Assembly (NCBI GenBank): GCA_013112585.1 | Contig: JABFGH010000005.1 | Location: forward strand, 156,501-220,500 | DNA from: Ignavibacteriota bacterium | GTDB lineage: Bacteria; Bacteroidota; Ignavibacteria; Ignavibacteriales; Melioribacteraceae | Reading direction: 5' to 3' | Length of the DNA: 64,000 nucleotides | Part shown: positions 1-64,000 of the stretch, piece by piece | Position numbering within the stretch: position 1 is the stretch's first letter | Layout: each line of letters opens with the position of its first letter | The notes under the pieces: generated by a model | Seen by the model: the letters and a program-made list of their open reading frames with translations, nothing else | What the model was told of the DNA's origin: nothing | The model's database searches: none | Program-made: the position numbers and the translations under genes

Positions 1-1
1 A

Positions 2-1297
2 TCATATTCCGGTGCACCGCAAAGTTTAGGAATGGGCTCGTTTAATTTTGAAGAAAAAAATGGCAGCAAATATGTTTACACACTAAGCGAGCCGGTATAT
101 GCATCAACCTGGTTTCCGTGTAATGATTTGCCCGACGATAAAGCTGTGGGTTATATAAGAATTAAAAATGATTCCGCAGCAGTTTCAATTTCAAACGGCG
201 TGCTTGATAATATTGAAATTGACGGGGATAAAAAAATATATAGCTGGAAAATCCTTAATCCAATTTCTACTTATTTGATTGCAATATATTCAGGTAATTA
301 CAAAAAGTTTTCGCAGCAATATACAACCATCAACAACAACATAGTTAACTTTGATTATTACGTAACACCCGAAAACTATAAAAAAGCACAAGTCGATTTC
401 AGCATTCATCCAAAAATATTTAAGGTTTTTGAAGAACTATTCGGTGAGTATGCATTTGCTAATGAAAAATATTCCGTAGTTGAATTCTTTTGGAAATACG
501 GAGCAATGGAACATCAAACAGTTACCGGAATGGGAAGCAGATTTATAGGCGGGAAAAATTTCTTTAAGGAGATTTACATTCATGAAGTTGCACATCACTG
601 GTGGGGAAATGCTGTTGGACCAAAAACATGGAAAGATGTTTGGATGAATGAAGGATTCACCACCTACTCCGAAGCCCTTTACTGGGAAAAGGTGAGCAGC
701 CGCTCTGCACTTATCTCAACCTTGCAGTCAAAGTTTAGAGACTATCCCAATTACTCACTTTACAGCCCGGGACCAAATATGTTCGGCAGTATGATTTATA
801 ACAAAGGCGCATGGGTTTTGCACATGCTGCGCAGGGAAATTGGAGATGAAAATTTCTTTAAATTGCTGCGGAACTATTTCAATACTTACAAGTATAAAAA
901 TGCATCTACGGATGACTTTAAAACCTTAGCAGAAAAAGTATCCGATAAAGATTTGTCTACGTTCTTTAATCAATGGGTTTACTTCGGTAAAGGATTAATT
1001 ATCCTGGAATATAATTTTGAAACAATGAAAGAGAATAACCAATATTTAACCGACTTAAAATTGACGCAGCTTCATGAGGAATACAGCGAATATAAATTTC
1101 CTTTGGATGTTAAAATTAAATCAAATAGCGGCAAAACTAAATCCTTTGATTTTTATATAACAAGTTATGATACAGTGTTAACCTTAGCTGCTGATTTTAA
1201 GCCCGATGAAATTGTTATTGATCCTGATAATTGGCTGATGGCTATAATTTCTAAGGCAATTACAGATACTGATCATCAAGAAGAATTGAATAATTGA
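2..1297 (+). CDS. M1-family zinc aminopeptidase, 5' end outside window
   Basis: Zinc metallopeptidase that trims N-terminal residues from peptides. The reading frame is open to the first base of the window, so the N-terminal part is missing; the ATG at 32 is only an internal Met. The gluzincin site is visible: HEVAHHWW at 581-604 and NEGF around 647, with the second zinc-binding Glu at the HExxH-x18-E spacing. The substrate-anchoring motif normally reading GxMEN is GAMEH here (around 500). The C-terminal region has the usual helical and beta segments and no sorting tag. The gene lies 25 bp upstream of an LpxH-like gene and may be co-transcribed with it. Family assignment is secure; substrate and location cannot be judged without the N-terminus. 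Confidence 0.9.
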   Translation, partial: SYSGAPQSLGMGSFNFEEKNGSKYVYTLSEPVYASTWFPCNDLPDDKAVGYIRIKNDSAAVSISNGVLDNIEIDGDKKIYSWKILNPISTYLIAIYSGNYKKFSQQYTTINNNIVNFDYYVTPENYKKAQVDFSIHPKIFKVFEELFGEYAFANEKYSVVEFFWKYGAMEHQTVTGMGSRFIGGKNFFKEIYIHEVAHHWWGNAVGPKTWKDVWMNEGFTTYSEALYWEKVSSRSALISTLQSKFRDYPNYSLYSPGPNMFGSMIYNKGAWVLHMLRREIGDENFFKLLRNYFNTYKYKNASTDDFKTLAEKVSDKDLSTFFNQWVYFGKGLIILEYNFETMKENNQYLTDLKLTQLHEEYSEYKFPLDVKIKSNSGKTKSFDFYITSYDTVLTLAADFKPDEIVIDPDNWLMAIISKAITDTDHQEELNN

Positions 1298-1322
1298 AAA
1301 ACTAAAAAATCAATACTGAATT

Positions 1323-2048
1323 TTGAACGAAAAAATATTTTTTATTTCCGACATACATTTCGGATTACTAAGCCGCGAAGAAGAAATTAAGCGTGAAAGA
1401 TTATTTGTCCGGTTTTTACAATTTGCCGGAAAAGAGGCGAAGGCTCTCTATATTCTTGGTGATTTATTTGATTACTGGTTTGAGTATAATCGTGTAATTC
1501 AAAAAGGTTTTTTCCGCACATTAACAGCTATGCAGGATCTGGCAGAACAGGGAGTTGAAATTCACTACTTAATCGGCAATCATGATTTTCTTCACAAAGA
1601 TTTTTTTGAAAAAGAAATTGGTGCCGTTCTTTATAAAGATCCTATAAGTGTTGAATTGAATGGCAAAAAATTTTTTCTAGGTCATGGTGATGGATTAGTT
1701 AAAAATGATTTAGGCTATAAAATTTTGAAGAAAGTATTAAGAAGTAAAATAACACAAAAACTGTATTCGCTGCTTCATCCCGATTTGGGAATTTGGCTTG
1801 CAAGTTCAACAAGTAAATCGAGCAGAGATTATACCGGTAAGAAAAATTACGGTGAAATTGACGGACTTTTTGAAGCCGCCGCAGAAAAAATTGACGAAGG
1901 TTATGACTATGTTTTATTTGGTCATTCTCACAACAGAAAATTTAAAAAATATAAAAATGGAATTTACATCAATTTGGGTACTTGGCTCGAACAACCTTGT
2001 TACGGGAAATTTGAAGGCAGCTCATTTGAGATAATTGACTGGAATTAA
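1323..2048 (+). CDS. lpxH: UDP-2,3-diacylglucosamine diphosphatase-like metallophosphoesterase
   Basis: Calcineurin-fold phosphoesterase, probably the LpxH step of lipid A synthesis (UDP-2,3-diacylglucosamine to lipid X). All metal-site motifs are present in order: SDIHFG (D10, H12), GDLFD (46-50), GNHD (85-88), GHGDG (about 120) and GHSHNRKF (about 199). At 241 residues it matches the length of E. coli LpxH. The start is a TTG with no clear Shine-Dalgarno, and the next gene begins 2 bp after the stop. No other lipid A genes are next to it, so a related phosphatase (UDP-diacylglucosamine hydrolase family) of different specificity is possible. Confidence 0.8.
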   Translation: MNEKIFFISDIHFGLLSREEEIKRERLFVRFLQFAGKEAKALYILGDLFDYWFEYNRVIQKGFFRTLTAMQDLAEQGVEIHYLIGNHDFLHKDFFEKEIGAVLYKDPISVELNGKKFFLGHGDGLVKNDLGYKILKKVLRSKITQKLYSLLHPDLGIWLASSTSKSSRDYTGKKNYGEIDGLFEAAAEKIDEGYDYVLFGHSHNRKFKKYKNGIYINLGTWLEQPCYGKFEGSSFEIIDWN

Positions 2049-2050
2049 CT

Positions 2051-4408
2051 ATGGCAGTTAAAAATAATATTCAACCAAAAAAGAAAAACAATAACCGAAA
2101 AAAAATTATTTGGTCTATTACCGGATTTGTCTCAATTATAATCATTGTGGGGACTTATCTTTTATACCAATATATAATTGACGGGCTCCCTTCGCTTGAG
2201 CAGCTTGAAAATCCAAAACAAAGTTTAGCTACAAATGTTTATAGCTCAGATGATGTTTTAATTGGGCAATTTTTTATTGAGAATAGAATTGAAACTAATA
2301 TGGATAGCCTGCCGAAACACTTAATTGATGCCTTGATCTACACGGAAGACAGAAAGTTTTATGATCATTGGGGAGTTGACTTAGACCGGTTTGCAAAGGC
2401 TATGGTTAAAAATGTTCTTTCACTTTCACTTAGCGAAGGCGCAAGTACATTAACTCAGCAGCTATCTAAAAATTTATTCGAATTAAAAAATGTACGGGAA
2501 AGCCCTTTTGATAAAGGGGTTAGAAAGATGCGTGAGTGGATAACCGCCGTTAATATTGAAAAAGCTTACACCAAAGAAGAAATTTTAGAAATGTACCTTA
2601 ATGTTTCCTACTTTGGTAATAGAGCATACGGAATTGAAATGGCATCGAAGGTTTACTTCGGCAAACCCGCAAAAGAATTATCAATTGAAGAAAGTGCTGT
2701 TCTAATCGCAATGCTCAAATCATGGGTTTATTATAATCCTTTCCGCAGAATGGAAAACTCATTACGGAGACGTAACTTAGTTATGTACAGTATGAAAGAA
2801 GGAGAAGTTATTACTCAAGCCGAGTATGACAGCCTTAAGCAGACGGAAATAATAGTTTCAAAAACTAAGCCCTCGAAAAATTTTACCAGTATTACTGCAC
2901 CTCATTATGTTGAGCACATTCGCCAGCAATTGGAAGAACTATCGGTCGATTACGGATTTAATATTTATGAGGATGGATTAACAGTTTACACAAGTCTTGA
3001 TACGAGAATGCAGGATTATGCCGCCGATGCAGTAATTGAACATTTAGAAAATTTTCAAAAAACATTTGACGGTAAATGGAGTTGGGAAGGAAGGGAAGAA
3101 TTACTGAACGAATTTATTAATAAAGCAATTATAAATAGTAAGGAATATAAAACTGCTTCGGATAAAGCCGCTAAGTTGGCGCTATACGATAGCTTAAAGA
3201 ATAATGAAGCGTTTGTTGATTCAATAAAAAAAGAGCGAACGAGAATTGAAGCCGGATTTGTTGCACTCGATGTTAAAACGGGTGAAATAAGAGCAATGGT
3301 GGGCGGTAGAGATCAGGATTTTCAGTATGGATTAAATCATGTGACACAGATAAAACGTCAACCCGGTTCTGCATTTAAAGCTGTTATTTATACCGCCGCT
3401 ATGGAAAACGGATTATACCCTGCTTATCCTATTCTTAATCAGCCGTTTGTTGTGGGTGAAGGTGATAATGCATGGGCACCGCGAAATTTTGATAGAACAA
3501 CAAGCGGTTTTATGACTTTGAGAGAGGCGCTGCTTAATTCCAAAAACTTACCTACCGCAAGGATTATTGTGGAAGGACATGTTGATCTTTGGAAAGTAGG
3601 TCAGGTTGCTGAAAAGATGGGAATTAAAACTCGATTAAATTTATACAGATCCATTGCGCTCGGTGCTTCGGAGGTTACTCCCTTAGAGATGACTTCTGTT
3701 TATGCAACTTTAGCAAACCATGGAATTTTTACGGAGCCTGTATCAATTATCAAAATTGAAGATAAAAACGGTGTGCTTATCGAAAACTTCTCGCCTGTCT
3801 CTCACGAGGCAATTTCGGAAGAGTCAGCCTACTTAGTTACTGATATGTTAAAAACAGTTATTGATGGCGGAACAGGATTGAGGGCAAGAGTGCAGTATAA
3901 TTTTTACAGACCTGCTGCAGGTAAAACAGGTACGACTGATGATTATATTGATGCATGGTTTTTAGGTTACACACCGCAAATTGCTTCAGGTGCCTGGGTT
4001 GGTTTCGATGATCCAAGAATTAAATTTACCGGCAGTTATGGTCAGGGTTCGCGGGCTGCATTGCCGATTTGGGCAATCTTCATGAGGAACGCACATGATT
4101 CTCTAGATTTGCCCGTTAAGACATTTGATTTACCCGAAAGCGGAAATATTGCCACGGTTGATTTTTGCAAAGAATCAATTTATGAACTCGGCAGCCCAAG
4201 GTTGGCTTCTTCCGATTGTGAATCGGGCGTTGTAAGGGATATTATTAAACTGGAAGATATTCCACCTCTATTCAATGCGGAGAAAGATACGAGTGCAATT
4301 CTGTTTGCAAAGTATTGGACGGTTGACAGTACTTCACATGAGATGCTTGAGATAATTGATTCATTGGAAACGACAGATTCTTTAATGACGCAGAAAGTTT
4401 TGAATTAA
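2051..4408 (+). CDS. Class A penicillin-binding protein (PBP1A type)
   Basis: Bifunctional peptidoglycan synthase. A Lys/Arg-rich cytoplasmic tail is followed by one membrane anchor at about residues 19-42, then a glycosyltransferase GT51 domain (catalytic EDRKFYDHWGVD near 99, with the Q-QLSKNLF region after it) and a transpeptidase domain with SAFK (Ser near 439) and KTGTT (near 625). It is 785 residues long, normal for PBP1A/PbpC. The acidic C-terminal tail of about 80 residues is not recognised. It starts with ATG 2 bp after the lpxH-like stop, so translation is likely coupled. It is inferred to act in the inner membrane and periplasm on lipid II. Confidence 0.93.
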   Translation: MAVKNNIQPKKKNNNRKKIIWSITGFVSIIIIVGTYLLYQYIIDGLPSLEQLENPKQSLATNVYSSDDVLIGQFFIENRIETNMDSLPKHLIDALIYTEDRKFYDHWGVDLDRFAKAMVKNVLSLSLSEGASTLTQQLSKNLFELKNVRESPFDKGVRKMREWITAVNIEKAYTKEEILEMYLNVSYFGNRAYGIEMASKVYFGKPAKELSIEESAVLIAMLKSWVYYNPFRRMENSLRRRNLVMYSMKEGEVITQAEYDSLKQTEIIVSKTKPSKNFTSITAPHYVEHIRQQLEELSVDYGFNIYEDGLTVYTSLDTRMQDYAADAVIEHLENFQKTFDGKWSWEGREELLNEFINKAIINSKEYKTASDKAAKLALYDSLKNNEAFVDSIKKERTRIEAGFVALDVKTGEIRAMVGGRDQDFQYGLNHVTQIKRQPGSAFKAVIYTAAMENGLYPAYPILNQPFVVGEGDNAWAPRNFDRTTSGFMTLREALLNSKNLPTARIIVEGHVDLWKVGQVAEKMGIKTRLNLYRSIALGASEVTPLEMTSVYATLANHGIFTEPVSIIKIEDKNGVLIENFSPVSHEAISEESAYLVTDMLKTVIDGGTGLRARVQYNFYRPAAGKTGTTDDYIDAWFLGYTPQIASGAWVGFDDPRIKFTGSYGQGSRAALPIWAIFMRNAHDSLDLPVKTFDLPESGNIATVDFCKESIYELGSPRLASSDCESGVVRDIIKLEDIPPLFNAEKDTSAILFAKYWTVDSTSHEMLEIIDSLETTDSLMTQKVLN

Positions 4409-4441
4409 ATATTTTAGTTACTAATTTTTGAAAAAGTTTTT

Positions 4442-4525
4442 GCCCGGATGGTGAAATTGGTAGACACGCTAGGTTCAGGGTCTAGTCCGCTCACGCGGGT
4501 GCAGGTTCGACTCCTGTTCCGGGCA
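4442..4525 (+). tRNA. tRNA-Leu (anticodon CAG)
   Basis: 84-nt class II tRNA. Acceptor stem GCCCGGA pairs with TCCGGGC, with discriminator A at 4525 and no encoded CCA. The D-arm contains AATTGGTAGACACG, the anticodon loop is TTCAGGG (anticodon CAG) between stems CTAGG and TCTAG, there is a long variable arm, and the T-loop is GGTTCGACTCC. It sits between the PBP gene and hpnC, on the same strand. Confidence 0.97.
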
Positions 4526-4557
4526 CTTTTCCTCTCACAGTTTTTATTCATTTATTT

Positions 4558-5430
4558 TTGATTTCATTGATTAACAACTCACACAATATCGAAAAAGCTT
4601 ACAAGAATGCAATTGAATTTACAAAATCGCATTATGAAAACTTTCCGGTTATTTCTGTTTTTGTAAAAAAGAGTTTGAGAAAACATGTTGCTGTTTTTTA
4701 TCAGTTTGCAAGGCAAGCGGATGACATTGTTGACGAAGGAGAAAAAAAATTTGATGAAAAAATTTCTCAGTTAGATGAGTACGAAGACTGTTTAAACAAT
4801 GCTTTCAATAATAATTTTCAAAATGAATTTTGGGCGGCAGTAAAAAATACTGTTGATTTGTTTAATCTTTCCCCAAAGAATTTTAAAGATTTATTGAAAG
4901 CTTTCCGGCAGGATATTACAAAATCACGTTACCACGATTTTACAGAACTGCTTAATTACTGCAGTAATAGTGCTAATCCCGTGGGCAGAGTAATATTAGA
5001 ACTTAACAATATACATGATGAAAATTTATTACAATACTCTGATGATATTTGCACCGCACTGCAGCTTACAAATTTTTGGCAGGATGTATCAATCGATTTT
5101 GAAAAGGATAGAATTTACCTGCCCTTAAATGATATGAAAGAATTCGGTATTAGAGAAAAAGATATTGAGCAAAAAAAATACGGTGAGAATTTTAAAAAAC
5201 TGATGAAGCTTGAGATTGACAGAACACGAAAATTATTTTTTGAAGGAAGAAAACTAATTAAACATTTGCCGGGCAGACTAAAATACCAGATTTATTGGAC
5301 AGTTTTAGGGGGCGAAAAAATCTTAGATAAAATTGAGAGAAATGATTATAATTCTTTAAATTTAAGACCAAGATTGTTTAAGACTGATTATATTCAATTA
5401 TTGATTAAATCATTATTCGGTTTACGATGA
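4558..5430 (+). CDS. hpnC: Squalene synthase subunit HpnC
   Basis: Trans-isoprenyl diphosphate synthase-like protein of the squalene/phytoene synthase fold. It is assigned as HpnC, which converts hydroxysqualene diphosphate to hydroxysqualene in the three-enzyme HpnCDE route. Two Asp-rich motifs are visible: DDIVDE (about 55) and DVSIDFEKDRIYLP (about 180). It is followed by hpnD with an ATGA overlap and then hpnE, the canonical order. The start is uncertain: TTG at 4558 is used here and a second TTG lies three codons later. Phytoene synthase is the main alternative, but paired paralogues plus the oxidoreductase favour squalene. Confidence 0.88.
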   Translation: MISLINNSHNIEKAYKNAIEFTKSHYENFPVISVFVKKSLRKHVAVFYQFARQADDIVDEGEKKFDEKISQLDEYEDCLNNAFNNNFQNEFWAAVKNTVDLFNLSPKNFKDLLKAFRQDITKSRYHDFTELLNYCSNSANPVGRVILELNNIHDENLLQYSDDICTALQLTNFWQDVSIDFEKDRIYLPLNDMKEFGIREKDIEQKKYGENFKKLMKLEIDRTRKLFFEGRKLIKHLPGRLKYQIYWTVLGGEKILDKIERNDYNSLNLRPRLFKTDYIQLLIKSLFGLR

Positions 5431-6272
5431 ATACTGTTGAAGAAAAAAAAATAGCGAGAGAAAGTAAGAGCAGCTTCTACTACGCATTCAGTTTATTGCC
5501 GCAGGAAAAAAGAGACGCAATGAATACTGTTTATGCATTCTGCAGAAAGACAGACGACATTGTTGATGAAGGCAATGATTCGGTGGAAGTGAAGTATGCC
5601 AATTTACGTAAGTGGCGTCTCGAACTCGAAAAGGCTATTTATGGTCAATCCGATTTCGGCATGTTTAATAAACTCTCAAAAATCATTCAGCAGTTCAATA
5701 TTCCTTTCGATCCTTTTTTTGAATTGATTAAAGGAATGGAAATGGATTTGCAGAAACAGCGTTATTTAAGTATGGATGACTTACTTCAATATTGCTACCG
5801 GGTGGCTTCAACTGTAGGTTTAATGTGCATTGAAATATTCGGCTATAAAAATAGTTCGACAAAAAATTTTGCTATTAATTTAGGATTGGCATTACAATTA
5901 ACAAATATTCTGCGCGATGTTAAAACGGATGCAGAAAACGGCAGAATATATTTACCTGTGGATGATATTAAAAAATTCAATTATTCTGAAAAACAACTGC
6001 TGAATTTAGAGTATAATGATAACTTCGTTTCGCTTATGCAGCACGAAGCCGGGATTGCAAAAAAATATTTTAACGATGCTACAAGATCGCTGGATATTGA
6101 AGATAAACCTGCTATGTTTGCCGCAAGAGCAATGCAGCATATCTACTATAAATTATTAAAGAAATTAGAAGTCAATCAGTTCGACGTTTTTAATAAAAAA
6201 ATAAATGTTTCAAAATTTGAAAAAACTTCCATAGCAGTTGGAGTTTGGGCAAAATACAGTTTAGTTTACTAA
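5427..6272 (+). CDS. hpnD: Presqualene diphosphate synthase HpnD
   Basis: Paralogue of the upstream gene, assigned as HpnD, which condenses two farnesyl diphosphates to presqualene diphosphate and on to hydroxysqualene diphosphate. It is 281 residues long with Asp-rich motifs DDIVDEG (about 40) and DVKTDAENGRIYLP (about 171) that bind Mg-diphosphate. The ATG overlaps the hpnC stop (ATGA) and its TAA shares a base with the hpnE ATG (TAATG), so the three proteins are made from one tightly coupled message. No hopene cyclase gene is visible in the window, so the end product (hopanoid or carotenoid) is not settled. Confidence 0.9.
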   Translation: MNTVEEKKIARESKSSFYYAFSLLPQEKRDAMNTVYAFCRKTDDIVDEGNDSVEVKYANLRKWRLELEKAIYGQSDFGMFNKLSKIIQQFNIPFDPFFELIKGMEMDLQKQRYLSMDDLLQYCYRVASTVGLMCIEIFGYKNSSTKNFAINLGLALQLTNILRDVKTDAENGRIYLPVDDIKKFNYSEKQLLNLEYNDNFVSLMQHEAGIAKKYFNDATRSLDIEDKPAMFAARAMQHIYYKLLKKLEVNQFDVFNKKINVSKFEKTSIAVGVWAKYSLVY

Positions 6273-7564
6273 TGGCAAAAATAATTATAATCGGCGGAGG
6301 TTTCGCCGGGCTTACATCAGCAGTTCAATTAGCACAAAACAACATCAAGGTAAAATTGCTCGAAGCATCGCCAAAACTTGGCGGAAGAGCCTACTCACTT
6401 TCAATTCCGAAACATGATGACATGATCGATAATGGTCAGCACATACTTATGGGCTGCTATAAAGAAACTTTTAAATTTTTGGAAATTATAAAGAGTAAAC
6501 ACAATTTAGATTTTCAGAAAAAACTTAAAGTAGATTTTGTTGAAAGGGGAGGACGCTCCTTTTTACTTGAATCAGGTTCAATATTTTACCCTTTCAATTT
6601 GCTTTCTGCAATATTAAAATATAATGCATTTGGAATACGTAATCGTCTTAGAGCTTTATCGGTTATGCTCTCACTTCCATTTACAAACACAAAAAAAATT
6701 GAATCGTTAACTGTTAGTGAATGGCTGGGAAAAAAGAAGCAGAATAATTCTACGATCACCAAGTTGTGGGAAATTATTGCTATCGGCACAATGAACACTA
6801 CTTTGGATAAAGCGAGTGCCTTAATGTTTGTTGATATTTTAAGGCAAATATTTTTATCAGGGAATAAAGCATCAACAATAGTTTTGCCTGCAAAGGATTT
6901 GAGTGCCGTTTATTGTGAGCAGGCTAAAGACTTTCTCGAAAAGAATAATTGCGAAGTAATTACCTCCGAACAAGTTGTTTCATTAGAGTCTGACGGAAAA
7001 AAAATTATAAAAGTAAAAACTGATAAGCACACTTATGAAAATTTCGATTATGTTATTTCCTCAATACCTCCGTATTCATTAGCAAAAATTTTACCCGCTG
7101 AACTACAAACTCAATTTGATAATATAAAATTTGAATACTCACCAATATTAAACATACACATTTGGTTGAAAGATAATCCCTTCACCGAAAAATTTTGCGG
7201 GCTTATTGATTCAAAAATTCACTGGATATTCAATCACGGAAAACACATTTCCTTAGTTACCAGCAGTGCAGAGGAACTAATTGACCTTCCTCCCGAAGAA
7301 ATAATTGAAATTGCCTGTAAAGAGTTAGAAGAATATTTTCCTGTATTCAATAAAGATTTAGTAACTGACTATAAGATTATAAAAGAAAAAAGAGCCACAT
7401 TTATTCCCTCAGTTGAAAACACAAAATCAAGGCTCAAACTTCCGCAATCAATTTCAAATTTATTTTTTGCCGGCGATTGGACAAACACCGGTTTACCCTC
7501 AACTATTGAAGGTGCGGTAAAAAGCGGATTTACGGCAGCCGAGAATACTTTAAAACAGCAATAG
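6272..7564 (+). CDS. hpnE: Hydroxysqualene dehydroxylase HpnE
   Basis: FAD-dependent amine-oxidase-fold reductase that removes the hydroxyl from hydroxysqualene to give squalene. The N-terminus MAKIIIIGGGFAGL is the dinucleotide-binding loop, followed by the Glu/Ala-rich and GGRA signature (about 37). The C-terminal FFAGDWTNTGLPSTIEGAV segment is the second FAD contact typical of phytoene-desaturase-like enzymes. The start is set at 6272 because this ATG overlaps the hpnD stop and begins just before the Rossmann motif; a longer frame from 6245 adds nine unlikely residues. The protein is 430 residues long. Confidence 0.9.
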   Translation: MAKIIIIGGGFAGLTSAVQLAQNNIKVKLLEASPKLGGRAYSLSIPKHDDMIDNGQHILMGCYKETFKFLEIIKSKHNLDFQKKLKVDFVERGGRSFLLESGSIFYPFNLLSAILKYNAFGIRNRLRALSVMLSLPFTNTKKIESLTVSEWLGKKKQNNSTITKLWEIIAIGTMNTTLDKASALMFVDILRQIFLSGNKASTIVLPAKDLSAVYCEQAKDFLEKNNCEVITSEQVVSLESDGKKIIKVKTDKHTYENFDYVISSIPPYSLAKILPAELQTQFDNIKFEYSPILNIHIWLKDNPFTEKFCGLIDSKIHWIFNHGKHISLVTSSAEELIDLPPEEIIEIACKELEEYFPVFNKDLVTDYKIIKEKRATFIPSVENTKSRLKLPQSISNLFFAGDWTNTGLPSTIEGAVKSGFTAAENTLKQQ

Positions 7565-7733
7565 ATTTAACTTTTTTTATTGAATTAGTACAATTCCTTG
7601 CAAGAAATATTTTTACTGTTAATTAATTTTCTTAACTTCAATGTACAGCATTTTGATACCCGTAAATTCCTAAATTGAATATATATTGTATAGAACGATT
7701 GAACAACAAATCTAAAAACTCTTGGAGGTTATT

Positions 7734-9041
7734 ATGTCGAAGCTAAAAGAAAAACTCGGGGAAAAAATTGAAGGATGGCGCCCCAGAACTACAAAATTAC
7801 TAAAAGAGTATGGTGATGTAAAAGTCGGTGAAGTGAACATTGGTCAAGTTATTGGCGGAATGCGAGGTGTAAAATGTTTAACAACTGATATTTCTTATCT
7901 CGACCCATACGAAGGAATTCGTTTTCGCGGATTCACAATTCCCGAAACTTTAGAAAAACTGCCTAAAGTACCCGGCGGTGAAATGCCTTATGTAGAAGGT
8001 TTTTTCTATCTGCTGTTAACAGGCGAAATACCAACAGAGGAAGAAGTTAAAGATGTAGCCGAAGAATTTAACAAACGAAAAAATGTGCCTGAATATGTTT
8101 TTGATATTCTTAAAGCAATGCCTCAAGATTCGCATCCAATGGCAATGTTTTCTGCGGCAATAGTTTCATTGCAGCGTGAATCTGTTTTTGTTAAGGAGTA
8201 TAATGAGGGTCTTAGTAAAATGGATAAGTGGAAGCCGGCTTATGAAGATGCATTGAACCTTCTTGCAAAACTTCCTCAAATTGCTGCTTTTATTTATAGG
8301 TGGAAGTACAAAAACGGTAATATTATTGCACCCGATCCTGAATTGGATATGGGCGGAAACTTTGCGCATATGATGGGTATTGATCCTCCTTATGATGATG
8401 TTGCCCGATTATATTTTCTGCTTCATAGCGATCACGAGAGCGGTAATGTTAGTGCACATACAGGTCATCTCGTCGGCAGTGCTTTATCTGATATGTATTA
8501 TTCAATATCGGCAATGATTAATGGTTTAGCAGGACCATTGCACGGTCTGGCAAATCAGGAAGTTTTACGATGGATACAAGGTGTTATGGATAAAATGGGC
8601 GGCAAAGTTCCAACCGAAGAGGAAATGAAAAAATTTGTTTGGGACACATTAAACTCCGGTCAAGTTGTTCCCGGATTCGGGCATGCTGTATTAAGAAAAA
8701 CAGATCCGCGTTATGCAGCACAAAGGGATTTCTGTTTAAAACATTTACCTGATGATCTAATCTTTAAATATGTTGATGTGCTTTATCATGTTGTTCCTCC
8801 AATTTTGGAAGAACAAGGTAAGGCTAAAAATCCATGGCCTAATGTTGATGCGCAATCAGGTGTAATTCAGTGGCACTATGGCTTAACCGAATATGATTAT
8901 TATACTGTGCTGTTCGGTATTGGGCGTGCGCTTGGTGTAGCTGCAAATATTATTTGGGATAGAGCTTTAGGATATCCTATTGAACGACCAAAATCACTAA
9001 CTACCGATATGCTTGAAGAAATTGCCGGAATTAAAAAATAG
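7734..9041 (+). CDS. gltA: Citrate synthase (eukaryotic-type Si-citrate synthase)
   Basis: Condenses oxaloacetate and acetyl-CoA in the TCA cycle. The 435-residue protein has the active-site regions VSAHTGHLVG, GPLHGLANQE and PGFGHAVLRKTDPR, and a late Asp in NVDAQSGV. The long form with an N-terminal helical extension resembles the mitochondrial-type enzymes found in Bacteroidota/Chlorobiota rather than the hexameric E. coli enzyme. The start is taken at ATG 7734 because the strong Shine-Dalgarno GGAGG lies at 7725-7729; the upstream TTG at 7722 would overlap it. The gene is monocistronic, with a strong hairpin terminator 25 bp after the stop. Confidence 0.95.
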   Translation: MSKLKEKLGEKIEGWRPRTTKLLKEYGDVKVGEVNIGQVIGGMRGVKCLTTDISYLDPYEGIRFRGFTIPETLEKLPKVPGGEMPYVEGFFYLLLTGEIPTEEEVKDVAEEFNKRKNVPEYVFDILKAMPQDSHPMAMFSAAIVSLQRESVFVKEYNEGLSKMDKWKPAYEDALNLLAKLPQIAAFIYRWKYKNGNIIAPDPELDMGGNFAHMMGIDPPYDDVARLYFLLHSDHESGNVSAHTGHLVGSALSDMYYSISAMINGLAGPLHGLANQEVLRWIQGVMDKMGGKVPTEEEMKKFVWDTLNSGQVVPGFGHAVLRKTDPRYAAQRDFCLKHLPDDLIFKYVDVLYHVVPPILEEQGKAKNPWPNVDAQSGVIQWHYGLTEYDYYTVLFGIGRALGVAANIIWDRALGYPIERPKSLTTDMLEEIAGIKK

Positions 9042-9065
9042 TTTTACTTCTAAGCTATAAACTTA

Positions 9066-9098
9066 ATGAAGGGATAAATTTTATCCCTTCATCTTTTT
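9066..9098 (+). terminator. Intrinsic terminator after citrate synthase
   Basis: Perfect 12-bp stem ATGAAGGGATAA / TTATCCCTTCAT with a 3-nt loop, followed by CTTTTTAT. It lies 24 bp after the gltA stop and separates it from the ligase-GNAT gene. Confidence 0.9.
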
Positions 9099-9153
9099 AT
9101 TCAATTCTACACTAATAGAAATTAACTTTCCAAAAAATTTTTAGCGAAATTAT

Positions 9154-12100
9154 ATGAGCGACAATAACTTAGCAAAGCGGTTAGAAATATTAAAAGAATT
9201 AAACAATAAAGTATTAGCCGGAAGAGCAGCTATTGATGAGAGTGAAATAAAAAACCTCTGTGCTGACTTTGAACTGGAATTAAACGAGAGTCTAAATACC
9301 AGGTTCCTGAATGATTCCGCCGAGTATATAGTTTTATGGGAATCTCTTTTACTTAATTTAAGCATTAGCGAATTTGCAAAAGATGCTGCTGGGTTTATCA
9401 ATACTGACTTGTACTTTAATTTCGGCAGATTAATTCTTGATAAACTAAATAATGGAGATGAGCAGAAGATAAATAAAATTGCTCATCACTATTTGGATTT
9501 ATTCCGTCACTCAGAATTTTTGGTTAAGATTTATGATGAAAAAAAATGGACAACACTAATATCAGAAATTATTAAAAAAAGTAATTTCAACTTTTCGGAA
9601 TTATTCGATCAACGATGCAGAAAATATAAAAATAAAAATATTTTTACCGTTTTAAGGGGCGATAGCGAGCAGAACTTTACATTCGATCAAATTCAAAAAC
9701 CTGCAAATGGTTTTGCAAATAATTTGATGAGTCTGTTGATAGATGAAAATAAAGAAAAAGGCAAGATTGCTTTTTTGACAGATAACAGTTTGAACATGGT
9801 TTTGTTAGACCTGGCTTGCTTAACATCGGGTATTGTAAATATTATGATCCCAGCAAATTCAGTTCCGCAGCATATTAGTTTTATTCTAAATGAAACAGAA
9901 GCACCCGTAATTTTAGCTTCCGATGAAAAACAGCTTTCAAAAATTAAAGCTATTAAAGCTGAATTAAATCATCTTAAAAAAGTAGTTTTAATTGAAGGCA
10001 ACAGTGCAGAGGATTGGGTTATATCTTTAAGTGAACTGCAGAAACTTAAAAATGAAAAGGCTGATGAAGTTCTTAATAGTTTGAAAAATACAATCAGCAC
10101 AGATTCATTAGCTTCCATAATGTACACATCCGGCACTACGGGAACACCGAAGGGCATTATGTTTTCGCAAATGAATATTGTTTATAAAAGATTCTGCCGT
10201 GCAATGGCTCTGCCGAATATTGGTGATAAGGATAAGTACCTTGCTTACCTTCCGCTGTTCCATACATTCGGCAGGTACTTAGAAATGACCGGTGCAATAT
10301 TTTGGGGAGCCGAATATGTATTTATGGAAAATCCTTCCGTTGAAACTATGCTTGCCAATATGAAAAAAGTGAGTCCAACAATTTTTATCAGCATACCAAA
10401 AAAATGGCTGCAGCTGCACGAACATATTACTCAGATTGTTGACATCGAATTTTCCGATGAAGCGGAAATTAAAAATGCAGTTGAAGAAGCTACCGGCGGA
10501 AAACTTAAGTGGGGTTTATCAGCCGCGGGATTTTTACCCCCTGAAGTTTTTCAATTTTTTCAGAAGTACGGCATTGAATTAATGAGCGGATTTGGTATGA
10601 CTGAAGCCACAGGCGGAATTACGATGACACCGCCTAATCAGTATTTCCCTAACTCACTGGGTAAAGCGCTGCCCGGAATAGAAATTAAAGTTGCTGAAGA
10701 TGGCGAGCTGCTCATTAAAGGGGAGTATGTGATGATTGGTTATTATCACGAAGAGCCTGATTCACCATCAATAATAGACGGCTGGTTTGCTACCGGCGAT
10801 ATAATGAGAATGGATGAAAATAAATTCATTGAGATTATTGATCGTAAAAAGGAGATTTATAAAAATATAAAAGGGGAAACGATAGCCCCGCAGAAAATTG
10901 AAAATTATTTTAGAGATTTTGAATTCGTTAAACAAGTATTCTTGGTCGGTGATCACCGCTCATACAACACGGTATTGATAAAACCAAATTATGAGGCGGT
11001 TAATAATAGACTCAGTACTTTCGACGATGTTCAGAAACAAGAATATTTTTCATCGGTAATTGTAACGGTAAATAATTTTCTCGCTCCCTTTGAACGAATT
11101 TTGGATTTCAAATTAATTGATAGAGAATTTTCGCTGGAAAAGGGCGAACTAACTCCAAAAGGTACATACAAACGGAGAGTTGTTGAAGATAATTTTTCTG
11201 ACATTATTGAATCGATGTATAAAAAATCTTACATCTCAATCTATCTGGGTAAAACAGAGATTAGAATACCCAACTGGTTTTTGCGTGAGAAAGGCTGTTT
11301 AAGCAGTGATATTGTTGCTGACTCAGATGGTATAGCAATTCCAAAATTAAAATTACTTTTAAACATCAAAATTATTGATAAAGATGAATGCCTTTACAAA
11401 ATTGGGAGTTACATTTATCAAATAAAATCTCGTTTTATTGATTTCCAGCCTTTGTTAATCAATCCGTTATTTTGGCTGGGCAATAAAAAATTTACCGGTT
11501 TTACCGGAAGTTCAATAATTCAATGGTTTAGGCAGCATGCAATAGATGAACAAATACAATTTTATTCTGCTGAGCAAATTGATGAAACGGACGCTGATTT
11601 AGAAGAGAGGGTTATTGCATTACTAGCAGCCGGCGAACAATCACTCTCAGGGCTGCATGAAGCAGTAAAATTAATTCAGTATTCTAATTCAGCAGCTAAT
11701 CTTGAAGCAATTAAATATTTTGAGCTGATATTAAAAGATGACACTTTGCCTGCTTACAAATTTGTAACTGCGGTTTTGCATAGACCTACGCTAACGGATA
11801 AAATTGAATTACGCAGAGAAATGTTGAGAGCGGCAGTTAAAAAATTTGAAAATAATAAATTAGAAAACTTATTAAATATTTATTTAAGCAGTGAACCAAA
11901 CGTATTAGATGAAGAATTAAATAACTTTATTGTAAGCAGCAGTAAAGGGTTTAACAATTTATTTGCTATCGAAAATGTTCTATCACAAACAATTCTACGG
12001 AATATAGAAACAAAAGATTATGATAATCCTGCAATTCCATCCTTAATGCATTTGCTTAAAACCTATGGTACTCAACATCCCACAACATATGATAGAGTTA

Positions 12101-13962
12101 GACAAACTTTTGTAAGATGCCGGAAGGAAGTAGATTTACCGCTGCTGAACTTATTGGCTGAAAAATCACAAAAGGAAATGAAGGATGGTTTTAGAGAATG
12201 GCTTGGGGTTAATGAAACTGTAGCAGTTGATATGGAAACTGAAGAGGAATATAATTGGTCGGATGTAATTATTCTTGAAGAAGGAATAGATGAGGACGAC
12301 AGTAAACGAATTGTAGATGCAATTACAAAAACCCCCGTTGTCCGCGAAGCAGTTTTTCTATTTTACGGCGGTAAAATAATCCGGCTAAGTAATTTGCTGC
12401 CCGGCGGTGTTTGGATAAGTCATTTACGAAGCTATCATGATAAATCGGTTTACAGAATATCATTGCAGACAAGACACATGGGCTCGTTTGACATAGTAGT
12501 AAATCTGAATAAAAAAAGAAGCACGGAAGATATTTTAGAAGAAGTTAATTGGCTTATTCTATCGGGCTCGCGTTTCTTTCTTAAAGAGTTGGTAGAAGAC
12601 TTTGGCGGTTACTGGGATGAATATGATTTGTGGAGCGGAAAATTTGTTCCGGGCGAAACTGTATCAAGATTCCTGCTTCGGGAATCAAGAAAAAAAGATG
12701 AGTCGTCAACTAAACGCCTCTATTTTCTCTGGCCTTTTTTTGTATGGAATGCCTCTGCCGCTTATGTTAATTTCTGGAAACTGACGGGACATCAAATGAT
12801 TTTAAGCGAACCAACTATTGATAATTTCATTATTCCGTCACATGATTATCAAACCGGAACTAAAGTGGTTTCATTTTCTGAGCGGCGCGATTATAAATCT
12901 TTAGAAGATTTATTTATGAACTTTTATGAAAGCTATATAGAGCCTGCCGAGGAACAGTATCCTTTTTTAAAGAGAAGTACAATTTGGAATTATATTTTTT
13001 CAGGACTTATAAATGCTGAAGGTGAAAAAGAAGGAATCAAAATGCTTAAAACCCTTAGCTCTGCGAGAGATCCAAAATTCAGCGAAGAGTTTTATGAAAG
13101 AATTACAAAATTTATTAATACCGTTGAAGAAGACGGATTCATTCCAAAGCAATTATACTTTGCAATTAAAAGGTTCCACCGATGGTTCCGCCTGAATAGC
13201 GATGCTTCTTTAACTGCGCAGGCTGAAATGATATCCGACTTGTATGAAACTTATCATTTACCGCGGCTTCAGCAAAATAATCCTGAAACAAGAACAAAGT
13301 TCTTTCTTAATACAATCTTTGCCGAATCGGATGAGGATGTAAAGTTATTGCTGAAGGATATTGTTGACCGGCATAGAGAAAAAAGTTTAGATAAAGGGAA
13401 AGAATTAGAACTGCTTTCCAACATAAAAACAGAGATTGAATTAAATGAAAGAGAAGATTTTTTTATTACTCGGCTAAGCTATCCTCACTTAAAAGCATCA
13501 GATTCCGCTGTGCTTGAAAAGATTAAGAGTGAAGGAATGCAAACTACAAATCTTGTTGTTCAATACTTAGATCAGGACGGAATACCATTTTTGATCCGCA
13601 AGCCTATTTCGCCTAAAGAAATTTCTAATCTTCATCAGTTATTTATTGAAACCAACTTGTTAGTAAATTTTAATCAGGAGCACGAGTTTTTGATCGCACT
13701 TTCTGAAAGAGGTTTTATTATCGGCGGAATGTTTTATTCACAGATTGATGAAAATACTGTTCACATGGAAAAAATTGTTGTATCCAACAGATACCGGCGT
13801 AAAGGTATTAGCGATAAATTGATGAACGAATTGTTCAATAGGCTGAAAAGTGCAAAAATTAAATTTGTTACAACAGGATTCTTCAGACCCGAATACTTTT
13901 ATAGATTCGGATTTAAAATAGAAAAGAAATATTCAGGATTGGTAAAAAATCTTGAAGATTAA
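9154..13962 (+). CDS. Giant fusion: acyl-CoA ligase-like, unknown middle, GNAT acetyltransferase
   Basis: A 1602-residue multidomain protein. Residues 1-150 are helical and unrecognised. About 150-680 is an ANL-superfamily adenylating domain with P-loop YTSGTTGTPKG (about 324), a GFGMTEATGG segment and the TGD/IDRKKEIYKN hinge, which suggests long-chain fatty acid activation. About 680-1450 is not recognised; it is rich in helices and contains a segment LSEPTIDNFIIP. About 1480-1602 is a GNAT N-acetyltransferase with the acetyl-CoA loop RYRRKG (about 1547). There is no frameshift or stop, and the neighbouring genes are housekeeping, so it looks like an intact native gene. A role in coupling acyl activation to acyl or acetyl transfer is inference. 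Confidence 0.8.
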   Translation: MSDNNLAKRLEILKELNNKVLAGRAAIDESEIKNLCADFELELNESLNTRFLNDSAEYIVLWESLLLNLSISEFAKDAAGFINTDLYFNFGRLILDKLNNGDEQKINKIAHHYLDLFRHSEFLVKIYDEKKWTTLISEIIKKSNFNFSELFDQRCRKYKNKNIFTVLRGDSEQNFTFDQIQKPANGFANNLMSLLIDENKEKGKIAFLTDNSLNMVLLDLACLTSGIVNIMIPANSVPQHISFILNETEAPVILASDEKQLSKIKAIKAELNHLKKVVLIEGNSAEDWVISLSELQKLKNEKADEVLNSLKNTISTDSLASIMYTSGTTGTPKGIMFSQMNIVYKRFCRAMALPNIGDKDKYLAYLPLFHTFGRYLEMTGAIFWGAEYVFMENPSVETMLANMKKVSPTIFISIPKKWLQLHEHITQIVDIEFSDEAEIKNAVEEATGGKLKWGLSAAGFLPPEVFQFFQKYGIELMSGFGMTEATGGITMTPPNQYFPNSLGKALPGIEIKVAEDGELLIKGEYVMIGYYHEEPDSPSIIDGWFATGDIMRMDENKFIEIIDRKKEIYKNIKGETIAPQKIENYFRDFEFVKQVFLVGDHRSYNTVLIKPNYEAVNNRLSTFDDVQKQEYFSSVIVTVNNFLAPFERILDFKLIDREFSLEKGELTPKGTYKRRVVEDNFSDIIESMYKKSYISIYLGKTEIRIPNWFLREKGCLSSDIVADSDGIAIPKLKLLLNIKIIDKDECLYKIGSYIYQIKSRFIDFQPLLINPLFWLGNKKFTGFTGSSIIQWFRQHAIDEQIQFYSAEQIDETDADLEERVIALLAAGEQSLSGLHEAVKLIQYSNSAANLEAIKYFELILKDDTLPAYKFVTAVLHRPTLTDKIELRREMLRAAVKKFENNKLENLLNIYLSSEPNVLDEELNNFIVSSSKGFNNLFAIENVLSQTILRNIETKDYDNPAIPSLMHLLKTYGTQHPTTYDRVRQTFVRCRKEVDLPLLNLLAEKSQKEMKDGFREWLGVNETVAVDMETEEEYNWSDVIILEEGIDEDDSKRIVDAITKTPVVREAVFLFYGGKIIRLSNLLPGGVWISHLRSYHDKSVYRISLQTRHMGSFDIVVNLNKKRSTEDILEEVNWLILSGSRFFLKELVEDFGGYWDEYDLWSGKFVPGETVSRFLLRESRKKDESSTKRLYFLWPFFVWNASAAYVNFWKLTGHQMILSEPTIDNFIIPSHDYQTGTKVVSFSERRDYKSLEDLFMNFYESYIEPAEEQYPFLKRSTIWNYIFSGLINAEGEKEGIKMLKTLSSARDPKFSEEFYERITKFINTVEEDGFIPKQLYFAIKRFHRWFRLNSDASLTAQAEMISDLYETYHLPRLQQNNPETRTKFFLNTIFAESDEDVKLLLKDIVDRHREKSLDKGKELELLSNIKTEIELNEREDFFITRLSYPHLKASDSAVLEKIKSEGMQTTNLVVQYLDQDGIPFLIRKPISPKEISNLHQLFIETNLLVNFNQEHEFLIALSERGFIIGGMFYSQIDENTVHMEKIVVSNRYRRKGISDKLMNELFNRLKSAKIKFVTTGFFRPEYFYRFGFKIEKKYSGLVKNLED

Positions 13963-14045
13963 ATTGTTTCATATATCAAACAAAGAATTTCACTAATTTT
14001 TAATTAATTCAGCTAAATAATTTCAAGTCGTATTACTATTTTTTT

Positions 14046-14053
14046 TATTTTTG
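14046..14053 (+). promoter_or_regulatory. Probable promoter element upstream of pyrG
   Basis: TATTTTTG matches the TAnnTTTG -7 element of Bacteroidota-type primary sigma factors, 31 bp before the pyrG ATG. No clear TTG element is visible at the expected -33 position, so confidence is moderate. Confidence 0.45.
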
Positions 14054-14069
14054 CAAAACGAAATTTTAA

Positions 14070-17208
<3,139 letters not shown>

Positions 17209-17279
17209 TCAAACTTTTCATATCTAAATTGATTATTTTATTATATTTCAATAAGTTACGGCGATAAAAAAAGAAAATT

Positions 17280-17891
17280 ATGTTTAATTTAGCAGTTTTC
17301 GTTTCGGGCAGAGGTTCAAATTTAGAGTCAATTTTAAACTACTTTTCAGAAAGCAGTATCACTGTAAAAGTTGTAATTAGTAATAAACCCGATTGTTATG
17401 CCGTTAAATTGGCGGCTGAAAATAATATTGAATGTATTTTTGTCGGGAAGGCTGAAACACCTAAATTTATTGACTTTGAGAGATTAATTGAAAAGTTGAA
17501 AATTTTAAAAATAGATTTAATTGTTCTTGCGGGATACTTAAAAAAAATTCCCGATGAATTTATTGATCAGTTTCCAAATAAAATTATTAATATTCATCCG
17601 GCTCTCCTGCCGTCATTCGGCGGCAAAGGCATGTATGGTGCCAATGTTCATAAGGCAGTGTTTAATTCATCAGCAAAAGTTTCGGGAGCCACGGTTCATT
17701 TTGTTAATAGCAGTTATGATGAAGGAAAAATTATTGCCCAAAGAGTTATTGATATTTCTAAAGTAAGATCGCCGGAAGAAATTGCAGAAAAAGTTTTGAA
17801 GATAGAACATGAACTTCTTCCATTTGTAATTAAAAAATTTGAAGAAGGGAAAGTTCAATTATTAGGCAGCAGAGTTTATTTAAAAAATTAA
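17280..17891 (+). CDS. purN: Phosphoribosylglycinamide formyltransferase
   Basis: Transfers formyl from 10-formyl-THF to GAR, third step of purine synthesis. The N-terminus has the phosphate-binding SGRGSNLESIL; the folate/catalytic segment reads LAGYLKKIPDEF followed by NIHPALLPSFGGKGMYG (catalytic Asn-His), and the late catalytic region is YDEGKIIAQ. At 203 residues it matches E. coli PurN (212). purH follows 10 bp downstream, making a purine pair. Confidence 0.94.
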   Translation: MFNLAVFVSGRGSNLESILNYFSESSITVKVVISNKPDCYAVKLAAENNIECIFVGKAETPKFIDFERLIEKLKILKIDLIVLAGYLKKIPDEFIDQFPNKIINIHPALLPSFGGKGMYGANVHKAVFNSSAKVSGATVHFVNSSYDEGKIIAQRVIDISKVRSPEEIAEKVLKIEHELLPFVIKKFEEGKVQLLGSRVYLKN

Positions 17892-17901
17892 TCAGGAAAA
17901 T

Positions 17902-19419
17902 TTGTTGAAAAAAATTGCATTGATCAGTGTCTCCGATAAAACAGGTATCGTTGATTTTGCCGGTTCACTAATTGAGCATAACTATAAAATTTTAGCTACG
18001 GGTAACACCGCTAAGTTAATTGCTGAGAATGGCATTGAATGTACCGAGATTCGGGACTTTACAAAATTCCCCGAAATATTCAGCGGCAGAGTAAAAACTT
18101 TGCAGCCTAAAATATTCGGCGGTATTTTGATGAGGCATGATAATGAATCGGATGTAAAAGAAGCAGAAGAAAATAATATTTTACCGATAGATGTAGTTTG
18201 CGTAAACCTTTATCCTTTTCCTAAAGTTGTTAACAGAACCGATATCGATTTACAGACAAAAATTGAGAACATCGATATCGGCGGACCGAGCTTAATAAGA
18301 GCTGCTGCAAAAAATTATAAATATGTTTCTGTTCTTACCAACCCGACTCAATATAAAGAGTTTATTGAAAAGTTAAGCGGTGACGGAATAAGTAAAACGA
18401 TAAGAGAGAAACTTGCAAGTGAAGCATTCAGTCACACTGCCAAATACGATACTTTAATTGCTAACTTTTTTGAAAAAGAATTCGATACTGATGAAAGCAG
18501 CTTGCGGATAAATGAGCCATTGATTAGTGAATTGAGATACGGCGAAAACCCGCATCAGCATGCATCACTTTATGGTAATTTTTACAAGTATTTTGAAGTA
18601 CTACATGGCAAGGAATTATCGTATAATAACATTATCGATTTTTCTGCGGCGGTTGAATTGGTAAACGACCTTGAACCAAATTCATGTGCGGTAATTAAAC
18701 ATACAAATCCATGCGGTGCTGCAACTTCTGATTCAATTTTTAATGCTTACCGGCAAGCTCTTTCATCCGATCCGGTTTCGGCTTTTGGCGGTATAGTTGC
18801 CTTTAACGGAAAGGTTGAGCTGGATACAGCAGAAAAATTAAATGAAATATTTTTAGAAATTATTGCTGCGCCGGAATATTCCGATGAAGCATTAGAGTTA
18901 CTTAAGAAAAAGAAAAATAGAAGATTAGTGAAAATGTCAAAACAAGTTTCAGCCGGTTTGCAAGTTAAATCTGTACCCGGCGGATTTGTGGCTCAAAATT
19001 TGGATACTTCTCAACTGAGCGATGATAAATTAAAAATAGTTACTAATAAAAAATGTTCAGATAAAGATTTAGAAGACTTAAAATTTGCATGGGTTATTTG
19101 CAAACATACAAAATCCAATGCAATAGTTTATGCAAAAGATAAAAAAATACTCGGCGTTGGTGCCGGACAAATGTCGAGAATTGATTCTTCAAAAATTGCA
19201 AGTATGAAAGCCGGGGAACACGGACATAATCTGGAAGGAGCAGTTGCAGCTTCCGATGCGTTTTTCCCTTTTGCAGACGGCTTAAAAGAAATTATTTCTA
19301 ACGGCATTGTTTCAGTAATTCAGCCGGGCGGTTCTGTTAGAGATAGTGAAGTAATTGACGAAGCAAATAAAAATAATATTTCAATGATTTTTACCGGCAT
19401 AAGAAATTTCAAACATTAA
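17902..19419 (+). CDS. purH: Bifunctional AICAR formyltransferase / IMP cyclohydrolase
   Basis: Catalyses the last two steps of IMP synthesis. The N-terminal cyclohydrolase (MGS-like) domain begins KKIALISVSDKTG and includes the GRVKTLQPKI loop. The C-terminal AICARFT domain has RYGENPHQ, the catalytic Lys-His in CAVIKHTNPCG and the GAGQMSRIDS segment. It is 505 residues long, near the usual 525. Start codons are tandem TTGs (17902 or 17905) after AGGAAAA. mreB starts 8 bp after the stop, so the purine pair probably runs into the cell-shape operon. Confidence 0.95.
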   Translation: MLKKIALISVSDKTGIVDFAGSLIEHNYKILATGNTAKLIAENGIECTEIRDFTKFPEIFSGRVKTLQPKIFGGILMRHDNESDVKEAEENNILPIDVVCVNLYPFPKVVNRTDIDLQTKIENIDIGGPSLIRAAAKNYKYVSVLTNPTQYKEFIEKLSGDGISKTIREKLASEAFSHTAKYDTLIANFFEKEFDTDESSLRINEPLISELRYGENPHQHASLYGNFYKYFEVLHGKELSYNNIIDFSAAVELVNDLEPNSCAVIKHTNPCGAATSDSIFNAYRQALSSDPVSAFGGIVAFNGKVELDTAEKLNEIFLEIIAAPEYSDEALELLKKKKNRRLVKMSKQVSAGLQVKSVPGGFVAQNLDTSQLSDDKLKIVTNKKCSDKDLEDLKFAWVICKHTKSNAIVYAKDKKILGVGAGQMSRIDSSKIASMKAGEHGHNLEGAVAASDAFFPFADGLKEIISNGIVSVIQPGGSVRDSEVIDEANKNNISMIFTGIRNFKH

Positions 19420-19427
19420 GGCGTTAT

Positions 19428-20453
19428 ATGGGAATTTTTAATTTTCTTTCAACAGATATTGCAATTGACTTAGGAACAGCAAATACTTTAATTTTTGTAA
19501 AAGGAAAAGGAGTTGTTCTTAATGAGCCTTCCATAGTTGCTTTTGAAAGGAACACGAAAAAAATTATTGCACTAGGCAATAAAGCAAAAGAAATGCAGGG
19601 AAGGGAGCATAGACAAATTAGAGTTTCCCGACCAATGAGAGACGGTGTAATTGCCGATTTTGAAATTGCCGAAGGAATGATAAGAGCATTTATTAAAAAA
19701 ATAAGCTCTAATGCTTTTGCCAGCAGAAGAATTGTTATTGCAGTACCCAGCGGAGTTACCGAGGTTGAAAAACGTGCGGTGCGGGATGCTGCCGAACACG
19801 CAGGAGCAAAAGAAGTTCACCTTATTGCCGAGCCTATGGCTGCTGCAATTGGTATAGGTATTGACGTTGAAGCCCCCGTTGGAAATATGATTATTGACAT
19901 AGGCGGCGGAACTACAGAAATTGCCGTTGTTGCTTTATCGGGAATTGTAAATGAAGAATCGATAAGAATTGCCGGCGACGAGATGAATAATGCAATTATG
20001 CAGTACTTCAAAAAGAATTTGAATTTACTTGTAGGTGAAAGAACTACGGAATCAATAAAGTGCGAAGTCGGTTCAGCACTGCCGCTTAAAGAAGAAATTA
20101 CAATTCATGTTAAGGGAAGAGATTTAGTCGGCGGTATTCCTAAAACTGCCGAAGTCAGTTCAGTGGAAATAAGAGAAGCTTTGAATGAAAATATATCTCA
20201 AATAGTTGAAGGTATTAAACAGACCTTGGAAAGAACTCCCCCTGAACTTTCTGCTGATATTTTGGATAGGGGAATAATGCTTACCGGTGGCGGAGCTTTG
20301 CTTAAAGGTCTTGATGAAAGAATAAAAATGGAAACTAATTTACCTGTACACGTTTCCGATGACCCGCTTACTGCTGTTGTACGCGGTGCAGGTAAAACAA
20401 TTGAAAATATTAATAAATATTCGAAAGTATTTATTCGTAAACGAAGCTACTAA
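19428..20453 (+). CDS. mreB: Rod shape-determining protein MreB
   Basis: Actin-like ATPase that forms membrane-associated filaments directing lateral wall synthesis. The phosphate-1 motif IDLGTANTLIFVKG is near 13-26, phosphate-2 is IDIGGGTTEIAV and the adenosine motif is ITGGGALLKG-like (LTGGGALLKG near 285). It is 341 residues long. It is the first gene of an mreB-mreC-mreD-mrdA-rodA run in which each gene touches the next, and it indicates a rod-shaped cell. Confidence 0.97.
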   Translation: MGIFNFLSTDIAIDLGTANTLIFVKGKGVVLNEPSIVAFERNTKKIIALGNKAKEMQGREHRQIRVSRPMRDGVIADFEIAEGMIRAFIKKISSNAFASRRIVIAVPSGVTEVEKRAVRDAAEHAGAKEVHLIAEPMAAAIGIGIDVEAPVGNMIIDIGGGTTEIAVVALSGIVNEESIRIAGDEMNNAIMQYFKKNLNLLVGERTTESIKCEVGSALPLKEEITIHVKGRDLVGGIPKTAEVSSVEIREALNENISQIVEGIKQTLERTPPELSADILDRGIMLTGGGALLKGLDERIKMETNLPVHVSDDPLTAVVRGAGKTIENINKYSKVFIRKRSY

Positions 20454-21283
20454 TGCAAAAAATATTTAGACGCTTTTTTTTAGAGTACAAAGAATACATC
20501 GTTGTAACTCTCCTTTTAGTTATCAGTATTTCACTCATTTCTCAAAACGAAAACACCCAAATTAAAAAAGTTAGAACCCTCGCTTTCGGCGGCTTTGCTT
20601 TAGTCCATAGTATCAGCAGCGGCATTAGAGATGTTTTTGCAAATAAAGATGAAATTGAAGAACTAAAAAAACTTAATGCTGAACTTATGCTGAAAGTTAA
20701 TCTGCTTAGAGAATACGGATTAGAAAATAGGGAATTAAAAGAACTGCTTAATTTTCGCGATACAACAAATTACGAGTTAGTGCCCGGAAAAATAATTTCA
20801 AAACTCGTTTCCAAAACTCACGGCAATTTTATTGTTAATATCGGAATATCAGACAGTGTAAAAACCGGTATGCCTATTGTTAACAGCGATGGTTTAGTTG
20901 GAATTATTACTGATGCCAGCGAAAACTTTTCGGTAGTTAGAACTCTGGGCAACAGCGTGCTGAACTTAGCGGTAACAAATCAGCGAAGCAATGTTAACGG
21001 AATATTAAGCTGGAACGGAAATGCATTAATTATTAAAAACATCCCTTCAAATTTTGATAATGAAATTGGTGACAGAATAGTTACTTCTGAATTCAGTACA
21101 ATTTTACCGCCATCAATTCCTGTTGGCGTTATTTCAGAAAAAGAAACAAACATTGCCGGTGTGCTTACTAACTTAGTCGTTCAGCCTTTTACAGATTTTA
21201 CTGCAATGAAAAATATTTTTGCCGTAAAGTTTATTGAAAGTGAACAAATAAACGAATTGGAATTAAACCTTCTTAAAAAATAA
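20453..21283 (+). CDS. mreC: Rod shape-determining protein MreC
   Basis: Periplasmic scaffold of the elongasome. There is a short cytoplasmic N-terminus, one membrane span at about 15-33 and a coiled coil at about 62-100 (Glu/Leu/Lys heptads), followed by the beta-rich MreC core (about 105-265). It is 276 residues long. It shares one base with mreB and one with mreD. It presumably activates the PBP2-RodA synthase encoded just downstream. Confidence 0.93.
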   Translation: MQKIFRRFFLEYKEYIVVTLLLVISISLISQNENTQIKKVRTLAFGGFALVHSISSGIRDVFANKDEIEELKKLNAELMLKVNLLREYGLENRELKELLNFRDTTNYELVPGKIISKLVSKTHGNFIVNIGISDSVKTGMPIVNSDGLVGIITDASENFSVVRTLGNSVLNLAVTNQRSNVNGILSWNGNALIIKNIPSNFDNEIGDRIVTSEFSTILPPSIPVGVISEKETNIAGVLTNLVVQPFTDFTAMKNIFAVKFIESEQINELELNLLKK

Positions 21284-21771
21284 TGTTTGAAAAATATTTT
21301 CTACCGATAATTATTTTCTTCCCGATTGCCATAGTGCAATTAACGCTTGTACCTTTGATTTCAGTTCAATCAATTGCGCCGGATTTAATTACTATTGTAC
21401 TCGTTTATTTTACTTTGCGTCAGGGACAGTTATACGGAACTGTTTTAGGATTTACTTTCGGTCTGTTTTTTGATTTAATGTCAGGCGGATTGCTCGGCAG
21501 CGCAATGTTCTCTAAAACTTTGGCTGGATTTATTACAGGATATTTTTATAATGAAAGTAAAATATTAGAAAACACTACAACTATTAAAATTGTATTTATA
21601 GTATTGCTTGCAAGTTTAGTCGATTCTTCATTTTACTCCTTGCTTGCACTGCCCGAAGTAAGAATAAGCATTACCTCGGTAATTTTAGAACAAGGATTAC
21701 TGCCGGCGCTTTATACTTCAATTTTAAGTTTAACAGTGGTACTGCTAAGTCCATTTAAAAAATCATTATGA
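21283..21771 (+). CDS. mreD: Rod shape-determining protein MreD
   Basis: 162-residue integral membrane protein with about five hydrophobic segments, matching MreD in size and in its place between mreC and mrdA. The sequence is poorly conserved across the family, so position carries part of the assignment. It overlaps the mrdA start by 4 bp (ATGA). Confidence 0.88.
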   Translation: MFEKYFLPIIIFFPIAIVQLTLVPLISVQSIAPDLITIVLVYFTLRQGQLYGTVLGFTFGLFFDLMSGGLLGSAMFSKTLAGFITGYFYNESKILENTTTIKIVFIVLLASLVDSSFYSLLALPEVRISITSVILEQGLLPALYTSILSLTVVLLSPFKKSL

Positions 21772-23567
21772 ACGAAGAACACCAAATTGGCAAAGACGTT
21801 AGAAGAAGAATCCTTCTTGTAATTATTATAGGTTTCTTTTCCCTCGTCTCATTCCAATTAATTCAGATGCAGATTTTAGAACATGCTGCCTTCGATGAGA
21901 AGTCGAATGAAAACAGTATAAAAAAAGTTGTAATTGATGCCCCCCGCGGAATATTTTTCGATAGAAATCAAAAACCAATAGTAAGTAATAAACCATCCTT
22001 CAGTCTGCAGATTACACCTAATGAATATGACACAGAGAAGACTGAAATTCTAGAAACTGCACTTCAGTTAGATTCCGGTTACATTAGTAAAATATTATAC
22101 GAAAAAAGATATTACTCAAAATACCAGCCCCGTAAAATTTTAAAGAGTGTCGATTTTAAGTCAATAGCATGGCTGGAAGAAAATTCAGAGCAATTGCCCG
22201 GTGTAAGTTATAAAGTAGATCTGCAGAGGGATTATGCCTTTGGCTTACTCGGCTCGCACATGTTCGGTTACATTCGAGAAATTTCTGCCGAGAAATTTGA
22301 AAAAGATAGAGAAGATTATTCTCTCGGTGATATAATCGGTTATGCCGGAATTGAAAAATCATACGAAAGATATTTAAGAGGTAAAAAAGGGTACAACTAT
22401 GTAATTGTTGATTCAAGACAAAAACCGATTGGTAAATACCTAAAAGGAGTGGAGGATATTGACCCGCAGAAAGGTTACGATTTAATTTTAACAATTGATG
22501 CAGATGCTCAAAAAGTAGCTGAAGAAGCATTGAAAGGAAAGCGGGGAGCTGTAGTGGCAGTTGAACCTTCTACCGGGGAAATATTAGCATTTGTAAGCGC
22601 CCCGGAATACAGCCTCGCAAATTTTGCCGCGGTTACCTCCGGAGAATATTGGAAAAAATTATCGAGCGACCCCGAAAAGCCTTTATTTAACCGGGCTTCA
22701 ATGTCTATCAAGCCGCCCGGTTCAACAATTAAAATGCTTGCTGCAATTATTGGGCTGGAAGAAAAATTAATTTCAACTTACACCACCGTTAAATGTACCG
22801 GCGGATTTAGATACGGCAACAGGACTTTTAGGTGTACTCACGTTCATGGTACGGTTGATCTCGAAGAATCAATTGAAAAATCATGCAATATATTTTATTA
22901 CCAGCTTATTCTAAAAATTGGTTTAAATAGATGGGCAAAGTATATTCGGCAGTTCGGTTTCGGCACAAAAACCGGAATTGATATTGGAGAAGAAAGTAAA
23001 GGCATTGTACCCGATAGTGCATACTACAATAGAGTTTACGGAAAAAATAAATGGACAGAAGGAAACTTGTTAAGTTTAAGTATTGGTCAGGGCGAGTTAA
23101 GTGCAACACCTGTTCAGCTTGCGCAGTATGTTTCTTTAATTGCAAACAACGGTAAAACTAAAAAACCTCATTTCGTTAAAGGCATTGTTAAAAACGGTGT
23201 TGCCGAGTATTCACAATTTATTGCAGAAGATGTAAAGGCTGATATTAGTCAGCGTTCATTTGATATAGTGAAAAAGGGAATGTACAAAGTTGTTAACGGC
23301 GAAGGCAGTGCAAGGCATATTCGTTTGCCGGGTATTGATATTGCCGGGAAAACCGGTACCTCTCAAAATCCTCACGGAGAAGATCATGCATTATTTGTTG
23401 CATTCGCACCTTATGAAAATCCCAAAATTGCTGTTGCAGTAATTGTTGAAAATATCGGGTTTGGTTCCACGCACGCTGCACCGATTGCAGGAGATGTAAT
23501 AAAAGCCTATTTGGTTAAAGATGAAAATGAATTTGATGTACCGCTATTAACATTAAAAAATCAATAG
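21768..23567 (+). CDS. mrdA: Penicillin-binding protein 2 (elongation transpeptidase)
   Basis: Class B PBP that cross-links wall peptides during elongation. It has an N-terminal membrane anchor (about 15-32), a dimerisation/pedestal domain with the signature PRGIFFDRN (about 62) and a transpeptidase domain with PPGSTIK (Ser near 318), SCN (about 372) and KTGTS (about 528). It is 599 residues long. It directly precedes rodA, its glycosyltransferase partner, with no gap. Confidence 0.96.
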   Translation: MNEEHQIGKDVRRRILLVIIIGFFSLVSFQLIQMQILEHAAFDEKSNENSIKKVVIDAPRGIFFDRNQKPIVSNKPSFSLQITPNEYDTEKTEILETALQLDSGYISKILYEKRYYSKYQPRKILKSVDFKSIAWLEENSEQLPGVSYKVDLQRDYAFGLLGSHMFGYIREISAEKFEKDREDYSLGDIIGYAGIEKSYERYLRGKKGYNYVIVDSRQKPIGKYLKGVEDIDPQKGYDLILTIDADAQKVAEEALKGKRGAVVAVEPSTGEILAFVSAPEYSLANFAAVTSGEYWKKLSSDPEKPLFNRASMSIKPPGSTIKMLAAIIGLEEKLISTYTTVKCTGGFRYGNRTFRCTHVHGTVDLEESIEKSCNIFYYQLILKIGLNRWAKYIRQFGFGTKTGIDIGEESKGIVPDSAYYNRVYGKNKWTEGNLLSLSIGQGELSATPVQLAQYVSLIANNGKTKKPHFVKGIVKNGVAEYSQFIAEDVKADISQRSFDIVKKGMYKVVNGEGSARHIRLPGIDIAGKTGTSQNPHGEDHALFVAFAPYENPKIAVAVIVENIGFGSTHAAPIAGDVIKAYLVKDENEFDVPLLTLKNQ

Positions 23568-24809
23568 ATGAAAAGTCAATCAAAAATAGATTATAATATT
23601 CAAGATAAATTTGATTTTGGAATTTTTCTTCCGGCTTTAATGCTTATGGGCATTGGGTTAGTAGCAATATTCAGTTCTACACTCAATCATCCTACCGCAG
23701 GCGGAAATTTTCAAAAACAATTGTTCTGGGTATTTGTTTCGCTTGGTACTTTTTTCTTAGTCTACTTTCTGCCGAACAAAACATTTAGAATTGCAGCACT
23801 GCCTTCATATGTAGTTGGACTTTTACTTCTTGTTGCCGTGGAGTTTTCCGGTAAAACTGTTTACGGTGCTAAAAGCTGGCTTAGCCTTGGTCCTATTGGT
23901 TTTCAGCCTTCCGAATTTGTAAAAATAAGTACAGTTCTTTTTCTAGCTTATTGGCTTTCGGATACTAATAGAAATATAAATAGTATAAAAGATGTTGCAT
24001 TAGCGCTGCTTATCGGTTTTGTTCCAATAGTGTTAATTTTAATGGAGCCCGATTTAGGCACCGCAATAGTGTTTATAATGATAACAATAATATTAATCTA
24101 TTGGAGCGGAATAAGTTTATTCGGATTGTTTGTAGTGCTTTCTCCGGGGCTTATTGCTTTTGCTTCCTTGTTTGGAACAGTATTTTTTATTACAGCTCTA
24201 ATATTTGTAATTGTTCTTTTATTTTTTTTCAAACAAAATTTATTTACCAGTGCCGCAGTTTTTGTAATGAATTTAGCAGCCGGATTTCTTTTTGATTATG
24301 CAGTAACTATTTTAAAACCTCATCAGCAGAAAAGGATTGAATCATTTATTAATCCTGCGGCAGATCCGCTCGGTTCAGGCTATAATGCCATGCAGGCAAA
24401 GGTTGCGATTGGCTCCGGCGGTTTTTGGGGTAAAGGTCTGCTCGAAGGTAATCAAACTCAGTTAAGATTTATACCGGAACAATGGACAGACTTTATTTAT
24501 TGTGTGATTGGTGAAGAGTTCGGTTTTATTGGGAGCATGTTTGTGATTATACTGTTTCTAATAATTTTTATGCGGCTTCTAAAATTTACTTCATTAATTA
24601 AAGATGGGTTTGCAAATTTAGTAATAGTAGGAATACTTACAATATTTTTTGTGCACTTTGGAATTAACATTGGAATGAATGTAGGTATTACTCCGGTTGT
24701 TGGATTACCTCTCCCATTTTTAAGCTATGGCGGAAGTTCTCTTTTAGCGAACATGATATTATTAGGCATTGCTATGAATTTTTATAGGAACAGGAAAAGA
24801 TTTACTTAG
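23568..24809 (+). CDS. rodA: Peptidoglycan glycosyltransferase RodA
   Basis: SEDS-family polymerase that works with PBP2. It is a 413-residue polytopic membrane protein with about ten spans, an EPDLGTA segment carrying the conserved Asp/Glu region and the C-terminal SEDS signature [13 protein letters not shown]. It starts immediately after mrdA. After the stop comes the 14-bp tandem repeat region, which likely ends the operon. Confidence 0.96.
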
Positions 24810-24819
24810 GAAGGGAAAT

Positions 24820-24903
24820 GTGAAAGGGTAAAAGTGAAAGGGTAAAAGTGAAAGGGTAAAAGGAAAAAGGCAAAAGGAAAAAGGCAAAAGGAAAAAGGCA
24901 AAA
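24820..24903 (+). repeat. Purine-only 14-bp tandem repeat, 3 + 3 units
   Basis: Three perfect head-to-tail copies of gtgaaagggtaaaa (24820-24861) run directly into three perfect copies of a diverged 14-mer, ggaaaaaggcaaaa (24862-24903). The strand is nearly pure purine, with a single T or C per unit. It lies 10 bp after the rodA stop and ends 6 bp before a CCTGCC palindrome. Confidence 0.95.
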
Positions 24904-24909
24904 GGAAAA

Positions 24910-24929
24910 CCTGCCTGCCGTTAGGCAGG
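24910..24929. repeat. CCTGCC/GGCAGG palindrome, copy 1
   Basis: Hairpin with stem CCTGCC / GGCAGG around TGCCGTTA. Close relatives occur at 62896-62916 and 63015-63034, so this is a dispersed repeat. It could also act as the rodA operon terminator, though no T-run follows. Confidence 0.8.
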
Positions 24930-24998
24930 AGAAAAAATTAAAAAGGGCGAGGTAAAACAAACTGAATATTATGAACTATTAAACTAAGAATTATAAAA

Positions 24999-25811
24999 AT
25001 GACAGCTCAAGAAAAGTTAAATAATCGGTTGAAAGAAAATTTACATATTTGCGTTGGATTAGATACAGACGAGAAAAAAATACCTGAACACCTTAACAAT
25101 AGTATTAATCCTATTTTAGAGTTTAACAAAATAATTATTGATAAAACTTATGATGCCGCCGCCGCATATAAAATAAATTTAGCTTTTTACGAAAGCATGG
25201 GCACTAAAGGTATTGATACAATGTTGGAAACTGTTGAGTACATCCCTTACGATACTTTAATTATTGGTGATGCTAAAAGGGGAGATATCGGCAATACTTC
25301 ACAAATGTATGCAAGATCAATCTTTGATGAATTTAAGTTTGATGCGGTTACACTGCATCCATATATGGGTTCCGATTCTTTATCACCTTTTTTTGAGTAC
25401 AAAGACAAAATAAATTTTGTGCTTGCTTTAACTTCAAACAAGGGTGCTGAAGATTTTGAAAAACTTAAACTGGAAGATGGGCAATATCTTTACCAAAAAG
25501 TTTTAAGCAAATTAAAAGAGTGGAACAAACTTAATAATGTTGGTGCCGTATTCGGTGCAACAAATACAGCAGAGCTTAAAAACAATATTGCACTGCTTAA
25601 TGGACTTTATAGTTTATTACCGGGAATTGGAGCGCAGGGCGGCAATTTAAGTGATGTGGTAAAAACATTTAAAGAAGCAGAAAATTCCAAATTTATTATT
25701 AACGCCAGCCGGGCAATTATTTATGCCGATGCATCAGAAAATTTTGATAATGCCGCTGCAAAAGTTTTAAAAGATTATAATAAAACTATCGATAGAATAT
25801 TTAATAATTAG
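24999..25811 (+). CDS. pyrF: Orotidine 5'-phosphate decarboxylase (type 2)
   Basis: Final step of UMP synthesis, decarboxylating OMP. The 270-residue protein has the catalytic DAKRGDIGNTSQMYA motif of the longer type-2 enzymes (Asp-x-Lys-Arg near 87), a TSNKG segment and the phosphate-gripping LLPGIGAQGG. The start is ATG after a weakly defined site. It stands alone between the tandem-repeat region and the DUF2851 gene. Confidence 0.95.
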   Translation: MTAQEKLNNRLKENLHICVGLDTDEKKIPEHLNNSINPILEFNKIIIDKTYDAAAAYKINLAFYESMGTKGIDTMLETVEYIPYDTLIIGDAKRGDIGNTSQMYARSIFDEFKFDAVTLHPYMGSDSLSPFFEYKDKINFVLALTSNKGAEDFEKLKLEDGQYLYQKVLSKLKEWNKLNNVGAVFGATNTAELKNNIALLNGLYSLLPGIGAQGGNLSDVVKTFKEAENSKFIINASRAIIYADASENFDNAAAKVLKDYNKTIDRIFNN

Positions 25812-25933
25812 ATACGTGGATATTATTAAAAAATAATAGTATTTTAATATTAGTTCTTTATCTTATTTAATATTAAATACTTTCAGATTAGCTGCATTTG
25901 CCGATAATCTGAAAAGTACAAAGCGAGGGCGAT

Positions 25934-27415
25934 ATGAAAACCGAGCCAAAACTTTACGAACAGCAGCTTTACGAAATCTGGAAAAACCAATGTTTCACTT
26001 CCGAATTACACACTAAATCGGGAGATGAAATAAAAGTGTTGGATGTTGGTTCGCTTAACATTGATTATGCCGGCGCCGATTTCAAAAATGCCAGAATTAG
26101 AGTAGGCAATTTAACATACGTTGGTGATATTGAAATTGATGTTGACTATAATAATTGGAAATCTCACGGGCATAATATTGATAGTAAATATAATAAAGTA
26201 ATACTCCACATAAGCTTTTTCAACAAGCACAAGCAGCCGTTCGTTTATACAAAAGATGGAAGGAAAATTCATTCTATCTGCATTTCTCCTTTTCTGCATG
26301 AAAGTTTTAAAAATCAATTCGGCAAAGAAGTTGAATCCAAAATAAAGAGAAAAGAGAATTCCCTAAAGTGTAGTTTTTTTATTGAAAACATTGCGCGCTA
26401 TCAAAAAGAAAAATTTATTTCAGATCTTGGCATTGTAAGATTTAAACGAAAATGTGATAGAATTTATAAACGCTTAAAAGAACTTAAGTTTTTACAGGAA
26501 CACAACATCAAAGAACCTGTTATCCGGTATGATTTAACAGAAGCATTTCAGAAAAGAGTATTTACGCACGAAGATTTTAAAACCCGCGACTTATGGGAAC
26601 AGCTTCTGTACGAAATGCTATTCGAAGCATTGGGATATTCAAAAAATAAAACGATCATGCTGCATCTTGCCCAATCTGCTAATTTGGAATTTTTGCGAAA
26701 ACTAGGCAACGACAGTGACTTTTTAACTAGAATAGAATCGGCATTGTTTAATATCGGCGGGCTAATACCAAATGTTGAAGAACTGCCGGAAGAAGGAACT
26801 TCTGCTTACACTAAAAAGTTAGCTGCCGAATGGGAACTGCTTAAACGCATTTATGATGGAAAAACATTCGACGAAACACTGTGGCATTTTTTCAAATTGC
26901 GACCCCAAAATTTTCCTACTGTTAGAATTGCCGGCGGAACCAGAATTTTGAAAAAGCTAATGTACGGCGGACTAATTGAAATTATGATAAAGAAAATAAG
27001 GGAGATCCGTCACTTGCCCGTTCTGGTAAATTCTCTTCGCTCACTTTATGTTATTAAATCAGAGGGGTTTTGGCAGAAACATTATATTTTTGATAAACCA
27101 TCCAGCGGGGATATAAAATATTTTGTCGGTGCATCACGTGCTGATGAAATGGTGATCAACGTGATACTTCCATTCTTCTCGATCTACTTTGATATTTTCG
27201 GCGATGAATCAATGGCAAAAAAAATATTAATGACGTACAACATTTATAACCAGAATGCCGAAAACAAAATTGTGCGTGATGTAGCAGAAAGCCTGGAAAT
27301 GACAAGCTACTTAAAGAAAACAGTTTACCAGCAGGGCATGATAGAGTTGTTTAGAAATTACTGCTCTAAAGGGAAATGCCTTGAGTGCCGCATCGGCAAG
27401 GTTGCATTTAATTAG
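25934..27415 (+). CDS. DUF2851 family protein
   Basis: 493-residue protein that matches the DUF2851 family of Bacteroidota/Chlorobiota in its opening (YEQQLYEIWKNQ), the DIEIDVDYNNWKSHGH stretch near 70 and the C-terminal CLECRIGK cysteine pair. The family has no established function; the Asp/Glu/His-rich N-terminal block and C-terminal Cys pair suggest metal binding, which is inference. The start ATG follows GCGAGGGCG. It marks the left boundary of the accessory island that follows. Confidence 0.8.
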   Translation: MKTEPKLYEQQLYEIWKNQCFTSELHTKSGDEIKVLDVGSLNIDYAGADFKNARIRVGNLTYVGDIEIDVDYNNWKSHGHNIDSKYNKVILHISFFNKHKQPFVYTKDGRKIHSICISPFLHESFKNQFGKEVESKIKRKENSLKCSFFIENIARYQKEKFISDLGIVRFKRKCDRIYKRLKELKFLQEHNIKEPVIRYDLTEAFQKRVFTHEDFKTRDLWEQLLYEMLFEALGYSKNKTIMLHLAQSANLEFLRKLGNDSDFLTRIESALFNIGGLIPNVEELPEEGTSAYTKKLAAEWELLKRIYDGKTFDETLWHFFKLRPQNFPTVRIAGGTRILKKLMYGGLIEIMIKKIREIRHLPVLVNSLRSLYVIKSEGFWQKHYIFDKPSSGDIKYFVGASRADEMVINVILPFFSIYFDIFGDESMAKKILMTYNIYNQNAENKIVRDVAESLEMTSYLKKTVYQQGMIELFRNYCSKGKCLECRIGKVAFN

Positions 27416-27506
27416 CTTTGTTTGAACAGAGGGTTCAATGAAAAAGTCGATTTTCAAAGTTGTTAAGACAAATATTTTGCTTTCGGTTTATTAGGGAGAT
27501 TATAAA

Positions 27507-27704
27507 ATTTATACACTTTTACTTTGCATATTATTTTTTATTGCTGGAACTCTATTGTTATTCTTTCCAGATAAAATTACGGGCAAATATATCGAAAATC
27601 CTATTTGGTCAGAAAAATATAATGAGAAGAAAATAATTATTGGTGGAATCTCCTGCTTTATTTTTAGTATTCTACTTTTATTAAAGTATTTTGAGGTGAT
27701 ATAA
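27507..27704 (+). CDS. Small two-segment membrane protein without a standard start
   Basis: An open frame encoding about 65 residues: a hydrophobic segment (LLLCILFFIAGTLLLFF), a polar middle (PDKITGKYIENPIWSEKYNE) and a second hydrophobic segment, ending at TAA 27702. No ATG, GTG or TTG is available: an in-frame TAG lies at 27492, and the only candidate is ATT at 27507, nine bases after GGGAGA. Either a rare ATT start is used or the 5' end is broken. The frame is worth noting because a decayed second copy of its middle part lies at 28208-28313. A tiny 18-codon ATG frame at 27438-27494 may be another remnant. The family is not recognised. Confidence 0.5.
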   Translation: MYTLLLCILFFIAGTLLLFFPDKITGKYIENPIWSEKYNEKKIIIGGISCFIFSILLLLKYFEVI

Positions 27705-27760
27705 TAATTATGGGTATCAAGTAATGGTCCGAGACAACCAAGTAAAGGAGAGATTCGAAC

Positions 27761-28168
27761 GTGAATAATTTTGATCATATATTGGCAAGTTTAATGATAA
27801 GAAGTGAGACGCTGGAACTCTCTTCGATATCTAAATTACTCAACACAAATGCAACACGTTCTCACCTAAAGGGTGAATTGATGAGTAGAAGAAATCCTCA
27901 TTCACAGAAATATGAGAAAAATTTATGGATATTGGAGAGCAAAGTTGAGAAAAAAGATGACATTTATGAACATTTAGCAAACTTGCTAAAATTTATCGAA
28001 AACAATTTGGATAAGTTGAACGGTATCGTTAATCAATGTGAATTTGAAATATCGCTTGGTATATTTATTAAAGGTGAAAATGCCGGCTTTTATCTTGATA
28101 AGGATATTATGCAGCGATTAAATAAGATTCCGATTGAATTATTTTTCGACATATATTTTAATGAGTAA
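27761..28168 (+). CDS. DUF4279-like small protein (possible immunity protein)
   Basis: 135 residues, resembling DUF4279 proteins, which in many genomes sit among polymorphic-toxin immunity genes. The typical pattern is visible: an opening about graded response, a central W-x-L-E segment (KNLWILESKVEK) and a late FYLDKDIMQRLNKIPIELFFDIYF block. The GTG start is preceded by AAAGGAG at 27744. Neighbours are other small orphan genes, and no toxin gene is in the window. Immunity function is inference from family context. Confidence 0.6.
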   Translation: MNNFDHILASLMIRSETLELSSISKLLNTNATRSHLKGELMSRRNPHSQKYEKNLWILESKVEKKDDIYEHLANLLKFIENNLDKLNGIVNQCEFEISLGIFIKGENAGFYLDKDIMQRLNKIPIELFFDIYFNE

Positions 28169-28207
28169 AGTTGAGATTTCATAGGTATTATTTTTGGTAC
28201 GAATTTA

Positions 28208-28313
28208 ATTTTTTCCCAGATAAATGTCCGGCACTTACATTGAAAAACCGATCTGGTCAAAAGAGAACACCCAAAAATCAAAGAATGAATCCAGTATGAA
28301 TATAATTTATTAA
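28208..28313 (+). pseudogene. Decayed second copy of the small membrane protein
   Basis: Translating in two frames gives FFPDK, then after a one-base deletion GTYIEKPIWSKENTQKSKN, clearly matching FFPDK-ITGKYIENPIWSEKYNEKK of the frame at 27507-27704. The second hydrophobic segment is lost and a stop follows at 28311. It shows that a unit containing this gene was duplicated and then decayed. Confidence 0.75.
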
Positions 28314-28324
28314 AGGTGTATCTA

Positions 28325-28741
28325 ATGTTTTCTAAACGTGTTTTTGCATCATTGATTGATTTAGTTATGGCTTCTCTCCCAGTAATTGTAGTTTTCAGTA
28401 GCGAAGGACTTATTAAATATATTCCTTTACTTTCATTTTTATTCTATCTGATTCATACAACTGTATTTCTTTTAATAAATAAAAAACACACAATTGGCGA
28501 AAAACTAATGCGTATTCAGGTTGTTTTTAGTAAAGATTTTAGCAATATAAAAGTACACTTAAGAAATTTGCTTTTTGCAATACTAATTTTTGCTCCTGTA
28601 ATTTCATATAATAGTATTTCTGAATTGATTTTTATGTACATCCCTCTACTATGTTTATTCCCATTTACAGACGAAAAAGAATCAGGTGAGAAGATAAATG
28701 GACTTGACCTACTGTTCAAGAATCAATACAGAGGAGAATAA
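28325..28741 (+). CDS. RDD-family membrane protein
   Basis: 138 residues, beginning MFSKRVFASLIDLV, the Arg-Asp signature arrangement of RDD proteins, followed by three or four hydrophobic segments and the NKKHTIGEKLMRIQVV loop typical of this family. RDD proteins are of uncertain function; some are linked to transport. The start is placed at ATG 28325 because AAAGG at 28312 is correctly spaced; a GTG at 28316 overlaps that site. It lies in the accessory island and is followed by intergenic repeat copy A. Confidence 0.65.
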   Translation: MFSKRVFASLIDLVMASLPVIVVFSSEGLIKYIPLLSFLFYLIHTTVFLLINKKHTIGEKLMRIQVVFSKDFSNIKVHLRNLLFAILIFAPVISYNSISELIFMYIPLLCLFPFTDEKESGEKINGLDLLFKNQYRGE

Positions 28742-28750
28742 TTTTTTTTG

Positions 28751-28811
28751 CTGCTGAGGACCATTCTTCGTCAGTCCAGTAAGTTTAAATACGTGTAAGT
28801 TCAGTGTAATT
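28751..28811 (+). repeat. Island intergenic repeat, copy A
   Basis: 61-bp segment after the RDD-family stop, starting CTGCTGAGGACCATTC and containing CCAGTAAGTTTAAATAC. It matches copy B (29301-29361) at 52 of 61 positions by direct comparison. Similarity extends leftwards towards the stop codons of both upstream genes. Confidence 0.85.
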
Positions 28812-28868
28812 AATGTGAAGTTTTCTTACTTAATTGAGCGGTAGTTTACGATAGGAAGTAATAATATT

Positions 28869-29291
28869 ATGAGAATTGAAATTCAAAATTCAAAGTCTAT
28901 TAATTTAATAAATGATGTTATACATGATCAGTGGTTTAATATACACGATATTAAGTTAGACGACTTAAACGAAATCATTACAATAAAATTCAATTATGAA
29001 GACCGTATCAATTCAAGAATTATTTATAAGTTTTTAATTCTTAAAAAAGTGAAGATACCTATTAGAAAATATTATTTAAAGATAAATAACGTGAAACTAG
29101 TTGAGCTTGATGATACTGAAAAAGTTGAGTTATACGATTTTAATGCGATTAATTTTCAAGAGGAGGAAAGTCGCATAAAAATTACTACAGGTATCCCACT
29201 TCGGTTTGAACTCGTTGTGGACAAATTTAAGATATCTATCGAAGACTCTGACGACTCTATTAAATGGAAAGAAAAAATAGTATGGTTTTAA
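28869..29291 (+). CDS. Orphan protein of unknown function in small-gene island
   Basis: 140 residues, no signal peptide or membrane segment, very rich in Ile, Asn, Lys and Asp. It is predicted to be mostly beta-strand from the alternating hydrophobic pattern. I do not recognise the family. The start ATG follows AGGAAG. It is flanked on both sides by copies of the 61-bp intergenic repeat, like a cassette. An immunity-type protein is a reasonable guess only because of its neighbours. Confidence 0.6.
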   Translation: MRIEIQNSKSINLINDVIHDQWFNIHDIKLDDLNEIITIKFNYEDRINSRIIYKFLILKKVKIPIRKYYLKINNVKLVELDDTEKVELYDFNAINFQEEESRIKITTGIPLRFELVVDKFKISIEDSDDSIKWKEKIVWF

Positions 29292-29300
29292 TTTTCTTGG

Positions 29301-29361
29301 CTGTTGAGGAACATTCTTCCTAAGTCCAATAAGTTTAAATACTTGCAAGTTCCATGTAATT
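29301..29361 (+). repeat. Island intergenic repeat, copy B
   Basis: Second copy of the 61-bp repeat, starting CTGTTGAGGAACATTC with the identical core AAGTTTAAATAC. It lies 9 bp after the stop of the 140-residue orphan gene. A much weaker third copy may lie at 29838-29871 after the next gene (GATGACCACTCATC aligned with GAGGACCATTCTTC). Confidence 0.85.
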
Positions 29362-29414
29362 ATGTTGAGGGATTTATTGTTTAGCAAATTCTAATAAAGC
29401 GAGCGATTAAATTA

Positions 29415-29816
29415 ATGCTGAGAGCATATTATTATATTTATTATAAACTGTTTAAATGGAGAAAAAAACAGCATGGCAATGATATGCCACATTTTTATGC
29501 TTTTCTATTTATGATCTATTTGCAATTCAGCAATTTTGCAGTAATATATTTCATACTTACAATTTTTGATGTTGTCTCTTCTGAGGTTATTTTTGACAGA
29601 TTTGAATTTATTGGGTTTGCATTTGGGTATTTTGCTTTGAATTATTTATTTCTTGTTTATCGAGGGAGGCACAAGAAATTTGTGTCTAGGTTTGAAAAAG
29701 AATCCTGCCCACAAAATTCGAGGAGAGATTTTTGGTTCAATGTTTATATTTTAATTTCTGTGATTACATTTATTGGAATATTTGTATACGCGCTTTTAAC
29801 AATAAAATTTCGTTAG
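29415..29816 (+). CDS. Small membrane protein of unknown function
   Basis: 133 residues with three hydrophobic segments (about 28-55, 62-78 and 108-130), a basic N-terminus (KLFKWRKKQ) and basic loops. No family is recognised. It is the last gene of the small-gene island, after repeat copy B, and converges on the DUF151 gene across a bidirectional terminator. There is no obvious Shine-Dalgarno before the ATG. Confidence 0.6.
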   Translation: MLRAYYYIYYKLFKWRKKQHGNDMPHFYAFLFMIYLQFSNFAVIYFILTIFDVVSSEVIFDRFEFIGFAFGYFALNYLFLVYRGRHKKFVSRFEKESCPQNSRRDFWFNVYILISVITFIGIFVYALLTIKFR

Positions 29817-29879
29817 TTACACTATACAAATTATTTCATGGGTGTCGATGACCACTCATCAATAACTAAAGCAAATAAA

Positions 29880-29905
29880 AAACCCATTCAAAATAGAATG
29901 GGTTT
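29880..29905. terminator. Bidirectional terminator between convergent genes
   Basis: Perfect 10-bp stem AAACCCATTC / GAATGGGTTT with a 6-nt loop, flanked by AAATAAAA on the left. It lies between the island's last gene (+) and the DUF151 gene (-). Confidence 0.85.
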
Positions 29906-29930
29906 CAAGTAATAAATATCTGTGCGAAAT

Positions 29931-30524
29931 CTAATTTATATTTCCTTTCAGCCTTTTAATCTCGTCACGTAATTTTGCAGCCCGCTCATAATCTTCCTTA
30001 TCAAGTGCTTCTCTTAATTGGTCTTGCAAAGAGGCAGCTTTAGTTTCAGGTGTCTGCTTTTTAGGCGGACCTTCTGTGGTTTCTTCCTTTGTCTTAAACT
30101 CATCTTCAGTTTCTTCACTCGGTACAAAGGAAGCCACTTTCATTATTTCTTCGGCTACATAAAGGGGGGCTTGACTTCTGACCGCCAACGCAATTGCGTC
30201 GCTCGGTCGGCTGTCTATTTGATTTGCCATTGTAGAAACTTCAAGATTTATCTTAGCATAAAAAGTATTTTCTTTCAACTCATCAATTACAACTTCAGTA
30301 ATTGTTGCTCCCAAATTATCAATTAAGTTTTTTAACAGATCATGAGTTAGAGGTCTTGGCGGTTTTATGCCTTCCATCTCTAAAGCAATTGATTGAGCTT
30401 CGAAGGCGCCAATAATGATCGGCAGTCTTCTATTACCGTAAGTTTCTTTAAGCAGCAATGCGTAAGCACCGCCGGTTGACGGACTTGATGAAAGTCCTAA
30501 TATTTCTACTTCTACTTTATCCAA
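29931..30524 (-). CDS. Bifunctional nuclease family (DUF151) protein with UVR domain
   Basis: 197 residues. The N-terminal 140 residues match the DUF151/bifunctional nuclease family, with the PIIIGAFEAQSIALEMEG core and SRPSDAIALAVRSQAPLYV. The C-terminus is a UvrB/C-interaction (UVR) helix pair, DQLREALDKEDYERAAKLRDEIKRLKG (two segments). The two are joined by an acidic Lys/Glu/Pro linker. Plant and mycobacterial members have DNase/RNase activity; for bacterial members like this the role is not settled. It lies downstream of etfBA on the same strand, 20 bp after etfA. Confidence 0.9.
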   Translation of the reverse strand: MDKVEVEILGLSSSPSTGGAYALLLKETYGNRRLPIIIGAFEAQSIALEMEGIKPPRPLTHDLLKNLIDNLGATITEVVIDELKENTFYAKINLEVSTMANQIDSRPSDAIALAVRSQAPLYVAEEIMKVASFVPSEETEDEFKTKEETTEGPPKKQTPETKAASLQDQLREALDKEDYERAAKLRDEIKRLKGNIN

Positions 30525-30544
30525 AATTTATCATTTCCTAAAAA

Positions 30545-31504
30545 TTATTTTTTCAATTCTTCAATCAAAGCAGGCACAACCTCAAAAACATCGCCGGCAA
30601 TTCCATAATCTGCAACCTGAAATATCGGTGCATCTTTATCTTTATTAATAGCCACAATGTATTTAGATGACCGCATACCGGCAAGGTGCTGAATTGCTCC
30701 TGAAATTCCTAACGCAACATAAAGAGTAGGGGAAACGGTTTTACCGGTTTGACCAACCTGCTCATTATGAGGTCTCCATCCGGCATCAACTACAGCTCGC
30801 GATGCACCAACAGCCGCACCAAGCTGCGCTGCTAATTCTTCAACAAGTTTAAAGTTATCAGGTTCCTTTAAACCTCTACCGCCGGAAACAATAATGTCGG
30901 CTTCTGCAACATCCAATTTATCGGCAGATTTTTTAAGCTCAACAACTTTGCAGTTTAGTTTAGGATCGCTAACTTCAACAACATTAACTTCTGCTTTATC
31001 GCCGGTTGGTTCTCCCGGTTTAAAAACATTCGGGCGAATCGTAAATATTTTTTTATCGCCATTTACATTTACATTAATCAACGCTTTACCAGCATAAACT
31101 GGACGAAGAGCTTTTACATTTTCACCTTCAAATTCAAAATTGGTGCAGTCAACAGCAATACCCGCATTAATTTTTACCGCAGTTAATGGTGCAAGGTCTT
31201 TACCCATTGCACTATTTGAAAATATCAATACGTCACTGCCTGTTTCCTCTGCATGTTTCGCCAATAGATCAGCATAAGCGGAGTTTGAATAGTTTGCTAA
31301 GTCAGTATTTTTATAATGTGTAACTTTATTAATACCATATCCGCCTATTGTATCTAAGCCTTCAACATCGTTACCAATACAAATAGCTTCAGCTTGCGAG
31401 CTTAATTTATTTGCAAAATCGGCTGCAATTTTTACAGCTTCAAATGATGACTTTTTAATTTGTCCGTTTCTCTGTTCAATAAATACTAATATATTTTTTG
31501 CCAT
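30545..31504 (-). CDS. etfA: Electron transfer flavoprotein alpha subunit
   Basis: FAD-binding subunit of the ETF heterodimer that takes electrons from acyl-CoA dehydrogenases. It has a 319-residue N-terminal nucleotide-fold domain, then the C-terminal FAD domain with SGGRGLKEPDNF, RAVVDAGWRPHNEQVGQTGKTV (in two parts) and GISGAIQHLAGM, all hallmarks of EtfA. It lies 9 bp downstream of etfB. The presence of two acyl-CoA ligase-like genes elsewhere in the window fits a fatty-acid-oxidising lifestyle, though they are not linked to it. Confidence 0.96.
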   Translation of the reverse strand: MAKNILVFIEQRNGQIKKSSFEAVKIAADFANKLSSQAEAICIGNDVEGLDTIGGYGINKVTHYKNTDLANYSNSAYADLLAKHAEETGSDVLIFSNSAMGKDLAPLTAVKINAGIAVDCTNFEFEGENVKALRPVYAGKALINVNVNGDKKIFTIRPNVFKPGEPTGDKAEVNVVEVSDPKLNCKVVELKKSADKLDVAEADIIVSGGRGLKEPDNFKLVEELAAQLGAAVGASRAVVDAGWRPHNEQVGQTGKTVSPTLYVALGISGAIQHLAGMRSSKYIVAINKDKDAPIFQVADYGIAGDVFEVVPALIEELKK

Positions 31505-31513
31505 TTTTTCCCC

Positions 31514-32260
31514 TTAAATAACTTTAGCTTCTTCTTTTAATAAACGAACTAACTCCGGTACGGCGGATGAATCTGTACCAACAATTTTACCCGGTTCTTT
31601 CGGTGCCGGTTTTTTCATTTCAAGTATTTCAACACTATTTTCAGAAACTGCGGCATCTTTCTCTTCAATCGTTTTTCGCTTAGCAGCCATTATACCTTTT
31701 AGTGCAGCATATCTTGGTTCGTTCAAACCCTTTTGGCAAGTGATAACTGCCGGTAATGAAGTTTCAATAACTTCACGTCCGCCTTCAATTTCTCTTTCGG
31801 CTGTAATTTTTTCGCCGTCAAGTTTCAGATCAACCGCAACGGAAACGCAGTTATAGCCGAGCATTTCAGCGGTTAATTGTCCTACAATTGAATTATCGTA
31901 ATCAACGGATTGTTTACCGAAAAATACAATCTGTGCATCTTGTGCTTTTATTTCTTCAGCTAAAGCTTTTGCAACGCCAACGGAATCTCTGTAATTATCA
32001 TCCTTCAATAAAACTCCGCTATCGGCTCCCATTGCAAGGGCTTTTCTTATTGATTCTTTATTATTATCGGGACCCACACTAACGACCACAACATCCCCGC
32101 CTTGTGCTTCCTTTGTTTTAAGTGCTTCCTCAACCGCAATTTCATCATAAGGATTTAAAACGTACGTTACACCGTTTGCATCAATAGTCTTGTTATCAGA
32201 ACCAACGACAATTTTTGTTGCCGTATCAGGTACGTGACTCACACAAACAACTATTTTCAT
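31514..32260 (-). CDS. etfB: Electron transfer flavoprotein beta subunit
   Basis: AMP-binding subunit of ETF. It is 248 residues long, starting MKIVVCVSHVPDT, with the adenine-binding LNPYDEIAVEEAL, VSVGPDN and GKQSVDYDNSIVGQLTAEMLG segments. First gene of the etfB-etfA unit, with GGAGGAAAA just before its ATG. It is divergent from clpS across a 137-bp AT-rich region. Confidence 0.96.
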   Translation of the reverse strand: MKIVVCVSHVPDTATKIVVGSDNKTIDANGVTYVLNPYDEIAVEEALKTKEAQGGDVVVVSVGPDNNKESIRKALAMGADSGVLLKDDNYRDSVGVAKALAEEIKAQDAQIVFFGKQSVDYDNSIVGQLTAEMLGYNCVSVAVDLKLDGEKITAEREIEGGREVIETSLPAVITCQKGLNEPRYAALKGIMAAKRKTIEEKDAAVSENSVEILEMKKPAPKEPGKIVGTDSSAVPELVRLLKEEAKVI

Positions 32261-32365
32261 TTTTCCTCCATAATTTCAATACTGTTAATGTTTTTCAAAT
32301 TGCTTATACATAACTTAAATTTGAAAACTCAATATATTAAAATTTATTTTTTTATTACAATTTTA

Positions 32366-32373
32366 TAAATTTG
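32366..32373 (+). promoter_or_regulatory. Probable -7 promoter element of clpS
   Basis: TAAATTTG fits TAnnTTTG and lies 25 bp before the clpS ATG at 32398. It overlaps the TTG at 32371, which therefore is unlikely to be the start. Confidence 0.45.
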
Positions 32374-32397
32374 ACAACAAAATTACTTATAATAATT

Positions 32398-32685
32398 ATG
32401 ACATTAGAAAAACCCGACAGAGCCTTAGAACCTGAATTTGAAGAAGAGACCAGCGTTGAGATTGAAAGTAGAGTTATATTGTTCAATGATGACTGGCATA
32501 CTTTTGATGAAGTTATTGAACAATTAATTAAAGCGGTTAATTGTTCTTTTGATGTCGCAAGGGGATTTGCATTTGAAGTTCATGTAAAAGGTAAGGCTGT
32601 AGTATTTACAGGGGATTTACAGAAATGTTTACGTGTTTCTTCAGTTTTAGAAGAAATTGCACTTCACACACAAATCGTATCATAA
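32398..32685 (+). CDS. clpS: ATP-dependent Clp protease adaptor ClpS
   Basis: Adaptor that brings N-degron substrates to ClpA/ClpP. The start at ATG 32398 gives 95 residues: an acidic flexible N-terminus, then the ClpS core with VILFNDDWHTFDEVIEQL (substrate-pocket Asn-Asp-Asp), a central helix and FTGDLQKCLRVSSVLEEI. An upstream TTG at 32371 would add nine residues but coincides with a promoter-like element. No clpA lies beside it. Confidence 0.88.
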   Translation: MTLEKPDRALEPEFEEETSVEIESRVILFNDDWHTFDEVIEQLIKAVNCSFDVARGFAFEVHVKGKAVVFTGDLQKCLRVSSVLEEIALHTQIVS

Positions 32686-32828
32686 ATTATCATTTTAAAT
32701 TTTTGCCTTTTTTAATCGAAAAAGTAAACTTTTCTCTTAATTTCTTCAAAAGTTAAAAATCATACAAAGGCATAAAAATTGATGAATCACTTTTGAGAAG
32801 AGAGATTATCAATTAAAATAAAATTAAA

Positions 32829-33932
32829 ATGAAAAAGCTAATAATCACAAACCTTGGGATTATGCTGCTTCTGATGCTGTTTTCCTGCGAAACAGTTGAT
32901 CAGAATATTGAAGAGGAATTAAACGCAGACATACCGGAAGACCCCACTGAAATTACACTCCCTAATCCGGCATTTAATAATATTGAGCCGGCAGCATCTG
33001 TATCTGTTTCATCCATGAATGAAAAAAGAATGCAGCTTAACATATTAGATCTAAGGCATCCGCAAACTAACATACCTATTAAGCTGAATTACAATTCTGA
33101 TCAACCCGAACTATCAAACATATTTATTGCCGAAGATGGACTGCTTAAAGGATTGAAAATCTCGCAGGCAAGCCCCGAAAATGTAAAAGTTATTGATATA
33201 GTTTTTGCAGTTGATAACTCCGCCAGCATGGAACAGGAGAATGATATAATTGCACCGAACATTTTAGACTTTGCAAACTTTTTAATCAACAGCGGTTTGG
33301 ATGTTAGATTTGGTGTAGTTGGTTATGTAGCAAGAGTTTCGGGCGCTTTAAATTTTACCGACTTGAATACATTAACAGAATATTTAACAAAAGGCTGGGG
33401 TGTTGAAAGAACACGGGGGTTCGGAGGGCACGATAGTACAACGCTGGCGAACAACTCATTTCTTTTTGCTGATGGCACCGATGCACCAACTGTGCAAAAT
33501 GGAATTGTCGGGATTTTATTTGCAGATACATATTTTAACTGGCGGACAAATGCCAGCCGTGTATTCATTAATTTTACCGATGATGGAATTCATTCCAACG
33601 GAAAAAAATGGAACATTGAACATTTGTGCAGAAGCATTGCAGGCAAAGCTACAGTCCATTCCGTTTTTTCTCAGGATACATCACTCGTTGCCTGGAGTAA
33701 TTTAGTTGAAAGACCCTGGCAGATGAGCGAATGCACCGCCGGCAGTGCGTTATTTGTGCAGCCAAATCAGAACTTATTGAATTTAGCATCACTGCCTGTT
33801 ACACAAGTTCTTAAAAACAGCTACAAGATTGAGTTTAGGAAGAATGACGATAATGTAGCCGAAAGAGTTATTGAATTGCTGATCCGTACTTCGGATGCCG
33901 ATGGGTATAAGCAGTTTAATGTTACTTATTAA
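32829..33932 (+). CDS. VWA-domain lipoprotein
   Basis: 367-residue exported protein. The signal peptide ends in a lipobox (LLMLFSC, Cys near 19), so it should be lipid-anchored. After an acidic linker comes a short beta domain, then a von Willebrand factor A domain from about 120 with the metal-ion-dependent adhesion site DNSASM and a later NFTDDGIHSNG segment. Likely binds a protein or surface ligand; the partner is unknown. It stands alone between clpS and ychF. Confidence 0.85.
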   Translation: MKKLIITNLGIMLLLMLFSCETVDQNIEEELNADIPEDPTEITLPNPAFNNIEPAASVSVSSMNEKRMQLNILDLRHPQTNIPIKLNYNSDQPELSNIFIAEDGLLKGLKISQASPENVKVIDIVFAVDNSASMEQENDIIAPNILDFANFLINSGLDVRFGVVGYVARVSGALNFTDLNTLTEYLTKGWGVERTRGFGGHDSTTLANNSFLFADGTDAPTVQNGIVGILFADTYFNWRTNASRVFINFTDDGIHSNGKKWNIEHLCRSIAGKATVHSVFSQDTSLVAWSNLVERPWQMSECTAGSALFVQPNQNLLNLASLPVTQVLKNSYKIEFRKNDDNVAERVIELLIRTSDADGYKQFNVTY

Positions 33933-34039
33933 ACATAAATGAAAAAATTCAAATAATATTTTTCTTTATCCCGTTATTCCTATAATATTTCTCTTAATAA
34001 TTGTATTTTTAATTTTTGAAAAATAATTAAAAGAGAAAT

Positions 34040-35122
34040 ATGCAGATAGGATTAGTTGGATTACAGTACACGGGTAAAACTACATTATTCAATACAATTG
34101 CAGGTAAAGAAACCGACATCAGTGCGGGTTTGAAAGAAGAAGCCTCTATTGAAGTTGTAAAGGTGCCTGATGAACGCTTGGATAAACTCACCGAAATATT
34201 TAATCCGAAGAAACAAGTTAATGCAACGATTGAAGTATTTGATTTTCCGGGTCTCCGCATGTCGGACGATGGGAAAATGAATATCACAAATGCTTTTTTA
34301 AATAGTGTAAAAGATAACGACGCAATTTTTTATGTAGTTCGTCAATTCAAAAATGATGCTGTGCCTCATCCTAAAAATGAAATCAATCCCCTTAAAGATA
34401 TTCAATATCTCGATGAAGAATTTTTATTGTATGACCTGGATTTTCTTGAAAGAAGAATTGAGAAGCTTAAAAGAGATGTAATGAAGATCAAGGATGACAA
34501 ACTCAAAAAGGAACTCCCCTTAATTGAAAAATGTTTGAAACATGCAGAGGAGGAAAAGCCGCTGCGAACATTATACCTTGATGAGAACGAACGAAAGTTA
34601 TTATCGGGCTACCAGCTAATTACCTTAAAGCCCCTTGCAATTGCAATAAATTTAGATGAAGATTCGATCGGTGAAGAAGAGAAAATTATTAATGAAGTAA
34701 AAGAAAATTTAATTGATAAAGAAATTTTAGTAATACCGTTCTTTGCAAAAATTGAAAATGAATTAGCCTCGCTTAGCGAGGAAGACCGCATGACCTTTAT
34801 GGAAGATTACGGCATCAAAGAATCTGCGTTATCAAAAATTTTAAGAACCGCTTATAATATTTTAGGATTAAATTCATTCTTTACAGTCGGTGAAGATGAA
34901 TGCCGTGCCTGGACGATAAAAGAAAACTTCACTGCACAGCAGGCTGCGGGTGTAATTCACACAGACTTTTTCAATAAGTTTATCCGTGCGGAGGTTGTTC
35001 ATTACGAAGATTTTATAAAACATGGTTCATTCAGCAAGTGCAAGGATGAAGGTGTTTGGCGATTGGAGGGTAAGGAGTATTTAGTTGAAGACGGCGATAT
35101 AATGAATATCAGACACAGTTAA
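34040..35122 (+). CDS. ychF: Obg-like ATPase YchF
   Basis: P-loop NTPase of the OBG family, universally conserved and linked to ribosome and redox-stress physiology. The Walker A motif GLQYTGKTT is near 5-13 (most relatives have GLPNVGKST), switch 2 is DFPGL near 67, there is an inserted coiled coil at about 130-180, and the C-terminal TGS domain contains FFTVGEDECRAWTIKENFTAQQAA (two parts). It is 360 residues long. The variant P-loop suggests a YchF-like subfamily rather than the standard enzyme. Confidence 0.88.
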   Translation: MQIGLVGLQYTGKTTLFNTIAGKETDISAGLKEEASIEVVKVPDERLDKLTEIFNPKKQVNATIEVFDFPGLRMSDDGKMNITNAFLNSVKDNDAIFYVVRQFKNDAVPHPKNEINPLKDIQYLDEEFLLYDLDFLERRIEKLKRDVMKIKDDKLKKELPLIEKCLKHAEEEKPLRTLYLDENERKLLSGYQLITLKPLAIAINLDEDSIGEEEKIINEVKENLIDKEILVIPFFAKIENELASLSEEDRMTFMEDYGIKESALSKILRTAYNILGLNSFFTVGEDECRAWTIKENFTAQQAAGVIHTDFFNKFIRAEVVHYEDFIKHGSFSKCKDEGVWRLEGKEYLVEDGDIMNIRHS

Positions 35123-35148
35123 TTTCTATAAAATTAAAAGGAGAAGTT

Positions 35149-36615
35149 ATGTCAAAAGAAGTTATTGAAGGATTAAAACCGGAATTGATTTGGAACTACT
35201 TTTATGAAATTTCACAAGTTCCGCGTCCTTCTAAAAAAGAAGAAAAAATTATTGAGTACGTTAAAAAATTTGCTGCCGATAGGAACTTAGAATTAAAACA
35301 AGATGAAACAGGAAATCTTGTAATTAAAGTACCGGCAACACCGGGTTACGAAAATGCTCCTACCGTTGTGCTGCAAGGTCATTTGGATATTGTCTGCGAA
35401 AAAAATAAAGGTACCGAACATGATTTTGATAACGACCCGATAAAGTTAATACGCGATGGTGAATGGATAACAGCAGACGGCACAACACTTGGTGCCGATA
35501 ACGGAATTGGTGTTGCAGCGGCAATGGCTCTATCAACAGACCCCGATGTAACCCATGGTCCGCTTGAAATTTTATGCACTGTTGACGAAGAAACCGGAAT
35601 GACAGGCGTTATGGGATTGCAGCCGGGATTTATAAGCGGCGAAATGCTCTTGAATATGGATTCGGAAGAAGACGGTGCATTTTATGTAGGCTGTTCCGGC
35701 GGGCAGGATACAATGGGTGTCTTTAAAATTTCATGGGCACAAGCTAAAAAAGATTTAGCTCCTTACGAACTAATGGTAACCGGATTAAAAGGGGGGCATT
35801 CAGGATTAGATGTTGCAGCAGGAAGAGGAAATGCAATTCAAATGCTTGGTCGTATGCTCAAGAAATTCCCGGTTAAATATCGTGTTGCTAAACTTATCGG
35901 CGGATCAAAAAGAAATGCGATACCGAGAGAAGCAGAAGCTGTAATTTTAATTGATCCGAAAGATGAGAGTACCGTTGCAGAGTTTGCAAAGAAGTATGTT
36001 GCAGATTTACTTTTAGAGTATGAAAAAAATGACGGCGGATTAGACATCACATTAAAAAAATTAAATGACAACTATGATAAAGTATGGAAGAAGAAATTTA
36101 CAAAGCGAATTGTAAATGCTTTATCATCATTGCCCAATGGAATACAGGCTATGAGTGCAGATATACCGGATTTAGTTGAGACATCAACAAACCTTGCAAC
36201 AGTAACAATGGAAGGTGATGAATTGAGAATCGGTACAAGTCAGAGAAGTTCAATTGAACCTGCTAAACATGCAATCTCCGGCGCTGTTAAAGCAATATTA
36301 GAACTTGCCGGTGCCGATGAAATTTTAGTTGGTGATGGTTATCCCGGGTGGCAGCCGAATATGGATTCTGCATTGCTGAAATTTTCAAAAGAAGTTTTTA
36401 ATGAAATGTACGGTAAAGACCCGGAAATAAAAGCTATACATGCGGGATTAGAATGCGGACTGCTTGGTGCTACTTATCCGGGACTTGATATGATCTCTTT
36501 CGGTCCAACAATTGAAGGTGCACATTCGCCTGATGAAAAATTAAATATTAAAGATGTTGAAAAATTTTATAATCTTGGTAAAGCACTGCTTGAAAAAATT
36601 GCAAAGAAAAATTAA
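35149..36615 (+). CDS. pepD: Aminoacyl-histidine dipeptidase (peptidase M20, PepD type)
   Basis: Cytosolic dizinc dipeptidase, broad specificity including X-His. It has 488 residues with zinc-ligand motifs QGHLDIVCEKN (His/Asp near 83), LGADNGIG (bridging Asp), DEETGMTG (general base Glu-Glu), NMDSEEDG and the final AHSPDE His. It carries the lid domain between the catalytic parts. GGAGAAG lies 7 bp before the ATG. It is the last gene before the trp attenuator region. Confidence 0.94.
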   Translation: MSKEVIEGLKPELIWNYFYEISQVPRPSKKEEKIIEYVKKFAADRNLELKQDETGNLVIKVPATPGYENAPTVVLQGHLDIVCEKNKGTEHDFDNDPIKLIRDGEWITADGTTLGADNGIGVAAAMALSTDPDVTHGPLEILCTVDEETGMTGVMGLQPGFISGEMLLNMDSEEDGAFYVGCSGGQDTMGVFKISWAQAKKDLAPYELMVTGLKGGHSGLDVAAGRGNAIQMLGRMLKKFPVKYRVAKLIGGSKRNAIPREAEAVILIDPKDESTVAEFAKKYVADLLLEYEKNDGGLDITLKKLNDNYDKVWKKKFTKRIVNALSSLPNGIQAMSADIPDLVETSTNLATVTMEGDELRIGTSQRSSIEPAKHAISGAVKAILELAGADEILVGDGYPGWQPNMDSALLKFSKEVFNEMYGKDPEIKAIHAGLECGLLGATYPGLDMISFGPTIEGAHSPDEKLNIKDVEKFYNLGKALLEKIAKKN

Positions 36616-36638
36616 TTAATGATGCAGTAAAATATTAC

Positions 36639-36669
36639 TTGACATCTGAGAATTAAATTTTAATCTTTG
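36639..36669 (+). promoter_or_regulatory. Candidate trp operon promoter
   Basis: TTGACA at 36639-36644 is followed 16 bp later by TAATCT, overlapping TAATCTTTG, a near match to the Bacteroidota -7 element. Transcription would begin near 36673, only a few bases before the leader-peptide ATG at 36680. Confidence 0.5.
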
Positions 36670-36679
36670 CATTCAAATT

Positions 36680-36760
36680 ATGAAAAACTTAAACATAAAT
36701 ATTGAAAATAAAAGCAGCCGGTTAAACTGGGCTTGGTGGTGGAATATATTGAGTACGTAA
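36680..36760 (+). CDS. trpL: trp leader peptide
   Basis: A 26-codon frame, ATG 36680 to TAA 36758-36760, ending in a cluster of tryptophans: residues 17-21 read WAWWW (codons TGG GCT TGG TGG TGG). Four Trp in 26 residues, followed by an intrinsic terminator and then trpE, is the layout of a ribosome-mediated attenuator. When Trp-tRNA is scarce, the ribosome should stall on these codons and favour read-through. There is almost no 5' leader or Shine-Dalgarno, which is common in this phylum. The peptide itself is expected to have no function beyond control. Confidence 0.85.
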   Translation: MKNLNINIENKSSRLNWAWWWNILST

Positions 36761-36824
36761 AGCATCAGTGATAACCAAAAATTATAAACCCTTCTTGGCT
36801 ATGCTGAGAAGGGTTTTTTTATTT
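36761..36824 (+). terminator. trp attenuator: antiterminator segment and intrinsic terminator
   Basis: The terminator is a perfect 10-bp stem AAACCCTTCT (36786-36795) / AGAAGGGTTT (36807-36816) followed by TTTT and ATTT, 12 bp before the trpE start. A competing structure is possible: AGCAT (36761) and CCAA (36775) just after the leader stop can pair with TTGG (36795) and ATGCT (36801) in the terminator loop, which would break the terminator when a ribosome stalls at the Trp codons. Confidence 0.85.
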
Positions 36825-36835
36825 ATAGGAAAAAA

Positions 36836-38314
36836 ATGAATTTTGAAAAATTTAAAATACTCTCACAAAATTATAAACTTGTTCCGGTTTATGAAAAGAT
36901 AACAGCCGATTTACTTACACCTGTATTGGCTTTTATTAAACTGCGCACTAATAATAAGTTCTGTTTCCTCTTTGAATCGGTTGAAGGAATCGGCAATTTA
37001 GCCCGCTACTCTTTTATTGGAATGAACCCATCCAAATTAATAACCAATAAAGGAAAGAACATTAAAGTTGAATCTGATGGTAAAATTGAAAATTACCAAA
37101 TGAGTATTTTTGATTACTTCAAAGATGAAATAAAAAATTTTAACTCGCCCAAAATTGATGAACTGCCCGATTTTACGGGCGGCATTGTCGGTTATCTCGG
37201 TTTTGAAAATGTTGCCTTAATTGAAGATGTAATTGAGTTTGACGGACATGATGAAAATGATTTTCCCGATTCTTTTTTCGGCGTGTTTGAAAATGTAATA
37301 GCGTTCGATCATTACAAGCATCAAATTATTCTTATCTCTAATGCCGATTTGAAAAAGAATGATGATGTTGAATCTGCCTATAAAAATTCAAAAGAAAAAT
37401 TATCAAAAATAAAAAATGAACTTATGACAGTTACCGAACATAAGTCGGACTTTAAACTGCTTGATGATGAATTTGCAAATTTTGATATGGAAGAATTTTA
37501 TAAAACTGTTGATGCCGGGAAGAAAAATATTTTTGAAGGTGATGTTTTTCAATTAGTTCTATCAAAAAGATTTTCTTCAAAGTATAAAGGTGATTTGCTA
37601 AATGTATATCGAGCATTAAGAATAATCAACCCTTCGCCGTACATGTATTTTATGCAGTTTGATGAGGACCTTACCGTGATTGGAACATCGCCGGAAGACT
37701 TAATAAAAGTTAAAGATAACAAGGCAGCTATTCTGCCGATAGCAGGAACACGGAGAAGAGGAAAAACCAAAGAAGAAGATATTGCACTAGAAAAGGAATT
37801 ACTTGGCGATCCTAAAGAAATTGCCGAACACCAAATGCTGGTTGACTTAGCAAGAAATGATTTGGGCAGAGTTTGTAATTATGATAGTGTTAAACTGACT
37901 GAAGAGAAATCAATTCATCGCTTTTCTCACGTTATGCATATTGTTTCGCGGGTTGAAGGAGAATTGAAAAAGGATAAAGACTGCGTTGATGCACTGACTG
38001 CAAGCTTTCCCGCCGGGACTGTATCGGGCGCACCAAAGATAAGAGCGATACAATTAATAAATGAATATGAAAAATTGAAACGAAACATTTATGCAGGTGC
38101 AATCGGTTATATAGATTTTAGCGGCAACCTTGATCTATGTATCGCAATAAGAACTTTATTTGCCGATAAGAAAAAAATTTACTGGCAGGCAGGAGCAGGC
38201 ATTGTTGCAGATAGCCAGCCTGAACTTGAGTTGAAAGAAATTTATAATAAATCAAAAGCATTGTTAAGCGCACTAAAATTTGCCGGGGAGATTGATGAAA
38301 GTATTAATAATTGA
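36836..38314 (+). CDS. trpE: Anthranilate synthase component I
   Basis: Makes anthranilate from chorismate with ammonia from TrpG. 492 residues: the N-terminal regulatory domain holds the Trp-binding region (LLFESVEG-like FLFESVEGIGNLARYSFIG, about 42-60), and the C-terminal chorismate-binding domain has FPAGTVSGAPKIRAIQLI and ECRAGAGIV-like WQAGAGIVADS. It is the first structural gene after the attenuator and overlaps trpG. Feedback inhibition by Trp is expected from the family. Confidence 0.97.
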   Translation: MNFEKFKILSQNYKLVPVYEKITADLLTPVLAFIKLRTNNKFCFLFESVEGIGNLARYSFIGMNPSKLITNKGKNIKVESDGKIENYQMSIFDYFKDEIKNFNSPKIDELPDFTGGIVGYLGFENVALIEDVIEFDGHDENDFPDSFFGVFENVIAFDHYKHQIILISNADLKKNDDVESAYKNSKEKLSKIKNELMTVTEHKSDFKLLDDEFANFDMEEFYKTVDAGKKNIFEGDVFQLVLSKRFSSKYKGDLLNVYRALRIINPSPYMYFMQFDEDLTVIGTSPEDLIKVKDNKAAILPIAGTRRRGKTKEEDIALEKELLGDPKEIAEHQMLVDLARNDLGRVCNYDSVKLTEEKSIHRFSHVMHIVSRVEGELKKDKDCVDALTASFPAGTVSGAPKIRAIQLINEYEKLKRNIYAGAIGYIDFSGNLDLCIAIRTLFADKKKIYWQAGAGIVADSQPELELKEIYNKSKALLSALKFAGEIDESINN

Positions 38315-38861
38315 TAATTACGATTCGTTCACTTACAATCTTGTGCAGTTGGTAGGCAAATTTGTAAACGATATAGAAGTATATCGAAATGATAAAATTA
38401 CTGTTGATGAAATAAAAAATATTGCTCCGGATAAAATTATTATTTCTCCCGGACCCGGTAAACCTCAAGATTCAAAAATATCACTTGATGTGATAAAAAG
38501 TTTAGGCACCGAAACACCAATACTGGGCGTATGTTTGGGGCATCAGGGTATCGGTATTTCATTCGGCTGCAAAATAAAACATGCCCCAACATTAATGCAC
38601 GGTAAAACATCAAAAATATTTCATAATGAAAAAACAATATTTAAAAACCTGCCGCAGGGATTTGCCGCAGGCAGGTATCATTCATTAGTAATTGATAAAA
38701 CAACAGTACAGGATGAATTAGAAATTACTGCGGAAACAGAAGACAAAGTGATTATGGGTGTTCGTCATACACGTTATCCCATTGAAGGAATTCAATTTCA
38801 TCCCGAATCAATATTAACTCCCGATGGAGCAACAATTATAAATAATTGGTTAGAATTATGA
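38295..38861 (+). CDS. trpG: Anthranilate synthase component II (glutamine amidotransferase)
   Basis: Class I glutamine amidotransferase supplying ammonia to TrpE. It opens MKVLIIDNYDSFTYNLVQ, has the oxyanion SPGPGKP, the nucleophile in GVCLGHQ (Cys near 80) and His-Glu in FHPESIL. The start is set at ATG 38295, with GGGGAG just upstream and a 20-bp overlap with trpE; an ATG at 38280 would add five residues. It is 188 residues long. A CCTGCC...GGCAGG palindrome lies inside the gene near 38648-38675 without disturbing the protein. It is a monofunctional subunit, not fused to TrpD. Confidence 0.96.
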   Translation: MKVLIIDNYDSFTYNLVQLVGKFVNDIEVYRNDKITVDEIKNIAPDKIIISPGPGKPQDSKISLDVIKSLGTETPILGVCLGHQGIGISFGCKIKHAPTLMHGKTSKIFHNEKTIFKNLPQGFAAGRYHSLVIDKTTVQDELEITAETEDKVIMGVRHTRYPIEGIQFHPESILTPDGATIINNWLEL

Positions 38862-39877
38862 TTAAAGAATCAGTACTAAAAATAATAGATGGGGAAGACC
38901 TATCGTTTGAAGAATCCTTTGAAGTTATGAACAAAATAATGACCGGGAAAGTTGATGATAGTTTAATTGCCGCTTTGTTAACCGGACTAAAAACGAAAGG
39001 TGAATCAGCAAGTGAAATAGGCGGGTTTGCAAGTTCAATGCGCAGCAACGGTATTAAAATTAATTGTGATATTGAAAATACAATAGATGTATGCGGAACG
39101 GGCGGCGATAATTCCGGTACATTTAATATTTCAACCGCTGCATCGTTTGTAGTTGCAGGAGCGGGCTTAAATGTTGCCAAGCACGGTAACCGGTCTATTT
39201 CAAGCAGCAGCGGCAGTTCCGATGTGCTTACTGAACTTGGCGTTAATATTAGCTTATCGCCCGAACACTCGGAGCGTGCGCTGGATGAAATTGGGATTAC
39301 ATTTTTATTCGCACCTTTGTATCATCCAGCAATGAAGCATGTTGCGGAGGTGCGGCGTGCTTTAGGATTCAAAACAATTTTTAATATGCTCGGTCCTCTT
39401 ACAAACCCTGCCGGTACAAAGAAACAGCTCATCGGTGTTTTCAATGATTCGGCGAGTGAAAAAATGTCGAGCGCGGTAGATTTTCTCGATATGGAAAGAG
39501 TTTGTTTTATCTGCGCCGAAAATAAGTATGATGAATTTATATTAAATGGTGCAGTGCAGATCTCTGAGTATCATAAAGGTAAAGAATTAAGAACATATAA
39601 AATTACATCAGATAATTTTAAGTACAGCAATTTTCATTTGGATGAAATTAAAGGAGCGTCAGCCGCAAAAAATGCAAAAATTATTTTATCTGTATTGAAA
39701 GATAAAACTAAAAATGCAGCTTACTATGTTGTTGCCGCAAATGCTGCGCTCGGTCTTTATGCTTCGGGGTTTTCATCCGATTTTATTGAGTGCAGGGATG
39801 CAGCCGAAGAGTCTATCAATTCCGGTAAAGCATTTAACAAATTAGAAGAATTAAAAAAATACAGTATTGCAGTATGA
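38858..39877 (+). CDS. trpD: Anthranilate phosphoribosyltransferase
   Basis: Joins anthranilate to PRPP. The glycine-rich DVCGTGGDNSGTFNIST (PRPP binding, about 76) and KHGNRSISSSSGSSDVLTELG (split here into its parts) are diagnostic. The start is the ATG at 38858, which overlaps the trpG stop as ATGA; the frame opens earlier at a TTG that is less likely. It is 339 residues long, and its TGA overlaps the trpC ATG. Confidence 0.96.
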   Translation: MIKESVLKIIDGEDLSFEESFEVMNKIMTGKVDDSLIAALLTGLKTKGESASEIGGFASSMRSNGIKINCDIENTIDVCGTGGDNSGTFNISTAASFVVAGAGLNVAKHGNRSISSSSGSSDVLTELGVNISLSPEHSERALDEIGITFLFAPLYHPAMKHVAEVRRALGFKTIFNMLGPLTNPAGTKKQLIGVFNDSASEKMSSAVDFLDMERVCFICAENKYDEFILNGAVQISEYHKGKELRTYKITSDNFKYSNFHLDEIKGASAAKNAKIILSVLKDKTKNAAYYVVAANAALGLYASGFSSDFIECRDAAEESINSGKAFNKLEELKKYSIAV

Positions 39878-40671
39878 AAAATATTTTGAATGATATTGTT
39901 GCAGTCAAAAAAGAGGAAATCGCTGAACTGCATGCCCACTATACCTATTCACGGTTTGCTGATTCCGAAGATTTTGAGAAGAACAGACTTAGTTTATTTG
40001 AAGCTTTAAAAAACGAAAACAGGATTTCGATAATTGCCGAAATAAAAAAGGCGAGTCCTTCAAAAGGAATTATCCGTAAAGATTTTAATCATCTGAAAAT
40101 TGCAGAAACATATTTGGAGAATGAAGTTGAGGCGATTTCAATTCTTACAGATAAACAGTTTTTTGATGGAAACATTCAATACTTAAATGATGCTGCTAAA
40201 ATTAAAACAGTTCCTCTGCTCCGTAAGGATTTTATTATTGATGAATTTCAAGTGCTTGAAGCCAAATCGAATGGGGCTGATGCAATACTCCTCATTGCAG
40301 AAATATTATCTGCCAATCAAATACAGGAACTAACACATGCTGCATCTGAAGCAGATTTGGAAGTGCTTTTAGAGCTTCATTCGGTGGATCAAATTAGTAA
40401 AATAAATTTTGAAGAGAATAAAATAATAGGAATAAATAACCGTGACTTATCAAATTTTACGGTCTCGCTGGATACAACGGTGCAGATAAAGAAGATGATT
40501 CCGAAAGAAAATTTAATTGTATCGGAATCGGGTATTAGCGGCAGAGAAGCAATAGAAATATTGAAAGGGGAAAAGGTGAATGCCGTTTTAATTGGTGAGC
40601 ACTTTATGAGTAAAGAAAACATCGCGGATGCAGTAAAAGAAATGAAGGAACTTTGCAGCTATGAAAGTTAA
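39874..40671 (+). CDS. trpC: Indole-3-glycerol phosphate synthase
   Basis: TIM-barrel enzyme that closes the indole ring. It contains EIKKASPSKG (catalytic Lys), the LLRKDFIID strand, LLEL-HS and GINNRDLSNFTV, and SESGISG near the end. It is 265 residues long and not fused to TrpF, unlike E. coli. It overlaps trpD by 4 bp and trpF by 11 bp. Confidence 0.96.
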   Translation: MKNILNDIVAVKKEEIAELHAHYTYSRFADSEDFEKNRLSLFEALKNENRISIIAEIKKASPSKGIIRKDFNHLKIAETYLENEVEAISILTDKQFFDGNIQYLNDAAKIKTVPLLRKDFIIDEFQVLEAKSNGADAILLIAEILSANQIQELTHAASEADLEVLLELHSVDQISKINFEENKIIGINNRDLSNFTVSLDTTVQIKKMIPKENLIVSESGISGREAIEILKGEKVNAVLIGEHFMSKENIADAVKEMKELCSYES

Positions 40672-41266
40672 AGTTTGCGGAATAACAAATTATGAAGATG
40701 GCGCCTATGCTGCCGAATGCGGCGCTGATGCTTTGGGGTTTATCTTTTATAAAAAAAGTAAAAGGTATGTTACACCGGCAAAAGTTAAAGCTATTATTGA
40801 TCAACTGCCTTACTTTATTTGTAAAGTTGGTGTATTTGTAAATGAAGAACCGGAATACATTAACGAGATTTTAAAAGAGATTGGTTTGAATGCTGTGCAG
40901 CTTCATGGCGATGAAAAACCGGATCTTGTTGATAAGATTACATTACCTGTTATAAAAAGTTTTAGAGTAAATGAACAATTCGATTTTTCCCTGCTTGAAA
41001 AATATAATGACTGCACATTTTTATTAGATACATATAGTGAAAGAGAGTTTGGAGGTACCGGCAGTAAATTTAATTGGGAATTTATTCCGGATGAAATAAA
41101 ATCAAAAATAATTTTGGCTGGCGGAATATCCGATGAAAATATTGATGTAGCAGTAAATGAAATTAATCCTGCCGCTGTTGATCTCTCTTCATCTCTCGAA
41201 AAATCTCCCGGTATTAAAGATCATAAAAAAATAAAACAATTCTTTAATAAATTAAAAAACTTGTGA
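40661..41266 (+). CDS. trpF: Phosphoribosylanthranilate isomerase
   Basis: TIM-barrel Amadori isomerase. The catalytic Cys is in VKVCGITNYEDG (about 6) and the general-acid Asp in LLDTYSEREFGGTGSKFNW; the phosphate site is LAGGISDEN. It is 201 residues long, standard for the family. It starts inside trpC, and the DAHP synthase gene follows after 7 bp. Confidence 0.95.
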   Translation: MKVKVCGITNYEDGAYAAECGADALGFIFYKKSKRYVTPAKVKAIIDQLPYFICKVGVFVNEEPEYINEILKEIGLNAVQLHGDEKPDLVDKITLPVIKSFRVNEQFDFSLLEKYNDCTFLLDTYSEREFGGTGSKFNWEFIPDEIKSKIILAGGISDENIDVAVNEINPAAVDLSSSLEKSPGIKDHKKIKQFFNKLKNL

Positions 41267-41273
41267 GAACAAA

Positions 41274-42308
41274 ATGCTTATAATTATGGGGCTTGAAGCT
41301 CCTCGTGAAGATATAGAAAAAGTAAAAACAAAAATTGAATTATGCGGGTGCATACCGCATGAAATTCCCGGTTCATCAAAGCTGGCAATAGGTATTACAG
41401 GACCAACCAACAAATTGAATGAGGACGACTTTCAGCTTATGCCTTCGGTACACGAAGTTGTGCGGGTTACAAAAAAGTTTAAACTTGTTAGCCGCCAAAT
41501 GAAAAGTGAGGATACTGTAATTGATTTCGGTAATGCTAAAATCGGTTCAAAAGAACTTGCAATTATTGCCGGACCTTGCTCGGTTGAAAGCAGAGAGCAG
41601 ATGTTTTTAATTGCTGATCAGTTAAAAAATATGGGAATTAATTTTTTAAGAGCAGGTGCATATAAACCACGCAGCAGCCCTTATTCTTTTCAGGGTATGA
41701 AGGAAGAAGGACTAAAGATATTAGATGAAGTAAAAAATAAATTTGATATAAAGATTGTAACCGAAGTTTTGAATCCCGGAACATTGCCGCTCGTTGCTGA
41801 AGTTGCGGATATAATTCAAGTGGGTGCAAGGAATATGCAGAATTTTAATTTAATTGAAGAGGTTGGTAAAACCGGAAAACCGGTGCTGCTGAAGCGCGGG
41901 ATGAGTGCAACTGTGGAAGACCTGCTTTTAAGTGCGGAGTATATTTTAGCACAAGACAACTATAATGTAATTCTATGCGAACGCGGAATTAGAACATTTG
42001 AAACATCAACACGCAACACGCTTGACTTGAATGCTGTGCCTGTTATTAAATCATATACTCACCTGCCGGTTATTGTCGATCCCTCGCATGGAATTGGAAT
42101 TGGTGATAAGATTGCGCCTATGGCATTAGCTTCTGTTGCATGCGGCGCCGATGGTTTAATGATCGAAGTTCATCCTAATCCGGCTGAAGCGATGTCTGAC
42201 GGTTTTCAATCTCTAAATCCAAAACAATTTGAAAAACTGCTTGGTAAATTATCACAGTTAGCTCCAATAGTAGATAAGGAATTTGAATTATGCAGAACAG
42301 TAAAGTAA
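41274..42308 (+). CDS. aroF: DAHP synthase (type I-beta, with N-terminal regulatory domain)
   Basis: Condenses PEP and erythrose 4-phosphate, the entry to the shikimate pathway. The first ~75 residues form a ferredoxin-like regulatory domain as in the Thermotoga-type enzyme; the barrel then has [27 protein letters not shown] and [12 protein letters not shown]. It is 344 residues long. Its place between trpF and trpB puts the first step of aromatic synthesis under tryptophan control. The N-terminal domain usually gives Phe/Tyr inhibition; effector choice here is unknown. ATG 41274 is used; 41286 is an alternative. Confidence 0.94.
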
Positions 42309-43507
42309 AATATAATTACCCTGATAATAATGGAAAGTTTGCTGATTACGGCGGAAGGTTTGTACCTGAAACATTAATGAGCGCTTTGTTTGAACTTGAG
42401 GATACTTATTCAAAGTTGAAAAATGACCCAAACTTTATTGCCGAGTTAAACAAGCTGCAGAAAGAATATAACGGAAGAGCAACGCCTCTTACTTTTGCTG
42501 ACAGACTGACTGGATATTACGGAAAAGCAAAAATATATATGAAGCGCGAAGATTTGTGTCATACAGGTGCGCATAAACTTAATAATGCACTTGGTCAAAT
42601 TTTACTTGCAAAAAAACTTGGTAAAAAAAGAATAATAGCTGAAACAGGCGCAGGTCAGCATGGTGTTGCAACGGCAACCGTGTGCGCAAAGTTTGGATTA
42701 AAATGTATTGTGTATATGGGAGAGGTTGATGTAAAGCGGCAGGAACTTAATGTGTTCCGAATGAAAATGCTTGGTGCGGAAGTAATACCTGTAAGTTCCG
42801 GCAGCAGGACATTAAAGGATGCCACAAATGAAGCAATAAGAGATTGGATAACGAATGTAGAAACTACACACTACATTATTGGTTCAGTAGTTGGTCCGCA
42901 TCCTTACCCGATGATTGTTCGTGATTTTCAATCCGTTATAGGAAAGGAAGCAAAAGAACAAATTATTGCGGCAGAAAATAAATTGCCTGATTACTTAATT
43001 GCCTGTGTAGGCGGCGGTTCAAATGCTATTGGCTTCTTTCATGAATTTGTAAATGACGAAAGTGTTAAACTTATTGGAATTGAAGCTGCCGGCTTTGGAA
43101 TTGACTCCGGCAAACATTGTGCTACTTTAACTCTCGGTTCCGAAGGAATTTTTCAAGGAATGAAGACTTATTTACTGCAGGACGGAAATGGACAAGTTAG
43201 TGATGTACATTCAATTTCAGCAGGGCTGGATTACCCGGGAGTTGGACCTGAACATAGCTGTTTAAAAGATTTGAAACGAGCGGAGTATTATTCAATTACC
43301 GATGATGAAGCATTGGATGCAACTTTGCTGCTTTCAAAATATGAAGGAATTTTACCTGCACTTGAAACCGCACACGCATTTGCATACTTAAATTATTTAA
43401 TGCCCAAAACTAAAAAAGATGAAATAGTAATTGTTAATACAAGCGGCAGGGGAGATAAAGACTTAAATACAATAATTGAAAAATTAGGAAAAGATTTTAA
43501 TGAGTAA
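42290..43507 (+). CDS. trpB: Tryptophan synthase beta chain
   Basis: PLP enzyme that joins indole to serine. It has [11 protein letters not shown] at the N-terminus, the PLP lysine in [13 protein letters not shown] (about 90) and the phosphate clamp GGGSNAIG. It is 405 residues long, in the TrpB1 class that pairs with TrpA. It overlaps the aroF end by 19 bp and the trpA start by 8 bp. Confidence 0.97.
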
Positions 43508-44288
43508 AATTGCCGAACATATTGAAGCCCTAAACAAAAAGGGGAGAAAAGCTCTAACGATATTTTTAACCGCCGGTTACCCAAATAAAAATTCGTTTAC
43601 AGATGCTGCAAAAGCTGCTGTGGATTCAGGTGCAGATATTTTGGAAATTGGAGTTCCATTCGGCGATTCGCTGGCTGATGGTCCGGTTATTCAATCATCA
43701 TACTATAAAGCTCTTGAAGAAAATATTAACATAAAAGATGTTTTAAAATTTGTTGAAGAAATAAAGTCTGAAAAAAATATTTCCATTGTAATTATGGGTT
43801 CATCAAATCCAATTAATAATTATGGTACTAAAAATTTTATTAACGATGCAAAAAATTCCGGGGCTGAGGGCATTATTGTTCCGGATGTGACTTTAGAAGA
43901 GTATGATGATTTTTTTGCAGGGACAAATAAATCGATAGATAAAATTTTATTAACTACCCCCACTTCATCGGAAGATAGAATTAGAAGTATTGATAAAATG
44001 AGCAGCGGTTTTGTTTATTGCGTTAGCGTTTTAGGTACAACCGGAGTGCGCAGCAAATTTGATGAAACCGTTATTAAAAATCTTGCAAGAACTTATTCGA
44101 TTGTAAAGAAGAACAAACTGCAAATCGGTTTTGGAATTTCGAGCGGTGAAGATGTAAGGAGATTTAAAAATTATTGCGATGGTGTGATTGTAGGGAGTGC
44201 TGTTGTAAAATTACTTAATGAAAAAAATGGAATTGAGCTAAGCAGTAAGTTAATATCTGAATTGAGTAACGCGTGTTTAATTGAATAA
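43500..44288 (+). CDS. trpA: Tryptophan synthase alpha chain
   Basis: Releases indole from indole-3-glycerol phosphate and passes it to TrpB. It has the [12 protein letters not shown] opening, the catalytic Glu/Asp in [17 protein letters not shown], the phosphate site [10 protein letters not shown] and VIVGSAVVK. It is 262 residues long. Last gene of the operon; only a weak 5-bp hairpin (CTGAA/TTCAG near 44295-44310) follows. Confidence 0.96.
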
Positions 44289-44324
44289 TCTATTTGCTGA
44301 AATAAAATTCAGACAAAACTTTAA

Positions 44325-44765
44325 TTATGATTTAACTTTCGACTTAATACTTTTTGATTTTCTTCTATTTCCTTCTAAAACTTTACATTGAGATTTTAAT
44401 TCTTTAATCATTTTATTAGAATTTGGAATGATCTGTTCTGAAGTAACAATATTTTTTAACTCGCTATGCGCAATAAACAATGCTAAGTTTAAGTTGTCAT
44501 TTTGCACTTCATTTTTAATCTGTTGTGATACGGGAACGAAATAGTCTCTCGTTAAGCATTTAATTTTCATCTCGATAATTTCGTTTAAGTCGTCAACTTG
44601 AGTCATCCCATTAAAAAGCGAAGTTAATTCTTTAGCTTTTTTAAGAGCCATAATCTTACGCTTACATTCATTATAACTATGCCCCCATTTGCTCTGGTTT
44701 TTATCAAAAATGTCCCATACAATATCTTCAACATCCAGCCATTCCAAATTTATATCATTTTTCAT
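44325..44765 (-). CDS. Hypothetical protein
   Basis: 146 residues, soluble, predicted mostly helical, with a very basic C-terminal tail (KVLEGNRRKSKSIKSKVKS). No family is recognised. The coding frame is clear of stops and opens with ATG after CGGGAAAAATG. It converges on trpA and is divergent from the STAS gene. The basic tail could contact nucleic acid, which is a guess. Confidence 0.6.
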   Translation of the reverse strand: MKNDINLEWLDVEDIVWDIFDKNQSKWGHSYNECKRKIMALKKAKELTSLFNGMTQVDDLNEIIEMKIKCLTRDYFVPVSQQIKNEVQNDNLNLALFIAHSELKNIVTSEQIIPNSNKMIKELKSQCKVLEGNRRKSKSIKSKVKS

Positions 44766-45020
44766 TTTTCCCGCCGGTTTTAGTTGTTTCTATACAGTCT
44801 AACAAATTTGTATTTAAATGCAATCAAAATTAATAAGTGTTTATTTCAAATATCGGCTAAAAACAAAGATTATTATTGTATCACGAATAGCTCAAAATCT
44901 CATAATGAAACATGTGACACACATCACGCTGCGAAAATAGCCCAAAAACGCAATAAATTGAGTGGCATCTAAATTGGAAAGTTCCGTGTAGAAATTAAAA
45001 AAATCTTGTACTCATAAATT

Positions 45021-45398
45021 ATGGTGATGAAAATGGTATTCAAAGAAAACAAATATGGCGATATTACAGTAGTTTCAATAAACTGTGCAACTACAGTTTC
45101 AATACATGCAAACAATTTTAAAGAATATTTATTTAACTTACTTTCAGAAAAAGAGAGCAAAATTATTGTTGATTTAAGAGAAGCAGTTTATATTGATTCT
45201 TCATTTATCGGAGCGTTAGTACTGAGTTTTAAAAGTCTTCAAAATTCAGATAAGCAGTTAAAAATTGTATGCGGAAATACTCACGGACATTTTTGGTCAT
45301 TTTTCCAGGTAACAAAAGTTTTTACTGAAATGAGTAGTTATTCAAACTTAAATGCAGCATTACAGGCATTCGATTCAGAATTTGAAAAAGTTGCATAA
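45021..45398 (+). CDS. STAS-domain anti-sigma factor antagonist-like protein
   Basis: 125 residues with a single STAS domain. The phosphorylatable serine site reads YIDSSFIGALV (Ser near 62-63), as in SpoIIAA/RsbV-type regulators that are switched by a partner kinase. The C-terminus has an unusual His/Trp/Phe-rich loop (GNTHGHFWSFFQV). No anti-sigma kinase or phosphatase gene is next to it. Several Met starts lie close together (45021, 45027, 45033). A sigma-54-like box with one wrong base lies near 44963-44977, 44 bp upstream. Confidence 0.85.
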   Translation: MVMKMVFKENKYGDITVVSINCATTVSIHANNFKEYLFNLLSEKESKIIVDLREAVYIDSSFIGALVLSFKSLQNSDKQLKIVCGNTHGHFWSFFQVTKVFTEMSSYSNLNAALQAFDSEFEKVA

Positions 45399-45446
45399 TT
45401 TTTTAATAAGCATTAGCTAGCACTATTTAAAACATAAATTTAATTT

Positions 45447-45517
45447 TAACGAAAAATGGCTCAGGAGGTTTTACGGGTTGTGGGTACCTTAGATTTCCTT
45501 TTGAGTCTTTTTCGTTA
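45447..45517 (+). other. Long imperfect hairpin downstream of the STAS gene
   Basis: TAACGAAAAATGGCTCAGGAG (two runs) pairs with CTTTTGAGTCTTTTTCGTTA, the outer 9 bp being perfect, around a GC-richer loop containing GGTTTTACGGG and GGGTACC. It lies 48 bp after the STAS stop in an otherwise AT-rich gap of 299 bp and has no coding potential. It could be a terminator, a structured 3' end or a small RNA. Confidence 0.5.
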
Positions 45518-45645
45518 CTATTTTATCCCTCCTAAAAAATCTCCATTGTTGTAATAATTTCAAGGTAAACTAAACTTAAAAAAAGTAAGCAGTTGAAAAA
45601 CGCCCTTAATATCAATACTTTTAAGTAATGTTATTTTTCAAAATA

Positions 45646-45653
45646 TATTTTTG
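45646..45653 (+). promoter_or_regulatory. Probable -7 element upstream of acyl-CoA synthetase
   Basis: TATTTTTG (TAnnTTTG type) followed by CAG, 45 bp before the ATG at 45698. Confidence 0.4.
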
Positions 45654-45697
45654 CAGTTTATCAAAAGACATTATTCTCTAACAAATTAAAAATTGTT

Positions 45698-47410
45698 ATG
45701 ACTAAAAAATTAAGCCTCAACGATGTGCCTCAACTAAGCAGCGTACAGGATATGGTTTTAAAATCGTGTACAGAATATTCAAACAAAATTGCACTGGAAG
45801 ATTTAAACGAGACTCCCCTTAAAAGTGTAACTTTTAAAGAATTGCTGAATAATATTTTAAAATTCGGCACAGCACTCCGCGGCATGGGTATTCAGGAAAG
45901 AGCACATATAGCACTAATTGGAGAGAATAGAGTTCAATGGGCGGTAAGTTTTTTAACTGCAATGTGCTTCAATTATGTTATTGTACCTATTGATAAAAAT
46001 TTAAGCTCTAATGAAATTTATAACATCATTCACGAATCCGATTCTGAAGCCATTATATTTTCCGGTAGTTTTGCCGATATGTTCACGGGCTCCCACGGTG
46101 CGCTAAGGAGATTAAAAAATTTTATTTGCATGGATAAAACTACAGCCGATGATGAATTTTTATATATGATGGATTTAATTAATAAGAGTGAATCAATTAG
46201 TGAAAATGATTTACCCCAAATTGATCCCGAGGAATTAGCTGAAATAATTTTTACCTCCGGTTCTTTAGGTCGTGCTAAAGGTGTGATGCTTAGTCAGAAA
46301 AACTTAGCATCAAATCTTTTTGATATGCTTAGTATGCTGATGATGTATCCCGAAGATAGATTCCTTTCGGTATTGCCTATGCATCATACTTATGAGTGCA
46401 CTTGCGGAATGATGTGTCCGCTCTATGCCGGTTCCTCAGTTCATTATTCAAGATCATTAAAAACAGTTGTTGATGATTTGCAAAATGTTAAAGCAACAAT
46501 TTTACTCGGCGTTCCGCTTCTTTATGATAAAATGTTTAAGAGGATTTCAAAAACAATCGAAGAGGATAAGGTTAAATCAGTAATTGTTCCTGCATTAAGA
46601 AAAATAACTAACGTAACGGAAAAATTCGGCTTAAGCGGAATGAAGAAAAAAGTATTTAAGGAACTGCATAAAAAATTCGGCGGACATGTTCGGTTATTCA
46701 TTGCCGGCGGTGCAGCGCCCGATCCATTGGTTGCCGAAGGACTTAGAGAACTTGGGTTCGGTTTTATTCAAGGTTATGGATTAACAGAAACCTCACCAAT
46801 TTTAACGTTAAACAGAATAGATGATTTTAAAGATAACGCGGCAGGCATTCCGCTGCCGAATGTTGAAATAAAAATTAATAATCCCGATAGCGACGGTGTA
46901 GGTGATATTTATGCAAAAGGACCTAATATAATGCTGGGTTATTATAAAAATAAGGAGCTTACAACCGCTGCTTTTGATAATGAATGGTTTATAACAGGTG
47001 ATGTAGGACTTTTTGATAAAGAAGGATTTCTTCATATTTCCGGAAGAAAGAAAAATGTTATTATCTCGCGTTCAGGTAAAAATGTTTTTCCTGAAGAGAT
47101 AGAGGACATTTTAAATAGAAGCCCATTTATTTTGGAATCGGTTGTTTATGGTAAAAAAGATGCTAAGCATGATGAAATTATTTCTGCTCACATTGTTGCC
47201 GATGCAGAGGCATTTATTCAACTCTCTGAAGAGACAGAAACAAAAATTACTGATGACCTCATCAGTGAAGTGATTTCAAAAGAAGTTGAAAAAACTAACA
47301 AGCAGCTTACATCCTACAAAAGGATAGTTAGTTTTAACATTAGGGAAGAGGAATTTATTAAGACAACTACGCAAAAAATTAAAAGATATTTAGTTGGAAC
47401 TCAGGAGTGA
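45698..47410 (+). CDS. Long-chain acyl-CoA synthetase-like AMP-binding protein
   Basis: 570-residue ANL-superfamily enzyme that activates a carboxylic acid as acyl-AMP then acyl-CoA. The P-loop reads FTSGSLGRAKG instead of the usual YTSGTTGxPKG (about 188), the A5 segment is FGFIQGYGLTETSP and the hinge ITGDVGLFDKEGFLHISGRKKNVI. The C-terminal domain keeps the conserved Lys region near TTQKIKRY. The altered P-loop may slow adenylation or alter specificity. It stands alone, with a REP-like region after the stop. Confidence 0.88.
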   Translation: MTKKLSLNDVPQLSSVQDMVLKSCTEYSNKIALEDLNETPLKSVTFKELLNNILKFGTALRGMGIQERAHIALIGENRVQWAVSFLTAMCFNYVIVPIDKNLSSNEIYNIIHESDSEAIIFSGSFADMFTGSHGALRRLKNFICMDKTTADDEFLYMMDLINKSESISENDLPQIDPEELAEIIFTSGSLGRAKGVMLSQKNLASNLFDMLSMLMMYPEDRFLSVLPMHHTYECTCGMMCPLYAGSSVHYSRSLKTVVDDLQNVKATILLGVPLLYDKMFKRISKTIEEDKVKSVIVPALRKITNVTEKFGLSGMKKKVFKELHKKFGGHVRLFIAGGAAPDPLVAEGLRELGFGFIQGYGLTETSPILTLNRIDDFKDNAAGIPLPNVEIKINNPDSDGVGDIYAKGPNIMLGYYKNKELTTAAFDNEWFITGDVGLFDKEGFLHISGRKKNVIISRSGKNVFPEEIEDILNRSPFILESVVYGKKDAKHDEIISAHIVADAEAFIQLSEETETKITDDLISEVISKEVEKTNKQLTSYKRIVSFNIREEEFIKTTTQKIKRYLVGTQE

Positions 47411-47468
47411 TAAGTTATTCCAGCTAAGTTCCACTCGTAACAGCAAAAATAAACTTATAGTTTAACTA

Positions 47469-47640
47469 CTCCGTAGTTAATTTTCCCATTCTCATATTTT
47501 ACTACGGAGCTTATCCGTGGTTATTCAACTTTTACCCTTGGGTTAGTTTTGTAGGACTAAGAAGTAGTCTAATGTAAATAACCATAGGAGAATCCTATGG
47601 AATAAGGGAAATTGAATATAACCGCAACCCCGGTGGGGAT
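47469..47640. repeat. REP-like intergenic region with three hairpins
   Basis: Within the 325-bp gap after the acyl-CoA synthetase gene: CTCCGTAGT / ACTACGGAG (47469-47509, 9-bp stem), CCATAGGA gaa TCCTATGG (47582-47600, perfect 8-bp stem) and CCCC ggt GGGG (47628-47638). Between them are runs such as TCCGTGGTTATTC and AATAACC that look like broken parts of the same palindromes. No gene is seen in the gap (47411-47735). Confidence 0.75.
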
Positions 47641-47735
47641 GAAGAATATTTGCTGTTATAATTAGAACTTAGCCGTTATTCATTAATAATGAATTGTAAA
47701 ATTAAATTTTGTAGCGGGTGAACAATTAATAGTTT

Positions 47736-48068
47736 TTAGTGCAACTCTGCTTCAGCTGCATATTTATTAAACTCTATACCATTCTTCAAAATCTCAGAAA
47801 CCATAGGGTTTGAAATTTTAAAGTCTGTTAAGCGAAATGGGTGTGGTTCAATTAGCAAATCATCTTCTGTACGCATTTTCATCAGTTCTATTTGCATATC
47901 AATAATATCATCTACTGAATTGAAAATTATAGCTAAATCAATATCGCTATCGGCGGTATTTGTTCCTTTTGCATAAGACCCAAAAAGAAAAACTTTTTCG
48001 ATTTTATATTTGCTACCGATTGCACCAATATATCTTTTTACAATTTCTATAATTTTGTCTTTATCCAT
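47736..48068 (-). CDS. MNT-type nucleotidyltransferase (partner of HEPN protein)
   Basis: 110-residue minimal nucleotidyltransferase. The active-site signature FLFGSYAKGTNTADSDIDLAI (shown in part: GSYAKG and SDIDL) is intact, with a third Asp candidate further on. Small proteins of this kind pair with HEPN proteins; in studied pairs the MNT acts as antitoxin by AMPylating the HEPN toxin. It is the second gene of a two-gene minus-strand unit, 26 bp after the HEPN gene. Confidence 0.85.
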   Translation of the reverse strand: MDKDKIIEIVKRYIGAIGSKYKIEKVFLFGSYAKGTNTADSDIDLAIIFNSVDDIIDMQIELMKMRTEDDLLIEPHPFRLTDFKISNPMVSEILKNGIEFNKYAAEAELH

Positions 48069-48094
48069 TTCCTAAGCTCTTTTATTCTGGATAT

Positions 48095-48451
48095 CTATTC
48101 CGATGTAAATTCAGAAGTACATTTTTTATAAAAAGCCTCCTTGTAGCTATCGTACCGTACATTTAAATTAAAAGTCGTTATTGTATCTAACCAAACTAAA
48201 TGTTCGGTTGTAAATTCTACTTGTGATAATTTAGCAAGCCTTCTTAAATCATGTGTAAATGGGGCATGTTTGCCTGTAGATTTCACAACACCTGCTTTAA
48301 TTAATTTTTCGATTACTATGTGTCCAACAAATAAACACCAATGGAAATCTTTGGATTCATAAAGATGAAGCATTGTTTCAAAATCTTTGTCAGAAGTGGA
48401 AATCCAATGATTAATAGTTTTTTCTTTGTCAATTTTGTCTTTCATATTCAA
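48095..48451 (-). CDS. HEPN-domain protein (partner of MNT protein)
   Basis: 118-residue helical protein of the HEPN superfamily, recognised from the opening HWISTSDKDFETMLHLYESKDFHWCLFVGHIVIEKL (in parts) and the THDLRRLAKL and NVRYDSYKEAF segments. The RNase motif Rx4-6H of toxic HepT proteins is not seen, so it may be a non-nuclease HEPN. It lies upstream of the MNT gene on the same strand. Toxin-antitoxin behaviour is therefore less certain than for HepT/MntA. Confidence 0.8.
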   Translation of the reverse strand: MNMKDKIDKEKTINHWISTSDKDFETMLHLYESKDFHWCLFVGHIVIEKLIKAGVVKSTGKHAPFTHDLRRLAKLSQVEFTTEHLVWLDTITTFNLNVRYDSYKEAFYKKCTSEFTSE

Positions 48452-48546
48452 AAATACAAAAGTTAAGTTAAAAAAACTTAAATGGTAGTATTATTTTCAC
48501 GAAGCCAGTTTAGAATTAATGCTTCAAATGTTCAAATAATTATTCA

Positions 48547-49557
48547 TTAGTTTTGTTTAAAAACAGACTTAACCCAATCAACACTTTGTGCAAAGACATC
48601 TTTACTTACACTGACCGGTGTACTTTCCTTTAATGAGTTTACACTTTTATCTAAAACTACGGCAACGGGATTTATGGCTTTACTTAAAACATTGCTCCCT
48701 TTATCTTTCACAATACTCAACAAAGTAACATTTATTTTCGAAACCATATCCGAAATTAAATCTTTTGTTGTAGAAATAATAAATGTAACAGGGGGCAGCA
48801 AGTCCCGTTCAGATTTAATATGCAGTGTCTTGCAATAATTTTCAGTTATAATAGAAATTCTAGTCAGCAATGCTGCATTAACAAATCCATCAGCTAATGA
48901 GCTTAGCACCTTGCCTAAAAAAGGAACACCTTTCATTGTATCGGTTCCTAATTTAGAAAACACCTCATCCGATGCATAAGCAATACTTTCACTTCCGCCT
49001 ATTGCAACGGAATAATAAACTTTCTTTGCAATCACCCAAAGATCCTTATTGGAAACTCTGCCATTATATAGAATAAAAATTTCTTTAACGATGTTAACGG
49101 AAGATGAAAGAATTAATATTGCATCAATAAAGCCGTTTTGCGAAATACTTGTGCTGTAAAATAATTGATTGACATATCGCTTTCTTATTCTGTGGCATTC
49201 CAAACTCAAATCTGTAACAATCTTATCATAGGTTACTCTATTGGCTTCTAAATTGTCTAAATCAGAATTTATACCTTTGAGATATTTATTCTTCTTAAAT
49301 CTTGTAATCCGTTTTGCAATTAATTCATCAACTTTATTTTCATCATTAACCGGTCCGTAATAAACCGGAATGCTTAAAATTTTATAGATAGGAATAAGCA
49401 CAAAATTGATTACAAGTGCAGCTATTACAATTAAGGAGATATAACCCAATACCTGACTGATGGAATTCAAATAGACATATAATTGAATAAATTCCTTAAC
49501 AATAAAATAGATAGCAAAGATTGACAAGAATGCAATTATTTTTTTGAGCGCTTTCAT
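48547..49557 (-). CDS. DUF697-like membrane protein
   Basis: 336 residues with two N-terminal membrane spans (about 6-24 and 38-60), a basic cytoplasmic region and a later DUF697-like block (about 160-260: VAIGGSESIAYASDEVFSKLG, split, then GKVLSSLADGFVNAALLTRI). It resembles C-terminal parts of YcjF/TIGR01620-type proteins, where a GTPase partner often exists; none is present here. Function unknown. It is divergent from the sigma-54-driven SUMF1 cluster. Confidence 0.6.
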   Translation of the reverse strand: MKALKKIIAFLSIFAIYFIVKEFIQLYVYLNSISQVLGYISLIVIAALVINFVLIPIYKILSIPVYYGPVNDENKVDELIAKRITRFKKNKYLKGINSDLDNLEANRVTYDKIVTDLSLECHRIRKRYVNQLFYSTSISQNGFIDAILILSSSVNIVKEIFILYNGRVSNKDLWVIAKKVYYSVAIGGSESIAYASDEVFSKLGTDTMKGVPFLGKVLSSLADGFVNAALLTRISIITENYCKTLHIKSERDLLPPVTFIISTTKDLISDMVSKINVTLLSIVKDKGSNVLSKAINPVAVVLDKSVNSLKESTPVSVSKDVFAQSVDWVKSVFKQN

Positions 49558-49774
49558 TTTCTATCCGTATTAAATACCAAGTTGCTAAATAAAAATATAT
49601 ACAATGAAAAATATAAAATCAGATAAGCCAATTTAACAAAACTCCCGGTAAGTCTTAATCAAGTATGCTAAAATTTTTAGAATAAACGAATCCGGTGACA
49701 CCTTTAGCTAAATCAGTAAAATTTTCCTGAAATTGGAAATCATTTATCTCGTCCTTAAATACTTAAGTATTGTA

Positions 49775-49790
49775 TTGGCATCGTAATTGC
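49775..49790 (+). promoter_or_regulatory. Sigma-54 promoter upstream of SUMF1/lectin cluster
   Basis: TTGGCATCGTAATTGC matches the -24/-12 consensus: GG at 49777-49778 and GC at 49789-49790 separated by exactly 10 bp, with TGGCA and TTGC intact. Transcription would start near 49801, about 108 bp before the ATG at 49910. The gap 49558-49909 contains no gene and nothing else that I recognise. Confidence 0.7.
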
Positions 49791-49909
49791 AAATAGTTCA
49801 AAGTAAAGAAGTTTTAAAATTAAATTGAAAATTCTTTAATCGTATATGAAAACATTTTAATCATAATTGTTTTGGAAAAAATAGACCTTTTAAGAAATAG
49901 AGAATAGTC

Positions 49910-50875
49910 ATGAATAAAAAACTTTTTACAATCATTCAAATAGCTGCTTTTCTTTTATTTATTCCCCAAGAATACTTTTATCAAAGCGGATACGGAGGCG
50001 GTGGAAATGCTGCTGGCAATCCAAATACAATTAGTAGACAGGAAAATATGTCGCTTATTAAAGGCGGTATGTATAAAATGGGCAGATTAAATAAAGACAA
50101 CGATGAAAGACCAATCCGAGATATTACACTTGATAATTTTTATATGGATCGAGTTGAAGTAACCTATTCAGAGTTTAAGGATTTTATAGACTCGGAAAAA
50201 TATGTTACTGATGCAGAGATTGAAGGCTGGAGCTGGGTTTGGAGAGGGGACAAATTAATTAGAATGAAAGGTGTAAACTGGCGTCATGATAGCAATGGGA
50301 ATTTGATAAATCAAAATGGTTACAATCATCCCGTAATTCATGTAAGCTGGTTCGATGCAATTGTTTTTTGCAATTGGCGTAGTGAGGTTTTCAAAAAGGA
50401 AAAATATTACTCGATTGACATGGTAGATCGTGTTGTTACTTCGACCAACAAAGAGGCATCAGGTTACCGTTTACCAACCGAAGCAGAATGGGAATATGCT
50501 GCTCGCGGCGGTCATATTAGTCGTAATTACTACTTTTGCGGCAGTAACGATGTAGGCGAAGTTGCATGGCATCGGTTTAATTCAAACAATTCAACGCAGC
50601 CGGTAGCAACACGTATTGCTAATGAGCTGGGTATTTATGATATGAGCGGCAATGTATGGGAATGGTGTTTTGATTGGTACGATCAAAATTATTATTCAGA
50701 AAAAGAGAAGAGTAACCCGCTTGGTCCTGATACAGGAAAATTTAAAGTACTAAGAGGCGGAAGCTGGCACTCCATCACTGAAAGAACCTGTGAATATACT
50801 CTGCGATATTGGGATTATCCCAAAAGCAGAAGTAATAAAATTGGTTTTAGATGTGCAAAAAATTATGTTAACTGA
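49910..50875 (+). CDS. Exported SUMF1-fold protein (formylglycine-generating-enzyme family)
   Basis: 321 residues with an N-terminal hydrophobic signal segment (about 6-22), then a SUMF1/FGE-sulfatase domain: GGMYKMGRLNKDNDERP, NFYMDRVEVTYSEFKDF, HPVIHVSWFDAIVFCNW, YRLPTEAEWEYAARGG, MSGNVWEWCFDWY and VLRGGSW...GFRCA. The Cys pair needed for formylglycine formation is not in place, so a structural or binding role is more likely than catalysis. It is the first gene after the sigma-54 promoter. Confidence 0.88.
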   Translation: MNKKLFTIIQIAAFLLFIPQEYFYQSGYGGGGNAAGNPNTISRQENMSLIKGGMYKMGRLNKDNDERPIRDITLDNFYMDRVEVTYSEFKDFIDSEKYVTDAEIEGWSWVWRGDKLIRMKGVNWRHDSNGNLINQNGYNHPVIHVSWFDAIVFCNWRSEVFKKEKYYSIDMVDRVVTSTNKEASGYRLPTEAEWEYAARGGHISRNYYFCGSNDVGEVAWHRFNSNNSTQPVATRIANELGIYDMSGNVWEWCFDWYDQNYYSEKEKSNPLGPDTGKFKVLRGGSWHSITERTCEYTLRYWDYPKSRSNKIGFRCAKNYVN

Positions 50876-50986
50876 GTTGAAGTAAGACTCTCTTCTGTTC
50901 TCAATTGAGATTTAGCATAATGAATATTTGATATTAAAGAAATTTTGAAATTATAAAAATATACTTTCCTTATTTAAGAGGAGTTA

Positions 50987-51358
50987 ATGATGCAAAAAGT
51001 TAGAATTTTATTTTTATTATTGCTTACAAGCTCGGTACTAATTTGTCAGGTTAAAAATACTCACTTTCAGCGCAACACATATTTTTTTGATGTAAATACA
51101 ACCGACTATAAATTGCACGAAGGTGACGGCGAAAGATCATTTATTTTTTACATTAAATTTGAAGAAAAATTTGATGATGCTCCGAAAGTATTTATCGGTG
51201 TTTCAACTATTGATATTGAAATTGACGGAATTTCGCACCTTGCTTACGGAGTTGAAGCACTTGGTATAAATGATGCCGGATTTACACTAAAAATAAAGGT
51301 TTGGGGTGATACAAAAATCAATTCTATTGGCGGTTACTGGGATGCTTATTATAACTAA
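50987..51358 (+). CDS. Exported H-type lectin domain protein
   Basis: 123 residues: a signal peptide (MMQKVRILFLLLLTSSVLIC) and one H-type lectin-like beta-sandwich (about 30-123) with RSFIFYIKFEEKFDDAPKVFIG and a closing IGGYWDAYYN. H-type lectins in invertebrates and amoebae bind GalNAc and other sugars. ATG is preceded by AGAGGAG. It lies between two SUMF1 genes on the same strand, which suggests a joint secreted assembly. Confidence 0.7.
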   Translation: MMQKVRILFLLLLTSSVLICQVKNTHFQRNTYFFDVNTTDYKLHEGDGERSFIFYIKFEEKFDDAPKVFIGVSTIDIEIDGISHLAYGVEALGINDAGFTLKIKVWGDTKINSIGGYWDAYYN

Positions 51359-51403
51359 TCAAAAAAAAATTAGTAGTTAGTTCCGTTAAACAGAGACAGA
51401 AAA

Positions 51404-52183
51404 ATGAAAAAAATTCCTTTTGTAATTACTTTATTTACCCTTCAATTTCTATTGGCTTCATTTTATTTATCAAGCAGCAGCAATGGTACGGCAAATAATA
51501 ATCAGCAAGGTGATGAACTGGACCTAGTTTATGTTGAAGGCGGTGGTTTTTATATGGGTGTTGATGATGATAATGATGAAACTCAATTGCATCAAATTTA
51601 TGTTCGTAGTTTTCTTATTTCAAAATATGAAGTAACAGTAAAAGAATATAGAGAATATGTGAATGCGATGAATAAAGAAATGCCGTATCCGCCAAAGTGG
51701 GGCTGGAAAGAAAATCATCCAATGGTAAATGTTTCTTGGGAAGATGCAGCTAATTTTGCCGAGTGGGCGGGAATGAGACTGCCTACTGAAGCTGAATGGG
51801 AGTATGCAGCGCGGGGCGGCAGAGAAGGAAAAAATTTTACTTACAGCGGCGGAAGCAACTTAGATTTAGCAGGATGGTATAAAAATAATTCCTCTAAGGA
51901 AACACATCCCGTTGGCAGAAAAATGCCTAATAAATTGGGTCTTTTTGATATGAGCGGAAATGCAAGCGAGTGGTGCAATGACTGGTATAGTAAAGATTAT
52001 TATGAGTCTTCACCAACTTTTAATCCCCAGGGACCGGAGAATGGAAGCTACAAGGTTTTACGAGGTGGTTCTTATTTAGATGATCAAGAAAATTGCACAG
52101 TTTTTAATAGAAGTTGGAGTGTTACAGGTTTTAAAAGATTAGATTATGCAATCGGTTTTAGATTAGTAAAGGATATTAAATAG
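51404..52183 (+). CDS. Second exported SUMF1-fold protein
   Basis: 259 residues with a signal segment (about 5-24) and one compact SUMF1 domain: EGGGFYMGVDDDNDETQLH, FLISKYEVTVKEYREYV, HPMVNVSWEDAANFAEWAG, MRLPTEAEWEYAARGG, MSGNASEWCNDWY and VLRGGSYLDD...GFRLV. It is clearly related to the gene at 49910. The catalytic cysteines of FGE are not seen. It follows the lectin gene by 45 bp, so these three likely form one transcript. Confidence 0.88.
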   Translation: MKKIPFVITLFTLQFLLASFYLSSSSNGTANNNQQGDELDLVYVEGGGFYMGVDDDNDETQLHQIYVRSFLISKYEVTVKEYREYVNAMNKEMPYPPKWGWKENHPMVNVSWEDAANFAEWAGMRLPTEAEWEYAARGGREGKNFTYSGGSNLDLAGWYKNNSSKETHPVGRKMPNKLGLFDMSGNASEWCNDWYSKDYYESSPTFNPQGPENGSYKVLRGGSYLDDQENCTVFNRSWSVTGFKRLDYAIGFRLVKDIK

Positions 52184-52819
52184 ATATTCGTTTCCCTAAA
52201 TATTTACTTTGTACAACTATATCTGTAAATATTATAATCTAAAGTGTCAAAATTACAGGTATTAAAGGTAAAATATTACTGATTTTCACTTGATAAATCG
52301 TTGTTGCTCTCTCCTTTAATTAACTCAAAAGTATAATTTACCCGGTTTTTAAAAAAAATCTTCATCTCTAAGTAAAAAATATAGATCACAAAATATTTGT
52401 TAATTATCGAAATCAAAATATTATTACAGCATGCAGTTCACTTTTTAATATTTCCTCTCAAAAACATCATCTCCTACTTTCTGCTATATTATTTCCTTTG
52501 TGTAAAAAAGCTCAATTAACCTAATAATAGGATAAAAAAAATAATTTAACCAAAATTCTAAAGGAGGTAGGAGAGATTATTCTTGATGTTTTATTTTTTA
52601 TAATATCTATGTCTAATTCATTCGGGTAAATATCCCTTTCAATTTTAAAATAGTCTCCTTAAATAATTATTGAATTTACACCATTCTATAAGTTCAAAAA
52701 AAATCAATTTTTAAGGAAATTTAATGCGAAAATTGGCAGCGAATTTGATATTAGAATATAGAAAATAGAAGTAATAATCAGGATAGAGAACATTATCAAT
52801 AAAAAATAAGATCATTAAA
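52184..52819. other. Long AT-rich gap before the large SUMF1 membrane protein
   Basis: 636 bp with no convincing gene. Two things stand out: an anti-Shine-Dalgarno-like AAAGGAGGTAGGAGAG at 52560 followed only by a five-codon frame, with a matching GTCTCCTTAAA at 52651 that could pair with it; and TTGGCAGCGAATTTGA at 52733, a sigma-54-like box whose -12 GC is GA. The gap probably holds the promoter of the gene at 52820. Confidence 0.4.
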
Positions 52820-55201
52820 ATGGATAATCCAACTTTAGACAACAATAATTTAAATCCGGAAAATCAAAACGAAAACTCACAACCTGAAAAGCAAAATGAT
52901 GAAACATTTGAAAGTGTAGACCGGTACATTAACGGTGCAAACAAGTTTATCATTTCAGAGAGACTTAGAAAAAAAATTATATTTATAGCAAAAATGGGCG
53001 GATTAAAAGGGAACGATAATTTTTTCGATCCGGACCTGGACTGGAAAACTATTCATAATTACGATGATCCATTTACGCAGCTATTTTTAGATCACTCGGT
53101 TGATACTATTTCCCCCGAAGTAGTAAGAACAAATTATGAATATCTAACACTTTTTTGGAAAAATATAAAAGCTAAAGCTGAAGCCGCCGAAGACAAAACT
53201 GAACTTAATACCACGTATGGACATTATTTTTGGAACGAGGCACTAAATATTTTGGATAATGTTTTTGATAAACTGAACAGCGATGAGAAAATAAATACTG
53301 AAAGAGAAAAATTATCTAATAGAGAATCGGCAAAATTAAATTTTGTACTTATCAATAAAATTGATAAAAGATTAGCTGAAAATCTGCTTACTCCATCTGA
53401 TGTTAAAGTAATATTTGCTGAGGGTGAAAAATTAAAAATAACGGAAGACCAAACTGTAGAAATATTATGGTATCACCTGGTTAAACTTGGCTGGGAACCA
53501 ATTAACGGCGAAAAAGATGAATCGAATAAAAAGGAGTGTTTGCTTAATCTTTATTGGGGACCATTAAGCGTAATGGATCTTAAAAACTATATCAGCGGCA
53601 AACTTCAAAACTTAAAATCATCAAACGGACATTTCAAAAAAATTATTATTGAAGCCGAAACATTAGGAATAGGAGAAGAGCAGGCAATTTTCATACTTTG
53701 GGATCATCTATTAGATAAAGGCTGGGCACCTTCGGAAGGCAATATTGATGAAGATAAAAAGAAGGAATCATTATTTAATTGTGAATGGATACCGGGAAGT
53801 TTAAAGTCTATTAGAAATAGAATTGACTCAAATATGAAAGAGGGACAACTAAGCAAAGAACAAATTGAAGCATTATTACAAGATGCATTAAAGCAAAACA
53901 TTAGTGAAGCAGAAACACTGGACACTTTGTGGAATGCATTTGAGGAAGCCGGATGGCAGCCGGTTGAAGGAGAGAGGGATGCAGAGAATAAAAAATCAAA
54001 TTTACTCTCAAACGATTGGGCACCTGTTAAAGAGGAAATAATTAAACCAATTGAAAGAAGTTATGTACGAAGTTCTGCAGCACAAAGTAAAAGCCCCTTA
54101 GTGGTAACAACAATTGTAGGAGTACTTGCCGCAATAATATTTTCGGTATTCGGTTTACCGGCATTATTAGAAAATAAAGATGCTGCTGCCGAAGAGATGA
54201 CGGAAGGAAAAAGCGAGGCAATGATAGCGGGAATAAATTCCAAAGTTCAGCCAAATAATAATAAAACTGATGCTCTTGCAGATGATATAGCAGATAAAAA
54301 TTCCGAAGCAGATAAGATTAACGAACCAAAGGAAACACCTTCGGCAGGAGAAGTAAAAAAAGAAGTTGAAGTTGAACAACCTGATTCGGAAAGCAAAAAC
54401 AAAAATGATTTAGCCCTTGAAAATAATGTAACAAAAATTGAAGAAGAGGCTGCTGCTGAACTTGCTGCAATTGAGTTAATGTATAATGAAATTTCTGCTG
54501 AATTTGAAAATTATATTAAGAAAGGAAAAGTTGAGAATGCAGCAGGCACTTTGAAAAGGTTAGACTCATTTGTAAAAGAAAATAGTTTAAGTCATTCAAC
54601 AAAAAAATATAAAAGAGTGCTTAATAAAATAAGTAAGATGGTTTTTATTCCCGGCAAAAACATTTACATGGATAAATTTGAAATAACAGTAAAAGATTAT
54701 AAAGACTATTCGAAAACAAAAGCAGGTGTAAAATTTCCGTTTTTACCTGAATGGAATAAAGATGATTTTCAACCGATGATTAATGTTTCATTTGATGATG
54801 CGCAAAAATTTGCAGGCTATAACGGCAAACGGCTGCCTACATTGGATGAATGGAAAGCAGCGGCTGGGTTAACAAAATCGAATAATAATTTTTTTAGTGA
54901 TGATGAATCACCAAGGCGGTATGCAAATGTTTATGATTTAGTTTCATCCTCAAAGGATACCTATACTAAAACAGCACCGGTTGGAAAGTTTGCTCCAAAT
55001 AAAAATAACCTTTACGACCTTGTTGGAAATGTTGAAGAATGGTGTATCGGATCAGACAGCACTCCCACACGTGTCGGCGGGCATTATGGAACTAAGGAAA
55101 GCAGAAGCAGAAGTTTCCGCAGCAAAACTCACAACCCGGATTATACCTCAGAGCGAGTTGGATTCCGATGTGTGGTTGATGTTGATACTTTGCTGAAGTA
55201 A
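52820..55201 (+). CDS. Large membrane protein: triplicated motif, TM anchor, SUMF1 domain
   Basis: 793 residues. The N-terminal ~200 residues are acidic and helical. Three copies of a motif follow at about 206, 283 and 360 (77-residue spacing), each reading roughly I-x-E-x-x-[TA]-x-x-x-L-W, then GW-x-P-x-x-G-x-x-D-x-x-x-K-K and W-x-P. A single membrane span at about 425-445 divides this presumed cytoplasmic part from an Ala/Lys/Glu linker and a C-terminal SUMF1 domain (about 606-793: MVFIPGKN, RLPTLDEWKAAAG, LVGNVEEWC, GFRCV). It may link a cytoplasmic signal to a periplasmic SUMF1 module; that is inference. No kinase domain is present. Confidence 0.85.
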   Translation: MDNPTLDNNNLNPENQNENSQPEKQNDETFESVDRYINGANKFIISERLRKKIIFIAKMGGLKGNDNFFDPDLDWKTIHNYDDPFTQLFLDHSVDTISPEVVRTNYEYLTLFWKNIKAKAEAAEDKTELNTTYGHYFWNEALNILDNVFDKLNSDEKINTEREKLSNRESAKLNFVLINKIDKRLAENLLTPSDVKVIFAEGEKLKITEDQTVEILWYHLVKLGWEPINGEKDESNKKECLLNLYWGPLSVMDLKNYISGKLQNLKSSNGHFKKIIIEAETLGIGEEQAIFILWDHLLDKGWAPSEGNIDEDKKKESLFNCEWIPGSLKSIRNRIDSNMKEGQLSKEQIEALLQDALKQNISEAETLDTLWNAFEEAGWQPVEGERDAENKKSNLLSNDWAPVKEEIIKPIERSYVRSSAAQSKSPLVVTTIVGVLAAIIFSVFGLPALLENKDAAAEEMTEGKSEAMIAGINSKVQPNNNKTDALADDIADKNSEADKINEPKETPSAGEVKKEVEVEQPDSESKNKNDLALENNVTKIEEEAAAELAAIELMYNEISAEFENYIKKGKVENAAGTLKRLDSFVKENSLSHSTKKYKRVLNKISKMVFIPGKNIYMDKFEITVKDYKDYSKTKAGVKFPFLPEWNKDDFQPMINVSFDDAQKFAGYNGKRLPTLDEWKAAAGLTKSNNNFFSDDESPRRYANVYDLVSSSKDTYTKTAPVGKFAPNKNNLYDLVGNVEEWCIGSDSTPTRVGGHYGTKESRSRSFRSKTHNPDYTSERVGFRCVVDVDTLLK

Positions 55202-55227
55202 AATAAAAAAGATTCCGAAGTTTTAAT

Positions 55228-55258
55228 GGGCGGCTCAATTTGAGCTGCCCTTTATATT
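55228..55258 (+). terminator. Terminator after the large SUMF1 gene
   Basis: GGGCGGCTCAA / TTGAGCTGCCC (11 bp, one G-U pair, 1-nt loop) followed by TTTATATTTT, 26 bp after the stop. Confidence 0.85.
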
Positions 55259-55296
55259 TTAAATAGAATACATTACGTAGCAGAGTTTAAACTAAA

Positions 55297-55325
55297 AAAG
55301 GTCTGCAATTTAATTACAGACCTTT
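55297..55325 (-). terminator. Terminator after tRNA-Cys
   Basis: AAAGGTCTG / CAGACCTTT stem around an AT-rich 11-nt loop; read on the minus strand it ends in a run of six T just after the tRNA. Outer AGTTTAAA...TTTAAACT extends the stem. Confidence 0.75.
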
Positions 55326-55332
55326 AAACTTG

Positions 55333-55406
<74 letters not shown>

Positions 55407-55448
55407 ATAAAATTAAATAATAAGAACAATCAAAAAAACACCTTAAAA

Positions 55449-55528
55449 AAGGTTTGCAGACCGGAGTTTATCCCGCTCCTTTTAGCGGGACCTTAGATCC
55501 CGATTCATCGGGACCACGCCGCTGTAAA
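55449..55528 (-). pseudogene. Broken tRNA-Cys copy with two palindromes inserted
   Basis: On the plus strand GGTTTGCAGACC, CCTTAGA and CCACGCCGC match the anticodon arm, D-region and 5' acceptor of the intact tRNA-Cys at 55333-55406, in order. Between them sit two hairpins: CCCGCT ccttt tAGCGGG near 55471-55490 and TCCCGAT tc ATCGGGA at 55498-55513, the second replacing the D-arm. The T-arm and 3' acceptor are missing. Confidence 0.75.
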
Positions 55529-55533
55529 AAATA

Positions 55534-55554
55534 AAATCCACACAAAGTGGATTT
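55534..55554 (-). terminator. Terminator after tRNA-Gly
   Basis: Perfect 8-bp stem AAATCCAC / GTGGATTT with a 5-nt loop; on the minus strand it is followed by TTATTTTTT. Lies just downstream of tRNA-Gly. Confidence 0.75.
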
Positions 55555-55560
55555 CACTTG

Positions 55561-55632
55561 AGCGGGAAACGGGATTTGAACCCGCGACATTCACGTTGGC
55601 AACGTGACGCTCTACCACTGAGCTATTCCCGC
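55561..55632 (-). tRNA. tRNA-Gly (anticodon GCC)
   Basis: 72-nt minus-strand tRNA. Acceptor GCGGGAA pairs with TTCCCGC, D-arm AGCTCAGTGGTAGAGC, anticodon loop containing TTGCCAA (GCC), T-arm CGCGGGTTCAAATCCCG. CCA not encoded. It is upstream of the tRNA-Cys copies on the same strand. Confidence 0.97.
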
Positions 55633-55780
55633 ATAAAATCTATAAAGAACTCTAACAAATTTGAACGCCTAATATAACATTGTTTCTATTATTTCGCAAT
55701 ATTAGAATAAAATTTCAATTGCAAATTTTATTTTTTTCTCGAAATTATCAATCAATGTTCAGAGTTCTAAAAATAAACCT

Positions 55781-55788
55781 TATCTTTG
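55781..55788 (+). promoter_or_regulatory. Probable -7 element upstream of pcm
   Basis: TATCTTTG, an exact TAnnTTTG, followed by CAC, 26 bp before the pcm ATG. It is the clearest example of this motif in the window. Confidence 0.55.
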
Positions 55789-55814
55789 CACAGTTAAAAT
55801 AATAAAATGGAATC

Positions 55815-56453
55815 ATGCTCGAACACGAAAGAAATGATCTTGTAGAAGTAATCAAAAAAAAAGGTATTACTGATTTAAATGTAATTGATGCTATCAGTAA
55901 GGTAGAACGGCATCTATTTGTCCCGCCTGCAATTCAGCATTTAGCTTATGAAGATAACGCCCTGCCTATCGGTTTCGGTCAAACAATTTCTCAGCCTTAT
56001 ACAGTTGCGTTTATGACACAGGCATTAAATTTACAAAAGGGGGAGAAGATTCTGGAAATTGGAACCGGCTCAGGATATCAAGCCGCCGTACTTTTTGAAA
56101 TGGGGATGAAGGTATATTCAATTGAACGGAATATGGAAATTTATAATCGAACATTAAAACTGTTTGATAAACTTGGAATACGTGTGGCAGCCCGATGCAG
56201 CGACGGCACTTTAGGCTGGAAAGAGTACGCACCTTATGATGCCATTATTGTTACCGCAGGCGGACCATCAATACCGGAATATTTGAAAAAACAATTAGCG
56301 ATTGGCGGGAGAATGGTAATACCGGTTGGGGATAAAAAATCACAGACGATGAAAATTTTGAAAAAGCTTGATGAAGATAAATTTGATGTTAAGGAATCTC
56401 CCTATTTTGCATTTGTGCCACTAATCGGAAAAGAAGGTTGGAAAAACGAGTAA
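55815..56453 (+). CDS. pcm: Protein-L-isoaspartate O-methyltransferase
   Basis: Repairs isoaspartyl damage in proteins with SAM. 212 residues: family segment IGFGQTISQPYTVAFMTQAL (in parts), SAM motif ILEIGTGSGYQAAVL (about 78), IERN and APYDAIIVTAGGP. It overlaps the miaA start by 16 bp. Confidence 0.95.
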   Translation: MLEHERNDLVEVIKKKGITDLNVIDAISKVERHLFVPPAIQHLAYEDNALPIGFGQTISQPYTVAFMTQALNLQKGEKILEIGTGSGYQAAVLFEMGMKVYSIERNMEIYNRTLKLFDKLGIRVAARCSDGTLGWKEYAPYDAIIVTAGGPSIPEYLKKQLAIGGRMVIPVGDKKSQTMKILKKLDEDKFDVKESPYFAFVPLIGKEGWKNE

Positions 56454-57361
56454 TTGTAATTGCAGGTCCAACCTGTTCAGGAAAAACTTCATTAGGATTA
56501 CAACTCGCCCAAAAGTTGAAAACGGAAATTGTATCCGCCGACAGCAGACAAATTTATAAGCACCTTACAATCGGAACGGCAAAGCCTACCAAAGAAGAAC
56601 AGCAACAAGTAAAACATCATTTTGTAGATTTACTAAATCCAGCCGAAGAATACAACGCAAGTAAATTTGAAATTGACGGGCTAAAAGTTTTAGATAATAT
56701 TCACACGAAAAATAAAATTCCAATTGTAGTCGGCGGGTCGGGACTATACCTAAAAGCTTTGATAGAAGGTATATTTAACGCAGTTGATACTGATGAAAAT
56801 TATAGAAATGAATTGTTGGAACTCAGAAAAGAAAAAGGGAATGAATTTCTTTACGATCTATTAGTTAAGTCCGATCCGCAAAGTGCAGAGAAGATGCTGC
56901 CATCAAATTGGAAGAGAGTTATTAGAGCATTAGAGGTTTATAAATTATCAGGCAAACCAATTCGTAAACTTCAGGCAGGCTACAAACGAAAAGACGACTA
57001 TAATTTTTTACAGTTTGCTTTAAGTTGGGAACGCTCGCAGCTTTATAAAAATATTGAAAACCGTGTTGATGAAATGATTGAAAGCGGATTAGTTCAAGAA
57101 GTTCGTGAAATTTTAGCACGTGGTTACTCTACCCAATTAAATTCCTTAAACACAGTTGGGTATAAAGAAATTATAGAACATCTTAATGGAAAGATTTCTT
57201 TAGAACGAGCGGTTGAATTGATAAAACGAAACACTCGCAGATACGCAAAACGTCAGTTGACCTGGTTTAGAAAAGATCAAAATATAAAATGGTTTGAGGT
57301 TAATTCGGCAGAGGATGTTTCCAATATTCCGGATATGATAATTACTGATTTGGGTTTGTAG
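56438..57361 (+). CDS. miaA: tRNA dimethylallyltransferase
   Basis: Adds the isopentenyl group to A37 of UNN-reading tRNAs. It has a P-loop GPTCSGKTSLG (about 9), SADSRQIYKHLTIGTAKP, VGGSGLYLKAL and the C-terminal TRRYAKRQLTWFRKD tRNA-contact motif. It is 307 residues long. Start is TTG at 56438 inside pcm, immediately after AGAAGG; this start is short-spaced but gives the expected N-terminus. Confidence 0.95.
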   Translation: MEKRVIVIAGPTCSGKTSLGLQLAQKLKTEIVSADSRQIYKHLTIGTAKPTKEEQQQVKHHFVDLLNPAEEYNASKFEIDGLKVLDNIHTKNKIPIVVGGSGLYLKALIEGIFNAVDTDENYRNELLELRKEKGNEFLYDLLVKSDPQSAEKMLPSNWKRVIRALEVYKLSGKPIRKLQAGYKRKDDYNFLQFALSWERSQLYKNIENRVDEMIESGLVQEVREILARGYSTQLNSLNTVGYKEIIEHLNGKISLERAVELIKRNTRRYAKRQLTWFRKDQNIKWFEVNSAEDVSNIPDMIITDLGL

Positions 57362-57419
57362 ATGAGTTTGAATATATTAATTTGTTTCCAACAAGATTGT
57401 AAAACATGGTAAAAATTTT

Positions 57420-58793
57420 ATGAAAGAAAAAATTAGAATAGCATCCGGACAAGGTTTTTGGGGCGACTTAATTGACGCTCCTTACGACCAAGTAACAAAA
57501 GGTGAAGTTGATTATCTCGTAATGGATTATCTTGCGGAAGTAACAATGTCAATTTTACAGAAGCAGAAAAATAAAAATCCGAAACTTGGTTATGCCCGAG
57601 ATATACCTGCATTGATGAAAAGGATTCTTCCCATTTGCAAAGAGAAGAAAATAAAAGTAATTACAAACGGCGGGGGAGTAAATCCGATTGCTTGTGCAGA
57701 GGCAATTTTAGAAGTTGCCGCAGAGCTAAACATTACCGACTTAAAAGTTGGCGTTGTTTTAGGGGATGACATCAAGGATAGATTTGATGAAATAATTGAT
57801 TCCGGTTGTGAATTGAATAATATGGAAACAGGGGAATCTATAAAAACCTACAAAGATAAAATGCTCAGCGCAAATGTTTACTTTGGTGCAGCGCCAATAG
57901 TAGAAGCACTAAAGCAAGGTGCCGATATTGTAATAACCGGAAGAACAACCGATACCGGATTGACTCTTGCACCAATGATTTACGAATTCAATTGGGATAT
58001 GAAAAATTATGATCTGATGTCGGCAGGTACTGTCGCGGGTCATATTCTTGAATGCGGCGCGCAATCAACCGGCGGAAATTTTCTTGGCGATTGGCAGTCT
58101 CTTAAAAATATGGCGGAAGTTGGGTTCCCAATTGCAGAAGCCTTCCCCAACGGTGAAGTGATAGTTACTAAGCATGAAGGCACCGGCGGACGTGTTGATT
58201 TTAGTACTGTTGCCGAGCAGCTTGTTTACGAAATAGGCGATCCGAAAGATTACATAACCCCCGATTGTGTAGCTGATTTTACTTCAATAAAATTAGATGA
58301 TTTAGGTAATGATAAAGTAAAAGTTTATGATGTAAAAGGATTACCCGAAACAGATTCTTACAAAGTTTCATGTTCCTATGAAAGCGGCTACTCAGCAATT
58401 GGATCACTAACATATTCATGGCCCGATGCTTTAACAAAAGCAAAAGCTGCGGATAAAATTTTACGCAAACGATTAGAAAATTTGAATTTAAAATTTGATG
58501 AGATAAATACCGAATATGTTGGATATAATTCAACGCATGGACCGCTTGCAAAAAAGATTGATGAAGATTCAATTAACGAAGTGATGCTTAGAATTGGTGT
58601 TCGATCTGATGACCGTGCATCAGTTGATAGATTCGGAAAAGAGATTGCGCCGCTTATACTTACAGGACCGCCGAGTGTTACAGGATTTGCAGGCGGCAGA
58701 CCAAAACCAAGTGAAGTTGTAGCTTATTGGCCTGCTTTAATTCCTAAAAAATTAGTTGAACCTATAGTAAAAATTATGGAATCAAAAAAATGA
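57420..58793 (+). CDS. AtuA-family (DUF1446) acyclic terpene utilisation-like protein
   Basis: 457 residues of the DUF1446/AtuA family: RIASGQGFWGD at the start, VITNGGGVNPIACAEAIL (about 80), IVITGRTTDTGLTLAPMIYEF (parts) and ILTGPPSVTGFAGGRPKPSEVVA (parts). Related proteins act in citronellol/terpenoid breakdown in Pseudomonas, but most members are uncharacterised. Its stop overlaps the start of a 103-residue partner by 4 bp. Whether it uses terpenes here is unknown. Confidence 0.85.
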   Translation: MKEKIRIASGQGFWGDLIDAPYDQVTKGEVDYLVMDYLAEVTMSILQKQKNKNPKLGYARDIPALMKRILPICKEKKIKVITNGGGVNPIACAEAILEVAAELNITDLKVGVVLGDDIKDRFDEIIDSGCELNNMETGESIKTYKDKMLSANVYFGAAPIVEALKQGADIVITGRTTDTGLTLAPMIYEFNWDMKNYDLMSAGTVAGHILECGAQSTGGNFLGDWQSLKNMAEVGFPIAEAFPNGEVIVTKHEGTGGRVDFSTVAEQLVYEIGDPKDYITPDCVADFTSIKLDDLGNDKVKVYDVKGLPETDSYKVSCSYESGYSAIGSLTYSWPDALTKAKAADKILRKRLENLNLKFDEINTEYVGYNSTHGPLAKKIDEDSINEVMLRIGVRSDDRASVDRFGKEIAPLILTGPPSVTGFAGGRPKPSEVVAYWPALIPKKLVEPIVKIMESKK

Positions 58794-59101
58794 AAATACA
58801 ATTAAGAGATATAGCACACGGCAGAAGCGGTGACAAAGGTGATGCAGCAAATATTGGAATAATTGCAAATGATGATGATGGGTATAAAATTATTGAAAAA
58901 CATCTTACTGCCGATGTAGTAAAAAAACACTTCACTGGAATTTGCAATGGCAAGGTGGAAAGATTTGAACTGCCGAATTTGCGGGCATTAAATTTTATGC
59001 TTCACAATACTTTGGGCGGGGGCGGCACGGTTTCACTTAAACATGATGCACAAGGTAAAACCTTAGCTGCGGCGCTGCTTCGTCTTGAGTTAGAGGTCTG
59101 A
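58790..59101 (+). CDS. AtuA-associated ferredoxin-fold small protein
   Basis: 103 residues; matches the small domain (RDIAHGRSGDKGDAANIGIIA) that in many species is fused to the C-terminus of AtuA/DUF1446 proteins. Here it is a separate gene overlapping the larger one by 4 bp, so the pair should act together. LHNTLGGGGTVSLKHDAQGKT (parts) is the other conserved block. Confidence 0.85.
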   Translation: MKIQLRDIAHGRSGDKGDAANIGIIANDDDGYKIIEKHLTADVVKKHFTGICNGKVERFELPNLRALNFMLHNTLGGGGTVSLKHDAQGKTLAAALLRLELEV

Positions 59102-59177
59102 TAGCAGTGAAATGTGAATAGGCAAAAATATAATGATTTCGTTAATCGAAAACCGAATAATCGAAAATATTTTTCTG

Positions 59178-59224
59178 CCGAAATGAATTTCGGTTTACAA
59201 TTGTAACTCGAAATTTATTTCGAG
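59178..59224. repeat. Paired-hairpin repeat, copy 1
   Basis: Two small hairpins, CCGAAATGAATTTCGG and CTCGAAATTTATTTCGAG, joined by the palindrome TTTACAATTGTAA. A full second copy lies at 62821-62868 and a half copy at 60569-60594. It lies in the 367-bp gap between the AtuA-like pair and prfB (59102-59468), which otherwise holds only AT-rich sequence. Confidence 0.9.
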
Positions 59225-59407
59225 AAATGGCAAACAAAATATCATTCAACGAAAATTCATTCACCCCAAAGCAGTTTAGCAATTTAACCATTCAACAGTG
59301 CAGCAATCTTTTAGTGTAACTTTCTGAAAATCTATAACCTTCTAACTTTCAAACCTGTAACATGAAACGATTTGATTTTATAATTTTGATAATTCGCAAA
59401 AAGAATC

Positions 59408-59436
59408 TTGACTGCTACATTTTAAGTGTTTAGTAT
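59408..59436 (+). promoter_or_regulatory. Candidate prfB promoter
   Basis: TTGACT at 59408 and TAGTAT at 59431, 17 bp apart; TAGTATTG also resembles the -7 element. It lies about 33 bp before the prfB start. Confidence 0.35.
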
Positions 59437-59468
59437 TGCCATCGGAAAATTAATTTTTTGGAGAAAAT

Positions 59469-60570
59469 ATGTTTGAAGAACAGAGTAAACAATTAAAGAC
59501 TTATAAAGAGCGTGTAGATAAACTACGAGGTTATCTTTAAGGTTGATGATAAATTAAAAAGAATCAGCGAATTTCAGAAACTGTCTGAAGAACCGAAATT
59601 TTGGGATGATCAGAAAGAGGCGCAGAAAGTTTTACAAAAATCAAAGGCATTGCAGAATTGGGTTGATATATGGAATGAACTGGATAAAAAATACCAGGGC
59701 ACTGCAGAGTACATCGAACTTGCAGAAATGGAAGAGGATGAGTCATTACTTCCAGAGATAGAAAAAGAACTTGAAGGACTTGAAAAACTGCTCGGTGATA
59801 TTGAATTAAAAAGCATGCTCAGCGGTAGAGACGATGAAAGGAACTGCATTCTTACAATTCACTCCGGTGCAGGCGGAACTGAAGCACAGGACTGGGCGGA
59901 CATGATAATGAGAATGTATTTTCGTTGGGGCGAACAGAACAATTACAAGATGACATTGATGGATATTCTTGACGGAGACGGAGCAGGAATTAAAAGTGCA
60001 ACCATTGAAGTTACAGGCGAGTTTGCCTACGGTTATCTCAAAGCTGAAAACGGCGTTCACAGATTAGTAAGAATTTCCCCTTTTGATTCAAACAAAAGAA
60101 GACACACTTCTTTCGCTTCGGTTTTTGTTATTCCGGAAATTGATGATTCAATTGAGATAGATATTAATCCGGCTGATTTAAAGATTGATACTTTCAGAGC
60201 CGGTGGTAAGGGCGGGCAAAATGTAAACAAAGTTGAAACTGCTGTGCGCATCACACACGTTCCAACAAACACAGTTGCCGCATGCCAAAGTGAAAGGTCG
60301 CAGGGGCAGAATAAAGCTAATGCACTAAAAATGCTGAAGGCTAAACTATATCAGATAGAATTGGAAAAGCAGGAAGCCGAACTTGATGAGATTGAAAAAA
60401 ATAAAATGAAGATCGAGTGGGGAAGTCAGATCCGGTCGTATGTTTTTCATCCATACAATATGGTTAAAGATCATCGTACCGATGAAGAGACATCTGATGT
60501 ACAGGGTGTGATGGACGGCGACTTGAATAGATTTATTAAATCATACCTATTAAAATTTTCACAAAATTAA
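59469..60570 (+). CDS. prfB: Peptide chain release factor 2, programmed +1 frameshift at UAA
   Basis: RF2 ends translation at UGA and UAA. A 23-codon first frame (59469-59537) ends ...LRGYL at TAA 59538-59540; reading resumes one base later (AAG GTT GAT at 59539) and runs to 60570, giving about 366 residues in total, the normal RF2 length. The shift site reads GAGGTTATCTTTAAG: Shine-Dalgarno-like GAGG, slippery CTT T, then the stop. Most known sites have UGA at this point; here it is UAA, which RF1 can also read. The second frame has the codon-specific SPF tripeptide region and the GGQ peptide-release motif ([11 protein letters not shown]). Confidence 0.95.
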
Positions 60571-60594
60571 TTGTAAATCGAAATTCATTTCGAT
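60569..60594. repeat. Paired-hairpin repeat, half copy at prfB end
   Basis: AATTGTAAATCGAAATTCATTTCGAT: half of the composite repeat (ATTGTAA plus one hairpin ATCGAAA/TTTCGAT). It begins inside the prfB stop codon and may serve as its 3' end structure. Confidence 0.8.
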
Positions 60595-60618
60595 ACACAT
60601 TTATTTTTTTATCCATAA

Positions 60619-60963
60619 ATGAAATCGCAAAAACCAAAAAACAAAAACTCAGACTTCTTCGATAAAGTTTACGAAGTTGTTGCATTGATACCTTACGGCA
60701 AAGTAACTACGTATGGAGCAATTGCAGAAGTTTGCGGAATTAAATCATCTGCGAGAACTGTTGGCTGGGCATTAAACGGCGCATCAGCATCCGGACTCCC
60801 ATGCCATAGAGTTGTAAACAGATTTGGTGCGCTAACGGGCAGAGTCCATTTTGGTGACCCAAATTTGATGGAAGATTTATTGAAGTCCGAAGGAGTTGAA
60901 TTTGACAAGGACAACTGTGTAATTATGAAAAAATATTTTTGGCAGCCGCCTGATCTGTTTTGA
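60619..60963 (+). CDS. MGMT-family DNA-binding domain protein (alkyltransferase-like)
   Basis: 114 residues, only the C-terminal domain of O6-alkylguanine-DNA alkyltransferase: VVALIPYGKVTTYGAIAEVCG (parts) and the active-site segment GLPCHRVVNRFG. The acceptor cysteine in PCHRV is present, unlike classical ATL proteins, where it is Trp or Ala, but the N-terminal domain is absent. It may repair or flag alkylated bases. Converges on the LiaF-like gene over a strong hairpin. Confidence 0.9.
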   Translation: MKSQKPKNKNSDFFDKVYEVVALIPYGKVTTYGAIAEVCGIKSSARTVGWALNGASASGLPCHRVVNRFGALTGRVHFGDPNLMEDLLKSEGVEFDKDNCVIMKKYFWQPPDLF

Positions 60964-60984
60964 TAAAAATTTTATAAAACGATA

Positions 60985-61017
60985 AAACCTCCGAGGTCTT
61001 GAAGACCTCGGAGGTTT
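60985..61017. terminator. 33-bp perfect palindrome between convergent genes
   Basis: AAACCTCCGAGGTCTT and its exact complement with a 1-nt loop, a 16-bp stem. It lies between the MGMT-like gene (+) and the LiaF-like gene (-) and probably terminates both. Such GAGGTCTT palindromes are a frequent mobile repeat in this phylum, so it may also be a repeat copy. Confidence 0.85.
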
Positions 61018-61045
61018 GCAATGAAAATACTTCTCCCGTAAAAAA

Positions 61046-61945
61046 TTAATATCTAATAACCGTAAAAGAAGAAACACCACTGTTTACATCAATAGCTATT
61101 TTATTTTCTGCTTCATCAAAATTTCCAGTAATGTAATAACCTGATTCAGTTTTTTCAAATCCTTCTAAATCTTTGATCACTAAAACCATATCACCGGTTA
61201 TTTTACAGCCAGAAGATTTTGGTAAACTAAGTTCTAACGAGGCTGCTCCCAAATCTGCATCAACATTTGTGTAGCTATGTTTATCTCCTAATTTAATTTT
61301 TGTACTTGATGCACCGGAATTCAAACTTAAATTAGCCACTTTAAAGTTGGATAAATCCAAGACTGATTTAGCCGCACCAATATTAAACTCCAGGTCCCAA
61401 ATAGGATTCTCATTTAATTTAAGCTCAACTGTATTTTTAATTTTAGTGAAAAACAAATCCACTTTAGTATCTTCTAAATAGCAATCGATCCAAGCTGTAC
61501 TGTCGTTAAAACGTGTATCAAAAATATAATCGGAAATCGGTCCCTTTGCTTTTGAATCAATAAGATTATTTGAAGTACGTTTGATAATAAAAGCTCCAAC
61601 TCCGCCGTTTACCTCCAGGTTGGCAAATTTTACAGAGTCATCATAATTAAATGAGTAGTGTTTCACATCGTAATTATCATTCTCTGAAAAATAAATATCG
61701 CCGGAAGAGAAATTATAGAAGACCCCAAACATGAGTACCGCAAGAAAAAGTCCGAACAATGCAGAGATGAATGGTTTTGCTTTAGAATTTTTTGCAATAA
61801 CAATAATGCCCCAGAATATGAAAATAAAGGGCCATAATTCCCAAGCAAAAGACCAGCTAATATTAATTACATCATAACGAACCAGAAAAACTAAAGCTCC
61901 GATTGCAATAAAAAATGTACCCCAAAATATTTGTCCGCTTTTCAT
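61046..61945 (-). CDS. LiaF/DUF5668-type membrane protein
   Basis: 299 residues with four N-terminal membrane spans (about 5-22, 28-46, 53-70 region) and a C-terminal beta-rich domain resembling the cell-wall-active antibiotic response domain of LiaF. The N-terminus GQIFWGTFFIAIGALVFL matches the DUF5668 motif. LiaF-like proteins sense envelope stress; here no histidine kinase lies next to it. It lies 7 bp downstream of pspC on the same strand, a pairing common in Bacteroidota. Confidence 0.85.
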   Translation of the reverse strand: MKSGQIFWGTFFIAIGALVFLVRYDVINISWSFAWELWPFIFIFWGIIVIAKNSKAKPFISALFGLFLAVLMFGVFYNFSSGDIYFSENDNYDVKHYSFNYDDSVKFANLEVNGGVGAFIIKRTSNNLIDSKAKGPISDYIFDTRFNDSTAWIDCYLEDTKVDLFFTKIKNTVELKLNENPIWDLEFNIGAAKSVLDLSNFKVANLSLNSGASSTKIKLGDKHSYTNVDADLGAASLELSLPKSSGCKITGDMVLVIKDLEGFEKTESGYYITGNFDEAENKIAIDVNSGVSSFTVIRY

Positions 61946-61952
61946 AAAATTC

Positions 61953-62444
61953 TCATTTATTTTTTTTAGATGAGTTCCAAATTAATATTATACCAACTGC
62001 AATTAATGCCAATGGCAGAAAGTCTTCAAAATCAAAATATGAAAAATATTGTTCGGCAAGAAAGATGAATCCGAATGAAATTAAGATTAAACCCACAACC
62101 ACTCTGCCTCTGTTAGCTTTCTTCTTTGCTTTTTGATTATAGTACTGAACAGGATCAAATTCATTTTTGCTTGAACTTGAATCATCCTTAACATTTTGGT
62201 TTTTATCATCTCCACTATTTTCAGAAGCACCCGGCGGATTATTTAATGATGAGTATGGCACATCACTTTCGGGAATAATGATCCATAAAATTATGTAAAG
62301 GAAAATCCCAAACCCATTTATAACGGTGATAATGATAAAAAGAATCCTCACAATAATAGGGTCTAGATTGAGATATTCTGCCAAGCCCCCGGCTACTCCG
62401 CCAAAGACTCGGTGTATTTTTGATCTGTATAAGCGTTCGTTCAT
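61953..62444 (-). CDS. PspC-domain envelope-stress protein
   Basis: 163 residues: N-terminal PspC domain (RVFGGVAGGLAEYLNLDPIIVRILFII in parts) with one membrane span, an acidic linker, then two more spans near the C-terminus (about 110-125 and 137-155) of the LiaI/DUF5668 type. It likely forms an envelope-stress unit with the LiaF-like gene downstream. No pspA or pspF is present in the window. Confidence 0.88.
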   Translation of the reverse strand: MNERLYRSKIHRVFGGVAGGLAEYLNLDPIIVRILFIIITVINGFGIFLYIILWIIIPESDVPYSSLNNPPGASENSGDDKNQNVKDDSSSSKNEFDPVQYYNQKAKKKANRGRVVVGLILISFGFIFLAEQYFSYFDFEDFLPLALIAVGIILIWNSSKKNK

Positions 62445-62523
62445 AATGTATCCGTTTTTGTTGAGTCTCGTAATTTTAGACGCATGAGTCTTGGAAAAGT
62501 TGAAAGAGCAGAATCAGGGATAG

Positions 62524-62676
62524 CGAATGACAAATTACAAATGACAAAATTCAAATAACAAAACTCAAATAGCAAATAACAAATGACAAAATTCAAAAGA
62601 CAAAATTCAAAAGACAAAATTCAAATAGCAAATAACAAATGACAAAATTCAAATGACAAATAACAAATTACAAACA
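62524..62676 (+). repeat. Degenerate short tandem repeats
   Basis: About 15 irregular tandem units of the type caaatgacaaaattcaaa, with variants such as ataacaaatagc. Low-complexity, A/C-rich. Part of the 652-bp gap 62445-63096, which holds no gene. Confidence 0.85.
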
Positions 62677-62683
62677 GGAAATA

Positions 62684-62765
62684 AGCATGGTTGCATGGGT
62701 GAATGATTGTGTGGCTGCATGGGTGAATGATTGCATGGCTGCATGATTGAATGACTTCATGAATG
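62684..62765 (+). repeat. 24-25-bp tandem repeat
   Basis: Three units of roughly gcatggctgcatgggtgaat followed by gattg, for example at 62684, 62709 and 62733, imperfect. Directly follows the previous repeat block. Confidence 0.8.
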
Positions 62766-62820
62766 TTCCTTTTAATTATTTGATGTTTTTTCAATAAATT
62801 TTGGAAGGTGTAGTTGGGGT

Positions 62821-62868
62821 ATCGAAATAAATTTCGATTTACAATTGTAAACCGAAATTTAATTCGGG
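62821..62868. repeat. Paired-hairpin repeat, copy 2
   Basis: ATCGAAATAAATTTCGAT, TTACAATTGTAA, then ACCGAAATTTAATTCGGG: the same two-hairpin structure as 59178-59224, with changed but compensating stem ends. Confidence 0.9.
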
Positions 62869-62895
62869 AGTTAGTCTCTTTATTTTCAACTACCG

Positions 62896-62916
62896 CCTGC
62901 CTGCCGATTAGGCAGG
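62896..62916. repeat. CCTGCC/GGCAGG palindrome, copy 2
   Basis: CCTGCC, TGCCGATTA, GGCAGG; preceded by ACCG as is copy 3. Confidence 0.85.
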
Positions 62917-63014
62917 AGTAATTATTAACGCTTAGCGTACAATGCTGTCAGACTTCGATGGGACTCAGTCTGACTTAGATTTATATTATTTGGTATTTAT
63001 ATTTTCGATTACCG

Positions 63015-63034
63015 CCTGCCTGCCATTAGGCAGA
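63015..63034. repeat. CCTGCC/GGCAGA palindrome, copy 3, with TACCGAT tandem
   Basis: CCTGCC, TGCCATTA, GGCAGA. Immediately after it, at 63037-63062, come three to four copies of TACCGAT, then TTTTACGTCTC repeats that run up to the esterase stop at 63097. Confidence 0.85.
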
Positions 63035-63096
63035 ATTACCGATTACCGATTACCGATTGGCGATTTTACGTCTCAACGTTTTTACGTCTCTACGTT

Positions 63097-63888
63097 TCAC
63101 CTCTGAACATTCTGCTTAAAAAAATCAAAATGCCATCGGATTGATTTCTTCCAATAATCATGACTATGATTGCCCGGTCCGCTAATAAATTTATGATCGA
63201 TCATTAAATTTTCACATTCCGATTTAAATTTTTCATTTACGGTATAAGCAAAATCTTCAGTACCGCAGTCAAAAATTATTTTTTTACCGCTATCCATTAA
63301 ATTACTTAGTAAGTAGATAGCCGAGTTTTTTTTCCATCGGTGAGGATTATTTTTATACTTACCCAGCACATTATCAATACCCCACTTGCCGGGAAATTTA
63401 CTTAGGTCTAAAATTCCGCTTGAGCTTCCTGCGGCTCTGAAAAATTCTATATTCTTAAAAAATAAAGTCAGCGCTCCATGTCCGCCCATACTTAATCCGC
63501 TGATGAAAATATTTTTTCGGTCAACTCGGTAATCAGCAAGAATTTTTTTTGCAAGTTTATTCCAGAAGAATCTTTCAAATTGCTGTTCTTTGTTAATTGG
63601 TGAATCCAAATACCATGAATCATAAAAACCATCGGGACAGACAATAATAAAATCGTACTTATCGGCATACTCTTGTAAGTTTATAGTTTCATTCCATTGG
63701 TTATAATTGCCCGACCAGCCATGCAGTAAAAAAACCATCGGGTAATCCATTCGTACAGTTTCATAATCTGCAGGTAAAATTATTAAAGATGTATCAGGAT
63801 AAGGGATATAATTTGCATCAATAATTAATTGTTTTTGTGCGAAAAGAACTGTTGAAATCAATAAAAATAATAGTACAAAACGCTTCAT
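63097..63888 (-). CDS. Exported alpha/beta-hydrolase esterase
   Basis: 263 residues with a signal peptide (MKRFVLLFLLISTVLFA, cut before QKQ). The fold is that of enterochelin-esterase/S-formylglutathione-hydrolase-like enzymes: oxyanion MVFLLHGWSGNYNQW, nucleophile elbow GLSMGGHG (Ser near 134), acid in DCGTEDFAY and His in GPGNHSHDYW. It likely cleaves short esters in the periplasm or outside the cell. Plain sequence without genes lies between its start and the end of the window. Confidence 0.9.
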   Translation of the reverse strand: MKRFVLLFLLISTVLFAQKQLIIDANYIPYPDTSLIILPADYETVRMDYPMVFLLHGWSGNYNQWNETINLQEYADKYDFIIVCPDGFYDSWYLDSPINKEQQFERFFWNKLAKKILADYRVDRKNIFISGLSMGGHGALTLFFKNIEFFRAAGSSSGILDLSKFPGKWGIDNVLGKYKNNPHRWKKNSAIYLLSNLMDSGKKIIFDCGTEDFAYTVNEKFKSECENLMIDHKFISGPGNHSHDYWKKSIRWHFDFFKQNVQR

Positions 63889-64000
63889 ATTTAATCCTTT
63901 ATAAAATTTAATAATGAAACTATGAAATAATTGTAAAAATAATTGTGATTAAATTATAATTAGTTTGAAATGAGGATAAGGTTGACTATTTTTCTTTAAT

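Follow-up and report, generated by a model that had tools for sequence, protein, structure and literature searches.

In the textbook feedback loop of release factor 2 (RF2), the sensor within prfB is an in-frame UGA, and the logic of the loop needs a stop codon that is read by RF2 only. The codon UAA is read by release factor 1 (RF1) as well as by RF2. A consensus published in 2013 gave the frameshift motif as YTT_TRA_C (PMC3711429), and among 8,164 motif-bearing genomes surveyed more recently TGA accounted for 98.6%, TAA for 1.4% and TAG for none, with the Discussion of the same study putting TGA above 99% (PMC12421855). In that survey, the TAA sites are described as occurring in several phyla, with no broad fixation in particular clades; RF2 is argued to be still effective at them, so that they are expected to stay sensitive to it, and an association is drawn between TGA usage and motif loss. 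A C directly after UGA is regarded as weakening termination and favouring the shift (PMC5009743). In PMC5009743, the largest series of CUU frameshift mutants used UAG, which indicates that CUU frameshifting can proceed without UGA. A further comparison comes from Bacillus subtilis, in which replacing the UGA stop of rsbV by UAA led to a loss of induction on depletion of either release factor, as given in the available portion of the report (PMC8073009).

The window, namely the whole stretch of 64,000 nucleotides analysed here, contains a prfB gene that an earlier note on this DNA had described as split by a +1 frameshift, with UAA in place of UGA as the in-frame stop and with the Shine-Dalgarno (SD)-like GAGG and the slippery CTTT retained. 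Our analysis bears out each of these descriptions (Table 1). The body frame encodes RF2, as it scores 517 bits against TIGR00020 (prfB; cut-off 370) and stays under the cut-offs of the RF1 models; joined to the leader, it yields a product of 366 amino acids. The spacing between GAGG and CTT is 4 nt. The RF1 gene, whose comparison had been recommended, is encoded separately elsewhere in the genome (77 contigs, 99.97% complete) with PAT and GGQ present, and it is the one further PF00472 match besides prfB. With an RF2 body, a short open reading frame (ORF), CTTT, an SD-like element and a stop readable by RF2, the gene belongs to the prfB +1 frameshift class; it departs from the canonical UGA form in its TAA and in a next base G instead of C. 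Apart from UAA replacing UGA, the window prfB has the standard layout of a programmed +1 frameshift gene, and for genome annotation it is otherwise ordinary.

Table 1. Features of the prfB locus in the window (positions of the window)
Feature	Position	Strand	Basis
GGAG, probable Shine-Dalgarno element for prfB initiation	59460..59463	+	sequence
Zero-frame leader ORF: ATG at 59469..59471, 23 sense codons ending in LRGYL, in-frame stop	59469..59540	+	sequence; order-wide leader length
Internal SD-like stimulator GAGG	59527..59530	+	sequence; conserved at TAA sites
Slippery CTTT: slip codon CTT (59535..59537) in the zero frame, TTT in the +1 frame	59535..59538	+	sequence; conservation
Sensor stop TAA replacing TGA, next base G	59538..59540	+	sequence
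RF2 body, in the +1 frame exclusively, from AAG (59539..59541) to the final stop TAA (60568..60570); SPF, GGQ, HTSFA	59539..60570	+	TIGR00020; motifs

Compared with a canonical CTT TGA C prfB, the locus shares the 23-residue leader, the SD-like element, CTTT, the obligatory +1 shift, the RF2 body and a separate RF1, whereas it differs in the TAA, in the next base (G here; A, T or C in other members) and in a Lys instead of an Asp after the slip. The earlier note had taken UGA to be the stop of the known autoregulatory sites; UAA is, however, a documented minority form, at 1.4% of the genomes in the survey as available (PMC12421855). The UAA form itself is thus already known, and the single gene is not exceptional. 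As for the rsbV swap (PMC8073009), both cases involve a change from UGA to UAA at a stop sensitive to release factors; the rsbV change, in the accessible account, was however engineered and concerns the terminal stop of another gene, with no frameshift.

We surveyed the site throughout the order of the window genome, a count over related Ignavibacteria that the earlier note had proposed as a check. Of its 164 genomes, 146 gave an RF2 match and 18 did not at the threshold applied. Two genes whose start is cut off (G091, G025) were left out of the 144 loci read, and two that are truncated short of the site (G102, G157) were excluded, leaving 142 readable prfB genes, 137 of which show the frameshift layout of a short ORF followed by a body in the +1 frame; the other five are motif-free. 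TAA occupies 65 and TGA 72 of these 137 motif sites, with no TAG. The window's own family, Melioribacteraceae (f1), contributes 49 TAA and 16 TGA sites as well as the five motif-free genes, Ignavibacteriaceae (f3) 14 TAA and 53 TGA, and a third family (f2) two TAA and three TGA. Both stops were found within a single genus, g36 (G137 and G138), and TAA also occurs in Stygiobacter electus 09-Me (L214), the record of which is not marked as a metagenome-assembled genome.

Beyond the order, we searched a class sample of 391 genomes (91 in the order, 300 outside) with the pattern YTNMGRRGBTWTCTTTAA and a matching TGA pattern, so that the counts outside the order are by pattern, not gene by gene, and sites whose upstream bases differ, as in family f15, are missed by both. 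Among the 300 outside genomes, the TAA pattern gave 22 matches, one of which lies at prfB (G278); 15 that were fetched are not at prfB and six lie away from the place of RF2. The TGA pattern matched 242 of the 391 genomes; 49 of these belong to the order, which leaves 193 outside it (a pattern-level hand count). Six f15 genomes had one inside match, and in the two of them that were fetched (G178, G187) the TAA is an ordinary final stop. Seven best matches from other phyla were examined by script, six showing CTT TGA C and one (L270) no motif. Three stray matches were rejected as prfB sites: neither C3, a second hit of the TAA pattern in the window genome, nor C54, a hit in G012, gave an RF2 match, and the exact TGA motif of the motif-free G096 lies in another gene, tyrosyl-tRNA-synthetase-like by eye.

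Sequence comparison revealed that the cassette is conserved at the TAA sites. The slip codon is CTT in all 65 TAA and all 72 TGA sites, while the gene bodies use CTT for 1,223 of their 3,775 Leu codons (32%). At the TAA sites, the slip codon is preceded by TAT in 62 cases, and an SD-like GAGG, GGGG or GGAG is present in all 65; Leu and Arg codons near the site vary among synonyms. The leader has 23 residues in 134 of the 137 motif sites of both kinds, and an SD-like tetramer lies ahead of the prfB start in 118 of the 137. The anti-SD sequence CCTCC is present in the 16S rRNA of two TAA-bearing members of Melioribacteraceae; a search for 16S gave no match in the draft genome of the window and succeeded in three of six relatives tried. 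Given the conservation of CTT, of the SD-like element and of the leader length, the TAA site appears, by conservation, to be maintained as a frameshift site, in keeping with the earlier opinion that it looks functional: the cassette is complete and recurs across species. At 62 of the 72 TGA sites the stop is followed by C; the 65 TAA sites have G there in 35 cases, A in 25, T in three and C in two. The residue after the slip is Lys (60) or Asn (5) at TAA sites and Asp (69) or Glu (3) at TGA sites. In 61 of the 65 TAA genomes, the RF2 residue following HTSF, which we take to be position 246 of Escherichia coli RF2, is Ala; one has Ser and three were not matched by the pattern. RF2 with a residue of the Ala or Ser type shares UAA reading with RF1, according to the available part of PMC5373646.

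These data enable us to propose a putative model of how the site works. Ribosomes would translate the 23 leader codons and come to a pause once UAA occupies the A site. Upon slow termination, pairing of GAGG with the anti-SD sequence together with the CUU-U slip would shift the tRNA-Leu to UUU, after which AAG would be read next and translation would continue into the RF2 body; upon fast termination, the 23-residue peptide would be released. In a simple competition, the frameshift fraction would equal k_shift / (k_shift + RF1 termination + RF2 termination), and the response to RF2 would shrink to the share of RF2 in UAA reading. Since RF1 reads UAA, RF2 would still repress its own synthesis with a reduced share of control, and RF1, by terminating at UAA, would act as a second repressor of RF2 synthesis. 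The earlier expectation that UAA, being open to RF1, should weaken or change the RF2 feedback is soundly reasoned, and the rsbV swap in B. subtilis provides an analogue. Taking the sequence evidence together, we think it likely that the gene is a working RF2 autoregulatory frameshift, at which UAA is also read by RF1 and the RF2 feedback persists in diluted form.

The stops found at the site speak to the role of RF2 in it. A single transition would turn TAA into TAG, which would specify Arg in the body frame. Among 180 ORFs from sampled family genomes of the TAA type, 35 terminate in TAG, as do 11 of the window's 57, and Arg (AGG or AGA) stands at the sensor place in two of the five motif-free relatives. 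Yet none of the 137 motif sites of the order carries TAG, so an RF2-readable stop seems to be required; a site indifferent to RF2 would at times drift to TAG, and RF2 sensing is thus probably retained. If the TAA sites are taken as 16 independent draws, the probability of seeing no TAG would be about 0.009. This number of draws comes from a tree of RF2, a single-gene tree of 147 rows built by a quick method, in which many branches are weak and not all families are monophyletic. Parsimony on this tree counts 16 changes of the stop, compared with a mean of 46.7 and a minimum of 36 in 200 shuffles of the labels; equally short histories consist of 16 gains of TAA, or of one gain and 15 reversals. 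With one origin and 15 reversals few events would be independent, and the argument from the absence of TAG would then be weak.

One group with strong support (SH-aLRT 99) has TAA throughout, in 30 of 30 genomes from eight genera. The TAA minority of PMC12421855 resembles the present sites in carrying CTTTAA at the same place and in being kept among strains or species; it differs, in the available text, in not being broadly fixed, whereas TAA here reaches nearly half of the motif sites in the order (65/137), three quarters in the family (49/65) and the whole of the eight-genus group. Tentatively, and at somewhat less than an even chance, we suggest that TAA has been held across genera and is not a passing mutation, and that in Melioribacteraceae and some relatives the RF2-only sensor has become a sensor of the total UAA-terminating capacity, with RF1 repressing RF2 synthesis, so that the output of RF2 would follow the balance between the two factors.

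Several other explanations of the TAA sites have to be weighed against this diluted feedback. A sequencing or assembly error, a broken gene or an internal start instead of a frameshift could be suspected in a draft genome of 77 contigs, but we regard this as scarcely credible: 65 species carry TAA at this position, which argues against chance or a base error, and in the window no start codon occurs in the body frame ahead of a TTG at 59650. Across the TAA genomes, the median position of the first ATG, GTG or TTG in the body frame is codon 42; for ATG by itself, the first one never precedes codon 10 and has its median at codon 91. Initiation inside the body would therefore usually cost the protein some of its N-terminal domain. 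AT-biased mutation alone, turning G into A, would suit an AT-rich genome such as this one (GC of the window 0.347). Nevertheless, we rejected base composition as the cause, because GC3 of prfB shows no difference between TAA and TGA genomes (0.336 versus 0.329, p=0.17; within the family 0.321 versus 0.326, p=0.98), and the equally AT-rich Ignavibacteriaceae keep TGA in 53 of 67 sites, which renders this explanation improbable. The change might instead have been driven by the protein, a basic residue after the slip being favoured and the identity of the stop being a by-product. The Lys and Asn of TAA sites, set against the Asp and Glu of TGA sites, would fit such a preference, as would the Lys (3) and Arg (2) found after the former slip codon in the motif-free genus g20; the coupling of residue and stop is however forced by the genetic code and cannot alone show which of the two was selected. 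We hold this explanation to be unlikely, and it is compatible with diluted feedback.

A further possibility is that the frameshift still yields RF2 while the site has become blind to RF2, UAA being covered by RF1, so that output would be constant and low and the site would be a stage toward loss of the motif. Loss of C after the stop together with access of RF1 is expected to strengthen termination; with UAA followed by G or A (35 and 25 of the 65 sites) and not by C, termination may be strong and frameshifting low, which speaks against a working switch. The rsbV swap was release-factor agnostic (PMC8073009) and shows that a sensor based on UAA can fail to respond when RF1 or RF2 is depleted. 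Motif loss did occur in genus g20 (G096-G100; L124, L131, L133, L134, L135), all five members of which have an in-frame prfB without a frameshift motif; the genus lies within the TAA-rich family, beside two TAA genomes in the quick tree (support 74), and shares a basic residue at the place with the TAA sites. Mean TGA stop usage is also somewhat higher in TAA-type genomes, at 0.23 versus 0.16 in 21 versus 19 genomes, although the p-value of 0.026 is a weak one and comes from a series of several tests. However, the eight-genus TAA group keeps both CTT and the SD-like element, and an idle sensor would be expected to drift to TAG or to lose its T, while TAG is absent from the 137 motif sites of the order. 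We accordingly judge a blind site to be quite unlikely, and prefer the diluted feedback.

The unexpected part of these findings is that Melioribacteraceae mostly use UAA. Our literature search found no published account of UAA abundance in the order or the family, the supplement of PMC12421855, which covers TAA genomes and perhaps relatives of these, lying outside that search; the dominance of UAA in the family thus appears unreported. It qualifies the statement, in the available text of PMC12421855, that TAA is not broadly fixed in clades. A clade with both TAA and TGA offers a natural experiment on whether autoregulation survives when RF1 reads the stop, a question answered by argument alone in the accessible part of the same study, and what UGA specificity contributes to RF2 autoregulation becomes testable by comparison.

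Loss of RF3 (prfC) was also considered as a cause of the TAA sites and was not adopted, any such link being tentative at best. The distribution of RF3 in the order is patchy, with 66 of 164 genomes matching at an E-value of 1e-100 or better; for the window genome, no RF3 match exceeded the curated cut-off (best 215 bits, cut-off 467). In genomes at least 90% complete, TAA accompanies the absence of RF3 when relatedness is ignored (TAA 14 with and 36 without RF3, TGA 30 with and 22 without; p=0.003), but inside the family it does not (11/26 versus 2/9, p=0.70), and only two independent pairs stand on supported branches.

Upstream of prfB, positions 57420-59101 hold an AtuA family gene (PF07287) and a gene for an AtuA ferredoxin-like domain (PF23544). 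The motif R[ML]E[LI]E, resembling the C-terminus of the latter, occurs within 420 bases upstream of 56 of the 137 motif sites, which suggests that this neighbourhood is partly conserved in the order. Downstream, a small protein (60619-60963) consists of the O6-methylguanine methyltransferase DNA-binding domain (PF01035) alone and has PCHRV at the place of the acceptor Cys of active enzymes; it may be an enzyme domain or an alkyltransferase-like protein. Further on, at 61046-62444 on the minus strand, a PspC-domain protein adjoins a LiaF-type transmembrane protein (Pfam), possibly forming an envelope-stress pair.
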